Below, piece by piece: positions 1-63,315 of a DNA stretch of 63,315 bases. The stretch covers positions 1-63,315 of the forward strand of contig CABYPE010000004.1 in NCBI GenBank assembly GCA_902520685.1, in the 5' to 3' direction. The position numbers and the translations under genes are program-made. Numbering within the stretch: the stretch's first letter is position 1; each line of letters opens with the position of its first letter. The DNA comes from an uncultured Pelagibacteraceae bacterium. GTDB taxonomy: Bacteria; Pseudomonadota; Alphaproteobacteria; Pelagibacterales; Pelagibacteraceae. The notes below the pieces were generated by a model. The model was given only the letters and a program-made list of their open reading frames with translations, ran no database searches and had not been told where the DNA came from.

Positions 1-2
1 TG

Positions 3-1673
3 TTAATAGGCAATATAGTCCTTATAATTTCACTTTTTATTTTAGTTTTTTTGGAAATAAAGAGATCTATTAAAACTGATATTGATCGTGATGGCATCAC
101 ATCTAATAAAAAATATATTACATATTTTTCATTATTTACGCTAATCCCATCTGTTTTAATTTCTATATTTTCGCTTTTTTTATTTTCATTCGCTTTAGAA
201 AAATATTTTGATAAAAAAGTTACAACTGTTGTTAATAATTCTTATGAACTAGCAAAAAATTATGTTTCGGAAGTACAAGATAAAGTTAAATCTGAAATAG
301 TATTAATTGCATTTGATACAAATAAGAGTGCCAAGTTTTTAAATGATAATCCTAGAGAATATTCAAGATTTTTAAATACCCAAAAATTAATTAGAAAAAT
401 AGACGAAATTCATATTATTGATAATAATAAAAATTTATTGTTCACAAATTTAAATGATAAATCAAAATATTCACCTCCCATGGATAGAGCCTTAGAATTA
501 GTAATTGAAGACGATAGACCATTGAAGATACTTAATGCACCTGAAAATATTTCAGCAGCAATTATGAGACTTCAAGCTTTTGAAAATAGATTTTTATATG
601 TAATTAAATATCTGGATCCTAAAATTTCAAATTATTTAAACGTGTCACAAGAAGCAATTAATTTTTATTATACTGTAGAAGAAAAAAGTTCAGGTATTAA
701 GATATCTTTTGCAATTATATATTTAATAGTAGTTACACTATTACTGTTTATATCTATTACTATTGCAATACGTTTTTCATCGAGATTTTTTAGATCAATT
801 AATAATCTAATTTTTGCTTCTAATGCAATTGGTGAAGGAGATTTAAATATAAAAGTCCCCGAAATTAAAACTGATAAGGATCTCGAAACTTTAAATAAAA
901 ATTTTAATTCAATGATAAACAAGCTAAAAAACCAACAAGAAAAATTGATTATCAATGAGAGACATGAAGCTTGGGAGAGCCTTGCAAGAAAACTAGCACA
1001 TGAAATAAAAAATCCACTTACTCCTATACAACTAACTATTGATAGACTTTATAGCAAATATTCAGATCAGATTTCTAGTGATCACAAAGATAATTATAAA
1101 GAAAATTTAAATATTATTAAAAATCAAATAAATCAGATTGGCAGTTTGGTAAATGAGTTTTCAGATTTTGCCAGAATGCCTAAACCGATCCTTAAAGATA
1201 ATGATTTATTAATTTTATTAAATGAAAATTTAAATCTTTTAAAAAAACTTGATAATAAAATAATTTTTGAATTAAATTCAAATTCAAATAAAATATTTTT
1301 CAATAGCGATAAAGAGCAATTGAGTAGAGTATTTTTTAATCTAATTAAGAATGCAATTGAAAGTATTCAGCAAAAAAATGAAAATAATACTAATTTTATT
1401 GGAAAAATTACTATTGAAATTAATAAGTTTAATGACAATATAATCATAAAGATAATCGATAATGGCTTAGGTTTTGAAATATTTAATAAAAACATAAAAG
1501 ATATTTTAAACCCATATTTTACAACAAAAAAAAATGGAACTGGTTTAGGATTATCAATTGTAAATAAAATTATTAATGACCATAATGGTAATATTGAATT
1601 TAAACCTATTAAAGAAGGTGCCGAAGTTAAAATTCTATTTAATATAAATGACAGCAGAAATATTAATAGTTGA
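3..1673 (+). CDS. ntrY: NtrY-like nitrogen-regulation sensor histidine kinase (5' partial; frame open to window start)
   Basis: Frame is open from nt 3 through the TTG called at 51; TM segments, HAMP-like region, H-box (LAHEIKNPLTPIQL), N/G boxes (NLIKNAIES, GTGLGLSIV); followed by ntrX. Confidence 0.9.
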   Translation, partial: LIGNIVLIISLFILVFLEIKRSIKTDIDRDGITSNKKYITYFSLFTLIPSVLISIFSLFLFSFALEKYFDKKVTTVVNNSYELAKNYVSEVQDKVKSEIVLIAFDTNKSAKFLNDNPREYSRFLNTQKLIRKIDEIHIIDNNKNLLFTNLNDKSKYSPPMDRALELVIEDDRPLKILNAPENISAAIMRLQAFENRFLYVIKYLDPKISNYLNVSQEAINFYYTVEEKSSGIKISFAIIYLIVVTLLLFISITIAIRFSSRFFRSINNLIFASNAIGEGDLNIKVPEIKTDKDLETLNKNFNSMINKLKNQQEKLIINERHEAWESLARKLAHEIKNPLTPIQLTIDRLYSKYSDQISSDHKDNYKENLNIIKNQINQIGSLVNEFSDFARMPKPILKDNDLLILLNENLNLLKKLDNKIIFELNSNSNKIFFNSDKEQLSRVFFNLIKNAIESIQQKNENNTNFIGKITIEINKFNDNIIIKIIDNGLGFEIFNKNIKDILNPYFTTKKNGTGLGLSIVNKIINDHNGNIEFKPIKEGAEVKILFNINDSRNINS

Positions 1674-3003
1674 CGATAATTCAGATATTAGAAATATCTT
1701 AAATGAATTGATTTTAGACGCAGGTTATAAAACTAGATTAGCAGCTAATTATAATCAAGCTTTACATGAAATAGATAAAAAAATACCTGATGTTGCTATT
1801 CTAGATGTTAAATTAGATAAAGGTGATAACGATGGTATTGAATTATTAGCTCATATAAAATCTAAAAATAAAGATATTCCAGTCATCATAATTTCTGGTC
1901 ACGCTAATATAGAGATGGCAATTAAATCGTTAAAACATGGAGCTTTTGAATTTATAGAAAAACCATTTGATCAAACTCGATTAATGAACTTTATTTCAAG
2001 AGCTGTTGAGAATTTAACACTTAAAAATCAAAATAAAGAATTTGAAAATAAACTTTTTTCCTCTTATGATTTAATTGGTGATAGTAAAAATATTTCATCA
2101 ATAAGAGATCAAATAGATAAGATTTCAATCACAGAAAGTAGAATTATTATTACTGGCCCGTCTGGATCTGGTAAAGAACTTATTGCTAGAAAAATACATA
2201 AAAAATCTAAAAGAAATGGCAAACCTTTTATAATTTTAAATGGGGCGTTATTAGATAATAATAAATATGAACTAGAATTATTTGGAGAAGAAAAACAAGA
2301 TGGGACAATTTCTTATGGTGCACTTGAAAAAGCTAATAAGGGTACTCTTTTAATAGATCATATTTCTGAAATACCTTTAGAAATTCAATCTAAGATCTTA
2401 AGAGTATTAATTGATCAAAAATTTAAAAGAATAAATGGATCTAGTGATTTAAAAGTAGATGTAAGATTGATTTCCTCATCTAATAAAGATCTAAAAAATG
2501 AAATCCAATTAGGTAATTTTAGAGAAGATCTTTTTCATAGAATTAGTGTTTTTGAAATTAATTTAGATCCCTTAAATAATAGAATTTCCGATATCCCTTT
2601 ACTGATTAAATATTTTTCAGAAAAAATTTCTAAAAACTATAATATTAACACTTTAGAGATTGATGAAAATGATAGCTATATTCTTAATCATGATTGGAAG
2701 GGCAATGTAAGAGAATTAAGAAACTTGATCGAAAGAATTGCAATTTTACAACCTGAAAATAAAGATAAAATCTCTAGTATTATTAAAGAGTCACTCAAAA
2801 ATGATAATTTTCATGATAAAATAACAGAAAATAGCCTATCTGTGCCATTAAAAGAGGCTAGAGAAAAGTTTGAAAAAGAGTATTTAACAGTACAATTAAA
2901 AAAATTTAATGGAAATATTTCAAAAACAGCTAACTTTGTTGGAATGGAAAGAAGTGCTCTTCATAGAAAACTTAAAGTTTTAGGGATCAAAGAATTCAAT
3001 TAA
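1648..3003 (+). CDS. ntrX: NtrX-like response regulator (receiver + AAA+ + Fis-type HTH)
   Basis: Receiver (ILIVDDNSDIR, VAILDVKLDKGDNDG), Walker A GPSGSGKE, C-terminal GNISKTANFVGMERSALHRKLKVLGI; overlaps ntrY end. Confidence 0.9.
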   Translation: MTAEILIVDDNSDIRNILNELILDAGYKTRLAANYNQALHEIDKKIPDVAILDVKLDKGDNDGIELLAHIKSKNKDIPVIIISGHANIEMAIKSLKHGAFEFIEKPFDQTRLMNFISRAVENLTLKNQNKEFENKLFSSYDLIGDSKNISSIRDQIDKISITESRIIITGPSGSGKELIARKIHKKSKRNGKPFIILNGALLDNNKYELELFGEEKQDGTISYGALEKANKGTLLIDHISEIPLEIQSKILRVLIDQKFKRINGSSDLKVDVRLISSSNKDLKNEIQLGNFREDLFHRISVFEINLDPLNNRISDIPLLIKYFSEKISKNYNINTLEIDENDSYILNHDWKGNVRELRNLIERIAILQPENKDKISSIIKESLKNDNFHDKITENSLSVPLKEAREKFEKEYLTVQLKKFNGNISKTANFVGMERSALHRKLKVLGIKEFN

Positions 3004-4389
3004 ATGAACATAATTATTTGTGGCGCTGGTAGAGTAGGTTTTACCATAGCAAAATTATTGAGCGAGCAAGGTCATTCAATAACTGTAATCGATCAATCTA
3101 GCGAGGATATTCAGAAAATAAATGATAGTTTGGACGTAAAAGCGGTTGTTGGAAAAGGCACATATCCATCAATTCTTGAAAAAGCAAACGCAAGTGAAGC
3201 TGACATGATAATTGCTGTTACAAGAAATGATGAAATTAACATGTTAATTTGTCAAATAGCTTATTCCATATTTAATATTCAGAAAAAAATTGCAAGAATT
3301 CGCTCACAAGATTATTTAAATCCTAAATTTACAAGAGTATATAATAAAGAGAATTTACCAATAGATGTGATTATTTCACCAGAAATTGAAATAGCAAAAT
3401 CAATTCAAAGAAAGCTAGAAGCACCAGGAGCATTGGACAGTGTTCCTTTTTCAGAAAATAATATCAGGTTGCTTGAAATTTTAATTAAAGATAATTGTAA
3501 ATTGATTGATCATAAACTTAATGAATTAACAAAAAAATTTCCCAAATTGGATGCAAATATAATTGCAATAATAAGAAAAGATAAAACGTTTATCCCGAAA
3601 AAAAATGATCAAATAAAATGTGATGATAAGATATATGTAATCATCAACTCTTCTCAAATGGAGGAGACCCTTAACGCATTTGGCCATGAGGAAAAAATTT
3701 CAAAAAAATTATTAATTATTGGTGGTGGCAATATTGGTTTTAACTTAGCAAAAAATCTTGAAGAAAGTTTAGAAACTGTGAGAGTAAAAATAGTAGAAAA
3801 GGATAAAAAAAGAGCAGAATATCTAGCTAACAATTTAAACAATACTATCATTATTAACGGAAATGGATTAGATGAAGAAACTTTAGATGAGGCCAACCTA
3901 GGTGAAGCTGAAACTGTTTTAGCTTTAACTAATGATGATGAGGATAACTTAATGGTAAGTGTTTTAGTAGAAAAATTTGCAAAAGACCAAAAAGATGTTG
4001 AGGACAAAAGAACAATGGCGCTGATTAATAAACCTAATTATTCTTTACTTCAATCATCACTAAAAATTGATGACATTATAGATCCAAGAATGAATACTGT
4101 ATCGAGTATTTTAAAACATATACATAAAGGTTCAATTGAAAATGCTTACACAATTTCCAATGGACAATACGAGGTAATAGAAGCGGAAATTATAGAAACA
4201 TCAGAATTAATAAATAAAGAAATTAAAAATACAAATTTACCAGAGGAAATTAGAATAGGAGCAGTTCTAAGGAATAAAAAAGTAATTATACCTAGATCTG
4301 ATTTTATTTTTCAAAAGGATGATAGTGTAGTTTTTATTGCTAAAAATGATTCAATACCAACTGTAGAAAGTATTTTTAGGTTAAGTTAA
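3004..4389 (+). CDS. trkA: Trk system potassium uptake protein TrkA
   Basis: Two Rossmann GxGxxG motifs (IICGAGRVGFTIAKLL, LIIGGGNIGFNLAKNL), tandem RCK architecture, followed by trkH. Confidence 0.93.
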   Translation: MNIIICGAGRVGFTIAKLLSEQGHSITVIDQSSEDIQKINDSLDVKAVVGKGTYPSILEKANASEADMIIAVTRNDEINMLICQIAYSIFNIQKKIARIRSQDYLNPKFTRVYNKENLPIDVIISPEIEIAKSIQRKLEAPGALDSVPFSENNIRLLEILIKDNCKLIDHKLNELTKKFPKLDANIIAIIRKDKTFIPKKNDQIKCDDKIYVIINSSQMEETLNAFGHEEKISKKLLIIGGGNIGFNLAKNLEESLETVRVKIVEKDKKRAEYLANNLNNTIIINGNGLDEETLDEANLGEAETVLALTNDDEDNLMVSVLVEKFAKDQKDVEDKRTMALINKPNYSLLQSSLKIDDIIDPRMNTVSSILKHIHKGSIENAYTISNGQYEVIEAEIIETSELINKEIKNTNLPEEIRIGAVLRNKKVIIPRSDFIFQKDDSVVFIAKNDSIPTVESIFRLS

Positions 4390-4397
4390 TAATTTAA

Positions 4398-5804
4398 ATG
4401 TTTAACCTACGAATTAGATATTTAAGTTTCTTTTTTGGTTTAATTACTATCTTATCTTTTTTAAATGTAGTTTATTCTTACTATTTAAATTTATACCTTA
4501 ATCTTAACACATATTATATAAGTTTAATTTCTTCTTTAATAATTGCTATTATTTTTTATAAATTTGAAATTAAGAAAATTAAAAATACTATTTTTGACAA
4601 AATTTTAACAGTTTTTTTTGGTTATTTATCATTGCCATTAATTTTATGTCTACCTTTCTACTTCAGTATTTATAATTTAACTTTTTTAAATTCTTATTTT
4701 GAAGCAGTTTCAGGATTTACTTCGACTGGATTTACTATTTTTGAAAATATAAAAAATATAGATCAGAGTTTAATTTTGTGGCGATCATCAATCCAATGGA
4801 TTGGTGGATTATATTTTTTATTTTCTATAGTGTATTTAATTGATATCTATGATGAAAGTTTTAAGAAATCATTAACCAACTATTTATCGTTCAATAGTTC
4901 TGAAATATTAAAACAATCAACTAAGATTTTATTACTTTATTCTGGTTTAACTTTATTTATATTTATAATCTTAAATTTAATATCTATACGAAGTTTTAAT
5001 TCATTAAATTTGGCCTTCACAATAATTTCTTCTGGAGGTTTTTTGCCAACCAATGAACTTTCAAATATTCTTAAAAATAATACTCAAATATTCATTTTTT
5101 CTTTATTATTACTATTTTCATATTTTAGTATATTTTTTACTTACAACTTATTATTTATAAAAAAAAAAAGTATTAATTTTTTTTATGAAGATTTACACTT
5201 AATCTTTTATTATTTAGCAGTAGTTTCAATTTTCTTATTATTTTTTTCTTTCAATAGCGATTTTTTAAAAAATCTTCTCTCTGTATCGAGCAGTATGTCG
5301 AATGTTGGATTTTCATTAAACTATGAACAATCTAATTTAAATATTATTTATCTAATTTTAGTTATTATCGGTGGATCTTTTTTTTCAACTAGTTCTGGTT
5401 TAAGGTTTATCAAAATTTATTCATTATTTAAATATTCAATTAATCAAATTTTATCTTTTAGTAGACCTAAAAATATTTTTATGAATAAATTGTTATTCAC
5501 TAAAATAAATTTTGATTTTGAAGAAATTAATAAATATTTTTTAACAATAATCATATTTATAATTTCTCTTTTTACATTGACTATTTTACTTAGTTTCTCT
5601 TTGATTGATTTTGAAAGTGCTTTCAAGCTCTCAATTTTAACAATAATGAATACGGTAAATTCAACCTCTTATGGTTTATCAGAGTTTGATTTTTATAATC
5701 TCAATTATTTTACCAAATATTGTTTAATTTTATTTATGATTATTGGTAGAATTGAACTGTTAACAATTCTGATAATTATCAAAAAATTTCTTTTTAAAGA
5801 TTAA
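4398..5804 (+). CDS. trkH: Trk/Ktr-type potassium transporter membrane subunit TrkH
   Basis: Polytopic membrane protein with P-loop segments (EAVSGFTSTGFT, SSMSNVGFS, GSFFSTSSGLRFIK, NTVNSTSYGLSEF); adjacent to trkA. Confidence 0.9.
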   Translation: MFNLRIRYLSFFFGLITILSFLNVVYSYYLNLYLNLNTYYISLISSLIIAIIFYKFEIKKIKNTIFDKILTVFFGYLSLPLILCLPFYFSIYNLTFLNSYFEAVSGFTSTGFTIFENIKNIDQSLILWRSSIQWIGGLYFLFSIVYLIDIYDESFKKSLTNYLSFNSSEILKQSTKILLLYSGLTLFIFIILNLISIRSFNSLNLAFTIISSGGFLPTNELSNILKNNTQIFIFSLLLLFSYFSIFFTYNLLFIKKKSINFFYEDLHLIFYYLAVVSIFLLFFSFNSDFLKNLLSVSSSMSNVGFSLNYEQSNLNIIYLILVIIGGSFFSTSSGLRFIKIYSLFKYSINQILSFSRPKNIFMNKLLFTKINFDFEEINKYFLTIIIFIISLFTLTILLSFSLIDFESAFKLSILTIMNTVNSTSYGLSEFDFYNLNYFTKYCLILFMIIGRIELLTILIIIKKFLFKD

Positions 5805-5833
5805 GTATATATTGTATATGTATAAAAAAATCT

Positions 5834-5910
5834 GCGCCCTTAGCTCAGCTGGATAGAGCATCGGTTTTCTAAACCGAGGGTCGGAGGTTCGAATCCTCCA
5901 GGGCGCGCCA
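5834..5910 (+). tRNA. tRNA-Arg (anticodon TCT)
   Basis: Cloverleaf gcgccct...agggcgc-g-CCA; anticodon stem/loop cggtt-ttctaaa-ccg; T arm ggttcgaatcc; encoded CCA. Confidence 0.95.
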
Positions 5911-6037
5911 AAATCAACATTTTTTGATATAAGATTTTACTTGACGTAAATTTTAATAATTTACTTTAACAAATTATTTTTTCTTGAAGACTTTTTTCTT
6001 ACATGCTTAAATTATGAATATTCAAATTAATTTTTGA

Positions 6038-6057
6038 ATTATTTGTTAACAAATAAT
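6038..6057. promoter_or_regulatory. 20-bp perfect palindrome (ATTATTTGTTAACAAATAAT) in the aapJ upstream region
   Basis: Direct reading; 10-bp perfect arms, 20 bp upstream of aapJ ATG; preceded by a second dyad ATTCAAA-N6-TTTGAAT at 6020-6039. Confidence 0.5.
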
Positions 6058-6077
6058 AATAACTAAAAGGAAGAATA

Positions 6078-7118
6078 ATGTTTAAATACTTAAAACAATT
6101 AACTTCTTTAGTAGCAATGGTTGCTGTGTTGTTTACTTTTACAACGGAGTCTATGGCTGCTAAAAAATCTAAGACACTTAAAAACACTCAAAAGAAGGGT
6201 TTTGTAAGATGTGGAGTATCTCAAGGTCTTCCAGGATTTTCTAATGCTGATGCAGCTGGAAATTGGACTGGTGTTGACGTTGATGTATGTAGAGCGGTAG
6301 CTGCTGCAGTACTAGGTGATGCAAACAAAGTTAAGTTTACACCATTAAGTGCTAAAGAAAGATTTACAGCTTTAACTTCTGGTGAGATTGATATCTTATC
6401 AAGAAACACAACTTGGACTCTTTCAAGAGATGCTGATATCGGACTTACTTTTGTAGGTGTGAACTTTTACGATGGACAAGGTTTCATGGTAAGAAAAAGT
6501 TCAGGCATTACTTCAGTAGACCAATTCAAAAATGGTATCTCAGCTTGTACAAATATTGGTACAACAACTGAGTTGAATATGAGAGACTTCTTTAATTCAA
6601 GAGGAATTTCTTATGAACCTGTTGCTTTTGAAAAAGCTGATGAAGTTGTAGCTGCATATGATGCAGGTAGATGTGATACATATACTACTGATAAATCTGG
6701 TTTAGCTGCTCAAAGAACTAAGATGCAAAACCCTGATGAACACATTGTGTTACCAGAAACTATTTCTAAAGAACCTTTAGGACCAGTTGTAAGACAAGGT
6801 GATTCTGTATGGGAAGACATTGTAAGATGGTCTTTGAACACTATGATCGAAGCAGAAGAATATGGTATTACTTCAGCTAATGCAGACTCAATGAAAACTT
6901 CAGATAATCCACAAATCAAAAGACTTGTTGGTGCTGAAGGTGAAATGGGTGCAGCATTCGGTTTAGATAATGAGTGGAACTTAAGAATTATCAAACAAGT
7001 TGGAAACTATGGTGAAAGTTATAAAAGAAATATAGCTGACACTGGTATTTTACCTGACAGAGGTCCAAATGAATTATGGACTAAAGGTGGTATTTTATAC
7101 GTTCCGCCATCAAGATAA
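6078..7118 (+). CDS. aapJ: General L-amino acid ABC transporter substrate-binding protein (AapJ/YhdW-like)
   Basis: Signal peptide; GFVRCGVSQGLPGFSNADAAGNWTGVDVDVCRAVAAAVLGD; followed by two permeases and an ATPase. Confidence 0.95.
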   Translation: MFKYLKQLTSLVAMVAVLFTFTTESMAAKKSKTLKNTQKKGFVRCGVSQGLPGFSNADAAGNWTGVDVDVCRAVAAAVLGDANKVKFTPLSAKERFTALTSGEIDILSRNTTWTLSRDADIGLTFVGVNFYDGQGFMVRKSSGITSVDQFKNGISACTNIGTTTELNMRDFFNSRGISYEPVAFEKADEVVAAYDAGRCDTYTTDKSGLAAQRTKMQNPDEHIVLPETISKEPLGPVVRQGDSVWEDIVRWSLNTMIEAEEYGITSANADSMKTSDNPQIKRLVGAEGEMGAAFGLDNEWNLRIIKQVGNYGESYKRNIADTGILPDRGPNELWTKGGILYVPPSR

Positions 7119-7137
7119 TTTAAGTTATAAATTACTT

Positions 7138-7169
7138 AAAAAGGGCTAGATTTTTCTAGCCCTTTTTTT
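7138..7169 (+). terminator. Rho-independent terminator/attenuator between aapJ and aapQ
   Basis: AAAAAGGGCTAGA-tttt-TCTAGCCC followed by a T7 run. Confidence 0.9.
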
Positions 7170-7192
7170 ATAACCAATATATTGTTCTCAAA

Positions 7193-8344
7193 GTGAATTT
7201 TAAACTTAAAGATATAGGTCCACAATTAATGACAGTTATAGCTGTTGTTCTTGTCTTTGGTTTTTTTACTTATAACGCACAAGTCAATATGGAGAATAGA
7301 GGTATTGATTTTGGTTACGGATTTTTATCACAAGAATCTTCCTTTGACGTTCAATTTTCTTTAATCGAATATGATGGATCTCATTCATATTTTAGAGCTT
7401 ATTTAGTTGGTTTATTAAATACTATATTAGTATCAGTTATTGGAATTATTCTTGCAACTATACTTGGAGTAATAGTAGGTATTGCAAGGTTATCTCCCAA
7501 TTATTTAATTAATAAATTTGCTGCCTTTTATGTAGAGTTTTTTAGAAATATACCGTTACTTTTACAAATATTTTTTTGGTACTTTGCCGCTTTGAGAGCC
7601 TTACCTTTACCACAAGATGCTGAAGCAATTTTTGGCATTTCATTTCTAACAATAAAAGGTTTATTTGTTCCAGCTTTTATTTGGCAAAATTTTAATATTT
7701 TCTTTTATTCAATAGTCGCTGCAATTATTGCAATAATAGTAATTCGTATTCACTCAAAAAAAAAACAAGAAACACAAGGTAAACAAACACCAGTTTTATT
7801 AATATCAATAGGTTTAATCTTTATTTTACCTCTTTTAAGTTTTTTAATTGGAGGAGTAAGATTATCATTTGAGGTACCTGTTTTAAAACAACTAGCTACA
7901 ACATCATTTATTTATGAAGGTGGTGTAAGTTTACCTCCAGAATTAATTGCTTTAGCATTATCCTTATCTTTATATACTGCAACTTTTATTGCCGAATGTG
8001 TTAGAGCAGGCATTCAAGGTGTTGGAAAAGGTCAAAAAGAGGCAGCTGCATCAATTGGTTTAACTCCAAACCAAGTGTTGAAATTAGTTGTAATGCCTCA
8101 GGCTCTAAGAATAATAATTCCTCCAACTACTAACCAATATTTGAATTTGACCAAAAATTCTTCTTTAGCAGCGGCAATAGCTTATCCAGACTTAGTACTT
8201 GTTTTTGCTGGAACAGCTTTAATGCAAACTGGCAAGGCAATTGAAATAGTATCTATTACAATGTTCACTTACTTGTCTTTAAGCATTTCAATCTCATTAT
8301 TTATGAATTGGTATAACAATAAAATAGCAATACAGGAAAAATGA
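7193..8344 (+). CDS. aapQ: Amino acid ABC transporter permease (AapQ/YhdX-like)
   Basis: GTG start; EFFRNIPLLLQIFFWY and EAAASIGLTPNQVLKLVVMPQALRIIIPP (permease EAA motif). Confidence 0.93.
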   Translation: MNFKLKDIGPQLMTVIAVVLVFGFFTYNAQVNMENRGIDFGYGFLSQESSFDVQFSLIEYDGSHSYFRAYLVGLLNTILVSVIGIILATILGVIVGIARLSPNYLINKFAAFYVEFFRNIPLLLQIFFWYFAALRALPLPQDAEAIFGISFLTIKGLFVPAFIWQNFNIFFYSIVAAIIAIIVIRIHSKKKQETQGKQTPVLLISIGLIFILPLLSFLIGGVRLSFEVPVLKQLATTSFIYEGGVSLPPELIALALSLSLYTATFIAECVRAGIQGVGKGQKEAAASIGLTPNQVLKLVVMPQALRIIIPPTTNQYLNLTKNSSLAAAIAYPDLVLVFAGTALMQTGKAIEIVSITMFTYLSLSISISLFMNWYNNKIAIQEK

Positions 8345-9786
8345 TGTCTAAAATTAATTTTTTAAAACCTGACAAGTCAAATCTTTATACCTTCCTGTAT
8401 ATAGGTTCTTTTTTATTTTTTTTTAGTGTTTTAGATGTTCTTTTTAACTCTTTTTTTAGTTTGAACTTAACGGGTTTTTTACCTAGTTTTTTAAGTTTTT
8501 TATTTCCATTAATACTAGGCTTTATTGGTCTTTATTTTATAAGGATTGAATTAAGCGGTATTAAACAACTTGATCTATTGAATAAGCACATTAATACAAA
8601 TAATTTTAATGCTATATTATCTTTATTAATCATATTTATAATTCTTAAATCAATTCCACCAATATTAAGCTGGTTTTTTATTGACGCGAGTTTTGCTGGT
8701 GACTCAAAAGATGTCTGTACGGGTACAGGTGCTTGTTGGACTTATATCAAAGTTTGGATGAGAAGATTTATGTATGGAATGTATCCAAATGGAGAACAAT
8801 GGAGAATAAATTTATCTTTTATAGCTTTGGCATTACTTGGATCTGTTGGATATTTTGCTACAGACAGATTTAAAAAATATTTAACTCTCTATTATGTTGT
8901 AATTTATCCTTTTATTGCTTTCTTATTTATCTTTTTCTTTATATCAGGAGGACCAGTATTTTTTGATTTTTCATACGGTATAATTGCTGCAATTTTGTCT
9001 ATTATTATTGGTTTTTTTATTCCTAGCAAATTCAAGTTTTATTATTTTTTAGTTGTTCCCTTTGCTCTTTATATTTTATTAAAATATTTTATTTTTTATG
9101 AAGAATTAATTGAATTAGGAAAATTAGATGGTTTGAATTGGGTAGAAACAGGAGCTTGGGGTGGCTTGTCATTAACTTTTATAATCTCGTTTTTCTGTTT
9201 AATTTTTTGTTTTCCGATAGGAATGGCTTTCGCACTTGGAAGAAGATCTGGATTTCCTTTAATTAGATATATATCAATAGGTTTTATCGAATTTTGGAGA
9301 GGCGTACCTTTAATTACAGTATTATTTATGTCAGCTGTTATGTTTCCAATGTTTTTGCCAGCAGATTTTTTTATAGATAAATTGGTACGATGTATAATTG
9401 CTATTTCGTTGTTTGAAGCGGCTTATGTTGCTGAAGTTATAAGAGGAGGGTTACAAGCTCTTCCAAGAGGGCAGTATGAAGCTGCTAAATCTTTAGGTAT
9501 GGGCTATTGGAGAATGCACATTTTTGTAATTTTACCTCAAGCCCTAAAATTAGTAATTCCAGGTATTGCAAATACTTTTTTAGCCTTAGTTAAAGACACT
9601 CCCTTAATTTTTGTTGTTGGGCTATTAGAAATAGTAGGAATGTTAAATCTTGCAAAAACTAATCCAGAATGGTTAGGATTTGCTATGGAAGGTTATGTTT
9701 TCGCAGCAATTATTTTCTGGATTATTTGTTATGCAATGAGTAAATATAGTTATAATTTAGAACAAAAATATAAAACAGATCGATAG
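8341..9786 (+). CDS. aapM: Amino acid ABC transporter permease (AapM/YhdY-like)
   Basis: [48 protein letters not shown]; 4-bp overlap with aapQ. Confidence 0.93.
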
Positions 9787-9791
9787 TAATT

Positions 9792-10526
9792 ATGTCAAAC
9801 AATATAATCCAAATAAATAATATGAATAAATGGTTTGGAGATTTTCAGGTATTGAACGGAATAAATTTAGAAGTTAAACCAAAAGAAAAAATTGTTGTTT
9901 GTGGCCCTTCAGGTTCTGGAAAGTCTACATTAATAAGATGCATTAATAGATTAGAAGAACACCAAGAGGGAGACATAATAGTTGATGGCACAACACTAAC
10001 AGAGGATACAAAAAATATTGAACAAATCAGAGCAGAAGTTGGAATGGTATTTCAACAGTTTAATTTATTTCCACATTTATCAATTTTGGATAATTGCACA
10101 TTAGCTCCTATATGGGTCAAGAAAATGCCAAAAAAAGAAGCAGAAGAATTGGCATTAAAACATTTAGAAAGAGTTCAAATATTAGATCAAGCCCAAAAAT
10201 ATCCAGGTCAACTTTCTGGAGGCCAACAACAGAGAGTAGCTATAGCGCGTGCACTTTGTATGGAGCCAAAAATAATGCTTTTTGATGAACCTACATCGGC
10301 TTTAGATCCAGAAATGATTAAAGAGGTATTAGATGTAATGGTTAATTTAGCCAAACAAGGTATGACAATGATAGTCGTTACTCATGAAATGGGATTTGCA
10401 AAAGAGGTTGCAGATCAAATGATTTTCATGGATGAAGGTAAGATAGTAGAAAAAGCTGATACTAAAGAATTTTTTGCCAATCCAAAGAGTGAAAGAACCA
10501 AACTTTTTCTGAGCCAGATACTATAG
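9792..10526 (+). CDS. aapP: Amino acid ABC transporter ATP-binding protein (AapP/YhdZ-like)
   Basis: Walker [25 protein letters not shown] signature, Walker [16 protein letters not shown]. Confidence 0.96.
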
Positions 10527-10639
10527 ACACAACTAATATCAAGAAATATTTCTTCATTTTAAGCTCAAGTAATACTTGACACATATCTACTTAGTAAGCT
10601 TTTTTCTCAAAAAAAAGAAAAAATTATTGTTGCAGAGGG

Positions 10640-10670
10640 TATTAAAAACTAGTTCAATAAGTTTTTAATA
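10640..10670. promoter_or_regulatory. 11-bp inverted repeat upstream of XRE regulator (candidate operator or RNA hairpin)
   Basis: TATTAAAAACT-agttcaata-AGTTTTTAATA, perfect 11-bp arms, 22 bp before the ATG at 10692. Confidence 0.5.
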
Positions 10671-10691
10671 AAAAAATTAAGAGGGGTCTTA

Positions 10692-11063
10692 ATGGAAGAT
10701 AATTTCAACAAGCATTTAGGCAATAAGCTTAAGCTTAGAAGATTAGCACTGGGTTTAACACAAACCAAAGTTGCAAAAGCTATAAACGTTACATTTCAGC
10801 AAATACAAAAATATGAAAAAGGGACTAATGGAGTAAGTTCAATTAGATTATTACAATTATCTAATTATTTAAAAGTGCCAATTAATTATTTCTTTGAAGA
10901 TTTTTCAGAATATTTAATCAATTTAGAAAAATCTCAAGAAGGTCATATGAATGTTAATTATAATTTTTTAGTGAAGGTATATTCAGAACTTAATGCAGAT
11001 CAAAAATTAAAATTTAATAAATCTTTACAACTTACGAATAATACAATTTCTAAAGTTGGATAA
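10692..11063 (+). CDS. XRE/Cro-CI family helix-turn-helix transcriptional regulator
   Basis: LGNKLKLRRLALGLTQTKVAKAINVTFQQIQKYEKGTNGVSSIRLLQLSNYLKVPINYFFE is a typical HTH_3; SD-like aagagggg before ATG. Confidence 0.92.
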   Translation: MEDNFNKHLGNKLKLRRLALGLTQTKVAKAINVTFQQIQKYEKGTNGVSSIRLLQLSNYLKVPINYFFEDFSEYLINLEKSQEGHMNVNYNFLVKVYSELNADQKLKFNKSLQLTNNTISKVG

Positions 11064-11070
11064 AATTTTT

Positions 11071-11146
11071 TGGCTCCTCGGGCAGGACTCGAACCTGCGA
11101 CCAATTGATTAACAGTCAACTGCTCTACCAACTGAGCTACCGAGGA
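11071..11146 (-). tRNA. tRNA-Asn (anticodon GTT)
   Basis: Reverse complement TCCTCGGTAGCTCAGTTGGTAGAGCAGTTGACTGTTAATCAATTGGTCGCAGGTTCGAGTCCTGCCCGAGGAGCCA. Confidence 0.95.
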
Positions 11147-11196
11147 ATGTAAAAAACTCAACTTACTTTTTTTTATAGTTAAAACAAGAATTTTTT

Positions 11197-11270
11197 TGGA
11201 GGCAACGCCCGGAATCGAACCGGGATACAAGGATTTGCAATCCTCTGCGTAACCATTCCGCCACGTTGCC
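11197..11270 (-). tRNA. tRNA-Cys (anticodon GCA)
   Basis: Reverse complement GGCAACGTGGCGGAATGGTTACGCAGAGGATTGCAAATCCTTGTATCCCGGTTCGATTCCGGGCGTTGCCTCCA. Confidence 0.95.
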
Positions 11271-11363
11271 ATTTAATACTTAATAATAGCAATTGTACTA
11301 ATATCAACGTTTTATCTTATTACAAGATTATTAATTTTAATATAAAACAATTTTGATAATTAT

Positions 11364-11996
11364 ATGGATCTAAAAGTTAGAGATAGAACAGACGATGAAT
11401 TATTAGTAAGGAGAAAAGAATTCTTAACGATCTGTGATGTATTAGACGAAACCAAAACAAATTATTTTTTACAAACTGGAATACTTTTAGGAGCTATAAG
11501 AGATAATGAGTTAATCAAGTGGGATTGGGATATAGAAATTAGTGTTTTCTCAGATGATTTTTTACCAAAAATAGATCTTATAGTTAAAAAATTAATTGAT
11601 AAAAATTTTGAAATAAAAAATGTGAATAAAAAAAAATATGAATCAAAAATCGATTTTATAGGACAGTATCCTGAAAACGTAACTGGTTATACAATTTTTT
11701 CATGGAATTATTCTAAGTCTAAAGATAAATATTGGAGAAAAGATCTGTCTGTACCATCAAGATTTTTGAATAAACTATCAAGAACAAATTTGTTCGGTCG
11801 TGAATTTAGATGTCCCAATTATACTGAAGAATATTTGACTTTTGCTTATGGAGATTGGAAAACTCCCTTGAGATCATCTAACAAAAATTTGTATATGACA
11901 AAAAGTTTTAGAAATAAATTTAAAAATTTGATGATAATCTTAAAAAAAAATTTTTTAAAAATTTTATATCGTTTATGGAAATTAATTAAAAAATGA
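11364..11996 (+). CDS. LicD/fukutin-like phosphotransferase-family protein
   Basis: NYFLQTGILLGAIRDNELIKWDWDIEI (LicD-type GxLLGAxRD...DxD) and C-terminal YTEEYLTFAYGDWKTP. Confidence 0.75.
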   Translation: MDLKVRDRTDDELLVRRKEFLTICDVLDETKTNYFLQTGILLGAIRDNELIKWDWDIEISVFSDDFLPKIDLIVKKLIDKNFEIKNVNKKKYESKIDFIGQYPENVTGYTIFSWNYSKSKDKYWRKDLSVPSRFLNKLSRTNLFGREFRCPNYTEEYLTFAYGDWKTPLRSSNKNLYMTKSFRNKFKNLMIILKKNFLKILYRLWKLIKK

Positions 11997-12009
11997 CTAA
12001 TTTATTCAT

Positions 12010-14634
12010 ATGAAATCAGATAAATATATTCATTCACAGGTTGAAGAAAAAATATATTCATATTGGGAAAAGAATAATTTATTTAAATCAAAAGATAATT
12101 TAAAAAAATTTTCAATAGTAATTCCTCCACCAAATGTAACAGGCTCATTGCATATGGGTCATGCATTAAATAATTCAATTCAAGATTTTTTAGTTCGTTA
12201 TTATCGAATGAACAACTATGAAACACTTTGGCAGCCAGGCACTGATCACGCCGGTATTGCTACACAAGCACTTGTAGAAAGAAAATTAGAAAAAGATGGA
12301 ATAAACAAAAATGATATTGGTCGAGAAAAATTTATTGAAAAAGTTTGGGAATGGAAAAATCAATATGGTGATATTATTATCAATCAACTTAAAAAACTAG
12401 GATGCTCATGTGATTGGTCTCGTAATGCTTTTACAATGGATGATAATTTATCGAGCTCAGTTATAAAAGTATTTGTAGAGTTACATAAAAAAAAGTTAAT
12501 CTATAAAGCAAAAAAATTAGTCAATTGGGATACTGTATTAAAGACAGCAATTTCTGATCTTGAGGTTGATCAAAGGGAAGTAAACTCTAAAATTTATTAT
12601 ATAAAATACCCAATAGAGGAAACTTCTGAATATATTGAAATTGCAACGACAAGACCTGAAACAATGCTAGGTGATACTGCAATTGCAGTGAATCCAAGTG
12701 ATAAACGTTTCAAATCATTAGTAGGAAAAATGGTATCTGTTCCTATTGTGGGCAGAAAAATAAAGATTATCGAGGATGATTTTGCTGATCCTGAACAGGG
12801 AACTGGTGCATTAAAGATTACACCGGCGCACGACTTTAATGATTATGAGGTTGGTGCAAGACATAATTTAGAAATTATAAATATTTTCACTGAGGAGGGT
12901 AAAATAAATCAAAATGCGCCAAAAGATTATATTGGATTAGATAGATTTGAAGCACGTAAAAAGATCTTAAGTGAATTAAAAGAAAAAAAATTTTTTGTTA
13001 AAGATGAGAATATAAAAAATAAAATTCCATATGGTGATCGATCAAATTCAATTATTGAGCCTTTTTTAACAGATCAATGGTTTGTAGATGCAGAAAAATT
13101 ATCAGTAAAAGCAAAAGAAATAGTTAATAATAAAAAAACAAAATTTTTTCCTGAAAATTGGTCTAAGACTTATTTTCAATGGATGAATAATATTGAACCA
13201 TGGTGTATTTCTAGACAGTTATGGTGGGGCCATCAAATACCCGCTTGGTATGGCCCAGATGGAAAAATATTTGTCGCAAATAGTGAATTTGATGCAAAAA
13301 AAGATGCAAAAAAATTTTATAAAAAAGATGTATCTTTGACCAGAGATCCTGATGTCCTAGATACCTGGTTTTCATCTGGATTATGGCCTTTTGCAACACT
13401 GGGGTGGCCAGAAAAAACAGAATATTTAGATAAATTTTATCCCACCACTGTTCTTGTTACTGGATTTGATATAATTTTTTTTTGGGTAGCAAGAATGATG
13501 ATGTTTGGAATGGAATTTTTAAACAGGGAACCTTTTAAAGACATTTATGTTCACGCATTAGTCAGAGATGAAAAGGGACAAAAAATGTCTAAATCTAAAG
13601 GTAATGTTATAGATCCATTAGACTTAATTGAAAAATATAGTGCCGATGCATTAAGATTTACACTGTTATCCATGGCATCTCCAGGAACAGATGTTAAACT
13701 TTCTGAAGAAAGAGTTAAGGGTTATAGAAATTTTTTGAATAAGTTATGGAATGCAAATAATTTTTTAAAAACTAATGAATGTGATTTTAATTTTAATGAA
13801 AAACCAAATTTAACATTAAATATAAATAAATGGATTTACAATCAATTAGTTGAAGTTAAAAATTCAATTGAACAAAATATTAAAGATTACCGTTTTGATG
13901 AAGCAGCAAAAAATGCTTATAGATTTGCATGGAATTCATATTGCGACTGGTATTTAGAGCTATCTAAAACAATTTTGTACTCAGAAGATAATAGCGCTAA
14001 AAAAGAGGTAAAAGCTACAGCTGTATACGTTTTTAAGCAAATATTAAAAATTCTTCACCCATTTATTCCATTTGTTACAGAAGAAATTTGGCTAAACAAT
14101 AAGTTTGATAACAATGGTAAAGACTATTTGATGTATTCAAATTGGATTAATGATAATATTAAAAAAGACCAATCTTCTATAGATGTTCAAAAAATCATAG
14201 ATATAATCTCACAACTAAGATCATTTAAAAACGAATTAAATGTAAGTCCTGGATCTTTTACAGATATTTCAATTCAAAATTTAAAGGATGACAATAAAGA
14301 ATTTATCAAAAACAATGAGACTGTTTTAAAAAAAATTGGAAGAATTAATAATTTTCATAAAACTGATGTAAAAAAATCTTCGGCATCTATGGTTATATCT
14401 GGAGAAATTTACAAAATCTATTTTGATGAAAATGTTGATCTTAATTTGATAAAAGAAAATTTAGTTAAAAGACAAAGCAAATATCAAGAAGAAATGGACA
14501 AGATATCAGAGAGATTATCAAAAAAAGGATTTACAGATAGGGCTCCAAAAAATATTGTTGAACAAGAAAAAACTAACTATAGTAATTTAAAAGATGATAT
14601 CAAAAAAATATCATTGACTATTGAAAGCTTATGA
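12010..14634 (+). CDS. valS: Valine--tRNA ligase
   Basis: [49 protein letters not shown], coiled-coil C-terminus. Confidence 0.97.
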
Positions 14635-16352
14635 TGCGGAAGTTTAATAAAAATAAATTACCAAGTAGACATACATCTGTAGGAGCAGATAGGGCTCCAC
14701 ATAGATCATTTTATTATGCGATGGGTGAAACTGAAAAAGATGTTTCTAAACCTTTTGTAGGTGTCGTTTCAACTTGGAATGAGGCAGCTCCATGTAACAT
14801 TGCTTTAATGAGACAAGCTCAATCTGTTAAAAAAGGTGTCAGAGCTTCCGGTGGAACACCAAGAGAATTTTGCACAATTACTGTTACTGATGGTATTGCA
14901 ATGGGTCACGAAGGAATGAAATCTTCTTTAATTTCTAGAGAAGTGATTGCAGATTCAGCAGAACTTACTGTTAGAGGTCATTGTTATGATGCATTAGTAG
15001 GGATTGCCGGTTGTGATAAATCTTTGCCAGGTTTAATGATGTCGATGGTTAGATTAAATGTTCCAAGTGTATTTATTTACGGAGGATCAATTCTACCAGG
15101 CAGATATAAAGGTAAAGATGTAACTGTCGTAGATGTTTTTGAAGCTGTAGGAAAACATTCATCAGGACAAATGTCTGCTAAAGAATTAAGGAAACTAGAA
15201 TTAGTTGCATGTCCAAGTGCAGGTGCGTGTGGTGGTCAATTTACTGCAAACACAATGGCATGTGTATCAGAAGCAATTGGTTTGGCTTTACCTTACTCTG
15301 CAGGAACACCAGCGCCTTATGAAGAAAGAGATAAGTATGCAAAATTAAGTGGTAAAATGGTAATGGAATTATTAGCAAAAAAAATTAAACCAAGAGACAT
15401 TGTAACTAAAAAAGCTTTAGAAAATGCTGCAACAATAGTAGCTGCAACAGGTGGTTCAACAAATGCTGCTTTACACTTACCAGCAATTGCTAACGAAGCA
15501 GGAATTAAATTTGATTTAATGGATGTTGCAAAAATATTTAAAAGAACTCCATATCTTGCCGATTTAAAACCAGGTGGAAAGTATGTTGCAAAAGATATGT
15601 GGTTAGCAGGTGGGGTACCAATGTTATTAAAAACACTTTATGAAGGTGGATACATTCACGGAGACTGCATGACAGTTACTGGCAAAACAATGAAAGAAAA
15701 TTTAAAAGGAATTAAATTTAATCCAAAACAAAAAGTATTAAGAGCTTACAATAATCCATTATCTCCAGATGGAGGTGTTGTAGGACTAAGAGGTAATTTA
15801 GCTCCAGAAGGTGGGATTGTTAAAATTGCCGGATTAAAGAAATTACAATTTAGTGGACGAGCAAGATGTTTTGATAATGAAGAAAGTGCAATGAAAGCAG
15901 TCCAAAGCAGAAAATATAAAGATGGTGATGTAATTATTATTAGGTATGAAGGACCAGTTGGTGGCCCAGGCATGAGAGAAATGCTCTCTACTACTGGTGC
16001 TATTTATGGACAAGGAAAAGGTGAGAAAGTTGCTTTGATAACAGATGGAAGATTTTCGGGAGCTACTAGAGGGTTTTGTGTAGGCCATGTTGGACCAGAG
16101 GCTGCTTTAGGTGGGCCTATAGCTCTTTTACGTAATGGAGATGTTATTGATATTGATGCTAAAAAGGGAACAATTAATGTCAGATTAACTAGAGCACAAT
16201 TAGCTGCTAGAAAAAGAAAATGGAAGGCTAGAAAATCTGATTTTGGATCAGGTACACTTTGGAAATATGCTCAAACCGTTGGACCTGCATATTTAGGTGC
16301 ACCAACTCATCCAGGTAAGAAAAAAGAAGTTAAGGATTACTCGAAAATTTAA
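14631..16352 (+). CDS. ilvD: Dihydroxy-acid dehydratase
   Basis: [68 protein letters not shown]. Confidence 0.97.
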
Positions 16353-17551
16353 TGAAAATTCGCCCAGTTATTTTATGTGGTGGAGCGGGAACTAGACTTT
16401 GGCCAAAAGCTAAAAAACATCAAGCAAAACAATTTATGGATTTTGGTAATTGGACTTTATTGGGTAAAACTTTAGAGAGAATTAAATCATCTATTTATGA
16501 TGCACCTGTTATAAGCACAAATTTGAAATATCTTAAAGAAGTAAAAAAACATCTGAAACAGCATAAAATTAAAAATTTTAAGATCATTCTAGAGCCTGCT
16601 AAAAGAAACACAGCACCAGCTATATTAAGTACGGCATTAATTAAAGATATTCCAGATGAACAGCCACTAATTTTTTTAGCTGCTGATCACTTAATAGAAA
16701 AAGTTAGTTTATTTAATAATGCTTTAAAAAAAAATCAAAAGAAATTAAGTCAAAACAATATATTTATTTTTGGAATTAAGCCCACAATGCCTTCCTCTGA
16801 ATTTGGTTACTTTTTGTCTAAAAAGACGAATGGTAATAGTAAAGTGTTAAAATTTGTGGAAAAACCCAATGAAGTTAAAGCAAAACAAATAATAAAAAAA
16901 AAAGGTTATTGGAATTCTGGAATGTTTTTTTTAAGAAAGGATTCAATTATCAATAACTTTAAAAAATATCAGCCTAGTATCTTTAAACATTGCTATAAAG
17001 CAATAATAAAAGCTAAATATAAAAACAATATTTATTATTTGAATAAACAAGCTTTTATGAGAACACCCACCAAGTCATTTGATTATGCAATACTAGAAAA
17101 AATAAAAGAAATTAATGCAATAAGATTAGATATTCCATGGTCTGATTTAGGGTCTTGGAAAGAGATCTGTAAAATGTATGGAAGAAAAAAAAGACAATAT
17201 TTCAAAAAGCAAAATGTATTTTATAGACCTTGGGGAAGATACGTAAATTTATTTACTAGTAAAGAATTCCTAATTAAAGAATTATATATAAAATCCAAAG
17301 GTATATTGAGTCTTCAAAAACACAACCATCGAGCAGAGCACTGGGTAATTACTCATGGTAAGCCTAAAATTACTCTTAATAAAAGATGTTTTTTTATGAA
17401 ACCTAATGAAAATATTTTTATTCCACTAGGATCAATTCATAGAATTGAAAATCCTTATAAAATACCTGTAAAAATTATTGAAGCTCAGGTGGGGTCTATA
17501 TTAAAAGAGACGGATATAGTAAGATACAAAGATATATATGGAAGAGTATAA
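16352..17551 (+). CDS. Mannose-1-phosphate guanylyltransferase / mannose-6-phosphate isomerase-like
   Basis: CGGAGTRLWPKAKKHQAKQFMDF; EKPNEVKA; C-terminal cupin (HNHRAEHWVITHGKPKITL...GSIHRIENP). Confidence 0.88.
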   Translation: MKIRPVILCGGAGTRLWPKAKKHQAKQFMDFGNWTLLGKTLERIKSSIYDAPVISTNLKYLKEVKKHLKQHKIKNFKIILEPAKRNTAPAILSTALIKDIPDEQPLIFLAADHLIEKVSLFNNALKKNQKKLSQNNIFIFGIKPTMPSSEFGYFLSKKTNGNSKVLKFVEKPNEVKAKQIIKKKGYWNSGMFFLRKDSIINNFKKYQPSIFKHCYKAIIKAKYKNNIYYLNKQAFMRTPTKSFDYAILEKIKEINAIRLDIPWSDLGSWKEICKMYGRKKRQYFKKQNVFYRPWGRYVNLFTSKEFLIKELYIKSKGILSLQKHNHRAEHWVITHGKPKITLNKRCFFMKPNENIFIPLGSIHRIENPYKIPVKIIEAQVGSILKETDIVRYKDIYGRV

Positions 17552-17620
17552 ATAAGAGTAATATTATGGCAAAAAAAATTTATTTATTGAATATTATAAG
17601 GTTATGAAGATCATATAATA

Positions 17621-17965
17621 ATGTTTGCATTTAAAATTTCAGGATACTTATATTTATTTTTTGCAATAATATTAGGTATTGCTTCAAATGGTTTTTTAAA
17701 AACAACAAACGGTTTTACAAATCTAGTACCAACAGTATTTTGTATAATTTCAATTGTACTTTGTATTTTTTGCTTATCTAAAGTTATGATTTTAATTCCT
17801 GTTGGATTTGCTTATGCTACCTACGGAGGTTTAACTATAACGGCTGTAACAATTTTCGGTATTTTAAAATATAATCAATTTCCAAATACACTTGGTTTAA
17901 TTGGTTTAGTATTTATTGTTTTAGGTGTCATTATGGTTAATTATTTTGGAAAAATTAACCCTTAG
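17621..17965 (+). CDS. Small multidrug resistance (SMR/EmrE-like) family transporter
   Basis: About 114 aa, 4 TM; AIILGIASNGFLKTTNGFTNLVPT; YATYGGL; GLIGLVFIVLGVIMVNYF. Confidence 0.85.
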   Translation: MFAFKISGYLYLFFAIILGIASNGFLKTTNGFTNLVPTVFCIISIVLCIFCLSKVMILIPVGFAYATYGGLTITAVTIFGILKYNQFPNTLGLIGLVFIVLGVIMVNYFGKINP

Positions 17966-17986
17966 TTTAAATATCTTTAAAATTAA

Positions 17987-18319
17987 ATGATTAAAAAATT
18001 ATATTACAATTTGATCAATTCTTTAAATGGTTTAAAAATCGTTCTTAAAGAAAATTCTTTTATTTTAGAATTGGTATTAGGTTTTTTTTTAATTCCATAT
18101 ATCTTCTTATCAAATATAGATTTTAACTATAAGATTATTTTATCAGTCATGTATTTCTTATTATTAGCATTTGAAATAATGAACACTGCAATTGAAAAAC
18201 TGTGTGATAAAGTAACTACTGATCTAGACCCTGATATCAAAAAGATTAAAGATTTATCAAGTGCTGCTGTATTTGTTGTTTTATTAATACTAATTATTAT
18301 TTTTTTAGCCTCATTTTGA
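17987..18319 (+). CDS. dgkA: Diacylglycerol kinase (DgkA family)
   Basis: 110 aa; FEIMNTAIEKLCDKVTTDLDPDIKKIKDLSSAAVFV is a DgkA core motif. Confidence 0.9.
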   Translation: MIKKLYYNLINSLNGLKIVLKENSFILELVLGFFLIPYIFLSNIDFNYKIILSVMYFLLLAFEIMNTAIEKLCDKVTTDLDPDIKKIKDLSSAAVFVVLLILIIIFLASF

Positions 18320-18357
18320 GTAGAAATAGTTGCTTTTAAAATTTAACAAATCTGTAA

Positions 18358-18453
18358 CATTTAAATGGGACAATAGTTTATGGAACTATTGGTATAATCT
18401 TAATAATTATAGGTATTATTCTGGTAAATTATTTAGGAAAAGTAAGTTCTTAA
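18358..18453 (+). pseudogene. 3' remnant of a second SMR-family transporter
   Basis: In-frame HLNGTIVYGTIGIILIIIGIILVNYLGKVSS*; C-terminal 24 residues align with intact SMR C-terminus (LGLIGLVFIVLGVIMVNYFGKINP), 11/24 identical; stop upstream at 18355-18357 and no N-terminal half. Confidence 0.65.
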
Positions 18454-18462
18454 AATAATCTA

Positions 18463-18493
18463 GTGGCCGTGATAAATAGATTAACACGACCAC
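18463..18493 (-). terminator. Hairpin downstream of the minus-strand PiT-like gene (terminator-like)
   Basis: Minus-strand RNA GUGGUCGUG-N13-CACGGCCAC pairs over 9 bp with one G-U; on plus strand the same position is a C-A mismatch; weak U tract follows. Confidence 0.55.
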
Positions 18494-18503
18494 ATAAATA
18501 AAT

Positions 18504-19469
18504 TTAAAACCAACTATTTGGAATAATTATGTAGTGAATTGCTAATACAATTCCTACAGAAACACTTAATCCAAAGATCATTTTAACAAAGTCTTTTCCA
18601 ATTAGTGGAAAGACATACTTGAACTTATAATCTTTGTTCATAGTTGATATTGCAAGCTCTCTACCACACAACAAACCAACAAATACCCAAGTTGTTGACA
18701 TTGGTAGGTCATTAAGTTCTTTAAAGTAGTAAAGTACACCAGCATAGATAACATTGATTATGGTAGCTGATCTTGCATATCTTGTTCCAGTTTTATCCAA
18801 AACAACTTTTTGTATTGTTCCTCCGTTTATGTAGAAGATATAAAAGAGGAGAACTGTAAAATAAGCCAAAACAATTAATAGTAATGTTACATCTAATTGT
18901 CTTGGCAGATATACGGCTATATTAGCTACATCGTGAGATAACCAAACCCACCATAACCAACCTGAAGTTACCCATACAGAGTTTCTCCAAAATCCTATCC
19001 ATTTATCTTGAACTTCATCAAATTTTTCATTGATAAATTTCGATACCACTATCCAAGCTATATAAGCAGCTACTGCTGCTAATCCATAACCTACGACGCT
19101 TTTCATTAACATCTTCTCTAACACTACAGTAGACGCAAAAGCTGATAGTACTAAGAAAGTTGTAGAGACAGGTATTCCAACTCTTGTTAATACTAAAAGA
19201 ATAGCAGGGGCTACAGCATGATACCACTGTATTTCTTGGAAAGGTATTCTAGTTAATCTTCCATAAGATATATCACCAGCATTACTGTACCAACCCCATG
19301 TGATTGCAAGTATCATCACAAATGAAGCAGCGCTAGCAAGCGTATACCATTTAAACCATTTTTGTTTTGACGCTATAAATGTTCCGAGCGTTTGAATTGA
19401 GTCATTTGCTATAACGCTATATCCCGCTAAAGCAAAGCCAACGATCGTATATATTGTTGTCATTTCCAT
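18504..19469 (-). CDS. PiT-family-like (inorganic phosphate transporter-like) membrane protein
   Basis: Polytopic, about 320 aa; internal-repeat-like GYSVIANDSIQTLGTF...GIPVSTTFLVLSAF and SHDVANIAVYLPR...LPMSTTWVFVGLLCGRE resembling PiT ND and STT motifs. Confidence 0.6.
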   Translation of the reverse strand: MEMTTIYTIVGFALAGYSVIANDSIQTLGTFIASKQKWFKWYTLASAASFVMILAITWGWYSNAGDISYGRLTRIPFQEIQWYHAVAPAILLVLTRVGIPVSTTFLVLSAFASTVVLEKMLMKSVVGYGLAAVAAYIAWIVVSKFINEKFDEVQDKWIGFWRNSVWVTSGWLWWVWLSHDVANIAVYLPRQLDVTLLLIVLAYFTVLLFYIFYINGGTIQKVVLDKTGTRYARSATIINVIYAGVLYYFKELNDLPMSTTWVFVGLLCGRELAISTMNKDYKFKYVFPLIGKDFVKMIFGLSVSVGIVLAIHYIIIPNSWF

Positions 19470-19708
19470 ATTATTTTACCTATTTTTTATTTATCTTTAT
19501 TGTTTTCCATTTCGAACGATTCTTATTCATGAGGTCGATTTAATAGAGAAGAGAAATTTTATCTATAGGTAAGTTTATTAATATTTTTTGTGATGGGTTG
19601 ATTCATCAATGATTATAATAATTCAAATCTTTGTCTATACGGAGAATTTAATCAATTTTTTTTGGGGGGGGGCAGATTCATTCTGAATACATTATTGAAG
19701 TATTATGT

Positions 19709-20356
19709 CTACTTTAAAATTATCTTTTTTACTATTAATACTGCAATCAATGCCCCAATCAATTCTGCAATTATATAAGTAGGCGTATTAAGATAATTGA
19801 TACCAGTAAACGATTCTGTAAAAGTCCTTGCTATTGCTACTGCTGGATTTGCAAAAGATGTTGATGATGTAAACCAATAACCGGCTGTAATATAAGTTGC
19901 AACACAAGCTGCAACTGTTGTTTTACCATCTTTTAAAGTTGCAAAGATAATAAATATTAGACCAAAAGTTGCTACAATTTCTGCTAGAAATATATGAAAG
20001 CCATCTCTATTTTTTGTAGATAATTCAATCATACTATGTTCAAAGAATACATTAGCTAACATTACACCTAATAAGCATCCTAATATTTGAGCTGAAATAT
20101 ATGTAATTAAAAGTTTCCCTTTAATTTTTTTAGTTAAATACATTGCTAAACTTACAAAAGGATTAAAGTGAGCACCTGAAATGTCAGCAAATGCAGTTAT
20201 TAAGACAAATAATCCTGCTCCAGTTGCAAGCGTATTAGCAGTGAGTCTTAAAGCGTTATCATTTGTTAGATTTTCAGCCATTATTCCAGAGCCAACAATA
20301 ATCATTACTAAAAAACAACTACCTATAAATTCACCAATGAAAATTTTATTTTTCAT
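19709..20356 (-). CDS. MIP/aquaporin family protein
   Basis: MIP fold; GAHFNPFVSLA and SFANPAVAIARTFTES; about 215 aa. Confidence 0.85.
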   Translation of the reverse strand: MKNKIFIGEFIGSCFLVMIIVGSGIMAENLTNDNALRLTANTLATGAGLFVLITAFADISGAHFNPFVSLAMYLTKKIKGKLLITYISAQILGCLLGVMLANVFFEHSMIELSTKNRDGFHIFLAEIVATFGLIFIIFATLKDGKTTVAACVATYITAGYWFTSSTSFANPAVAIARTFTESFTGINYLNTPTYIIAELIGALIAVLIVKKIILK

Positions 20357-20369
20357 AATCTAAGAATAA

Positions 20370-20591
20370 TTAAATTATAATCTTATAAATGCCAATTAAG
20401 AATAATGGTATTTGTAGTCCAAAATTAGTTAGTATTGCTTTATCTTTTGAGACAATACCTTCAATAGTCCATCCTACAACCCCAAGTCCATGGAAGTAGA
20501 TATTAATAGGGTAGATATTCAAATTAGTTAATAATATTCCAGTTAATACTAAAGCAGTACTGATCCATTTAAGATATTTCTTAATAAACAT
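20370..20591 (-). CDS. Small two- or three-TM membrane protein of unknown function
   Basis: 73-aa hydrophobic ORF; same strand and close spacing between zur and the aquaporin gene. Confidence 0.6.
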   Translation of the reverse strand: MFIKKYLKWISTALVLTGILLTNLNIYPINIYFHGLGVVGWTIEGIVSKDKAILTNFGLQIPLFLIGIYKIII

Positions 20592-20635
20592 TAATTCTCC
20601 TTTCAGTGTATTTTATTTTGATTTTAGATAATAAC

Positions 20636-21043
20636 TTATCTACATTTTTTACATAATCCAAAAAACTCAAGATTGTATTTACTATATTTCATACCATCTT
20701 TGTCTTTGAAACCAGCTAAGTATTTAGAAAGACCTGCGCTACTTATCTCTGTAACTTTTTCACAAATTTCACAGATTGAAAATGCAGTAGCTTTAGCTAC
20801 CTGGCAACTTGAATTATGACAGGCAATAAAGGCATTTCGACTTTCAATTTTGTGAATTTTTCCTATTTCAACTAGTTTATCTAACGCTCGATAAACCTGT
20901 AATGGAGCTTTAATACCTTTTTTCTGAACATTAAAAAGTATTGTATATGCTTTCAATGGCTCAGGTGATTTATCAATTAAATTAAAAATAATTTGCTGAT
21001 TTTTTGAAAGACTATGCATTTTATCTATTTTACTGATTCCCAT
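20636..21043 (-). CDS. zur: Fur-family transcriptional regulator, probable zinc uptake regulator Zur
   Basis: Fur-like winged helix; CEICEKVTEI and CKKC metal motifs; directly abuts znuB. Confidence 0.88.
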   Translation of the reverse strand: MGISKIDKMHSLSKNQQIIFNLIDKSPEPLKAYTILFNVQKKGIKAPLQVYRALDKLVEIGKIHKIESRNAFIACHNSSCQVAKATAFSICEICEKVTEISSAGLSKYLAGFKDKDGMKYSKYNLEFFGLCKKCR

Positions 21044-21847
21044 TTAATTTTTCAATTTAATTGATTGTTTTATGTTTAATAAAGAAAGTATGAATAGGAA
21101 TAAAGCAGCCGCTATAATTGAAGGTCCGGATGATGTATTAAATTCTAAAGAAGAGAACAATCCTAATATTACTGACAATAATCCTCCAATGATTGAGTAG
21201 ACTACCATTTTCTGTGGACTATCAGAAATATTTCTCGCCATTGCTGCTGGTATAATTAACATTCCTGTAATTAATAATAAGCCAACCATCTTAATTGATA
21301 TTGCAATAATCCCAGCCATCAAGATTGTAAAAATTGCTTTAGCTCTATCAGGATTTAAACCTTCAGCTTCTGCTAACTCATAATTTACTGTTGAAGCAAA
21401 TAAAGGTTTCCAAATTAATTTTAGTACTAATAAAATTAATGCACCTCCAATATAGATGGTTAATATATCATTTATATTTACTGCCAATATATCTCCAAAT
21501 AATAATCCCATAATATCGAATCTTATAAATGTTAAAAAACCAATAACAACAAGACCAACTGCTAATGACGAGTGTGCTAAAAGCCCAAGTAATGCGTCAC
21601 CAGGTAAATTAGTTCTTTTTTGTAATTGTATTAAAATTAACGCTATTAAAGATGAAATTATAAATACAGAAAAGGCAATGTTTAGCTCAAAAGAATACGC
21701 CAATGTAACACCAAGTAATGCAGAGTGAGCGAGCGTATCTCCAAAATAAGATAATCTTCTCCAAATTACAAAACAACCAAGAGGGCCAGTTACAAAAGCA
21801 ACCCCAAGTCCTGCAACAAGTGCTCTTATAAAAAAATCATCAAACAT
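21044..21847 (-). CDS. znuB: Zinc ABC transporter permease ZnuB
   Basis: ABC-3 family: GPLGCFVIWRRLSYFGDTLAHSALLGV; LVGLLLITGMLIIPAAMARNIS; adjacent to znuC/zur. Confidence 0.93.
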   Translation of the reverse strand: MFDDFFIRALVAGLGVAFVTGPLGCFVIWRRLSYFGDTLAHSALLGVTLAYSFELNIAFSVFIISSLIALILIQLQKRTNLPGDALLGLLAHSSLAVGLVVIGFLTFIRFDIMGLLFGDILAVNINDILTIYIGGALILLVLKLIWKPLFASTVNYELAEAEGLNPDRAKAIFTILMAGIIAISIKMVGLLLITGMLIIPAAMARNISDSPQKMVVYSIIGGLLSVILGLFSSLEFNTSSGPSIIAAALFLFILSLLNIKQSIKLKN

Positions 21848-22594
21848 TTAATTTTTCTTTATCTCTCCATCATTGTTATGCACATGATCATGTTTATGTT
21901 CATATCTTGTAAGTATTTGAGAAGCTTGTTCACCAAATAAAGCTTTGTATTCATTGTTTTTTGCAACATCTATTGGAGTTCCTGAACAACACACATGACC
22001 ATTTAAACAAACAACATGATCAGTTGCAGTCATTACTGTATGTAAATCATGAGATATTAATAAGATTCCACAATTTAGCTCATCTGAAATTTTTTTAATT
22101 AATTCGTATAAAGCAATCTCCCCTGTAAAATCAACACCTTGGACAGGCTCATCTAATACTAAAAATTCTGGCTTTTTTGAAATAGCTCTAGCTAGCAAGA
22201 CTCTTTGAAACTCTCCACCAGATAAATTTCCTAAATTTTTATCTTTAAGATGAACAACACCAGTTAATGACAAAGCTTCATTGATAGACTCATCATCAAG
22301 ATCTTCTGTGAGTAGCATAAAATCATGAACTCTAAGTGGTAATGTCCAATCTATTGAAATTTTTTGAGGAACATAGCCAATCTTGTTTGTATATTTTTCA
22401 ACTTCCCCATCAATTTTTTTATAAATACCTAAGGCAATTTTTGCTGTTGTGCTTTTTCCTGAACCATTTGGACCAATAAGAGTTACAATTTTTCCCTTTT
22501 CAACACTTAAAGATACACCTTTAACAAGCCATTTATCATTATGCTGATACCCAGCATTATTTAATTTAACCAACAAATTATTATTCGATCTCAT
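21848..22594 (-). CDS. znuC: Zinc ABC transporter ATP-binding protein ZnuC
   Basis: Walker A GPNGSGKSTT, LSGGEFQRVLLARA, FLVLDEPVQGVD; divergent from znuA. Confidence 0.94.
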   Translation of the reverse strand: MRSNNNLLVKLNNAGYQHNDKWLVKGVSLSVEKGKIVTLIGPNGSGKSTTAKIALGIYKKIDGEVEKYTNKIGYVPQKISIDWTLPLRVHDFMLLTEDLDDESINEALSLTGVVHLKDKNLGNLSGGEFQRVLLARAISKKPEFLVLDEPVQGVDFTGEIALYELIKKISDELNCGILLISHDLHTVMTATDHVVCLNGHVCCSGTPIDVAKNNEYKALFGEQASQILTRYEHKHDHVHNNDGEIKKN

Positions 22595-22616
22595 TTTATT
22601 ACTTGACTTATTAAAA

Positions 22617-22631
22617 TGTTATATTATTACA
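22617..22631. promoter_or_regulatory. Imperfect Zur-box-like dyad (TGTTATATTATTACA)
   Basis: Matches the neighbouring palindrome at 14 of 15 positions; lies in the znuC/znuA divergent promoter. Confidence 0.6.
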
Positions 22632-22634
22632 TAC

Positions 22635-22649
22635 TGTTATATTATAACA
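22635..22649. promoter_or_regulatory. Zur-box-like palindrome (TGTTATA-T-TATAACA)
   Basis: Perfect 7-bp arms in the 74-bp intergenic region between znuC and znuA; resembles the known Zur motif TGTTATA..TATAACA. Confidence 0.75.
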
Positions 22650-22668
22650 ATAACTAAATATTTAAATT

Positions 22669-23781
22669 ATGAAAAATCTAAAAAAAATACCTTTAATCTT
22701 ATCAATACTATCATTATTAACCTTTTTTTCACCTGCTAATGCTGAAACAAAGGTTGTAGCATCAATTAAACCAATTCATTCACTAGCAAGTTATTTAATG
22801 GATGGAGTAAGTAAACCAGGATTAATAGTTGATGGTTATGCTTCTCCACATGGTTTTGCTATGAAACCATCACATGCAAAATTGCTTCAAGAAGCTGACT
22901 TAATTTTTTGGGTTGGTGAAGATTTGGAAAGTTTTTTAGAAAAACCATTAAAATCAATAGCTAAAAAAGCTGAGAAAATTGAATTAATGGAAATAAAAGG
23001 ACTGAATAAGTTAAAATTTAGAGAAAGAAACATTTTTGACGGTCACGATGATCATGGCCATGATGATGGACATAAAGAAGATGATCATGATGACCATGCT
23101 AAAAAAGAAGATGATCATGATCATGGACATGAGGACGAGCATAAAGAGGACGGTCATGATGATGAGCACAAAGAAGATGGTCACGATGATCATGGACATG
23201 ATGACGAGCATAAAGAGGACGGTCATGATGATGAGCACAAAGAAGATGGTCACGATGATCATGAAGGTCATGCTCATGGAGAATACGATCCACATATTTG
23301 GCTAGATCCTTCAAATGCAAAAGTAATTTTAAAAGAAATGGCTGAACATTTGATTGAAAAAGATCAAAAAAATGCTTCAATTTATAAAAGCAATCTAAAG
23401 AAAGCATTAAAAGAACTTGATAAATTAACTAAAAAAGTAAAGTCTGATTTAAATAAAGACTTTAAATCTATTGTTTTTCATGATGCTTATCAATATTTTG
23501 AAAAAAGATTTGATGTAAATGTATTAGGTGCATTTACTGTGAACACAGATGTAATGCCTGGTGCAGAGCAATTAGCAGAAATTAGAGAAATAATTGAACA
23601 TGACAAAGTAAGTTGTGTATTTTCTGAACCTCAATTTAACCCTGATATAATCAATGCAGTTGCAAAAGATATGAATATTAGCACGGGTGTTTTAGATCCT
23701 TTGGGAGCTACTCTTAACCCGGGCAAAGATTTATATTTTGATTTAATTAGCAACATGTCAAAATCTTTCAAAGGCTGTTAA
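22669..23781 (+). CDS. znuA: Zinc ABC transporter substrate-binding protein ZnuA with expanded His/Asp loop
   Basis: Signal peptide; VVASIKPIHSLASYLMDG; YDPHIWLDPSNAK; His/Asp-rich loop typical of ZnuA. Confidence 0.95.
   Translation: MKNLKKIPLILSILSLLTFFSPANAETKVVASIKPIHSLASYLMDGVSKPGLIVDGYASPHGFAMKPSHAKLLQEADLIFWVGEDLESFLEKPLKSIAKKAEKIELMEIKGLNKLKFRERNIFDGHDDHGHDDGHKEDDHDDHAKKEDDHDHGHEDEHKEDGHDDEHKEDGHDDHGHDDEHKEDGHDDEHKEDGHDDHEGHAHGEYDPHIWLDPSNAKVILKEMAEHLIEKDQKNASIYKSNLKKALKELDKLTKKVKSDLNKDFKSIVFHDAYQYFEKRFDVNVLGAFTVNTDVMPGAEQLAEIREIIEHDKVSCVFSEPQFNPDIINAVAKDMNISTGVLDPLGATLNPGKDLYFDLISNMSKSFKGC
23122..23259 (+). repeat. Tandem duplication of 69 bp (two copies, one mismatch) in znuA
   Basis: catggacatga[g/t]gacgagcataaagaggacggtcatgatgatgagcacaaagaagatggtcacgatgat at 23122-23190 and 23191-23259. 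Confidence 0.95.
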
Positions 23782-23823
23782 TTTAAAATTGATCTTTGAT
23801 CATAAATAATATCTAATAAAAGG

Positions 23824-24822
23824 ATGAGTACTGTATCCCTTTCATTAGATGAAATTTTTGATTTAGCTAAAAAAACTTTATTAGCAAATGGATGTGATGA
23901 TGAAACAGCATCTATATTATCTGATTTAATCAGAAATGCTGAACGTGATGGCTCATTATCTCATGGTTTATTTAGATTACCAGCTTATGTGAGTGGTTTA
24001 AAAAGTGGAAAAATTAATGGCAAAGGTAAACCAGAGATTCAAAAGGTTTCAGCATCAGTAATTAAAGTTAAAGGTAATAGTTGTTTAGCTCCTGTAGTTT
24101 TAAATAAGGGTTTGCCTGAATTAGCAAAAGCCGCAAAAGAAAATGGTGTAGCAGTGCTTGCAATAAATAATTCTCACCATATGGCTGCGATGTGGCCTGA
24201 AACAGAAAAGTTAGCAGAGGAAGGTTTAGTTGCCTTTGCATGTACATCATATAAGCCTGCAGTAGCACCTGCTGGAGCGATTAAACCACTATTTGGAACA
24301 AATCCTATCTCATTTGCGTGGCCGAGACCTGGAAAAACTCCAGTTGTTTATGATATGGCCACAGCATCTATGGCAATGGGTGAAGTTCAAGTTGCTAAAA
24401 GAGAAGGGCACAAGGTACCACTTGGAACTGGTTTAACTAAAGAGGGTAAAGAAACTACTGATCCAGGAGCAATAGCAGATGGTGGTGTATTATTACCTTT
24501 TGGAGGTTACAAAGGATCTGCAATAGCGATGATGGTTGAATTGATGGCTGGAGCATTAGTTGGTGATAATTTTAGTTTTGAAACAGCTGCTAAAGATAAC
24601 AATGATGGTGGTCCACCAAGTGGAGGTGAATTTATCTTAGCGATATCACCAGATAAAACTGCAGGCACGAATTGGCAAAAACATGCAGATGAATTCTTTG
24701 ATAAAATGAAATCAATGGGTGAAGTTAGATTGCCTGGTGAAAGAAGACATAAAAACAGACAAGACAAAGGTCCTCGTAATATAAATGAGGAGTTAGTTAA
24801 TAAAATAAAATCGTTAAGTTAA
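23824..24822 (+). CDS. Malate/L-lactate dehydrogenase (Ldh_2) family oxidoreductase
   Basis: DGSLSHGLFRLPAYVSGLKSGKING; NNSHHMAAMWPETEKLAEEGLVA; NPISFAWPRP; GGYKGSAIAMMVELMAGAL. Confidence 0.88.
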   Translation: MSTVSLSLDEIFDLAKKTLLANGCDDETASILSDLIRNAERDGSLSHGLFRLPAYVSGLKSGKINGKGKPEIQKVSASVIKVKGNSCLAPVVLNKGLPELAKAAKENGVAVLAINNSHHMAAMWPETEKLAEEGLVAFACTSYKPAVAPAGAIKPLFGTNPISFAWPRPGKTPVVYDMATASMAMGEVQVAKREGHKVPLGTGLTKEGKETTDPGAIADGGVLLPFGGYKGSAIAMMVELMAGALVGDNFSFETAAKDNNDGGPPSGGEFILAISPDKTAGTNWQKHADEFFDKMKSMGEVRLPGERRHKNRQDKGPRNINEELVNKIKSLS

Positions 24823-25590
24823 TTTAATTTCTATTGGAGTGTGGTCAGAGGGTTTTTCTCTTCCTCTTGGATCTTTATTTATATTTATAGATTTGATTTG
24901 GTCGATTAAAGAATTTGATACTAAGAAGTGATCAATTCTCATACCATTATTTTTTTGCCAAGCTCCTCTCATATAATCCCAATAAGTATAACCTTCTTTT
25001 GTTTCATTAAAATGTCTATAAACATCATTTAAACCTATATTAAGCATTTCTCTAAATTTTTTTCTTATCTCTAATCTATATAAAGCGTCATCCTCAAAAC
25101 TTTTTACGTTATAAACGTCTTCTGCAGCTGGAATAACATTGAAATCACCAGCAAGAATTATATTAGAATTTTTTTTAAGTAACGTTTTTAATTGTTTTAT
25201 TAATTGGTCCATCCATTTTTTTTTGTAATCATATTTTTCAGTATCAACAGGATTTCCATTTGGTGTATATATATTTATTAACTGAACAATTTTTTTTTTA
25301 TACTCAATTTCAGCAGAAATAATTCTTGATTGTTTTAACTTGTCTTTAATTAAGTCTGTTCTTATATTTTTTAATTTTCCTTTAGAAATAATTGCAACCC
25401 CGTTGTAACTTTTTTGACCAAATACATGACTTTCATAATCTATTGAGGAAAAATCATCGTAAGGAAAATTTACATCTTCCGTTTTAATTTCCTGCATCAT
25501 TAATATATCTGGTTTATATTTAAGAAGGTAACTTTTGATATTTTCAATCCGTGCACGTACGGAATTTACATTCCAAGATGAAATTAACAT
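24814..25590 (-). CDS. xthA: Exodeoxyribonuclease III
   Basis: Probable start MLISSWNVNSVRARIENI internal to the ORF ending 25620; LMMQEIKTED, LAGDFNVIP, RIDHFLVS, SDHTPIEI. Confidence 0.93.
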   Translation of the reverse strand: MLISSWNVNSVRARIENIKSYLLKYKPDILMMQEIKTEDVNFPYDDFSSIDYESHVFGQKSYNGVAIISKGKLKNIRTDLIKDKLKQSRIISAEIEYKKKIVQLINIYTPNGNPVDTEKYDYKKKWMDQLIKQLKTLLKKNSNIILAGDFNVIPAAEDVYNVKSFEDDALYRLEIRKKFREMLNIGLNDVYRHFNETKEGYTYWDYMRGAWQKNNGMRIDHFLVSNSLIDQIKSININKDPRGREKPSDHTPIEIKLT

Positions 25591-25907
25591 TAAATTGAGA
25601 AGGAAACTCCACAACCACATGAAGATTTAGTTTGTGGATTAGATATTTTAAATTGTTCACCAATTAATTCAGAAACATAATCAACTTCTGACCCCTTTAG
25701 CAAATCTGCTGATGCTTTATCTATTAAAATATTCTGATAATTTAAATCATCTTCTTGCTTTGATTTGTCAAAAGTGAATTCATACTGAAATCCAGAACAT
25801 CCACCACCTTTGATGGCGATTCTAAAGAAAGAACCTTTGTCTTTTTTTGCTAACAAATTATCTATTTGTTTTAAAGCTTTATCCGTAAATTTAATTTCTT
25901 TAATCAT
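25590..25907 (-). CDS. erpA: HesB/IscA-family iron-sulfur cluster insertion protein (ErpA-like)
   Basis: FRIAIKGGGCSGFQYEF and C-terminal SSCGCGVSFSI conserved cysteines. Confidence 0.9.
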   Translation of the reverse strand: MIKEIKFTDKALKQIDNLLAKKDKGSFFRIAIKGGGCSGFQYEFTFDKSKQEDDLNYQNILIDKASADLLKGSEVDYVSELIGEQFKISNPQTKSSCGCGVSFSI

Positions 25908-25957
25908 GTCTGAACACTGATATTACTAATATAATACTTAATTATTTAAATTAAAGA

Positions 25958-27076
25958 ATGAAAAAAGACACTTTGTTAGGCGTATTTAAAAGTAAAGGTA
26001 GACTTAATAAAGAAGCTTATTCAAAATATCGATCTCCTTTTCAAAGAGATAGAGATCGAATAATACACAGTGCATCATTTAGAAGATTGAAGCATAAAAC
26101 CCAAGTATTCGTTAATACCGAAGGAGATCACTTTAGAACCAGAATAACTCATTCTATTGAAGTTGCTCAAATTGCAAGATCAATAGCCAAGTATTTAAAT
26201 CTTAATGAAGATTTAGCTGAAACCTTGAGTCTAGCTCATGATTTAGGACACACACCATTTGGTCATGCAGGTGAAGATGCTTTAGATGAATGTATGCAAA
26301 ATTATGGTGGTTTTGATCACAATATTCAAACATTAAGAATAGTAATGTTTTTAGAGAATAAATATTTTAGATTTACAGGTCTAAATTTAACTCTTGAAAC
26401 TTTAGAAGGACTTGTAAAACACAATGGACCAGTAGATGATCTAAGTATGATCAATAGTTTAATTGGTTTAAAATTTTTCAAAGAAAAAATTAATTTTAAT
26501 ACATATCCTTCATTAGAAGCCCAAATATCTGCTATATCAGATGATATTGCATATAATAATCATGATATTCAAGATGGAATAAAAGCAAACTTATTTAAAC
26601 TTGAAGAATTAATAGAATTAGATTTTTTTAAAATAATTTATAAAAAATATAAGAATATAATCAATAAAAGAAATTATAAAATTGCAATTTATCAAATAAT
26701 TAGAGACTCAATAGATACTATGATTAGAGATTTACTAAGTAATACAAAAAAAAATATTAAAAGATTAAAAATTAAATCATTAAAGGATGTTTCAAAATCA
26801 AATCAGTTAATAGTCTGTTTTTCAGATAAAATAGAAAGTTCAGATCGAGAAATCAGATCATTTTTAAGAAATAAGATGTATGATAATAAATTGGTACTTA
26901 AGAAGAATCAAAGAGGTAAAATAATTATTAAGAAATTATTTAAAATAATTAATTCAAACCCTAGAAAATTTCTTACTAAAGATCAATTGACTAAAGATAA
27001 ATATAGAGCTATTTCAGATTTTATTTCAGGTATGACAGACAGATATGCAATTAACCTTTATAATGATAATAAATGA
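25958..27076 (+). CDS. dgt: Deoxyguanosinetriphosphate triphosphohydrolase-like protein
   Basis: HD domain: RTRITHSIEVAQIARSIA...SLAHDLGHTPFGHAGEDAL. Confidence 0.93.
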   Translation: MKKDTLLGVFKSKGRLNKEAYSKYRSPFQRDRDRIIHSASFRRLKHKTQVFVNTEGDHFRTRITHSIEVAQIARSIAKYLNLNEDLAETLSLAHDLGHTPFGHAGEDALDECMQNYGGFDHNIQTLRIVMFLENKYFRFTGLNLTLETLEGLVKHNGPVDDLSMINSLIGLKFFKEKINFNTYPSLEAQISAISDDIAYNNHDIQDGIKANLFKLEELIELDFFKIIYKKYKNIINKRNYKIAIYQIIRDSIDTMIRDLLSNTKKNIKRLKIKSLKDVSKSNQLIVCFSDKIESSDREIRSFLRNKMYDNKLVLKKNQRGKIIIKKLFKIINSNPRKFLTKDQLTKDKYRAISDFISGMTDRYAINLYNDNK

Positions 27077-28830
27077 ATATTTTTAAATTATACTTAGATA
27101 AGATAATTGATACTATTGATGGTCTTAATCAAGATCATATGATTAAACTTTCTGAAGAAGGGGATGTACAAGATAAATTACCAAAAATATTAAAAAGAAT
27201 AAATGTTGATGCTGTTCCTAAAGACTTAGACTTTGATATTTCAACTAATGTTGCAATGATACTGGCTAAGATTAATAAAAAATCTCCAATCGATTTTGCA
27301 GAATTTTTAATTCCTTATCTTAAAGACAATGATATGGAAGCAATTAGTGTAGCAAAGCCTGGTTTCATTAACATAAAATTTAAACCATCTTTTTGGTCAA
27401 ATTTTATAAAAGAAATTATTGATAATGAAAAAGAATTTGGAATTAATAAAAATGAGAAAAAATATAACTATTTAGTTGAATTTGTGTCCGCAAATCCAAC
27501 AGGTCCCTTACATGTTGGTCACAGTCGAGGTGCTATCTTAGGTGATGTATTATCTAATGTTTTAATTTTTAATAAACACAAAGTTACAAAAGAATATTAT
27601 GTAAATGATTATGGTAATCAGATTATAAATTTTACTAAATCTGTATACTTTAGAATTAGAGAAGTTAAATTCAAAGAGACATTCCCAAAAGATAATCCTG
27701 ATTTATATCCAGGAGATTATATAATTGATTTTGCAAAAAATATAATTTCGAATAAATCAGGTCTAAATTTTGATAATTATGATGAAATACATGATAAGTT
27801 AACAGTTTTATCAATAGAACAGGCGCTTCTTTTAATTAAAAAGAACCTGAAGAGCCTAGGAATTAAACACGATAATTTTGTAAGTGAAAAAAGTATTGTT
27901 TTAAAAAACGAAGTTGAAAGCGTTGTAAAATTTTTAGAAAAAAATGAATTTGTCTACAAAGGAAAAATTAAAGCACCAGCTGGAGATGATAATAAAAACT
28001 GGATTGAAAGAGAACAATTGTTGTTTAAATCTACTGATTTTGGTGATGACAAGGATAGGGCATTACAGAAGTCAGACGGAAGTTGGACTTATTTTGCCAG
28101 TGATGTTGCTTATCATAAAAACAAAGTCGACCGTAAATTTGATTATTTAATAAATATCCTCGGCGCAGATCATGCTGGTTATATTAAAAGGATTTCATCT
28201 TCAGTCGAAGCTCTATCAGGAAAAAAAGATAAATTAATTTGTAAAATTAGTCAGTTAGTAAAACTAATTAAAGATAAAAAACCATTTAAGATGTCCAAAA
28301 GAAAAGGCGATTATATTACAGTTGATGATTTAATAGGAGAAGTTGGAAAAGATGCAACTAGATTTATAATGCTTAACAGAAGTAGTGATGTTGAATTAGA
28401 TTTTGATTTTGATGCTGTAAAAGAAAAATCAAAAGATAATCCATTATATTATGTTCAGTATTGCTATGCTAGAATTTCGTCTGTGTTTAGACATATTGGT
28501 AAAGATCTAAATTCAAAGATTGGGTTGAGTGATTTCAATTTTGAATATTCTAATGATGAGATTAAAATTTTAAAAAAGATTTCTGAATGGCCTAAGTGTA
28601 TTGATACAGCTTGTTCAAAATTAGAGCCACACAGAATACCAATTTATTTATATGATCTAGCCTCAGAATTTCATTCATATTGGAACCTAGGAAAAGAAAA
28701 TCCAGAAAAAAGATTTATTAGTAAAGATAATAAAATTTCTGAAGATAAATTAGTATTTTTAAAAGCAATCTCAAATGTTGTTCGATCTGGAATGAACATT
28801 GTGGGTGTTGATACACCAGAAAAAATGTAA
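27073..28830 (+). CDS. argS: Arginine--tRNA ligase
   Basis: VEFVSANPTGPLHVGHSRGAILGD; KMSKRKGDY; C-terminal DALR-like region. Confidence 0.97.
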   Translation: MNIFKLYLDKIIDTIDGLNQDHMIKLSEEGDVQDKLPKILKRINVDAVPKDLDFDISTNVAMILAKINKKSPIDFAEFLIPYLKDNDMEAISVAKPGFINIKFKPSFWSNFIKEIIDNEKEFGINKNEKKYNYLVEFVSANPTGPLHVGHSRGAILGDVLSNVLIFNKHKVTKEYYVNDYGNQIINFTKSVYFRIREVKFKETFPKDNPDLYPGDYIIDFAKNIISNKSGLNFDNYDEIHDKLTVLSIEQALLLIKKNLKSLGIKHDNFVSEKSIVLKNEVESVVKFLEKNEFVYKGKIKAPAGDDNKNWIEREQLLFKSTDFGDDKDRALQKSDGSWTYFASDVAYHKNKVDRKFDYLINILGADHAGYIKRISSSVEALSGKKDKLICKISQLVKLIKDKKPFKMSKRKGDYITVDDLIGEVGKDATRFIMLNRSSDVELDFDFDAVKEKSKDNPLYYVQYCYARISSVFRHIGKDLNSKIGLSDFNFEYSNDEIKILKKISEWPKCIDTACSKLEPHRIPIYLYDLASEFHSYWNLGKENPEKRFISKDNKISEDKLVFLKAISNVVRSGMNIVGVDTPEKM

Positions 28831-29093
28831 TGATAAAAGAAATAAAGCATTTACTTTATCTTTTGGTAATTTTTCTTTTCCTTTTTTTTACAACAAAATA
28901 TTATTTCTCAGATTCTCATAAAAAAAAATCTTATCGATCACTAATGAATATTAATAAAAAAATTGAAATATATTCTCAAAATATAGCAACCTTAGAAAAC
29001 GATACGAAAGATATTATAGAATATGTTAATAATACCCAAACCAAAAAAAAGAAAAAATATAATTTTTGGAAATTACTAGATACAAATGATTAA
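28830..29093 (+). CDS. Small single-TM protein of unknown function
   Basis: 87 aa, N-terminal TM then charged tail; overlaps argS stop and nagZ start. Confidence 0.7.
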   Translation: MIKEIKHLLYLLVIFLFLFFTTKYYFSDSHKKKSYRSLMNINKKIEIYSQNIATLENDTKDIIEYVNNTQTKKKKKYNFWKLLDTND

Positions 29094-30033
29094 CAGAAAG
29101 TGTTTTATTAGCGGTGTTAAAAGTACAAAATTGAATAAGAAAGAAATTCTTTTTTTAAAGAAATATAAGCCTTGGGGAATAATATTATTTTCAAGAAATT
29201 TACACAATGTTAAACAAATCAAAGATTTAACATCAAATATTAAAAGAATTTTTAAAGATGATAATTATCCCATTATGATTGATCTAGAGGGAGGTAGAAT
29301 AAATAGATTAAATAAAATTATATCTTTAGATAATTTTACCTCAGAATATTTTGGAAAAATTTTTATTGAAAATAAAAAAGAATTTTTAATTACTTATAAA
29401 CTTTTTGTTGATAAGATTAGCTTTCTTTTAAAAAATTTAGGTATTAATATAAATACTGTTCCTGTATTAGACATTAGATATAAAAACACTTCAAATGTAA
29501 TTGGTGATCGATCTTTCTCTAAAAATACAAAAATTGTATCTGATATTGGTGATTTATGTATCAAATATTTTAAAAATAATTCAATTGGAACTGTTATAAA
29601 GCATATTCCCGGTCATGGTTTAGCTAAAGTTGACAGTCATTATTTCACACCTAGTATAAATAAAAGTTTAGATTACCTGAATAAGAATGACTTTAAGGCA
29701 TTTAAATCCAAAAATTCGTTATTTGCGATGACAGCTCATGTAATTTTTAAAAAAATAGACCCATATAATACAGTTACACACTCAAAAAAATTAATAAATA
29801 TTATTAGAAAGAAAATTAAATTTAAAAATTTGATAATCTCTGATGACTTATCAATGAAGAGTTTAAAAAATTCAATCACAGAAAATACCAGAAGATCTTT
29901 TAATGCCGGGTGTAATTTAGCTCTCCATTGTAATGGAAATTTAAAAGAAATGACTTTAGTTGCTCAGAATTCACCAAAAGTGAACTCATTTGTATTAAAA
30001 AAAACATCAGAATTTTATAAAAATTTGAGTTAA
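29086..30033 (+). CDS. nagZ: Beta-N-acetylhexosaminidase (NagZ, GH3)
   Basis: WGIILFSRNL; MIDLEGGRINRL; KHIPGHGLAKVDSHYFTP; IISDDLSMKSL. Confidence 0.93.
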   Translation: MINRKCFISGVKSTKLNKKEILFLKKYKPWGIILFSRNLHNVKQIKDLTSNIKRIFKDDNYPIMIDLEGGRINRLNKIISLDNFTSEYFGKIFIENKKEFLITYKLFVDKISFLLKNLGININTVPVLDIRYKNTSNVIGDRSFSKNTKIVSDIGDLCIKYFKNNSIGTVIKHIPGHGLAKVDSHYFTPSINKSLDYLNKNDFKAFKSKNSLFAMTAHVIFKKIDPYNTVTHSKKLINIIRKKIKFKNLIISDDLSMKSLKNSITENTRRSFNAGCNLALHCNGNLKEMTLVAQNSPKVNSFVLKKTSEFYKNLS

Positions 30034-30036
30034 AGT

Positions 30037-30783
30037 TTGCTAATGATCGAATCTAACAATGTTCTTTTTGAGGTTGATATAGATAATTACAATGGACCTT
30101 TAGATATTCTTTTAGATTTAGCAAAAGCACAAAAAGTTAATCTCGAAGAAATATCTATAACAAAATTAGCAGACCAATTTCATAATTATATTTCAAACAA
30201 AAAAGATTTAAATTTAGAAGTTGCTTCAGAATATCTTTTAATGGCAACTTGGCTAGCTTATTTAAAATCTAAATTACTATTACCTGGTTCGCCAGAGGAA
30301 GATTTTAAAGTTCAAGAGGTAGCAGAAAAATTAAAACTTCAATTAAAAAAATTAGAATTAATACGTTTGTTATCCGATCAAATGTTAAAAAGAAAAAGAT
30401 TAGGTCGTGAAATTAGAATTAGAGGCATGAAAGGTAATATAAGATCAATTCATAGCGCTGAGTATAAATTAAATTTATTTGAACTTTTAAAAGCCTATTC
30501 ATCTATAATTATGACAAAAGATTTCCAAAGAATTAATATCCCTAAATTACCAGTATTTACCACTGAAGATGGTATTCAAACAATAAAAGATTTTTTTGGA
30601 AAATTAATTGATTGGAAAAATTTAGATGAATTAATACCTAACAACTTCAAATCAGAAAAAAAATTTAAAAGAACTGGTAAAGCTGGTATTTTTGCAGGTT
30701 CACTTGAACTTGTTAAAGAGGGTAATCTTAAAATTAAACAAGATAAATTATTTGATGATATTTACGTTAAAGAAAACTCATGA
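30037..30783 (+). CDS. scpA: Segregation and condensation protein A
   Basis: YNGPLDILLDLAKAQKVNLEEISITKLADQF; EYLLMATWLAYLKSKLLLP. Confidence 0.93.
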   Translation: MLMIESNNVLFEVDIDNYNGPLDILLDLAKAQKVNLEEISITKLADQFHNYISNKKDLNLEVASEYLLMATWLAYLKSKLLLPGSPEEDFKVQEVAEKLKLQLKKLELIRLLSDQMLKRKRLGREIRIRGMKGNIRSIHSAEYKLNLFELLKAYSSIIMTKDFQRINIPKLPVFTTEDGIQTIKDFFGKLIDWKNLDELIPNNFKSEKKFKRTGKAGIFAGSLELVKEGNLKIKQDKLFDDIYVKENS

Positions 30784-31478
30784 ATAAAAAAAAAGTAGAA
30801 AAAAAAAATAATGTAGTTAATTTTCCTTCTAAGTTGACTCCAATTGAAAAAGAAATTGAAGCTATAATTTTTGCAGCAGCTGAACCACTGGATATTGATA
30901 CAATTGAAAGTAAACTTACTAAAAAAGTAAATATTGAAAAACTATTAGAAAAACTTCAATTAGAATATTCTAATAGAGGTATTAATTTAGTTTGTATTTC
31001 TAAAAAATGGTCCTTTAGAACGTCACCAAATTTATCAAATTTAATGAAACAAGAAAAAACAGTTGAAAAAAAATTGTCACGAGCTGCTGTAGAAACTCTT
31101 GCAATCATAGTTTATCATCAGCCTGTAACAAGAGCTGAAATTGAGGAGATTAGAGGAGTGGCTTTTGGAACTAATACGCTTGAAATTTTAATGGAACTGA
31201 ATTGGGTTAAGCCAGGTGGTCGAAAAGATGTTCCTGGTAAACCAATAATGTATGTAACTACCGAGGAGTTTTTAAGTCATTTTAATCTACAAAAGCTCTC
31301 TGACTTGCCAACTGTTGATGAGCTTGGATCTGCAGGATTAATTGACACCTCAAATGTTGATAATGCTATATTTGGAACTGGTAAATTCTATAAAGAAAAG
31401 CAGGATGAAAAAAGAGAGGATATTTATTCAAATATTGATGAAATGTTGAAAAGTACTTTAGATGAAAAAGATAATTAA
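30780..31478 (+). CDS. scpB: Segregation and condensation protein B
   Basis: IEAIIFAAAEPLDIDTIE; ETLAIIVYHQPVTRAEIEEIRGV. Confidence 0.93.
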   Translation: MNKKKVEKKNNVVNFPSKLTPIEKEIEAIIFAAAEPLDIDTIESKLTKKVNIEKLLEKLQLEYSNRGINLVCISKKWSFRTSPNLSNLMKQEKTVEKKLSRAAVETLAIIVYHQPVTRAEIEEIRGVAFGTNTLEILMELNWVKPGGRKDVPGKPIMYVTTEEFLSHFNLQKLSDLPTVDELGSAGLIDTSNVDNAIFGTGKFYKEKQDEKREDIYSNIDEMLKSTLDEKDN

Positions 31479-31524
31479 TAAAAAGTCACTTTTAAAATAT
31501 TTCTAAACAGGTTATAAAGTCTTT

Positions 31525-31725
31525 ATGAGTATAGGAATTTGGCAAATAGCAATTGTTGTTATTTTGGTAGTTTTACTTTTTGGAAGAGGTAAAATTTCTA
31601 GTCTAATGGGTGATGTTGCTAAAGGGATTAAAAGTTTTAAAAAAGGTATGGCATCTGATGTAACAGATGAGTCAGAACCAAAAAATATTTCCGAAAATAA
31701 TCAAGACACTAACAATAAAGATTAA
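31525..31725 (+). CDS. tatA: Sec-independent translocase TatA
   Basis: [40 protein letters not shown]. Confidence 0.95.
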
Positions 31726-31730
31726 ATCAC

Positions 31731-31952
31731 ATGCCTACTATTGGTTGGTTTGAGATTTTGATAATTGTTGTATTAGCTATTATTGTGCTGGGTCCTAAAG
31801 ATTTTCCAATTATGCTCAAAAAAGTAGGTTCTTGGATTGGTTCTGCAAAAAAATATATAAATAATATTCAAAATGAAGTTTCTAATATTGATTTAGAGGA
31901 TAATAACATCCATAAAAAAGAGGATAAGAAAGAAGAAAATAAAGATGCTTAA
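31731..31952 (+). CDS. tatB: Sec-independent translocase TatB (short)
   Basis: GWFEILIIVVLAIIVLGPKDFPIMLKKVGSWIG; between tatA and tatC. Confidence 0.85.
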   Translation: MPTIGWFEILIIVVLAIIVLGPKDFPIMLKKVGSWIGSAKKYINNIQNEVSNIDLEDNNIHKKEDKKEENKDA

Positions 31953-32715
31953 AAGGGATCATGAAAGTGGTTTTATTAGTCATTTAGCGGAACTAAGAAA
32001 AAGATTAATTCATAGTTTTATTTTTTTAATATTTTTTTTTATTGGCTGTTATTTTTTTGCAGAACATCTTTATGCCTTTTTAGTTGAACCTTATGCTCAA
32101 GCTGTAAGAAATGATGGAACAGATAGAAGACTTATTTTTACCGCTCTACAAGAAACTTTTTTAACTTATTTAAAGGTGTCTTTTTTTGCAGCTTTTTTTG
32201 TAACTTGTCCCTTTATTCTAATGCAAATTTGGAAATTTATTGCCCCAGGACTTTATAAGCATGAAAAAGTAGCAATTCTTCCGTATTTGATTTTAACTCC
32301 AATTTTATTTTTTTTGGGTGGAATGCTAGTTTATTATTTGATTATGCCACTTGCGATAAAATTTTTTTTATCGTTTGAGAGTTCTGGTTTATCTACAAAT
32401 TTACCTATTCAGCTGGAAGCAAAAGTTAATGAATATTTATCGTTGGTAATGAAATTGATATTTGCATTTGGAATAAGTTTTCAGTTGCCAGTAGTTTTAA
32501 GCTTATTAGCTAGAGTAGGCATAGTGGATTCTAATTTTTTAAAGACTAGAAGAAAGTATGTTGTGGTAATAATCTTTGCAGCAGCAGCATTATTAACACC
32601 TCCTGATCCTATTACTCAAATTGGATTAGCAGTTCCTCTATTAATTCTGTATGAATTATCTATTTTTTCTGTAAAATTTATCGAAAACAAAGAATTAAAA
32701 AAAGACAATGCATAA
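31945..32715 (+). CDS. tatC: Sec-independent translocase TatC
   Basis: FISHLAELRKRLIHS; ALQETFLTYLKVSFFAAFFVTCPFILMQIWKFIAPGLYKHEK; LTPPDPITQ. Confidence 0.97.
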   Translation: MLKRDHESGFISHLAELRKRLIHSFIFLIFFFIGCYFFAEHLYAFLVEPYAQAVRNDGTDRRLIFTALQETFLTYLKVSFFAAFFVTCPFILMQIWKFIAPGLYKHEKVAILPYLILTPILFFLGGMLVYYLIMPLAIKFFLSFESSGLSTNLPIQLEAKVNEYLSLVMKLIFAFGISFQLPVVLSLLARVGIVDSNFLKTRRKYVVVIIFAAAALLTPPDPITQIGLAVPLLILYELSIFSVKFIENKELKKDNA

Positions 32716-33967
32716 TATTAAAGAAATACGTAAAGATTTTGATCATTTTAAAAATCAATTAAAGAGTCGGAATATCGATGTTGAAGTAGATAATTTAAAA
32801 GATTTAGATAAGAAAAATAGGTTACTTATTCAAAAAAAAGAAAATCTAGAGAGTGAAAAAAAAGATATTTCAAAAAAAAAAGATGAAAGTTTATTTAAAA
32901 GATCTAAGGAGATATCAAAAGAACTAGACTCTGTATTAAATGAACAAAAACAAATTAAGTTAGATTTAGATACAATTTTATCCAGCATTCCTAATATACC
33001 CCATAAAGATGTTCCCAATGGAATAGACGAAAATGATAATAGCGAAATTTCTAAATCAGGCAAAGTTCCAATTTTTGATTTCAAACCTAAGACACATTAT
33101 GAATTAGGTGAAAATCTTAAGATGCTTGATTTTGATCTTGCAACAAAAACTACTGGTTCAAGATTTGTATTTGTTAAGAATAAATTAGCATTATTAGAAA
33201 GAGCTTTATCAAATTACATGTTAGATAAACATATTATAAAAAATGGTTACAGTGAAATTTCACCACCTCTAATAGCAACTGAAAACACCATGTATGGTAC
33301 CGGGCAATTACCTAAATTCGAAAATGATCAATTTGAGATAAAATTTGATGATAAATCTGAAAGAAAATTTTTAATTCCTACTGCGGAAGTTATTTTAACA
33401 AACATAGTAAAAGACAAGATTGTAGATTTTAAAGAATTACCAATGCGATTTGTTGCTTCAACACCTTGTTTTAGAAAAGAAGCTGGTAGCTATGGAAAAG
33501 ATACAAAAGGAATGATCAGACAGCACCAGTTTTATAAAGTTGAAATGGTAAGTGTTGTTGAAAAGGATGAATGTTTAAATGAGCTTGAGAGAATGACTAA
33601 TTGTGCAACAGAAATTCTAGATGATCTAGGTTTGCCCTATAGGAAAGTTATTTTATGTAGTGGGGATATGGGTTTTAGTGCTGAAAAAACTTATGATATT
33701 GAGGTTTGGTTGCCTTCTGAAAATAAATATCGAGAAATTTCTTCATGCTCATCCTGCTCGACATTCCAAGCTGTAAGAATGAAAACAAGATATAAAAATC
33801 AAAAAAAAGAGATAAATTACGTAGGAACTTTAAATGGCAGTGGTTTAGCTATTGGTAGAACTTTAATAGCAGTAATGGAAAATTATCAACAAAGTGACGG
33901 ATCGATCATCATCCCAGAAATATTAAGACCATACATGAACGATTTAGAAAAGATTTCATTGAATTAA
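32708..33967 (+). CDS. serS: Serine--tRNA ligase
   Basis: N-terminal coiled coil; TGSRFVF; GTGQLPKF; FRKEAGSYGKDTKGMIRQHQF; LNGSGLAIGRTLIAVMENYQ. Confidence 0.97.
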   Translation: MHNIKEIRKDFDHFKNQLKSRNIDVEVDNLKDLDKKNRLLIQKKENLESEKKDISKKKDESLFKRSKEISKELDSVLNEQKQIKLDLDTILSSIPNIPHKDVPNGIDENDNSEISKSGKVPIFDFKPKTHYELGENLKMLDFDLATKTTGSRFVFVKNKLALLERALSNYMLDKHIIKNGYSEISPPLIATENTMYGTGQLPKFENDQFEIKFDDKSERKFLIPTAEVILTNIVKDKIVDFKELPMRFVASTPCFRKEAGSYGKDTKGMIRQHQFYKVEMVSVVEKDECLNELERMTNCATEILDDLGLPYRKVILCSGDMGFSAEKTYDIEVWLPSENKYREISSCSSCSTFQAVRMKTRYKNQKKEINYVGTLNGSGLAIGRTLIAVMENYQQSDGSIIIPEILRPYMNDLEKISLN

Positions 33968-34021
33968 AGTTGTTTTACTTTCTTAAGTAGTATAAATATT
34001 CTTTTTATATAAAGGAGTTTT

Positions 34022-34309
34022 ATGGAAGGTTCAGGAATAGGTCAGTTTATCCCATTAATTTTAATTTTTGTAATTTTTTATTTTTTTCTTATAAGACCTC
34101 AGCAAAAGAAAGTTAAAGAACACAAAGCTATGGTTGAAGGTTTAAAAAGAGGGGACAAAGTAATTACATCTGGTGGTATTACAGGTACAGTTGAAAGAAT
34201 AATTGATAATGACAAAGTTGAAGTTGAAATAGCTGAAAACATTAAAGTCGAAATTGTTAAGGCAACTGGAATTCAGGGTTTATTAAACTCTACAGAAGTA
34301 AAAAAATAA
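34022..34309 (+). CDS. yajC: Preprotein translocase subunit YajC
   Basis: FYFFLIRPQQKKVKEHKAMVEGLKRGDKVITSGGITGTV. Confidence 0.96.
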   Translation: MEGSGIGQFIPLILIFVIFYFFLIRPQQKKVKEHKAMVEGLKRGDKVITSGGITGTVERIIDNDKVEVEIAENIKVEIVKATGIQGLLNSTEVKK

Positions 34310-34326
34310 TCTGATTAATTAAGGGA

Positions 34327-35883
34327 ATGTTATATTTTTCTAAGTTAAGAATAATATTCATTTCAATAATTTGTTTATTTTTTATTATAATTGCATCAAA
34401 TAATCTCCTAACTCCAAATAATAAGTTTATTGATAAAAAGATTAATCTTGGTTTAGATTTACAAGGTGGATCTTATCTTTTGCTAGAAATAGATAATTCA
34501 CCAGTAATTGAACAAAAACTTCAAAATATATCAACTTTAATTAGAACTTATTTTAAGGAAAAAGGTATTCGAATTGGGAACTTAAATTTAACAAATAACA
34601 AAATAAGATTTTCTGTTAACGAAGAATTTAAACAGAAAGTTATTGATGAATTTCAAAATGAAAATAGTGATATAAATCCTTATTATCCAAGATTTAAGTC
34701 TCATCAATTAAATATAACAGATAAAGGTAATCAGTTAGAGCTGAATTTTTCTAAACAAGGGATTGTTGAGTTAAAAACTTCATCTCAAGACCAAGCTTTA
34801 GAAATAGTTAGAAGAAGAATTGATGAAATTGGTACAAACGAACCAAACATTCTTAAAAGAGGCAATGATCGTATTTTAGTAGAGTTACCTGGTTTAGATG
34901 ATCCGATGAGAATTAAATCTTTATTAGGTAAAACTGCAAATCTAACTTTCCGTTTTGTGTCAAATGATGATCAAGATTCTTTTGGTGTAGAAAAAATTCA
35001 ATATGAAGATGGATCGAATGAAGACTTTGTTAGTAAAAGAATTATTTTGAGTGGTGACAATCTATTAGATGCTCAACCAAGAATGAATAATCAAACCAAT
35101 GAAACTGTTGTATCATTTACATTAGACAGAGTAGGCGCAAAAAGATTTGGAAAAGCAACATCTTCAAATATCGGAAGACAATTAGCAATTATTTTGGATG
35201 GAAAAATTATTAGTGCTCCAGTTATTAGAGACACTATTGCAAGTGGTAGTGGTCAAATAAGTGGAGGGTTCACATTTCAATCTGCAACAGATTTAGCTTT
35301 ACTTTTAAGATCTGGTGCATTGCCAGCACCCCTGAATATCATTGAAGAGAGAACTGTTGGTCCAGATTTAGGCCAAGATTCTATTGATGCAGGAATGATT
35401 GCCTTAGCTATTGGTTTTATACTTGTTATAATTTATATGTTTATAAAATATAAAATATTTGGTTTAATTACGAATATTACCCTCGTAGCCAATCTTTTAA
35501 TTCTTATAGGTATCCTAACTCTTTTTGAAGCTACATTAACATTACCAGGTATAGCTGGAATTATCCTAACTGTAGGAATGGCTGTTGATGCGAATGTTCT
35601 AATATTTGAGAGAATTAAAGAAGAACTCAAAAATGAAAAAAATAATATTATTGCTTTTGATAGTGGATATACTAAATCGAGAACTGCAATTTTAGATGCT
35701 AACATAACTACATTATTAGCAGCTACAATTCTTTTTTTTATGGGATCAGGGCCTATAAAAGGTTTTTCAGTTACTTTAGGTGTCGGAATTTTCACAACAT
35801 TATTCTCTGTTTATTTTATAGCAAGATTATTTACAGCGATTTATGTTTCTAAAAATAGAGATAAAGAGGCTTTAATTTTATGA
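34327..35883 (+). CDS. secD: Protein translocase subunit SecD
   Basis: LGLDLQGGSYLLLEID; VGMAVDANVLIFERIKEE; followed by secF. Confidence 0.97.
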   Translation: MLYFSKLRIIFISIICLFFIIIASNNLLTPNNKFIDKKINLGLDLQGGSYLLLEIDNSPVIEQKLQNISTLIRTYFKEKGIRIGNLNLTNNKIRFSVNEEFKQKVIDEFQNENSDINPYYPRFKSHQLNITDKGNQLELNFSKQGIVELKTSSQDQALEIVRRRIDEIGTNEPNILKRGNDRILVELPGLDDPMRIKSLLGKTANLTFRFVSNDDQDSFGVEKIQYEDGSNEDFVSKRIILSGDNLLDAQPRMNNQTNETVVSFTLDRVGAKRFGKATSSNIGRQLAIILDGKIISAPVIRDTIASGSGQISGGFTFQSATDLALLLRSGALPAPLNIIEERTVGPDLGQDSIDAGMIALAIGFILVIIYMFIKYKIFGLITNITLVANLLILIGILTLFEATLTLPGIAGIILTVGMAVDANVLIFERIKEELKNEKNNIIAFDSGYTKSRTAILDANITTLLAATILFFMGSGPIKGFSVTLGVGIFTTLFSVYFIARLFTAIYVSKNRDKEALIL

Positions 35884-36767
35884 TTAAATTCAATAAATTT
35901 TATACACAATTTAATATCGTATCTTTAATTTTGGTAATTGTTTCGCTAGTTTTTCTTACCTTTAAAGGTTTAAATTTTGGTATTGATTTTAAAGGAGGGA
36001 CTTTAATTGAGTTAAGATCTACAGATGACAAAATAAACGTATCTAGCTTAAGGGATAATCTAAATCAAATAGATCTTGGTGATGTATCGGTTAAAAAATT
36101 TGGAAATGATCAAGATTATCTAATCAAATTTGAAAATAAAGATAATAAAAAAGATATAATTGATGAAATAAAATCTAATTTAGACAAGTCTTTTGGAAAT
36201 AACTTTGATTTTAGAAGAGTTGAAAATGTTGGACCCAAAGTAAGTGCGGAATTATTAAGATCAGGAATTATAGCTATTAGTGTTTCATTAGCTATCATGT
36301 TAATTTATATTTGGATTAGATTTGAATGGCAATTTAGCCTAGGTGCGATTGTTGCATTATTTCATGATGTTATAATTACTCTAGGTCTATTTTCATTATT
36401 AAATTTGGAAATTAACTTATCAATTATTGCAGCTGTTTTAACAATAGTAGGTTACTCAATGAACGATACAGTTGTTATATTTGATAGAGTTAGAGAAAAT
36501 TTAAAAAAATATTCTGATATTAAAATTTATGAATTAACAAACATTTCTATCAATGAAACATTATCAAGAACCTTGATTACTTCTGTAACAACTCTATTAG
36601 CATTATTCTCTATATTTTTTTTTGGTGGAGAAATACTTAAAGGTTTTTCTCTTGCAATGATCTTTGGAGTAGTTTTTGGAACTTATTCCTCTATATACAT
36701 TGCTAATACAATTTTAGTAAGGCTAAATGTTTCGCAAAAAACAATTTTAAAAGAAGATAAAGATTAA
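35880..36767 (+). CDS. secF: Protein translocase subunit SecF
   Basis: GLNFGIDFKGGTLIELR; GYSMNDTVVIFDRVREN. Confidence 0.97.
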   Translation: MIKFNKFYTQFNIVSLILVIVSLVFLTFKGLNFGIDFKGGTLIELRSTDDKINVSSLRDNLNQIDLGDVSVKKFGNDQDYLIKFENKDNKKDIIDEIKSNLDKSFGNNFDFRRVENVGPKVSAELLRSGIIAISVSLAIMLIYIWIRFEWQFSLGAIVALFHDVIITLGLFSLLNLEINLSIIAAVLTIVGYSMNDTVVIFDRVRENLKKYSDIKIYELTNISINETLSRTLITSVTTLLALFSIFFFGGEILKGFSLAMIFGVVFGTYSSIYIANTILVRLNVSQKTILKEDKD

Positions 36768-37366
36768 TATAAGTTTTGAGCTGCTACCATTGAAAGTAAC
36801 ATAGGTAGAGATAATAAAGTATTTGTTCTCGAAAACAACATTGCTGTTTTTGCTGATTTAGCTTTTAGATCTGGGTCACAATCAACAATACCCAAAGCTT
36901 TTTTTTGGTTAGGCCAAATTACAAACCAAACATTAAATGCCATAATTACTCCTAGCCACATACCAATTCCTATCGCTGTGTGTTTTGGTACACCTGAACT
37001 AATACTTAGTGTCATTGCATCATGAAGGTATCCATTTAACCAAGCAAGAATAAGTCCTGATAAAATTGTAAGTGCTGCTGCCCATCTGAAGTAAAAAAGT
37101 GCTGCAGGAGCTATTACTTTGCCAATAGCTGGTTTTTGCTCGTCAGGAATTTTTGCCATGTTTGGAATTTGAACAAAGTTAAAGTACCAGAGCAATCCTA
37201 TCCACATTATAGCAACTACAACATGTGCAAATCTAGTTATCCAGCTCCAAAAAGATCTATCAAAACTAAAACCATCGTTTTGATAAAATAAGCCAAGAAA
37301 TATGATTATAGCCAACAATAAAGAAGCATGAATTGTTTTAGAAAGTGATGAAAGCAAATTGCTCAT
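36764..37366 (-). CDS. Urate hydroxylase PuuD-like membrane-domain protein (no cytochrome c domain)
   Basis: FWSWITRFAHVVVAIMWIGLLWYFNFVQIPNMAKI; MWLGVIMAFNVWFVIWPNQKKALG. Confidence 0.7.
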   Translation of the reverse strand: MSNLLSSLSKTIHASLLLAIIIFLGLFYQNDGFSFDRSFWSWITRFAHVVVAIMWIGLLWYFNFVQIPNMAKIPDEQKPAIGKVIAPAALFYFRWAAALTILSGLILAWLNGYLHDAMTLSISSGVPKHTAIGIGMWLGVIMAFNVWFVIWPNQKKALGIVDCDPDLKAKSAKTAMLFSRTNTLLSLPMLLSMVAAQNLY

Positions 37367-37410
37367 AACTATTATTGTATACTATTTAAAGCTTAATAAA
37401 AAATTTTTTT

Positions 37411-40266
37411 TTATTTTAAAAGAGATTTTAAAAATTTTCCCGTATAACTGCTGTCAATTTTACAAATTTCTTCTGGTTTTCCCTCTGCGATAATTTTTCC
37501 ACCTTTCACACCACCCTCTGGACCCATATCAACAATATAATCTGCTGTTTTAATAACATCTAAATTATGCTCAATGACTACAACAGTATTTCCTAAAGCT
37601 ACAAAAGTATGAAGTATTTCAAGTAATTTTTTAATATCATGCTGATGTAAACCAGTTGTTGGTTCATCTAGTATATACATTGTTCGTCCGGTAGATCTTT
37701 TAGATAATTCTTTAGCTAATTTAATTCTTTGAGCTTCACCTCCAGACAAAGTGGTAGCTTGTTGTCCTATCTTTATATATCCTAATCCAACTTTTTTCAA
37801 TGTTAAAAGCTTAGATTTAATATTAGATATATTTTCAAAATAATCACAACCTTCATCAACAGTCATATCAAGTACATCTGCAATACTTTTATCTTTAAAT
37901 TTAATTTCTAGAGTTTCACGATTATATCTTGTGCCTTTACACTCATCACATTGGATATAAACGTCAGGCAAGAAATGCATTTCATAAGTTATAACACCAT
38001 CTCCTTCACAAGCTTCACATCTTCCACCTTTTACATTAAATGAAAACCTTCCTGGCTTATAACCTCTAGTTTTTGATTCTGGTAATGCAGTAAACCAATC
38101 TCTTATTGGACCAAATGCACCAGTATAAGTAGCTGGGTTTGATCTTGGAGTTCTCCCAATGGGTGACTGGTCTATATCAATAATTTTATCTACTAATTCT
38201 GTTCCTTTGAAACCCTTAAAAGGTTTTGGAATTTTACGAGATTTGTTGTTGTTTAAAGTTAAATTTAGAGCATTATAAAGTGTTTGTAGGATGAGTGTTG
38301 ATTTGCCAGAACCAGACACCCCTGTAACACAAGTTAAGCTTCCAAGTGGTATTTTTAAATTTACGTTATCTAAATTATTTCCAGTCGCTCCAGTAATTTC
38401 TAAAAACCTTCCATTTTTTGCTAGTCTTCTTTTTGATGGAACATTAATTTTTAGTCTATTAGATAAATACTTTCCTGTAATACTATCTTTATTATCACAA
38501 ATTTCCTTAAAAGTTCCTTGAACTATAACTTCGCCTCCTTTGTTTCCTGCTTCTGGTCCAAGATCAATTATATGATCGGCATTTTCCATTGTCTCAGTAT
38601 CATGCTCTACTACAATTACTGTGTTACCCAAATCCCTCAATCTTTTAAGAGCACTAATTAATTTAACATTATCTTTTTGATGAAGTCCTATAGAAGGCTC
38701 ATCAAGAACATATAGGACACCTGTTAAACCTGATCCAATTTGAGAAGCTAACCTTATTCTTTGAGCTTCACCACCAGATAAAGTTCCAGATTCTCTTGAT
38801 AAAGTTAAATAATCCAAACCTACATTTAATAAAAAATTTAGTCTTTCATTAATTTCTTTTAAAATATGTTCAGCAATTTTAATTTGTCTTTTATCTAAAT
38901 TTTTGACTAAATTTTTGAACCAATCAGCTGCATCAAGAATAGATTTTTCAGCAACTTCACTTATATGAAGTCCATCAATTTTGACACATAAAGCTTCATC
39001 TTTGAGTCTGTAACCATTACATCTTTCACATTTTGTATCTGATTGGTATTGTGCAATTTCCTCTCTTTTCCAATCACTATCAGTTTCTAAATATCTTCTT
39101 TCAAGATTATTAATTACTCCTTCAAAAGTTTTTTTATGAGAATATTTTTCATAACCATCATCATATGTAAATTTAATTTCTTCATTATCAGAACCATAAA
39201 GAATTATATCCTTAATTTTTTTTGATAATTTGTTCCACCTATCTTCAAGAGAAAAATTGTAGTGTTTAGCTAAAGAAGATAATGTTTGTGCGTAATATAG
39301 TGTGGTAGTTTTAGACCATGGTTCTATTGCACCATCAGCAATACTTTTTTTTTCGTTAGGAATTACTAAATTTGGATCAACATTTAATTTTATCCCTATA
39401 CCCTCACATTCTTCACAAGCTCCAAAAGGACTATTAAAAGAAAAAAGTCTTGGTTCAATTTCTTCAATTGTGAAGCCACTTTCTGGGCATGCAAATTTTG
39501 TAGAGAAAATCAATTTTTGAATTTTTCTAAATTTTTTTGGCAATGTTTCATCTTCATATTCAACAAATATTAAACCATTTGCTAAATTGACTGCAGTCTC
39601 TATACTTTCAGCTAATCTATTTCCTAAAGAAGAATTTAGAATAATTCTATCAACTAAGATTGAAATATCATGTTTTACCTTTTTATTAAGCTCAGGTGCA
39701 TTTTCAATTTCATATAATTTTTCGTCAATTTTAATTTTTCTAAAACCTCTTTTTTTAAAATTTAAAATTTCTTTTTTGTATTCACCTTTTCTGCCTCTTA
39801 CAACAGGTGCATATAAATATATTGTTGATTTTTTTGGTAATTCTTTAATCTTATCTACAATTTGAGTAATTGTTTGTGATGTAATTGGTTTTCCTGTAAA
39901 AGGTGAAAAAGGTATACCAGCTCTGGCGTATAAGACTCTCATATAATCATATACTTCTGTTACTGTGGCAACAGTTGATCTTGGGTTTTTTGATGTATTT
40001 TTTTGTTCTATTGAAATAGCTGGACTAAGACCTTCTATAAGGTCAACATTCGGTTTTTTCATTTTATCTAAGAATTGTCTTGCATATGCTGATAAACTCT
40101 CAACATATCTTCTTTGCCCCTCAGCATAAACTGTATCAAAAGCTAAAGAAGATTTTCCAGACCCTGATAAGCCAGTGATGACTACAAATTTATCTTTTGG
40201 TATCTCAAGAGAAACATTTTTTAAATTATGCTCTTTAGCACCCTTAATAACTATCTTTTTAATCAT
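37411..40266 (-). CDS. uvrA: Excinuclease ABC subunit A
   Basis: [37 protein letters not shown]; two ABC cassettes; [16 protein letters not shown]. Confidence 0.98.
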
Positions 40267-40356
40267 AAATTTTCTTGCTATGGATTAATATAATTAATAT
40301 TCAGAGCAATATGTGGTATAAATTTAAATTAATTAACAATCAAATTTTAAAATATT

Positions 40357-40812
40357 ATGGCTGGAAGTTTAAATAAAGTTCTTTTAATAGGTCGATTAGG
40401 CGCAGATCCTGAGATCAAACAAATGGTAAATGGCAAAAGTGTTGCTAGACTTAGCCTTGCAACAAGCCAATCTTGGAAAGATAAAAACACAGGTGAAAAA
40501 AAAGAAAAAACAGAATGGCATCGAATTGTTGTATTTAATGAAGGCTTGGTAAATGTTGTTCAGCAATATTTGAAAAAAGGTGCTCAAATTTATGTAGAAG
40601 GACAACTTACTACTAGAAAATGGAAAGATGAACAATCTGGTCAAGACAAGTATTCAACTGAAATAGTTATTCAAGGTTATAATTCCTCTCTTACAATGTT
40701 AGGTGGTGGAAATTCAGGAGGTGGCATACAATATGATAATAACCAATCTTCAAATGCGCCTGATGATACTTCTCAAGTATCAAATGACATGGATGATGAA
40801 ATTCCATTTTAA
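40357..40812 (+). CDS. ssb: Single-stranded DNA-binding protein
   Basis: [17 protein letters not shown]...; acidic C-terminal tip DMDDEIPF. Confidence 0.97.
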
Positions 40813-40817
40813 TTTTC

Positions 40818-43397
40818 ATGGAAAAGACAGACATTTTAAAAGATAAAAACATAAAACTCATTTCAATGCATGATGAGATGAGCTCATCATATCTTTCATA
40901 TGCTATGAGTGTAATTGTTAGCAGAGCTCTACCTGACGTAAGAGATGGACTTAAACCAGTTCATAGAAGAATACTTTATGCAATGTATAAAGGTGGATAT
41001 GATTGGTCTAAGCAATTCAGAAAATCTGCAAGGATTGTAGGAGATGTTATAGGTAAATATCATCCTCACGGCGATCAATCTGTTTATGATGCTTTAGTCA
41101 GAATGGTTCAGGATTTTTCAATGAGTCTTCCACTTGTTGAAGGTCAAGGTAACTTTGGATCAATTGATGGTGATCCTGCTGCAGCTATGAGATATACAGA
41201 AACACGACTTTCAAAAGTTTCTCAATTTTTAATAGATGACATTGAAAAAAATACAGTTGAATTTAAAAGTAACTATGATGAAACAGAAAAAGAACCAACT
41301 GTTTTACCATCACAATATCCTAACTTACTTGTGAATGGAGCTGGTGGAATTGCAGTTGGGATGGCCACAAGTATTCCACCTCATAATTTAGGTGAAATTA
41401 TAGAAGGAACTTTAGCTCTTATAGAAAACAAAGACATTAAGATTAGAGAATTAATGAAACATATACCAGGACCAGATTTTCCTACGGGTGGTGTTATTAT
41501 TGGTAAAGATATAATCAAACAGGGCTATAACAAAGGTAGAGGATCATTCAAAATTAGAGGTGAGATTACAATAGAAGCGCAAAAAAATGGACGTGAAAGG
41601 CTTGTTATAAACTCAATTCCCTATCAAGTTAATAAATCAGTTTTAAATGAAAAAATTGCTCAACTTGTCAGAGAAAAAAAAATAGAAGGTATTAAAGATA
41701 TTCGTGATGAGTCAAATAGAGAAGGAATTAGAGTTTCTATTGATCTTAGAACTGGTGTAGAGCCAGAAACAGTTAAGAGACAACTTTATAAAAATACTCA
41801 AATTGAAAGCTCATTTGGTTTTAACACTTTAGCTATCGTCGATGGCAAACCTAAAACTTGCAATCTTAAAGATTTTTTAGAAAACTTTCTTACCTTTAGA
41901 GAAGATGTAGTTATTAAAAAAACTAAGTTCGATTTAAATAAAGCTGAAGAGAGAGCTCATATTTTAATTGGATTGTCAGTTTCTGTTGAAAATTTAGATA
42001 AAGTAATCAAAATTATTAGAAACTCAAAAACACCTGATGATGCTAAAAAATCAATCTTAAATACTAAATGGAAAATTAACAAATCACAAAAAATGATTTC
42101 TTTAGTTGAGGGAAAAAAATCAAAAAATACTTATACATTGTCAGAACCACAAGTCGTGGCAATTTTAGAGTTAAGATTGCAAAAATTAACTGCTCTTGGA
42201 ATTAACGAAATTGAATTAGAAATAAAAAAATTAGCCGAATTAATATTAAAATTTAAGAAAATTATTTCATCAAAAAAAGAATTGTATAAAGTTATTAGTG
42301 AAGAGCTAAAAAATATTAAAGATAAATTTTCTGTTCCTAGAAGAACCAAGATTATTGATGCTGTATTGAATTATGATATTGAAGAAACTATTCAAAAACA
42401 ATCTGTTTTGATTACTGTAACTCTCCAAGGATACATAAAGCGTGGTTCCTTAGATAGAGTTAAAACTCAAAAAAGAGGTGGTAAGGGTAAAACTGGCATT
42501 ACAACTAGAAATGAAGATTCTGTAATACAAACATTATCTGTTGATACTCACACTTCTGTTCTATTTTTTTCAACAGAGGGTCTTGTTTATAGAATTAAAG
42601 CTTGGAAAATCCCTGAGGGCTCTTCCTCATCTAAAGGTAAATCCTTGTTTAATATTTTGCCATTAAAAAATCATCAATCTATTAGTTCAATAATGCCTTT
42701 TCCAGAAAATGATGAGAACTTGAATAACTATCAAATTATATTTGCGACAGCCAAGGGTAAAGTAAGAAAAAATAGTTTAGATGACTTTGCTTCAATAAAT
42801 ACATCAGGTAAAATTGCAATGAAACTAGATAATAACGATAGAATTGTTGGCGTAAAAATCTGTAAAGAAAATCAAGATGCAATTTTAAGCACTAAATTTG
42901 GCAAGTGTATTAGATTTGAGTCAAAAAAGCTTAGAATTTTTAAAGGGAGATCTTCAAAAGGTATTAAAGGTATTGATCTTGCTTCTAATGATGAAATTGT
43001 TTCTTTATCAATAATTGATAATGATAAAACAAAAAAGAATGGCAAAAAATCAAAAGATGAAAAATCAGAAATAAAAGCTGGTGAAAAATTTATTCTTTCA
43101 ATAACAGAAAATGGTTATGGTAAAAAAACATCTCACCTTGATTATCGTGTTACAAATAGAGGAGGTAAAGGTATTATTGGAATTATAAATTCCCCAAGAA
43201 ATGGAAACATTTCATCATCATTTCCAGTTTTTGATGGGGATGAAATTATGATTTCAACAAATAGAGGAAGAGTAATCAGAGTTGCAGCTAAGGAAATACG
43301 GACAGCAGGAAGAAACACCCAAGGTGTTAGAGTTATAAAATTATCTGGTGATGAAAAAGTTGTATCTGCTATAAAGATTGAAGATAATTTAATTTAA
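40818..43397 (+). CDS. gyrA: DNA gyrase subunit A
   Basis: [60 protein letters not shown]; GyrA-box-like [10 protein letters not shown]. Confidence 0.97.
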
Positions 43398-43891
43398 TGT
43401 CCAAAATTGCAATATATCCAGGTACATTTGATCCAATTACATTTGGACATATAGATGTAATTAAAAAATCATTAAAACTATTTGAAAAAGTAATTGTTGC
43501 AGTCTCAGATGTTGAAAACAAAAAATATTTATTTGATGTAGAAGAAAGAATTGAAATTGTAAAGAAAGCTTTATTTTTTGATTTAAAATTAAATAAAAAA
43601 AAAATAATGGTTATTTCTTTTTCATCATTAACAACAGATTTATGTAAGAAATATAAGTCAAATATAATATTACGAGGTTTAAGAGCCGTATCTGATTTTG
43701 AATATGAATTTCAATTAGCTGGAATGAATAGAAAACTTAATAATAATATTGAAACTATTTTTTTAATGTCAGATGTAGAAAATCAAATTATTTCCTCAAG
43801 ATTTGTTAAAGAAATTGTAAAACTAGGTGGTGATATCAAAAAATTTACTACAAAAAGTACTATCAGATCGCTAAAACAAAAATATGAATAA
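43397..43891 (+). CDS. coaD: Pantetheine-phosphate adenylyltransferase
   Basis: IAIYPGTFDPITFGHIDVIKKSLKLFEKVIVAV; ISSRFVKEI. Confidence 0.96.
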   Translation: MSKIAIYPGTFDPITFGHIDVIKKSLKLFEKVIVAVSDVENKKYLFDVEERIEIVKKALFFDLKLNKKKIMVISFSSLTTDLCKKYKSNIILRGLRAVSDFEYEFQLAGMNRKLNNNIETIFLMSDVENQIISSRFVKEIVKLGGDIKKFTTKSTIRSLKQKYE

Positions 43892-44444
43892 ATTTTTTTT
43901 AAAAATTATATTTTTATTATTAATAACAACTAACCAATCAATTTCAGAGGAGAAGTTTATGATTTTAAAATTAAAAGATGGAGATGTAAAAATTGAATTA
44001 TTTTCAGATGTTGCACCAAATCATGTGAAAAGAATAAAAGAATTAGCAGATAATGGTAAATATGATAATGTCGTATTTCATAGAGTCATTGATGGATTTA
44101 TGGCTCAAACTGGAGATGTAAAATTTGGAAATTCAAATTCAAATGATTTTGATTTAAAAAGAGCTGGAATGGGTGGATCTGAATTACCAGATCTTAATCA
44201 AGAATTTAACAACCTTCCTCATGATAGAGGCACTCTGTCGATGGCAAGATCTTCAGACCCAAATAGTGCTAACAGTCAATTTTTTATATGTTTCAAGCCT
44301 GCTCCATTTTTAGATAAACAATATACTGTATTTGGAAAAGTGATAGAGGGCATGGAATTTGTTGACAAAATTAAAAAAGGTGATGAAAATCAAAATGGTG
44401 CTGTTTCAGATCCAGATAAAATTATAAGTTTTAAATCTTTGTAA
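43884..44444 (+). CDS. Cyclophilin-type peptidyl-prolyl cis-trans isomerase, exported
   Basis: N-terminal signal sequence; VVFHRVIDGFMAQTGD; NSANSQFFICFKPAPFLDKQYTVFGKV. Confidence 0.95.
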   Translation: MNKFFLKIIFLLLITTNQSISEEKFMILKLKDGDVKIELFSDVAPNHVKRIKELADNGKYDNVVFHRVIDGFMAQTGDVKFGNSNSNDFDLKRAGMGGSELPDLNQEFNNLPHDRGTLSMARSSDPNSANSQFFICFKPAPFLDKQYTVFGKVIEGMEFVDKIKKGDENQNGAVSDPDKIISFKSL

Positions 44445-44451
44445 TCTTTAA

Positions 44452-45564
44452 ATGGCACTAAAAGATTTTGCCTTTGAAGTTTTAAAAAAAGATAATTATG
44501 CAAGATGTGGGTTAATTATAACTCACAGAGGTAATATTCAAACTCCTGCCTTCATGCCTGTTGGAACCCAAGCTACTGTTAAAGCCTGTCGAATTGAGGA
44601 TATAAAAAAAACAGGCTCAGAAATAATTTTGTCTAATACCTATCATTTAATGATAAGACCTGGTGTTAACCGAATTGAAAGTATTGGTGGTTTACATGAA
44701 TTTATGAATTGTGATTTACCTATTTTGACAGACTCTGGAGGATTTCAAGTAATGTCTTTATCAAAATTGAATAAAATTGATAGAGAAAAGGGTGCAATAT
44801 TTAATTCACATATTGATGGAAAAAAATTTTATTTAAGTCCCGAAGAAAGTATTCGTATTCAATTAGGACTTAATTCAGATATTTTAATGATTATGGATGA
44901 GTGCCCAAAAAATACTAAAGACTATGAGGTCATAAAAAAATCTATGGAATTATCCTTATATTGGGCCAAGAGGTCTAAAAAAGCTTTTGGAAAAAACCCG
45001 CAAAAGGCTCTATTCGGAATTATCCAAGGAGGTTTATTTAAAGACTTAAGATTAAAATCTTTAAATGAACTTATAAAATTAGAATTTGATGGCTATGCTT
45101 TAGGTGGATTAGCTGTGGGTGAAAGTCAAAAAGAAATGTTTAAAGTTTTAGATGATATCAAATCTAAGTTACCAGAAGAAAAACCTCATTATTTAATGGG
45201 TGTTGGAACTCCTTCAGACATATTGGGAGCCGTTAGAAGAGGCATTGATATGTTTGACTGTGTTTTGCCAACAAGATCTGGAAGAACCGGTTTAGCCTTT
45301 ACTTGGGGTGGTAGAATAAATATCAAAAATAATAAATATCAAACGGATAATTCACCTCTTGATCCAGAATGTGACAATTTAAGCTTAAATAAATATTCTA
45401 AAAATTATTTAAACCACTTGTTTAATACCAATGAAATTTTAGCATCTATGCTTTTGTCTCTTCATAACATTAACTTTTATCAAGAATTAATGAGTGCAAT
45501 TCGTCAAAATATTAACAATGGTACTTTTGATGAATTTCATGATAAATACATAAATAAGTTGTAA
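44452..45564 (+). CDS. tgt: Queuine tRNA-ribosyltransferase
   Basis: TPAFMPVGTQATVKACR; ILTDSGGFQVMSL; FDCVLPTRSGRTGLAFT. Confidence 0.96.
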   Translation: MALKDFAFEVLKKDNYARCGLIITHRGNIQTPAFMPVGTQATVKACRIEDIKKTGSEIILSNTYHLMIRPGVNRIESIGGLHEFMNCDLPILTDSGGFQVMSLSKLNKIDREKGAIFNSHIDGKKFYLSPEESIRIQLGLNSDILMIMDECPKNTKDYEVIKKSMELSLYWAKRSKKAFGKNPQKALFGIIQGGLFKDLRLKSLNELIKLEFDGYALGGLAVGESQKEMFKVLDDIKSKLPEEKPHYLMGVGTPSDILGAVRRGIDMFDCVLPTRSGRTGLAFTWGGRINIKNNKYQTDNSPLDPECDNLSLNKYSKNYLNHLFNTNEILASMLLSLHNINFYQELMSAIRQNINNGTFDEFHDKYINKL

Positions 45565-45641
45565 ATTTACCAAATTTTGAGATTTCTGGTTTGAATTATC
45601 AAAAAAATTCTATATATACAATTTTCATTCAATAATGAAGT

Positions 45642-45717
<76 letters not shown>

Positions 45718-45749
45718 AGAAGACAGTAATGTATCAAGAGAAAAGTCTT

Positions 45750-46586
45750 TTAAATTTTTATTGGCGGATAGTCTAATATAATTTCGTTTGTCCAATCGTT
45801 AATATTTTTAATTCTGTTGTCTGCTGATGGATGAGTGCTCATAAATTCAGGTTGAGATTTCCCTTTATTAAATTCTTTCATTCGTTCCCAAATCTTCACA
45901 GTTTCCCTAATATCATAACCAGATAATGAAGAAAAAATCATACCCAAATAATCTGCTTCACTTTCTTGTTTTCTACTAAAAGGATTCATTATTCCTAATT
46001 GGGAAAGCAATCCTACTGTATCCATACCAGTGGTTCTATTAATATCAGATAAAATACCTCCACTTGCAATATCAATAATTTTTGTGCTAACATTTAATAA
46101 AGTACCTCTACTGGCCCTTTCTACAGAATGTTTTGCAACAGCATGAGCTACTTCATGACCCATAACAGCAGCTAAGCCATTGGTGTTTTTTGTTACATCA
46201 AGCATGCCTGTATATACGGCAATTTTACCACCTGGCATACACCAAGCATTCCTTACTTTTTTATTATCAATTAAAATATATTCCCAATCAAAATTGATAG
46301 TTGGGTCATCTAATTTCTCTTTATCAAAATATTTAGCAATAGAATTTTCCATTTTTTTTCCAATTTCTTTAATTTCATTCAATTTTTTTGAGTCATTGCT
46401 AAGCTTTTCTTTTTGTTTAACTTTTTCAAATATTGCTGCAGCCTGAGCATTTAATTTAGCCTCAGGGATGATTTTTAATTGACGTCTTTCAGTTATAGGA
46501 GCTGTAGAGCATGCGTTTAAGACATATCCACAACATCCACAACCAACATAAGTTAAAAATTTTCTTCTATCCATTTTCGATAACAT
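45750..46586 (-). CDS. M48-family zinc metalloprotease, probable lipoprotein
   Basis: HEVAHAVAKH zinc motif; N-terminal RRKFLTYVGCGCCGYVLNACS; true start may be the second Met (46574). Confidence 0.9.
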   Translation of the reverse strand: MLSKMDRRKFLTYVGCGCCGYVLNACSTAPITERRQLKIIPEAKLNAQAAAIFEKVKQKEKLSNDSKKLNEIKEIGKKMENSIAKYFDKEKLDDPTINFDWEYILIDNKKVRNAWCMPGGKIAVYTGMLDVTKNTNGLAAVMGHEVAHAVAKHSVERASRGTLLNVSTKIIDIASGGILSDINRTTGMDTVGLLSQLGIMNPFSRKQESEADYLGMIFSSLSGYDIRETVKIWERMKEFNKGKSQPEFMSTHPSADNRIKNINDWTNEIILDYPPIKI

Positions 46587-46606
46587 TGATAATATAGTAA
46601 TTAAAC

Positions 46607-46684
46607 ATGAATCTAAATAATAAAATTTTAGGTGTTTTATTTATTATCGCTATATCATTTGTGGTATATTCAAGTTTTAATTAA
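46607..46684 (+). CDS. Candidate 25-aa single-TM micro-ORF (MNLNNKILGVLFIIAISFVVYSSFN)
   Basis: ATG-to-TAA hydrophobic ORF, stop directly followed by the ATG of the DUF502 gene. Confidence 0.3.
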   Translation: MNLNNKILGVLFIIAISFVVYSSFN

Positions 46685-47314
46685 ATGGCAAAAAATCCAA
46701 AAAAAAAATCAATAGCTTTAATTCTTAGAAATTACTTTATTACAGGTGTTGTTGTATTAATCCCTATTGGATTTACACTTTATCTAAGCAAAGTTTTAAT
46801 TGGTATTTCATCAAAAATTTTACCTCAAAATATAAATCCAAATAGTTATCTACCAATTGCTATACCTGGAATAGAAATTATTATTTCTATCTTATTCATT
46901 ACATTTGTTGGTGGTTTATCGTTATCTTTTTTTGGTAAAAAAATTCTTAAACTTATTGATGATTTATTTAAAAGAATTCCATTATTAAGAACAATATATT
47001 CAGCAATTTCACAAATGACTGAAACTTTTTCAAAAAAAGATGGTGAAAAAAAAAGTGTTGTTCTTATTGAATATCCTAGAAAAGGCGTTTGGGCAGTTGG
47101 TTTTGCTACTAAAGAAAATACAACCGAAATGGCAACAAAAACTAACCAAAATCTTATTAACGTTTTTGTACCCACAACACCAAATCCCACAAGTGGTTTT
47201 CTGCTAATGTTTCCTAAGGATGAAGTTATTTATTTAAATATGACTTTTGAAGAGGCCTCGAAGTTTATAGTCTCTGCTGGAACATCATCTGGTACAGTTA
47301 AGCCAAATCATTAA
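46685..47314 (+). CDS. DUF502 family membrane protein
   Basis: NYFITGVVVLIPIGFTLYLSKVLI; RIPLLRTIYSAISQMTETF; VPTTPNPTSGFLLMFPKDEVI. Confidence 0.9.
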   Translation: MAKNPKKKSIALILRNYFITGVVVLIPIGFTLYLSKVLIGISSKILPQNINPNSYLPIAIPGIEIIISILFITFVGGLSLSFFGKKILKLIDDLFKRIPLLRTIYSAISQMTETFSKKDGEKKSVVLIEYPRKGVWAVGFATKENTTEMATKTNQNLINVFVPTTPNPTSGFLLMFPKDEVIYLNMTFEEASKFIVSAGTSSGTVKPNH

Positions 47315-49346
47315 TTACATCAGCTTGATCATAAAGTTTCATCAAGGTCTTATATTTACTTAAATTGATATTATTTTTTTCGATATACTTGATTTCTTTT
47401 TCTGCAAGTTTAAAAAGATCACTATTATGAATTGGATCTGCTAATCTAAAAATTTTTACACCACTTTGTTTAAATCCAAGTATATCTCCAAATCCTCTTA
47501 ATTTCATATCCTCTTCAGAGATTGTGAAACCATCATTTGAGCTTTTAAGTATATTAATTCTTTTTTTTGCATTTTCGGACAATGAAGATTTGAACATCAA
47601 AATACAAGTTGATTGTTTTTCTCCTCTTCCAACCCTTCCTCTAAGTTGATGAAGTTGAGATAAGCCAAATTTATTAGCATTTTCAATTACAATTACATTA
47701 GCATTGGGGAAATCTATTCCAACTTCTATGATAGTTGTTGAAACTAATATTTTGATTTTTTGACTTAAAAAATCTTTTAAAATTTTTTCTTTTTCTTCAA
47801 TAGCAGTTTTGCCATGAAGTAAGGCAACATTAATAGAAAATTTTTTCTTTAAAAACTCATATTTTTTAATTGCAGAGGAATGATCGATTTTTTTTGATTC
47901 ATCTATTAAGGGACATACCCAAAAAATTTGATTTCCATTTTGAATCTCTTTTTTAATAAATTGTATTACTTCATCAATCTTACTTTCAAGTTTGCTATAA
48001 GTCTTGACTTCTTTTCTCAATTTGGGTTTTTCTTTAATGATTGATAAATCCATATCACCATAGATTGTCATAGTTAAAGTTCTTGGTATAGGGGTTGCAG
48101 ACATTAATAAAATATCACAATTATCACCACCTTTATCAGATAGTTTTTTTCTTTGATTTACACCAAATTTGTGTTGTTCATCAATTATAATTAATCCAAG
48201 TTTATTAAATATAATTTTTTTTTGAAATATAGCGTGAGTTCCAAAAACTATATCTATTTTACTATCATTTAATTTTTTTATTATAACTTTTTTATCTTTA
48301 TATTCAGATTTACTAGAAAGAATTTCTAGGTTAATATTTTTATCAAATATTTTTTTTGCTAGATTAAAATGTTGTCTAGCTAAAATTTCTGTTGGTGCCA
48401 TTATTGCAACCTGGAATCCAGATTGTACTACATTAAAAGCAGCACATAAAGCTACTATTGTTTTTCCACTGCCAACATCACCTTGTAACAATCTAAACAT
48501 TTTTTGATTAGATTTAAGATCATGGTTTATTTCATTAAGTGTTTTTTTTTGGTCTGTAGTGAGTTGAAATATCAGCCTATCTAAAATTTCTTTTTGATAT
48601 TTTTCATCAAAAATTTTTTTTTGTTTTTTTATTTTTTTAATTTTTTTTCTTATTTGTGAATGAACTAGACATGTTGATAATATTTCATCATAGGCAAGTC
48701 TTTTATAAAAATTTGATTTATATTTTCCGATATTTTCTGGTTTATGAAGCTCTACAATTGATTTATTCCATGAAATAAAATCAAACTTCTTTAACACCTC
48801 ATTATTGTGCCATTCATTTAGAATAGGTAAATTTGTTAAAATTTGGTTAATAATTTTATTATATACTTTTTCTGAAATTCCCTCTGTTAAAGAATACTTA
48901 TTATGTTTTTCTTTTATTAAAGAAGCATCTTCTGATATGTATTTTGGATTTGTGATTTGATATTTATTTTTGAATTGTCCAACTTTACCGCTTATAGTAA
49001 CTTCTTTATTTAATGGTAATATTTTTTTAACATAACCTTCATAACTGTTAAAAAAAATACAATCCAACTCACCTGTATCATCTTTACAATATATTTTATT
49101 AGGTAAATTTCTTATTCTTGGGAAATTGTATTTATATGGTGTTACAGTAATAGTTTGTACTTCACCTATTTTTAGGTCTTTGATTTTAGTTGATTTACTT
49201 CTGTCAGTGTATGATTTTGGTAATCTCCATAATAGATCAAAAATATTGTTTATTTTTTTTTTCTTTAATAAATTATAAGTTTTTATCCCAACACCTTTTA
49301 ATTTTTTAAGATCTGATAAAAGATAATTATATGTATTATTGATCAT
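47298..49346 (-). CDS. recG: ATP-dependent DNA helicase RecG
   Basis: LQGDVGSGKTIVALCAA; DEQHKFGVNQRKKLS; MSATPIPRTL; GRVGRGEKQSTCILM. Confidence 0.96.
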   Translation of the reverse strand: MINNTYNYLLSDLKKLKGVGIKTYNLLKKKKINNIFDLLWRLPKSYTDRSKSTKIKDLKIGEVQTITVTPYKYNFPRIRNLPNKIYCKDDTGELDCIFFNSYEGYVKKILPLNKEVTISGKVGQFKNKYQITNPKYISEDASLIKEKHNKYSLTEGISEKVYNKIINQILTNLPILNEWHNNEVLKKFDFISWNKSIVELHKPENIGKYKSNFYKRLAYDEILSTCLVHSQIRKKIKKIKKQKKIFDEKYQKEILDRLIFQLTTDQKKTLNEINHDLKSNQKMFRLLQGDVGSGKTIVALCAAFNVVQSGFQVAIMAPTEILARQHFNLAKKIFDKNINLEILSSKSEYKDKKVIIKKLNDSKIDIVFGTHAIFQKKIIFNKLGLIIIDEQHKFGVNQRKKLSDKGGDNCDILLMSATPIPRTLTMTIYGDMDLSIIKEKPKLRKEVKTYSKLESKIDEVIQFIKKEIQNGNQIFWVCPLIDESKKIDHSSAIKKYEFLKKKFSINVALLHGKTAIEEKEKILKDFLSQKIKILVSTTIIEVGIDFPNANVIVIENANKFGLSQLHQLRGRVGRGEKQSTCILMFKSSLSENAKKRINILKSSNDGFTISEEDMKLRGFGDILGFKQSGVKIFRLADPIHNSDLFKLAEKEIKYIEKNNINLSKYKTLMKLYDQADVINDLA

Positions 49347-49368
49347 TTAGTATTATTATAAATTATTA

Positions 49369-49632
49369 ATGAATAACGATATAGAAAATTTAAAAAAAAG
49401 ATTAATTTATAGATCTCAGTATAGAGGTACTAAAGAAATGGATAAATTAATAGGAAGTTTTGTAAAATCTAATATTAATAATTTTAATTTAAAACAATTA
49501 CAAGACTTAGAAAGATTTTTATCAATTGATGATGATACTTTGTATAGGCTTTATAATAATCAATTAGAAAACTTAAAAGATATTAGTCAAGAATTCATTT
49601 TATTATATAAATCACATATCTATAAAAAATAA
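49369..49632 (+). CDS. sdhE: Succinate dehydrogenase assembly factor SdhE family
   Basis: LKKRLIYRSQYRGTKEMDKLIGSFV matches the SdhE RxxRRGxxExD-type region; 87 aa. Confidence 0.85.
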   Translation: MNNDIENLKKRLIYRSQYRGTKEMDKLIGSFVKSNINNFNLKQLQDLERFLSIDDDTLYRLYNNQLENLKDISQEFILLYKSHIYKK

Positions 49633-49722
49633 TGGCGGAGAGACTGGGATTCGAACCCAGGAAAGAGTTGCCCCTTTGCCGGTTTTCAAGACCGGTGCTT
49701 TCAACCGCTCAGCCATCTCTCC
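49633..49722 (-). tRNA. tRNA-Ser (anticodon TGA)
   Basis: Reverse complement GGAGAGATGGCTGAGCGGTTGAAAGCACCGGTCTTGAAAACCGGCAAAGGGGCAACTCTTTCCTGGGTTCGAATCCCAGTCTCTCCGCCA; long variable arm. Confidence 0.96.
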
Positions 49723-49880
49723 GTGATCAAGGTTGTATAAGCATAATATTAAAATTCAACAAAAAAGAGAACTTATTATTTTTAAAAACTTTAATGCTAT
49801 TCACATTCTATTTGTTCTTTTTTAATTTATGAATAAGAATTTTATTTACTTATCTTTATTAAATTGTATTCATTTTTAAG

Positions 49881-50663
49881 ATGCATAGTCATAAACAAAT
49901 TCCCATAATAATCTTATCTGGTGGAAAAGGAGAGAGATTTATCGGTAAAACTAGTTTGCCAAAACAGCTATCAAGAGTTTCAAAACATCCTATAATTATT
50001 GAGGTAATGTTATATTATTTTAAAAAAGGTTTTAATTTTTTTATATTACCTCTTGGTTATAAAAAAAAATTTTTTATTAATTTTTTTAATAATAAGAATA
50101 ATGTAAAAAAATATAATCTAAACATAATTAAAAGTACTAAATTTAATTTAGTTAAAGATAAATTGAATATAATTTTATTTGATGCAGGCGTTAGTACAAA
50201 TAAATTAAAAAGAATTATTAAATCATTCAAATTTTTAGATGATAATAATAAGCTATTTGGAGTTTGTTATGGTGATATTTTTGCAAACATTGATTTTAAA
50301 AAACAATTATCATTGCTTAGAAATGAAAAAATTTTTGGAGTACTCACGTCATTTAAAGAAAGGTCGCCTTATGGACATTTAAAAATTGATAAAAAAAAGA
50401 GAATAACAAATTTTATTGAAAAACCAATTTTGAACAATCCTATTAATATTGGTTTTTACTTTTTTAAAAGAGCTTTATTTTATAAATCTAGTCTTAGTAA
50501 AAAAGGCGATTTAGAAACTGATTTTCTACCAAAATTAAGTAAAAATTTACAATTAGCTACTTACATGCATAAAAAATTTCATTTTACTGTTAATACTCAA
50601 AAAGATTTATTTGATATGAAAAAAATGTATAAAAAAAATAAAAATTTTTTTAAGAATCTATGA
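49881..50663 (+). CDS. Sugar-phosphate nucleotidyltransferase (glucose-1-phosphate cytidylyl/thymidylyltransferase-like)
   Basis: IIILSGGKGERF; LFGVCYGDIFANIDF; GHLKIDKKKRITNFIEKP; GDLETDFLPKLS. Confidence 0.78.
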   Translation: MHSHKQIPIIILSGGKGERFIGKTSLPKQLSRVSKHPIIIEVMLYYFKKGFNFFILPLGYKKKFFINFFNNKNNVKKYNLNIIKSTKFNLVKDKLNIILFDAGVSTNKLKRIIKSFKFLDDNNKLFGVCYGDIFANIDFKKQLSLLRNEKIFGVLTSFKERSPYGHLKIDKKKRITNFIEKPILNNPINIGFYFFKRALFYKSSLSKKGDLETDFLPKLSKNLQLATYMHKKFHFTVNTQKDLFDMKKMYKKNKNFFKNL

Positions 50664-51628
50664 AAAATAAAAATATTCTTATTACTGGTGGATTTGGATT
50701 ATTAGGTAGTAATCTTTATAATTTTTTACATCAAAAAAAATATAATGTTTTTATACTTGATAAAAAAAAAAACTTTTTAAAAAAGAATTATCTCAAAATT
50801 AAAAAGGAGAGAGTTTTTCAAGGTGATTATCTAGATAAAAAATTGATAAAAAACATAATACTAAAAAAAAAAATTAATATTATTTTTCATACTGGTGCAG
50901 TAACACAAGTTTTAGATGCCTTAAAAGATCCTGAATATACTTATTATAATAATATTAATGGAACATTAAATTTTCTTAATATTATAAATAAGATTAATAA
51001 AAAAATTATTTTTATATATAGTTCATCAGATAAAGCTTATGGTGAAGTTGGCAAGAAAAGCTATAGAGAAGAAACCTGTCTTAATTCAACATTTCCTTAC
51101 GATGTATCAAAATCTTGTGCTGACTTAATTTGCCAATCCTATGCTAAAACATACAATTTAAAAATTGGAATATTACGTTGTGCAAATTTGTATGGACCTG
51201 GCGATCTTAACAGAAATAGACTTATAAATGGTTTTATAATTTCTGTTATTAAAAAAAAAATATTCAAAATTAGATCAAGTGGAAAACTTGTAAGAGATTA
51301 TTTATATATCGACGATGCTGTAAATGCGTATTATCTTACAATGAGATCTCTAATTAAAAGTAAAAAAAATCTTAGAATCTACAATGTAGGATCAAAATAC
51401 AATATGAATGTTTTTAAAATGATTAAGACGATTTCAAAAATAATTAATAAAGATAATATCAAAATAAAGATACTTAATTCGTCTAAAAATGAAATATTAA
51501 GTCAAAAACTTAATTATAAAAAAATTTGTAAAGAACTTAATTGGAAACAAACAGTCAATTTAGAAAATGGGTTAAAAAAAACTTTAAGTTGGTACAAATC
51601 TCATATAAATTTTTTTAAAGATTACTAA
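50660..51628 (+). CDS. NAD-dependent epimerase/dehydratase, CDP-glucose 4,6-dehydratase-like
   Basis: ITGGFGLLGSNLY; SSDKAYGE; FPYDVSKSCADLICQSYAKTYNLKIGILRCANLYGPGD; RDYLYIDDAVNAY. Confidence 0.8.
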   Translation: MKNKNILITGGFGLLGSNLYNFLHQKKYNVFILDKKKNFLKKNYLKIKKERVFQGDYLDKKLIKNIILKKKINIIFHTGAVTQVLDALKDPEYTYYNNINGTLNFLNIINKINKKIIFIYSSSDKAYGEVGKKSYREETCLNSTFPYDVSKSCADLICQSYAKTYNLKIGILRCANLYGPGDLNRNRLINGFIISVIKKKIFKIRSSGKLVRDYLYIDDAVNAYYLTMRSLIKSKKNLRIYNVGSKYNMNVFKMIKTISKIINKDNIKIKILNSSKNEILSQKLNYKKICKELNWKQTVNLENGLKKTLSWYKSHINFFKDY

Positions 51629-51683
51629 ATATTAATATTTAATTTTATGCTGTAATAAAATTATTTATTTATTTAACTCAATT

Positions 51684-52562
51684 ATGAAAAAAGAATTATC
51701 TCAGGGTCTTTTATTAACATCCTTAGGATCTTTTTGGTGGGGATTTATAGGTGTTATATATTTTAAATATATAGAGTTTGTTGGTTATATTGAGGTTGTT
51801 ATTCACCGATGTGTCTGGACTGCAGTATCATTAATTATTACTACCTTTTTTTTTTCTAAATGGAAAATATTCTTTTTTATAATTTCTAATAAAAAAAAAA
51901 TTTTAGGATTATTTTTGTCTGGTTTTTTAATATTTATAAATTGGGCAGTATGGATTTATGCAATTTCTACAAATAGAATAATAGATGCTAGTTTTGGATA
52001 TTTTATAATGCCAATTTTAAGTGTATTTCTTGGATATATTTTTTTTAAAGAAAAACTAAATCAAAAAAGAATATTTGCCATCTCACTTGTATTATTATCA
52101 ATTCTTTTATTATTAATTTTTAATTTAAAATCTTTGCCATGGGTCGGTATTATTGTTGGTGTGAGTTGGGCTTTTTACAATTTAATTAGAAAGAAAATTA
52201 ATGTTGATACTGATATTGGTCTTTTAATAGAAAGTTTATTCATATTACCTTTTGCATTAATTTCATTTTATTTTGTTTATAAAAATGGTCTTAATAATTT
52301 TTCATTTGACAACCCTGGATTATCTTTATTTCTATTATTAGCTGGTCCAATGACTGTAATACCATTATTTTTATATGTAAGAGGAGTTGAGTTAAGTGGT
52401 TTAGGTCCAGCAGGTATGATTTTTTATATTACACCAACATTACAATTTTTATTAGGTTACTTTTACTATGGAGAGTTATTTTCTATAATTAAATTAGGTA
52501 GTTTTATTTTGATTTGGATTGCAGTAATAATATATTTAAAAGATCTTTATGAAACTAATTAG
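51684..52562 (+). CDS. rarD: RarD-like EamA-family transporter
   Basis: FWWGFIGVIYFKYI; INWAVWIYAISTNRIIDASFGYFIMPILSVFLGYIFFKEKL; 10-TM EamA fold. Confidence 0.88.
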   Translation: MKKELSQGLLLTSLGSFWWGFIGVIYFKYIEFVGYIEVVIHRCVWTAVSLIITTFFFSKWKIFFFIISNKKKILGLFLSGFLIFINWAVWIYAISTNRIIDASFGYFIMPILSVFLGYIFFKEKLNQKRIFAISLVLLSILLLLIFNLKSLPWVGIIVGVSWAFYNLIRKKINVDTDIGLLIESLFILPFALISFYFVYKNGLNNFSFDNPGLSLFLLLAGPMTVIPLFLYVRGVELSGLGPAGMIFYITPTLQFLLGYFYYGELFSIIKLGSFILIWIAVIIYLKDLYETN

Positions 52563-53550
52563 ATTTTCAATAATTTTTTTAGTCCTAAGTTTAAAATTTG
52601 CTTATTCTTATGACGCTAAACATTTTGATGAGTGGAAACTTAACTTAAAAAAAAAAGCTTTGGATAGCAATATATCTGAAAAAACATTTGATTTAGTAAT
52701 GTTAAATGTAAAATACTTACCAAAAGTAATTGAGTATGATCGTTTTCAACCTGAATTTTATGAAGATACAAAAACATATATTAGCAAAAGAACATCAAAA
52801 AAAAAACAAACTAAAGGAATTGATTTTTATAAAAATAATAAAGATTTAATTGATTTAGTTGAATTAGAATTCGATATTGAAAAAGAACTTTTACTTGCTT
52901 TAATGGGGATAGAGACAAATTTTGGGTCATATGTTGGTAAAATGGATATTCTTTCCTCATTAGCAACTTTAAGTTATGATAAAAGAAGATCAGAATTTTT
53001 TACCAATGAATTAATTACATTATTAAAATTAATAGAAACAAAAAAAATTGATTATCAAACATTATATGGTTCGTGGGCAGGTGCTTTTGGTTTTTTTCAA
53101 TTTATGCCTAGTACAATTACGAATTACGCAATTGATCATAATAATGATAATAAGATTAATCTCAAAGATAATGAAGATGCATATCCATCTGCTGCAAATT
53201 ATTTAAAACGTATAGGTTGGAAAAAAAATTTACCTTGTTTTTATCAAATTGAACTTAGCAAAAAAGTTCCAAAAAAATATCTAAATATCTCAGCAAAGAA
53301 GATTAATAATAAAAAAAAATTAAGTTTTTTTAAGAAATATATAAAAAATCATTCAGAATTGGATTTTTTAGATGATAATTTAATTTCAGCTATAATAACT
53401 CCAGATAAAGATATAATTCCTAATGCAGAAACTCTAAATCCAGCTTATGTTGTTTTTAATAATTATGAAGTTATTCTAAAATGGAATCGATCTTTAAGAT
53501 TTGCTTTAGCAGTATGTACTTTAAAAAATAAATTTGAAAATGATATTTAA
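52549..53550 (+). CDS. mltB: Lytic murein transglycosylase (MltB family)
   Basis: LLLALMGIETNFGSYVGKMDILSSLATLSYD; GSWAGAFGFFQFMPSTITNYAIDHNNDNKINL. Confidence 0.9.
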   Translation: MKLIRFSIIFLVLSLKFAYSYDAKHFDEWKLNLKKKALDSNISEKTFDLVMLNVKYLPKVIEYDRFQPEFYEDTKTYISKRTSKKKQTKGIDFYKNNKDLIDLVELEFDIEKELLLALMGIETNFGSYVGKMDILSSLATLSYDKRRSEFFTNELITLLKLIETKKIDYQTLYGSWAGAFGFFQFMPSTITNYAIDHNNDNKINLKDNEDAYPSAANYLKRIGWKKNLPCFYQIELSKKVPKKYLNISAKKINNKKKLSFFKKYIKNHSELDFLDDNLISAIITPDKDIIPNAETLNPAYVVFNNYEVILKWNRSLRFALAVCTLKNKFENDI

Positions 53551-54289
53551 AAATATAATACTTGTTATATCATTGATATTTCTTATTAGTTGTGATCAAT
53601 ATAATCTTACTACAGCTAAAATAGATTATAAATCAGAAAAGAAATATCGAAACTCTGGATTCGCATTAATTTATAACAATGATTTAAAATTTAAAAAATT
53701 AGATCAAAGATCATTACAAATATTTCACAAAACTCTCAAAGCTAGATCTCAAGTAAAAATTACAAATCCTTTAAATCAAAAATCTTTGATAGCAGAAATT
53801 AAATCGAATAGAGTAAAATTTTCAAATTTTTATAATTCAGTAGTTACAGATAGAATTGTTGAAGAACTTGATATTAATCCCTTAGAACCTTACATAGAAA
53901 TTATTTTAATTTCTAAAGAATCAACTTTTGTAGCCAATAAAGCAAAGACTTTTGATGAGGAAAAAAAAGTTGCACAAAAAGCACCTATAGATGGAATAAA
54001 AATAAGCAGTCTAAACGTTTCAAGTGAAGATGAAATTAAAAAAAAGTCAGAAAGGAGCTTTTCATATTCAATTAAAGTTGCTGATTTTTATTACAAAAAA
54101 AGCGCCGAATTGATGGTTGATCGTATTCAGACAGAAACTTTGATAAAAAATGTTAAACTAGTTAAGTTATCAAAAACAAATTACAGGGTATTATTAGGTC
54201 CTTTTAATGATATATATTCACTTAAAGAATCTTTTGAAAAAATGAACTCTCTAAACTTTGAAAATTTGGAAATATTTGAAAATGTTTAA
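53534..54289 (+). CDS. rlpA: Divergent RlpA-like lipoprotein with C-terminal SPOR-like domain
   Basis: Lipobox LISC; KARSQVKITNPLNQKSLIAEI (DPBB-like); C-terminal SYSIKVADFYYKKSAELMVDRI...YRVLLGPF (SPOR-like). Confidence 0.7.
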   Translation: MKMIFKNIILVISLIFLISCDQYNLTTAKIDYKSEKKYRNSGFALIYNNDLKFKKLDQRSLQIFHKTLKARSQVKITNPLNQKSLIAEIKSNRVKFSNFYNSVVTDRIVEELDINPLEPYIEIILISKESTFVANKAKTFDEEKKVAQKAPIDGIKISSLNVSSEDEIKKKSERSFSYSIKVADFYYKKSAELMVDRIQTETLIKNVKLVKLSKTNYRVLLGPFNDIYSLKESFEKMNSLNFENLEIFENV

Positions 54290-55433
54290 ACTAATTTATT
54301 TCTATTTTTTATTTACTTTACTTTTTATATCTAAATCTCATTCAAATTTAGAAATAAAAGCAAGAACTGCAATCCTTCAAGATTTCTTATCGGGTGAAAT
54401 CTTGTATCAGAAAGAACCTGATAGATCGATATACCCAGCGTCTATGACAAAAATTATGACATCAATTATGGCTTTTGATTTAATTAAATCTGGTGATTTA
54501 AGTTTAGATGACAAATTTATTGTATCTGAAAAAGCATGGCGTTTATCAACAGCTGGTTACTCATCAATGTTTATTATGGTTGGTGACGAGGTATCTGTTG
54601 AAAATTTGCTTTATGGTATAATAACAGCATCAGGTAATGATGCATGTGTAGCACTTGCTGAGGGTATAGCTGGTACGGAAGAAGAGTTTGCGATTTTAAT
54701 GACTTCTAAAGCTAAAGAATTAGGTATGGAAAATACAAATTTTACTAATTCATCAGGAATAAATGATCCAGACAACTACTCAACTGTCAGGGATATAATG
54801 ATAATGTCTAGATATTTAATACAAAAACATCCTGAATTTTATGAATGGTTTGCAATTAAAGAATTTACTTGGGATAGAACAGGTGGCGATCCTATTACTC
54901 AGGGAAACCGAAATCCATTATTATATAAAAATATGGGTGTAGATGGAATTAAAACTGGTTATTTAGCAGTAGAAAAATATTCTCTAGCTTCTTCATTGGA
55001 AAGAAATGGAAGAAGATTGATTGCAGTTGGTAGTGGTTTTGAAACAAAAAATTCCAGATCAAGAGAAAGTTCTAAACTTTTAACATACGGTTTAACAAAT
55101 TTTGATTTAGTTGAAATTAATAGATCCAATAAATCTATAGATAAAGTTGATGTTTGGCTTGGTAAAGAAAGTCAAGTTGAGGTTTATGTAAATGAGGATA
55201 TTTATAAAACAATTAAAAAAGCCAAAAAAAGGTTACTTAAAGTTGTTTTAAAATATTCTGGTCCAATAGAAGCACCAATCGAAAAAGATGACATTATTGG
55301 AACATTTAGAGTAGTTTATGATGAAGAATTAGTTGGTGAATATGATCTATTAGCAGCCAAAAAAATTGATAAAGTAAATATCTTCACTAGATTAATAAAG
55401 TCATTGAACTATTTAATCTGGGGCGATGTCTAA
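54282..55433 (+). CDS. dacC: D-alanyl-D-alanine carboxypeptidase (S11 family)
   Basis: SMTK, SGND and KTG motifs; signal peptide MFKLIYFYFLFTLLFISKSHS; ORF opens at 54258 but internal Met at 54282 fits better. Confidence 0.93.
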   Translation: MFKLIYFYFLFTLLFISKSHSNLEIKARTAILQDFLSGEILYQKEPDRSIYPASMTKIMTSIMAFDLIKSGDLSLDDKFIVSEKAWRLSTAGYSSMFIMVGDEVSVENLLYGIITASGNDACVALAEGIAGTEEEFAILMTSKAKELGMENTNFTNSSGINDPDNYSTVRDIMIMSRYLIQKHPEFYEWFAIKEFTWDRTGGDPITQGNRNPLLYKNMGVDGIKTGYLAVEKYSLASSLERNGRRLIAVGSGFETKNSRSRESSKLLTYGLTNFDLVEINRSNKSIDKVDVWLGKESQVEVYVNEDIYKTIKKAKKRLLKVVLKYSGPIEAPIEKDDIIGTFRVVYDEELVGEYDLLAAKKIDKVNIFTRLIKSLNYLIWGDV

Positions 55434-56037
55434 GAAACCTGTAATTGTCTTTGAGGGAATTGAAGGTAGTGGTAAAAGTTTTCATATAGCAAATGTTGCT
55501 AAATATTTAAAAAAAAAAAAGATTAATTTTATTAAAGTTAGAGAACCTGGTGGTTGTATAAACTCTGAAAAAATAAGGAAACTTATTTTAAATAGAAAAT
55601 CAAATTTTAATAGAACAACCGATTTACTTCTTTATCTTTCTGCAAGAAATGAAAATATCGAACAACTAAAAAAATTCTATAAAAATAAAGTTATTCTAAT
55701 AGATAGATTTATAGATTCTACTATCGCGTATCAACATTATGGTTTTGGTGTTAATTTAAAATTGATTAATTTTATTAATAATTTTATTTTAAAAGATTTT
55801 ACAGTTGATTATACGTTTTTAAATATTGTTAATAAAAAAAACATGATTAAAAGATTAAAAATTAGAAAATCACTTAATAGATATGATAAATTCAATAATA
55901 ATTTTTATCAAAAAGTTCAAAAAGGTTTTTTAAAATTAGCTAATAAAAATAAAAAGAAATATAAAATAATTGATTCTAATCTAGATATTAAGCATAACAA
56001 AAATAAAATTATTAAGGTAATAGATGGATTATTATGA
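55426..56037 (+). CDS. tmk: Thymidylate kinase
   Basis: VFEGIEGSGKSFHIANVAKYL; VREPGG; LIDRFIDSTIAYQHYG. Confidence 0.95.
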   Translation: MSKKPVIVFEGIEGSGKSFHIANVAKYLKKKKINFIKVREPGGCINSEKIRKLILNRKSNFNRTTDLLLYLSARNENIEQLKKFYKNKVILIDRFIDSTIAYQHYGFGVNLKLINFINNFILKDFTVDYTFLNIVNKKNMIKRLKIRKSLNRYDKFNNNFYQKVQKGFLKLANKNKKKYKIIDSNLDIKHNKNKIIKVIDGLL

Positions 56038-56966
56038 ATAATTTAGAACCTATAAATCAAACTAAACTTTATGGTTTGAATAAATATTTTGATGAATTAA
56101 CTAGATTTTACAAAAAAGATATTTATCCAAACAAAATACTTTTTAGCGGTCAAAAAGGTATTGGAAAATCTACATTAGCATTTCATCTTATTAATTATAT
56201 ATTAACATCAAATGGCGATCATCCATATGATCTGAAAAATTATACTATAAATATTAAAAGCTCAGAGTTTATAACAGTACAAAACAAATCAAACCCAAAT
56301 TTAATAAAGATAGATATGCATGATGATAAAAAGTCAATTGACATAAATCAAATAAGAGAACTTATAATCAAATTAAATAAATCATCATTTAACGATAAAC
56401 CAAGGTTTGTTTTAATTGATAATATAGAGTTATTAAATGTTAACTCGATTAATGCATTATTAAAAGTTTTAGAAGAGCCCAATCCAAATATTAACTTTAT
56501 TTTAATTCACAATAATAAGAAGATTCTTGATACATTACTATCAAGATGTATTAACTATAAGATTAATCTATCAAATAATGACTGTTTAAAAATTTCAAAT
56601 TATCTTTTAAATGATAATTTAGAAAACTTAATTAGCACAGATCTAATTAATTATTACTTTACCCCTGGAGAAATTTATTATTTATTACAATTTGCTTCAA
56701 AAAATAACTATGATTTATCAAATATAGATTTAAAAAATTTTCTTAAAATTTTAATCAATGACGGTCAATATAAAAAGAATTATTTTATAAATAATTTTAT
56801 GTATACTTTAATCGAATTTTATTTTAGAAAATTAAATAAATCTTTTTCAAAATTAATTAATGAAAAATATAGTTATTTTGTTAAAAGAATTGCTGACACA
56901 AAAATATATAATCTTGATAAGGAATCTTTATTTATTGAATTTGATGAAGAAATTTTAAATGGCTAA
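56034..56966 (+). CDS. holB: DNA polymerase III delta' subunit-like ATPase
   Basis: LFSGQKGIGKSTLAFHLINYI; INQIRELI; FVLIDNIELLNVNSINALLKVLEEPNPNINFILIHN; between tmk and metG. Confidence 0.9.
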   Translation: MNNLEPINQTKLYGLNKYFDELTRFYKKDIYPNKILFSGQKGIGKSTLAFHLINYILTSNGDHPYDLKNYTINIKSSEFITVQNKSNPNLIKIDMHDDKKSIDINQIRELIIKLNKSSFNDKPRFVLIDNIELLNVNSINALLKVLEEPNPNINFILIHNNKKILDTLLSRCINYKINLSNNDCLKISNYLLNDNLENLISTDLINYYFTPGEIYYLLQFASKNNYDLSNIDLKNFLKILINDGQYKKNYFINNFMYTLIEFYFRKLNKSFSKLINEKYSYFVKRIADTKIYNLDKESLFIEFDEEILNG

Positions 56967-58500
56967 AAATTTTTATATCACGACACCAATATACTATCCT
57001 TCTGCCAAACCACACATGGGGCATGCATACTCTAGTATTATTGCTGATTTTTTTGCTCGATTTAAAAAAATTGATGGTTTCGATGTGAATTTTTTAACAG
57101 GTACAGATGAGCATGGTCTTAAAATTCAAAGGGCAGCAGAAAAAAAAGGGGTCGATACGTTAAAATTTTGTGATGAAATTAGCAAGACTTTTAGAGATTT
57201 ATCTAAAACTCTTAATTTAACAAATACAGATTTCATAAGAACCACAGAAAATAGACATAAAAAATCAGTTCAAAACCTATGGGAAAAACTAGAACAAAAT
57301 GACAATATATACTTATCCAAATATTCTGGATGGTATTCTGTTTCGGATGAAGCATTTTATAGTGAAGAAGAAATTGAAGAATTTGATGGTAATAAATTAG
57401 CTAAATTATCTAAATCACCTGTCGAATGGGTAGACGAAGAATCGTATTTTTTTAAGCTCTCAAAATGGGAAAAACCACTTTTAGATTATTATGAAAAAAA
57501 TCCAGACTTTATAGCTCCTAAAGCAAGAAAAAATGAAGTTATTAGTTTTGTTAAAAGTGGATTAAAAGATTTATCAATTAGTAGAAAAAGTTTTTCATGG
57601 GGTATACCAGTTCCAGGTAATGATGAACATGTTATATATGTATGGCTAGATGCATTGACCAATTACATTAGTGCATTAAATTATCCAGAAACAAAAGATG
57701 AAATTTATGAAAAATATTGGCCCGCAGATATTCATTTAATAGGTAAAGATATATTAAGATTTCATGCAATATATTGGCCTGCTTTTTTACTTGCTGCTAA
57801 AATACCTTTACCTAAAAAGGTTTATGGTCATGGTTGGATATTGTCTGGTGATGAAAAAATGTCTAAATCAAAAGGTAATATTTTGGATCCAATTGAAATT
57901 ATAGATCAATATGGTTTAGATCCTTTAAGGTATTATCTTATAAAAGAAGTATCCTTTGGTAATGACGGGAATATTTCACAAACTAGACTAGAAGATTGCA
58001 TTAATAGTGATTTAGCAAATAATTTTGGCAATTTATGCCAAAGAGTCACCGCTTTTGCTATTAAAAATTGTGAAGGAAAAATTCCAAGTAATATAGAATT
58101 TAACAATGATGATTTAAAAATTTTAGATAAATTTAAAAATAATTTAGATTTGATTAGAGACAAAATTGATAAATTAGATTTAAATTTTTATATAGAATTC
58201 ATCGTAAATTCCTTGTTTGAGACAAATAAGTACTTTAATGATCAAGAGCCTTGGAATAAAAAAGATGATATTAAAAGGTTGAATACAATTGTTTATACTA
58301 CCCTTGAAATTGTAAGAAAAATAAGTTTTATGCTTTACCCAATAATTCCACAATCTTCATTAAATGCTTTGAAAATTTTCTCAATTAAAGAAAATGAAAT
58401 CAATTATACCTCTATTAGTAACAATGAATATCTATTAAATGGTAATACAATTAATAAAATAGATATTTTATTTAAAAAGATTGAAAAAAAAAATGATTGA
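56959..58500 (+). CDS. metG: Methionine--tRNA ligase
   Basis: [49 protein letters not shown]. Confidence 0.97.
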   Translation: MAKNFYITTPIYYPSAKPHMGHAYSSIIADFFARFKKIDGFDVNFLTGTDEHGLKIQRAAEKKGVDTLKFCDEISKTFRDLSKTLNLTNTDFIRTTENRHKKSVQNLWEKLEQNDNIYLSKYSGWYSVSDEAFYSEEEIEEFDGNKLAKLSKSPVEWVDEESYFFKLSKWEKPLLDYYEKNPDFIAPKARKNEVISFVKSGLKDLSISRKSFSWGIPVPGNDEHVIYVWLDALTNYISALNYPETKDEIYEKYWPADIHLIGKDILRFHAIYWPAFLLAAKIPLPKKVYGHGWILSGDEKMSKSKGNILDPIEIIDQYGLDPLRYYLIKEVSFGNDGNISQTRLEDCINSDLANNFGNLCQRVTAFAIKNCEGKIPSNIEFNNDDLKILDKFKNNLDLIRDKIDKLDLNFYIEFIVNSLFETNKYFNDQEPWNKKDDIKRLNTIVYTTLEIVRKISFMLYPIIPQSSLNALKIFSIKENEINYTSISNNEYLLNGNTINKIDILFKKIEKKND

Positions 58501-59251
58501 TTCACATTGTCATCTAGATTTTGAACCACTTTTTGAGAATATTGATGAAATTATAGAAAGATCAAAAAATGTAGGTATAGAAAAATTACTTACAATTTGC
58601 ACTACATTGGAAAGTTTTAAAAAGATTAAAATTTTGGTTAAAAAAGATAAGATTATATATGGCACTTATGGAATTCATCCCCATGAGGCTAAAAATGACA
58701 AAATTACATCAGATTTAATTATTAAAACAGTTAAACAAACAGAAAAAATTATTGGAATTGGCGAAACAGGTTTAGATTTTTATTATAATCATAGTGAAAA
58801 AAACGATCAAATCAGAAGTTTTGAAGAACATATTCAAGCATCAATAGAGCTAAATATTCCTTTAATAATACATTCTAGAAACGCAGAAAATGAAACACTT
58901 GAGATTTTTAATAGATATAAAAATAATAAACTAAAAATTTTAATGCACTGTTTTACCGGGTCTAAAAAATTTGCAGAAAATTTATTAAATTTAGGAGCAT
59001 ATTTTTCTGCAAGTGGAATTATAACTTTTAAAAATTCTCAAGAATTACACAATACATTTAGATTTATTCCTTTAAATAAAATACTCATTGAAACTGATAG
59101 TCCTTATTTAACACCTGTTCCAAATAGAGGTAAAAAAAATGAACCTTCTTTTGTTATACATACAGCTCAGAAACTTGCTGATATTAAAGAAATCTCTAAT
59201 TTTGATTTAATCAAAAATACCACTTCAAACTTTAATACCCTGTTTAATTAA
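58481..59251 (+). CDS. tatD: TatD-family hydrolase
   Basis: MIDSHCHLDF; GIGETGLDFYY; HSRNAENET; ILIETDSPYLTPVPNRGKKNEP; likely start is the second Met. Confidence 0.95.
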   Translation: MKKKMIDSHCHLDFEPLFENIDEIIERSKNVGIEKLLTICTTLESFKKIKILVKKDKIIYGTYGIHPHEAKNDKITSDLIIKTVKQTEKIIGIGETGLDFYYNHSEKNDQIRSFEEHIQASIELNIPLIIHSRNAENETLEIFNRYKNNKLKILMHCFTGSKKFAENLLNLGAYFSASGIITFKNSQELHNTFRFIPLNKILIETDSPYLTPVPNRGKKNEPSFVIHTAQKLADIKEISNFDLIKNTTSNFNTLFN

Positions 59252-60153
59252 TGGAAATTTATTTAAAACTTTTTGAGGTTTTATTTCCTGTTTTTTTTGT
59301 TGTTGGAATTGGTTACTACTTAGGCAAAAAAAATCCTAAGATAGACACAACTTTTATAACCAATTTTGCAGCTAATGTTGGAACTCCTGCAATGATTATT
59401 TATGCTTTAAATCCTGTTAATATATCTTTTAACATTTTTGTTAATTATTTTTGGTATTATTTATTAGCTATTGTAGGATTTATTATTGTTGGGGTTATAA
59501 TATTATTCATCTCAAATACTAAGGATATTGTTAGAGAACTTCCACCTTTAGCAATGCCTAATACCGGTAATATGGGACTTCCTATATGTTTATTTGCTTA
59601 TGGTTTACAAGGACTCGGTGTTTCAGCAGCTATATCAGCTTTAATTATTTTGTGTCATTTTACTCTAGGTGTGTTTCTAGCAGACAGAAAATTTAGTTTA
59701 AAAGTTATAATCAAAAGCCCACCATTTTATGCAATAATAGTTGCTATTTTTTTACTTTACTATGATTTAGAACTTCCAGGATTTGTGGAAAATACTACAT
59801 TTTTGTTAATGTATGCAACGATATTTCTTATATTAATGTCTTTAGGAATTGCATTAACAAGGCTTAAGGTTTTTTCTCTCAAAAAAGCTATTTTTTCTTC
59901 TATAGGACGAGTAATTATAGGACCTGTAATTGGATATTTATTAATTTTATATTTTGATTTAGAAGGTTTTGCTGCTGGTGTTTTATTAATTCAATGCTCA
60001 ATGCCAAGTGCTGTTCTAAATTATCTTGTTGCATCAATATATTCTCCCAAAAAAATTGTAGACAGTGTTGCTAGTACCATTGTTGTTTCAACACTCATGT
60101 CATTTATAACTATACCAATTGTTGTATTCTTTGCTTTAAAATACTTTAATTAA
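59251..60153 (+). CDS. AEC (auxin efflux carrier) family transporter
   Basis: Polytopic; ANVGTPAMIIYAL; LAMPNTGNMGLPICLFAYG; VLLIQCSMPSAVLNYLVA. Confidence 0.88.
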   Translation: MEIYLKLFEVLFPVFFVVGIGYYLGKKNPKIDTTFITNFAANVGTPAMIIYALNPVNISFNIFVNYFWYYLLAIVGFIIVGVIILFISNTKDIVRELPPLAMPNTGNMGLPICLFAYGLQGLGVSAAISALIILCHFTLGVFLADRKFSLKVIIKSPPFYAIIVAIFLLYYDLELPGFVENTTFLLMYATIFLILMSLGIALTRLKVFSLKKAIFSSIGRVIIGPVIGYLLILYFDLEGFAAGVLLIQCSMPSAVLNYLVASIYSPKKIVDSVASTIVVSTLMSFITIPIVVFFALKYFN

Positions 60154-60173
60154 TCTATATCCTAATTCTATAA

Positions 60174-61022
60174 ATGAAGGCTATAACTTTTAATCTGTTA
60201 GCTTGGGTAATGCTTCCTATAATGGACGGTTTTGCTAAATATTTAAGTGCCGATATGCCAGTTTTACAAATTACTTGGGCAAGATATTTTTTTACTGTTG
60301 CTTTTACTTTGCCTGTAATGTTTTTTTTTTTTAGAAAGAATTTAGTTTGGACAGATAAACCTAAATTACAATTAATTAGGGGATTGATTTTACTTTGTGC
60401 AAATATTTGTTTTTTTTATGCAATTTCAGTAATATCTTTAGCAAAAGCACTAACATTAGCTTTCATTGCTCCATTAATAGTTACTGCTTTTTCGCCAATA
60501 TTTTTAGGTGAGAAAGTAGGTTTTAGAAGATGGTCTGCAGTAATTATTGGATTTATTGGATCTTTAGTTGTTATTAGACCTGGTTTTGTAGAGATTAATT
60601 TAGCAAGTTTAGCTGCACTAGGTACAGGTATAATGTATGGTTTTTATTTAATTATAACTCGTAAGTTAAGCACATCGGACAATCCTTTATTAACTTTATT
60701 GCTTACCGGTGTAGTAGGGGCCATCATCATCTCTTTTGTAATGCCTTTTGTTTGGGTTAAACCTACTCTTAATCAGTGGTCTATGATGGCTGCTATCGGT
60801 GTATTTGCCTGTATAGGGCATTTATTCTTAATATTATCTCTTAAATACGCTGACGCATCTAAATTAGCTCCATTTAGCTACTTTGAGATCATTACAAACA
60901 TTATTATAGGTTATTATTTCTTTAATGATTTCCCAGATAATTGGACTTTTCTCGGATTATTTATTATTGTAATAAGTGGTATTTACATCTCAAAAAGAGA
61001 AAATTTAGCTAAAAAGGTCTAA
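60174..61022 (+). CDS. DMT/EamA-family transporter
   Basis: 10-TM EamA repeats; LPIMDGFAKYLSADMPVLQITWARYFF; APLIVTAFSPIFLGEKVGFRRWSAVIIGFIGSLVVIRPG. Confidence 0.9.
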   Translation: MKAITFNLLAWVMLPIMDGFAKYLSADMPVLQITWARYFFTVAFTLPVMFFFFRKNLVWTDKPKLQLIRGLILLCANICFFYAISVISLAKALTLAFIAPLIVTAFSPIFLGEKVGFRRWSAVIIGFIGSLVVIRPGFVEINLASLAALGTGIMYGFYLIITRKLSTSDNPLLTLLLTGVVGAIIISFVMPFVWVKPTLNQWSMMAAIGVFACIGHLFLILSLKYADASKLAPFSYFEIITNIIIGYYFFNDFPDNWTFLGLFIIVISGIYISKRENLAKKV

Positions 61023-61486
61023 TAATAGGTAATATTTATTTACTAATATCTAAAGTATTACATTAATTAATTAATATAAACTATTGTATTTATTATATTT
61101 TATTAATAATATGATAATATAATTATTATAAAAATTTCAGTTTTTTTAACACTAAAATACTCTTATTTAACACATAACAATTTAAGTTATTGTCTAATTT
61201 TAAAAAAAATTAAATAATCCTTTAAAATGAGGGTTTTTTAACATTTTTATTACAAAATTATTTGAAAAATAGGGTAGTCTAAAAACGTTAATATAGTTGA
61301 ATAGTAGAGCGATGCACTAATTGAATATACCATTTAAACGGCTATAGAGGGGTCTATTTTAAGTGAAGGCTCGTTAGTGGCACAACTGAAGGGTGAATTA
61401 TGCTATTTAACAAGAAAATATACAAAAACTCAAAAAAACGTTGATTTTAATGACTTTTTTAATGTAAAAAAAGCCTCAAAATAGGG

Positions 61487-61756
61487 TTAAATCACTACCT
61501 TTTCAGATCTAAGTAATCTTAGCTTTTGCTTAATTCCACCTACTCCAGAGTAGCCTCCAAGGGCTCCATCAGATCTAATCACTCTATGACAAGGTATTTT
61601 TGGTGAATATGGGTTTTTAGCGCAAGCATTAGCTACTGCACGAGCTGATTTAGGGCTTTTTATACCTATAGCGACCTCTTTATAGGTTTTTACCTTGCCC
61701 TTTGGTATAGTTTGAAGGTATTTCCAGACTTTTAATTGAAATTTCGTTCCTTTCAT
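61487..61756 (-). CDS. Short methylated-DNA--protein-cysteine methyltransferase domain protein (MGMT/Ogt C-terminal domain)
   Basis: FQLKVWKYLQTIPKGKVKTYKEVA; AVANACAKNP; IPCHRVIRSDGALGGYSGG-like; active-site PCHR present. Confidence 0.9.
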   Translation of the reverse strand: MKGTKFQLKVWKYLQTIPKGKVKTYKEVAIGIKSPKSARAVANACAKNPYSPKIPCHRVIRSDGALGGYSGVGGIKQKLRLLRSEKVVI

Positions 61757-61761
61757 AAATT

Positions 61762-61938
61762 TTAGCGTGGGATCATTAAAATTATATAACTCACAAAGAA
61801 TATAATAGCCATAATTGATAGAAATATTGTATTGAAGCTCTTACCTGTGTTTCGATATTGAATAAAAGTTAATATAAAAAAACCAATTGAACTTATTAAG
61901 AACCATACTGCAGGAATTTCTCCATCTAATGAACCCAT
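61762..61938 (-). CDS. 58-aa two-TM membrane protein, below the supplied ORF-track cutoff
   Basis: MGSLDGEIPAVWFLISSIGFFILTFIQYRNTGKSFNTIFLSIMAIIFFVSYIILMIPR*; 5 bp upstream of the MGMT start on the same strand. Confidence 0.6.
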   Translation of the reverse strand: MGSLDGEIPAVWFLISSIGFFILTFIQYRNTGKSFNTIFLSIMAIIFFVSYIILMIPR

Positions 61939-61982
61939 AATTTTTATAATTTAAACTATTGACATATAAAATCACTTAATAT

Positions 61983-62017
61983 ATTACTAATGATAATTAA
62001 TGGTTATCAATAGTAAT
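61983..62017. repeat. 14-7-14 near-perfect inverted repeat immediately upstream of the tyrosine recombinase (candidate core site or operator)
   Basis: ATTACTAATGATAA-TTAATGG-TTATCAATAGTAAT; 13/14 arm positions complementary; ends one base before ATG at 62019. Confidence 0.6.
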
Positions 62018-62018
62018 T

Positions 62019-62972
62019 ATGAATGAACTGACAACAGACCTAAAATCGCTTCATGAGGCAACTTTAAATAATCTCAAAAACTCTAAAGCACATAATACTT
62101 TAAGAGCATATAAATCAGACTTTAAAGATTTTGGAGCTTTTTGCGCCAAGCATAATTTGAATTCTTTGCCATCAGAACCTAAAATAGTTTCTTTATACCT
62201 AACCAATCTCTCTAAAAATTCAAAAATCAGTACTTTAAAAAGAAGATTAGTGTCAATAAGTATGGTGCATAAACTTAAAGGATATTATTTAGACACAAAA
62301 CATCCAATTATTGTTGAAAATTTAATGGGACTCAAAAGAGTGAAAGGAAGCATTCAAAAAGGTAAAAAACCTATATTAATCAATCATTTAAAATTATTAA
62401 TTAATGTAATAAATGAACAAAAAATTCAGAATATTAAGAAATTTAGAGACAAATCAATCATCCTAGTAGGCTTTGGAGGTGGCTTTAGGCGAAGTGAGCT
62501 TACTTCTATTGATCATGATGATCTAGAATTTGTACCTGAAGGTCTGAAAATCACTATCAGAAGATCAAAAACTGATCAATTCGGTGAAGGAATGGTCAAA
62601 GGACTACCCTACTTTACCAACGAAAACTATTGCCCGGTAGTTAATCTTAAAAAGTGGCTAGAAATTTCTAAAATTAAATCTGGTCCTATTTTTAGAAGAT
62701 TTTCTAAAGGTTTATCTTTATCAGAAAAAAGATTAACTGACCAATCAGTAGTTTTATTAATGAAAGAATATTTAAATTTAGCAGGTATTGAAAATAAAAA
62801 CTTTGCTGGTCATAGTTTAAGGTCTGGTTTTGCAACAGTAGCCGCTGAGTCTGGAGCAGACGAACGAAGTATAATGGCTATGACTGGTCACAAGACTACA
62901 CAAATGGTTAGAAGATATATTAGGGAAGCAAACTTATTCAAGAATAATGCACTAAATAAAATTAAAATTTAA
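62019..62972 (+). CDS. Tyrosine recombinase/phage-integrase family protein (solo)
   Basis: SAM-like N-terminal domain (HNTLRAYKSDFKDFGAFC); catalytic GGGFRRSEL, HSLRSGFATVAAESG, MTGHKTTQMVRRYIREA. Confidence 0.93.
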   Translation: MNELTTDLKSLHEATLNNLKNSKAHNTLRAYKSDFKDFGAFCAKHNLNSLPSEPKIVSLYLTNLSKNSKISTLKRRLVSISMVHKLKGYYLDTKHPIIVENLMGLKRVKGSIQKGKKPILINHLKLLINVINEQKIQNIKKFRDKSIILVGFGGGFRRSELTSIDHDDLEFVPEGLKITIRRSKTDQFGEGMVKGLPYFTNENYCPVVNLKKWLEISKIKSGPIFRRFSKGLSLSEKRLTDQSVVLLMKEYLNLAGIENKNFAGHSLRSGFATVAAESGADERSIMAMTGHKTTQMVRRYIREANLFKNNALNKIKI

Positions 62973-63315
62973 TTTTATTAAAAATATATTTAACTTTATT
63001 TATTAATAAATCGAGAAACATTAAAAGATTCAATTTTGGTTCATTTAGAGAACCATTAAAGGGTATTATCGAATTATTACCTTTTAAATAATATTTTCTA
63101 AAAAATTTTGGATTGAAACCATACTTTAATAAAAAGGTTTTAGTTCCATTATTCAATTTTATTTTATTATTTCTAGTTGTTAGTGAATTAAAATGATAAA
63201 CTTTAAATTTAGATATACCTTTGAAAATCCTTACATTGTTAAGCCATAACTTCATACATAAATCAGGATCAGATCCATCACCAGGATTAAATTCTTCACT
63301 GAAACCACCAATTTT
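62962..63315 (-). CDS. Glycosyltransferase family 2-like protein, C-terminal part (5' end beyond window)
   Basis: Frame is open to the window edge: KIGGFSEEFNPGDGSDPDLCMKLWLNNVRIFKGISKFKVYHFNSLTTR...; GGF...DPDLCMK and YHF are GT2-like. Confidence 0.7.
   Translation of the reverse strand, partial: KIGGFSEEFNPGDGSDPDLCMKLWLNNVRIFKGISKFKVYHFNSLTTRNNKIKLNNGTKTFLLKYGFNPKFFRKYYLKGNNSIIPFNGSLNEPKLNLLMFLDLLINKVKYIFNKIKF

Follow-up and report, generated by a model that had tools for sequence, protein, structure and literature searches.

We analysed a window of 63,315 nucleotides of Pelagibacteraceae (SAR11) DNA and consider it highly likely that an inverted repeat at 61983-62017 is a recombination site, which together with the adjacent recombinase would serve the Pelagibacteraceae as a chromosome dimer resolution system with one recombinase, a plasmid-derived system of Cre/lox type that would have replaced XerCD/dif. 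The locus comprises the following elements:

61983 to 62017, plus strand: proposed recombination (dif-equivalent) site of type A, a 14-7-14 dyad found once per genome and always 5' of the recombinase gene
61983 to 61996, plus strand: left arm ATTACTAATGATAA, with an invariant GATAA inner part and outer bases that covary with the right arm between site types
61997 to 62003, plus strand: asymmetric 7-nt spacer TTAATGG (TTAATTG in most relatives)
62004 to 62017, plus strand: right arm TTATCAATAGTAAT, from site comparison among relatives
62019 to 62972, plus strand: solo tyrosine recombinase of 317 aa, matching Pfam Phage_integrase (1.1e-18) and Phage_int_SAM_1 (SAM-like core-binding)
62916 to 62918, plus strand: codon of the predicted nucleophile Tyr300, within an invariant RRYI motif

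The sequence-only reading, made from the letters of the window, had described a dif- or loxP-like dyad directly before the start codon of a solo recombinase, and its coordinates and sequence proved to be exact. The 35-mer ATTACTAATGATAA-TTAATGG-TTATCAATAGTAAT is complementary at 13 of 14 arm positions, and only base 62018 lies between it and the ATG (62019) of the 317-aa open reading frame, a gap that holds no Shine-Dalgarno sequence. An Rfam search matched no RNA family at the dyad. Dyads of this length had been estimated to occur about once per window, and simulation agreed with this estimate. Simulated sequence yielded 0.95 dyads with 14-bp arms, no more than one mismatch and a spacer of 4-10, compared to three found in the window. 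With the same arm criteria and a spacer of exactly 7, the dyad at 61983-62017 is the sole example in the window (0.1 expected). The dyad per se is unremarkable by chance, and since a dyad of such quality lies near chance level, the argument must rest on position and conservation, of which conservation is decisive.

Allowing up to three mismatches, the 35-mer was recovered from 45 genomes, with one copy in each and the recombinase gene adjoining every time. The whole-genome search suggested earlier thus revealed the recombinase locus only and no second copy. The exact core GATAA-N7-TTATC (GATAATTWATKGTTATC, 17 bp) is present as a single copy in all 112 recombinase-bearing Pelagibacteraceae among 148 genomes of the order, and sits just 5' of the recombinase gene in each of them. 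It was found in none of the remaining 36 genomes, which include 11 family members without the recombinase and the sister family. The module is missing from 11 of about 123 Pelagibacteraceae genomes, all of them draft assemblies, is present in 11 of 11 single-contig genomes of the set and is spread over six genera of the family. Most genomes of the genus possess one orthologue of the recombinase, and the matching genomes of public collections all belong to the Pelagibacteraceae. Alignment of the regions upstream of the orthologues, likewise proposed beforehand, revealed that arms and spacer are both conserved. In particular, the spacer reads TT[A/T]AT[T/G]G, in one orientation relative to the gene, in 72 of 72 sites compared in full; these sites were found by their core columns, and conservation of the core itself is better judged from the 148-genome count. 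An asymmetric spacer with fixed orientation is more than a plain symmetric operator would need. A dyad of mere chance is ruled out by the conservation across genomes.

The sites fall into two types. The majority are type A, with ATTACTAAYGATAA arms, and type B sites read TTCCGATAA-TTAATGG-TTATCGGAA. The type B arms are altered at outer positions 6 and 7, symmetrically on both sides, and all 21 distinct type B sites are paired at these positions. Loss of conservation, or arm mutations without compensatory changes, had been named as grounds for giving up the proposal, and neither occurred. The recombinase differs between the two types in one segment:

62694 to 62729, plus strand: segment of about 12 residues, RRFSKGLSLSEK, found in type A only, with agreement of protein and site type in 44 of 44 cases

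This segment lies between the conserved CPV and GHSLR motifs and is present in all type A recombinases (23/23) and in no type B recombinase (0/21). The match between segment and site type needs just two changes on the recombinase tree, so that the 44 agreeing cases are not independent and reflect one or two events. Since both site types occur within each of the genera g1, g6 and g9, the recombinase and its site seem to move or be retained together.

The recombinase has the catalytic set of a tyrosine recombinase (R157, K184, H265, R268, H291 and Y300), which is invariant among 21 relatives. The Phage_integrase model matched one tyrosine recombinase in most genomes of the genus. The protein is not an XerC/XerD orthologue. 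A search for XerC and XerD elsewhere, advised by the sequence-only reading, showed that the pair is absent from the Pelagibacteraceae. The window's genome scored 65.7 bits (cut-off 329.6), and no match of the family to the XerD model exceeded 87 bits, whereas nearly all genomes of the sister family contain two strong matches (about 320 and 250 bits). Of 38 genomes, 37 encode the FtsK gamma domain, the window's own among them.

Comparison with the GC-skew terminus had also been called for. In all four complete genomes compared, which represent two genera and have chromosomes of 1.28-1.44 Mb, the best-fit plus-to-minus GC-skew switch was located no more than about 4 kb from the site (switch at 615-617.5 kb and site at 617.6; 160-162.5 and 160.1; 995-997.5 and 998.9; 1015-1017.5 and 1013.4), with fits that drew on samples of 28-60% of each genome. 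The site may offer a simple way to mark the terminus in SAR11 genomes. Conserved arms and spacer, paired arm changes, a single copy, terminus position and the absence of XerC and XerD elsewhere all support the earlier suggestion that the dyad is the recombinase's own target, as in a solo Xer-like system, and we regard this as very probable. In the mechanism that we propose, four recombinase subunits would bind and pair two copies of the site in a dimeric chromosome, and cleavage and strand exchange within the 7-bp spacer would yield monomers. FtsK, which retains its gamma domain in these genomes, would juxtapose the terminus sites during division.

Glycosyltransferase-like genes at 62962-63315 (minus strand) directly adjoin the recombinase, as they also do in genome G012, and the proposed terminus site therefore appears to border a surface-polysaccharide region. 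Upstream of the dyad, a non-coding stretch of 464 bp (61023-61486) lies between EamA-like and MGMT-like open reading frames and shows about 73-80% identity over nearly its full length to many relatives. No Rfam family matched this stretch even at E<=1, and it is a candidate for a conserved RNA or regulatory region. The MGMT-like frame (61487-61756, minus strand) encodes 89 aa resembling O6-methylguanine-methyltransferase, with the DNA-binding domain only and the PCHR motif retained.

Outside SAR11, the nearest proteins (39-44% identity) are encoded on plasmids of Alicyclobacillus, Paenibacillus, Sporosarcina and Iodobacter and annotated as 'site-specific integrases'. Like the SAR11 recombinase, most of them have a similar dyad nearby; they differ in being plasmid-borne and in the larger distance of the dyad, which lies 30 to 900 bp from the gene start. 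A dyad of the form ATAA-N6..8-TTAT (the CGATAA-N6/7-TTATCG kind), with at least 10 of 14 arm positions paired, was detected near the gene in 16 of 28 relative loci (14 of 25 distinct ones, as three loci were read twice), compared to 0.15 expected. An Alicyclobacillus plasmid carries ATTAGTATCGATAA-GATAAAG-TTATCGCTAGTAAT, and another relative CTAACTTCCGATAA-TTTAACG-TTATCAGAAGTCAG. The group of plasmid and chromosomal recombinases with CGATAA-N6/7-TTATCG near their genes spans Bacillota and Pseudomonadota and is apparently a little-described family of modules. Among solved structures the recombinase matched XerA, XerD and Cre, the match to Cre extending over the whole length. In a phylogenetic tree, SAR11 recombinases, plasmid relatives and Cre were placed apart from XerC/XerD with support of 100/100, a grouping that calls for caution because long branches are involved. 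The records of the plasmid relatives say only 'site-specific integrase'; these proteins probably act in multimer resolution. A module from such Cre/lox-type plasmid recombinases would then have taken the place of XerC, XerD and dif.

The sequence-only reading had offered an autoregulatory operator as an alternative role of the dyad. Two elements bear on this:

61959 to 61964, plus strand: -35 element TTGACA of a candidate promoter; TTGAC[A/T] and a -10-like element lie 5' of 72 of 72 sites
61982 to 61987, plus strand: candidate -10 element TATTAC at 17-nt spacing, overlapping the left arm and proposed from conservation

Several type B relatives have TATAAT as -10 element. A generic promoter scan did not report the candidate promoter. 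The site and the start region of the promoter-like sequence overlap in all genomes inspected. Because the -10 element overlaps the left arm, transcription should begin inside the site and a bound protein should repress it. Given this overlap, a recombinase bound at the -10/start region probably also represses its own gene, and this part of the suggestion is likely to hold. As the sole role it is unlikely. If the dyad were only an operator, with recombination targets elsewhere or lost, the TTGACA-type promoter at all 72 sites, with its -10/start region covered by the dyad, would be accounted for. However, the invariant asymmetric spacer, the lack of another genomic copy that could be the true target and the terminus position would not, and the dyads of the plasmid relatives have no fixed promoter position. 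In strain HTCC1062 the xerD-annotated gene SAR11_1019, which we infer to be the orthologue of the window's recombinase, shows an 8.5-fold increase in mRNA under sulfur limitation, where recA also rises (PMC5069961), and xerD and recA increase in light (PMC3090418). One such recombinase gene is found in genome G178, at 997.9-998.8 kb.

When the site was searched against 50,697 phage records, the best matches were pelagiphages. HTVC100P contains an intergenic ATTACTAACGATAA-TTAAAG-TTATCAATAGCAAT, after which comes another dyad whose right arm is of type B. In HTVC035P a type A and a type B dyad stand in tandem. In HTVC106P a weaker dyad of type A precedes the type B TTCCGATA-TTAATCG-TTATCGGAA, and Greip (Greip EXVC021P) has a type A dyad. 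No simulated sequence matched the type A score of any of these four. Most other HTVC010P-type phages were weaker or negative for the site, as was the control phage Venkman. In the four phages the mimics lie in an intergenic stretch beside the terminase region, and in three of them A and B (or half B) stand in tandem. Relatives of HTVC010P were termed lytic because no integrase was detected (PMC6811365). It is possible that these pelagiphages use the host recombinase via the mimics, and we consider this a lead. A terminase search of 347 genomes revealed no integrated HTVC010P-type prophage at the site; it gave seven relatives, with no site-like dyad in the stretches read.

These data also bear on a dyad that would be the attachment site of an integrated phage or island, with the gene a domesticated integrase without housekeeping role. 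The match of the protein to phage integrase families and the adjoining glycosyltransferase-type genes would fit such an origin. Nevertheless, the site occurs once per genome with no second att site, the module is widespread in six genera of one family, the terminase search revealed no such prophage at the site, and an empty site without the gene was never seen among 148 genomes, which makes this explanation very improbable. Least credible is an RNA hairpin in a very short leader controlling translation of the recombinase, since, despite the missing Shine-Dalgarno sequence and a dyad that in most genomes ends a few bases before the start codon, the dyads of relatives lie far upstream, also on plasmids of another phylum, those of pelagiphages are intergenic, and the spacer sequence is fixed beyond any need of pairing.

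The dimer resolution system remains our preferred interpretation. We only tentatively extend it to a full history, for which we see somewhat less than an even chance: a SAR11 ancestor captured a Cre/lox-type plasmid module that replaced XerCD/dif, two specificities arose, and HTVC010P-type pelagiphages now hijack the system via paired A/B mimics. If so, paired A and B mimics would let phages lacking an integrase join the chromosomes of type A and type B hosts alike, or interfere with them, and the lifestyle of integrase-less pelagiphages becomes testable. SAR11 is among the most abundant bacterial groups, and P. ubique had served as an example of streamlining that removed dif/Xer. The function is probably present after all in SAR11, exchanged for a plasmid-type system.

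According to Carnoy and Roten, Pelagibacter ubique lacks a dif/Xer system, and dif-less proteobacteria were not known to have a Cre/loxP-like one (PMC2731167). Three of the properties used there to recognise dif were found for the SAR11 site, namely a position near the GC-skew terminus (4/4), a single copy (112/112) and conservation among relatives, whereas homology to a characterised dif is less clear. With XerC/XerD-dif the SAR11 system shares a tyrosine recombinase, ATAA...TTAT inner arms, terminus position and the FtsK gamma domain. However, the inner ATAA/TTAT is the only sequence that it shares with characterised dif sites, the spacer is 7 bp instead of 6, and one recombinase, outside the XerC/XerD branch and not orthologous to either protein, stands in place of two.

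XerH/difH and XerS/difSL are also single recombinases that form one module with a gene-adjacent site at the terminus (PMC5357621; PMC2731167), and the site is linked to the recombinase gene in SAR11 as well. The site sequence is different, the SAR11 protein is shorter (317 aa compared to about 355), its spacer is 7 bp compared to 11 (difSL) and 6-10 (difH), and its similarity to the XerS model is below the cut-off. XerL/dif of the Legionellales is a parallel case from a separate lineage: a group thought to lack dif/Xer proved to possess a terminus site and one divergent recombinase, a system that came to light through a mobile element carrying a mimic of dif (PMC9765430).

Cre/loxP, which serves plasmid dimer resolution in phage P1, resembles the SAR11 module in having one recombinase with one site and a GHS-type motif. 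Moreover, the arms of some relatives (CTAACTTCCGATAA) have TAACTTC in common with the loxP arm ATAACTTCGTATA, as the reverse complement of the P1 lox half-arm. Identity to Cre is low, and the spacer is 7 bp compared to 8. The SAR11 site touches the gene start, while lox lies about 430 bp from cre, and the SAR11 module is chromosomal and placed at the terminus. Placing loxP/Cre at the terminus of E. coli suppresses its dif defect (PMC2731167), and the SAR11 module would be the natural counterpart of this engineered exchange of dif for loxP/Cre.
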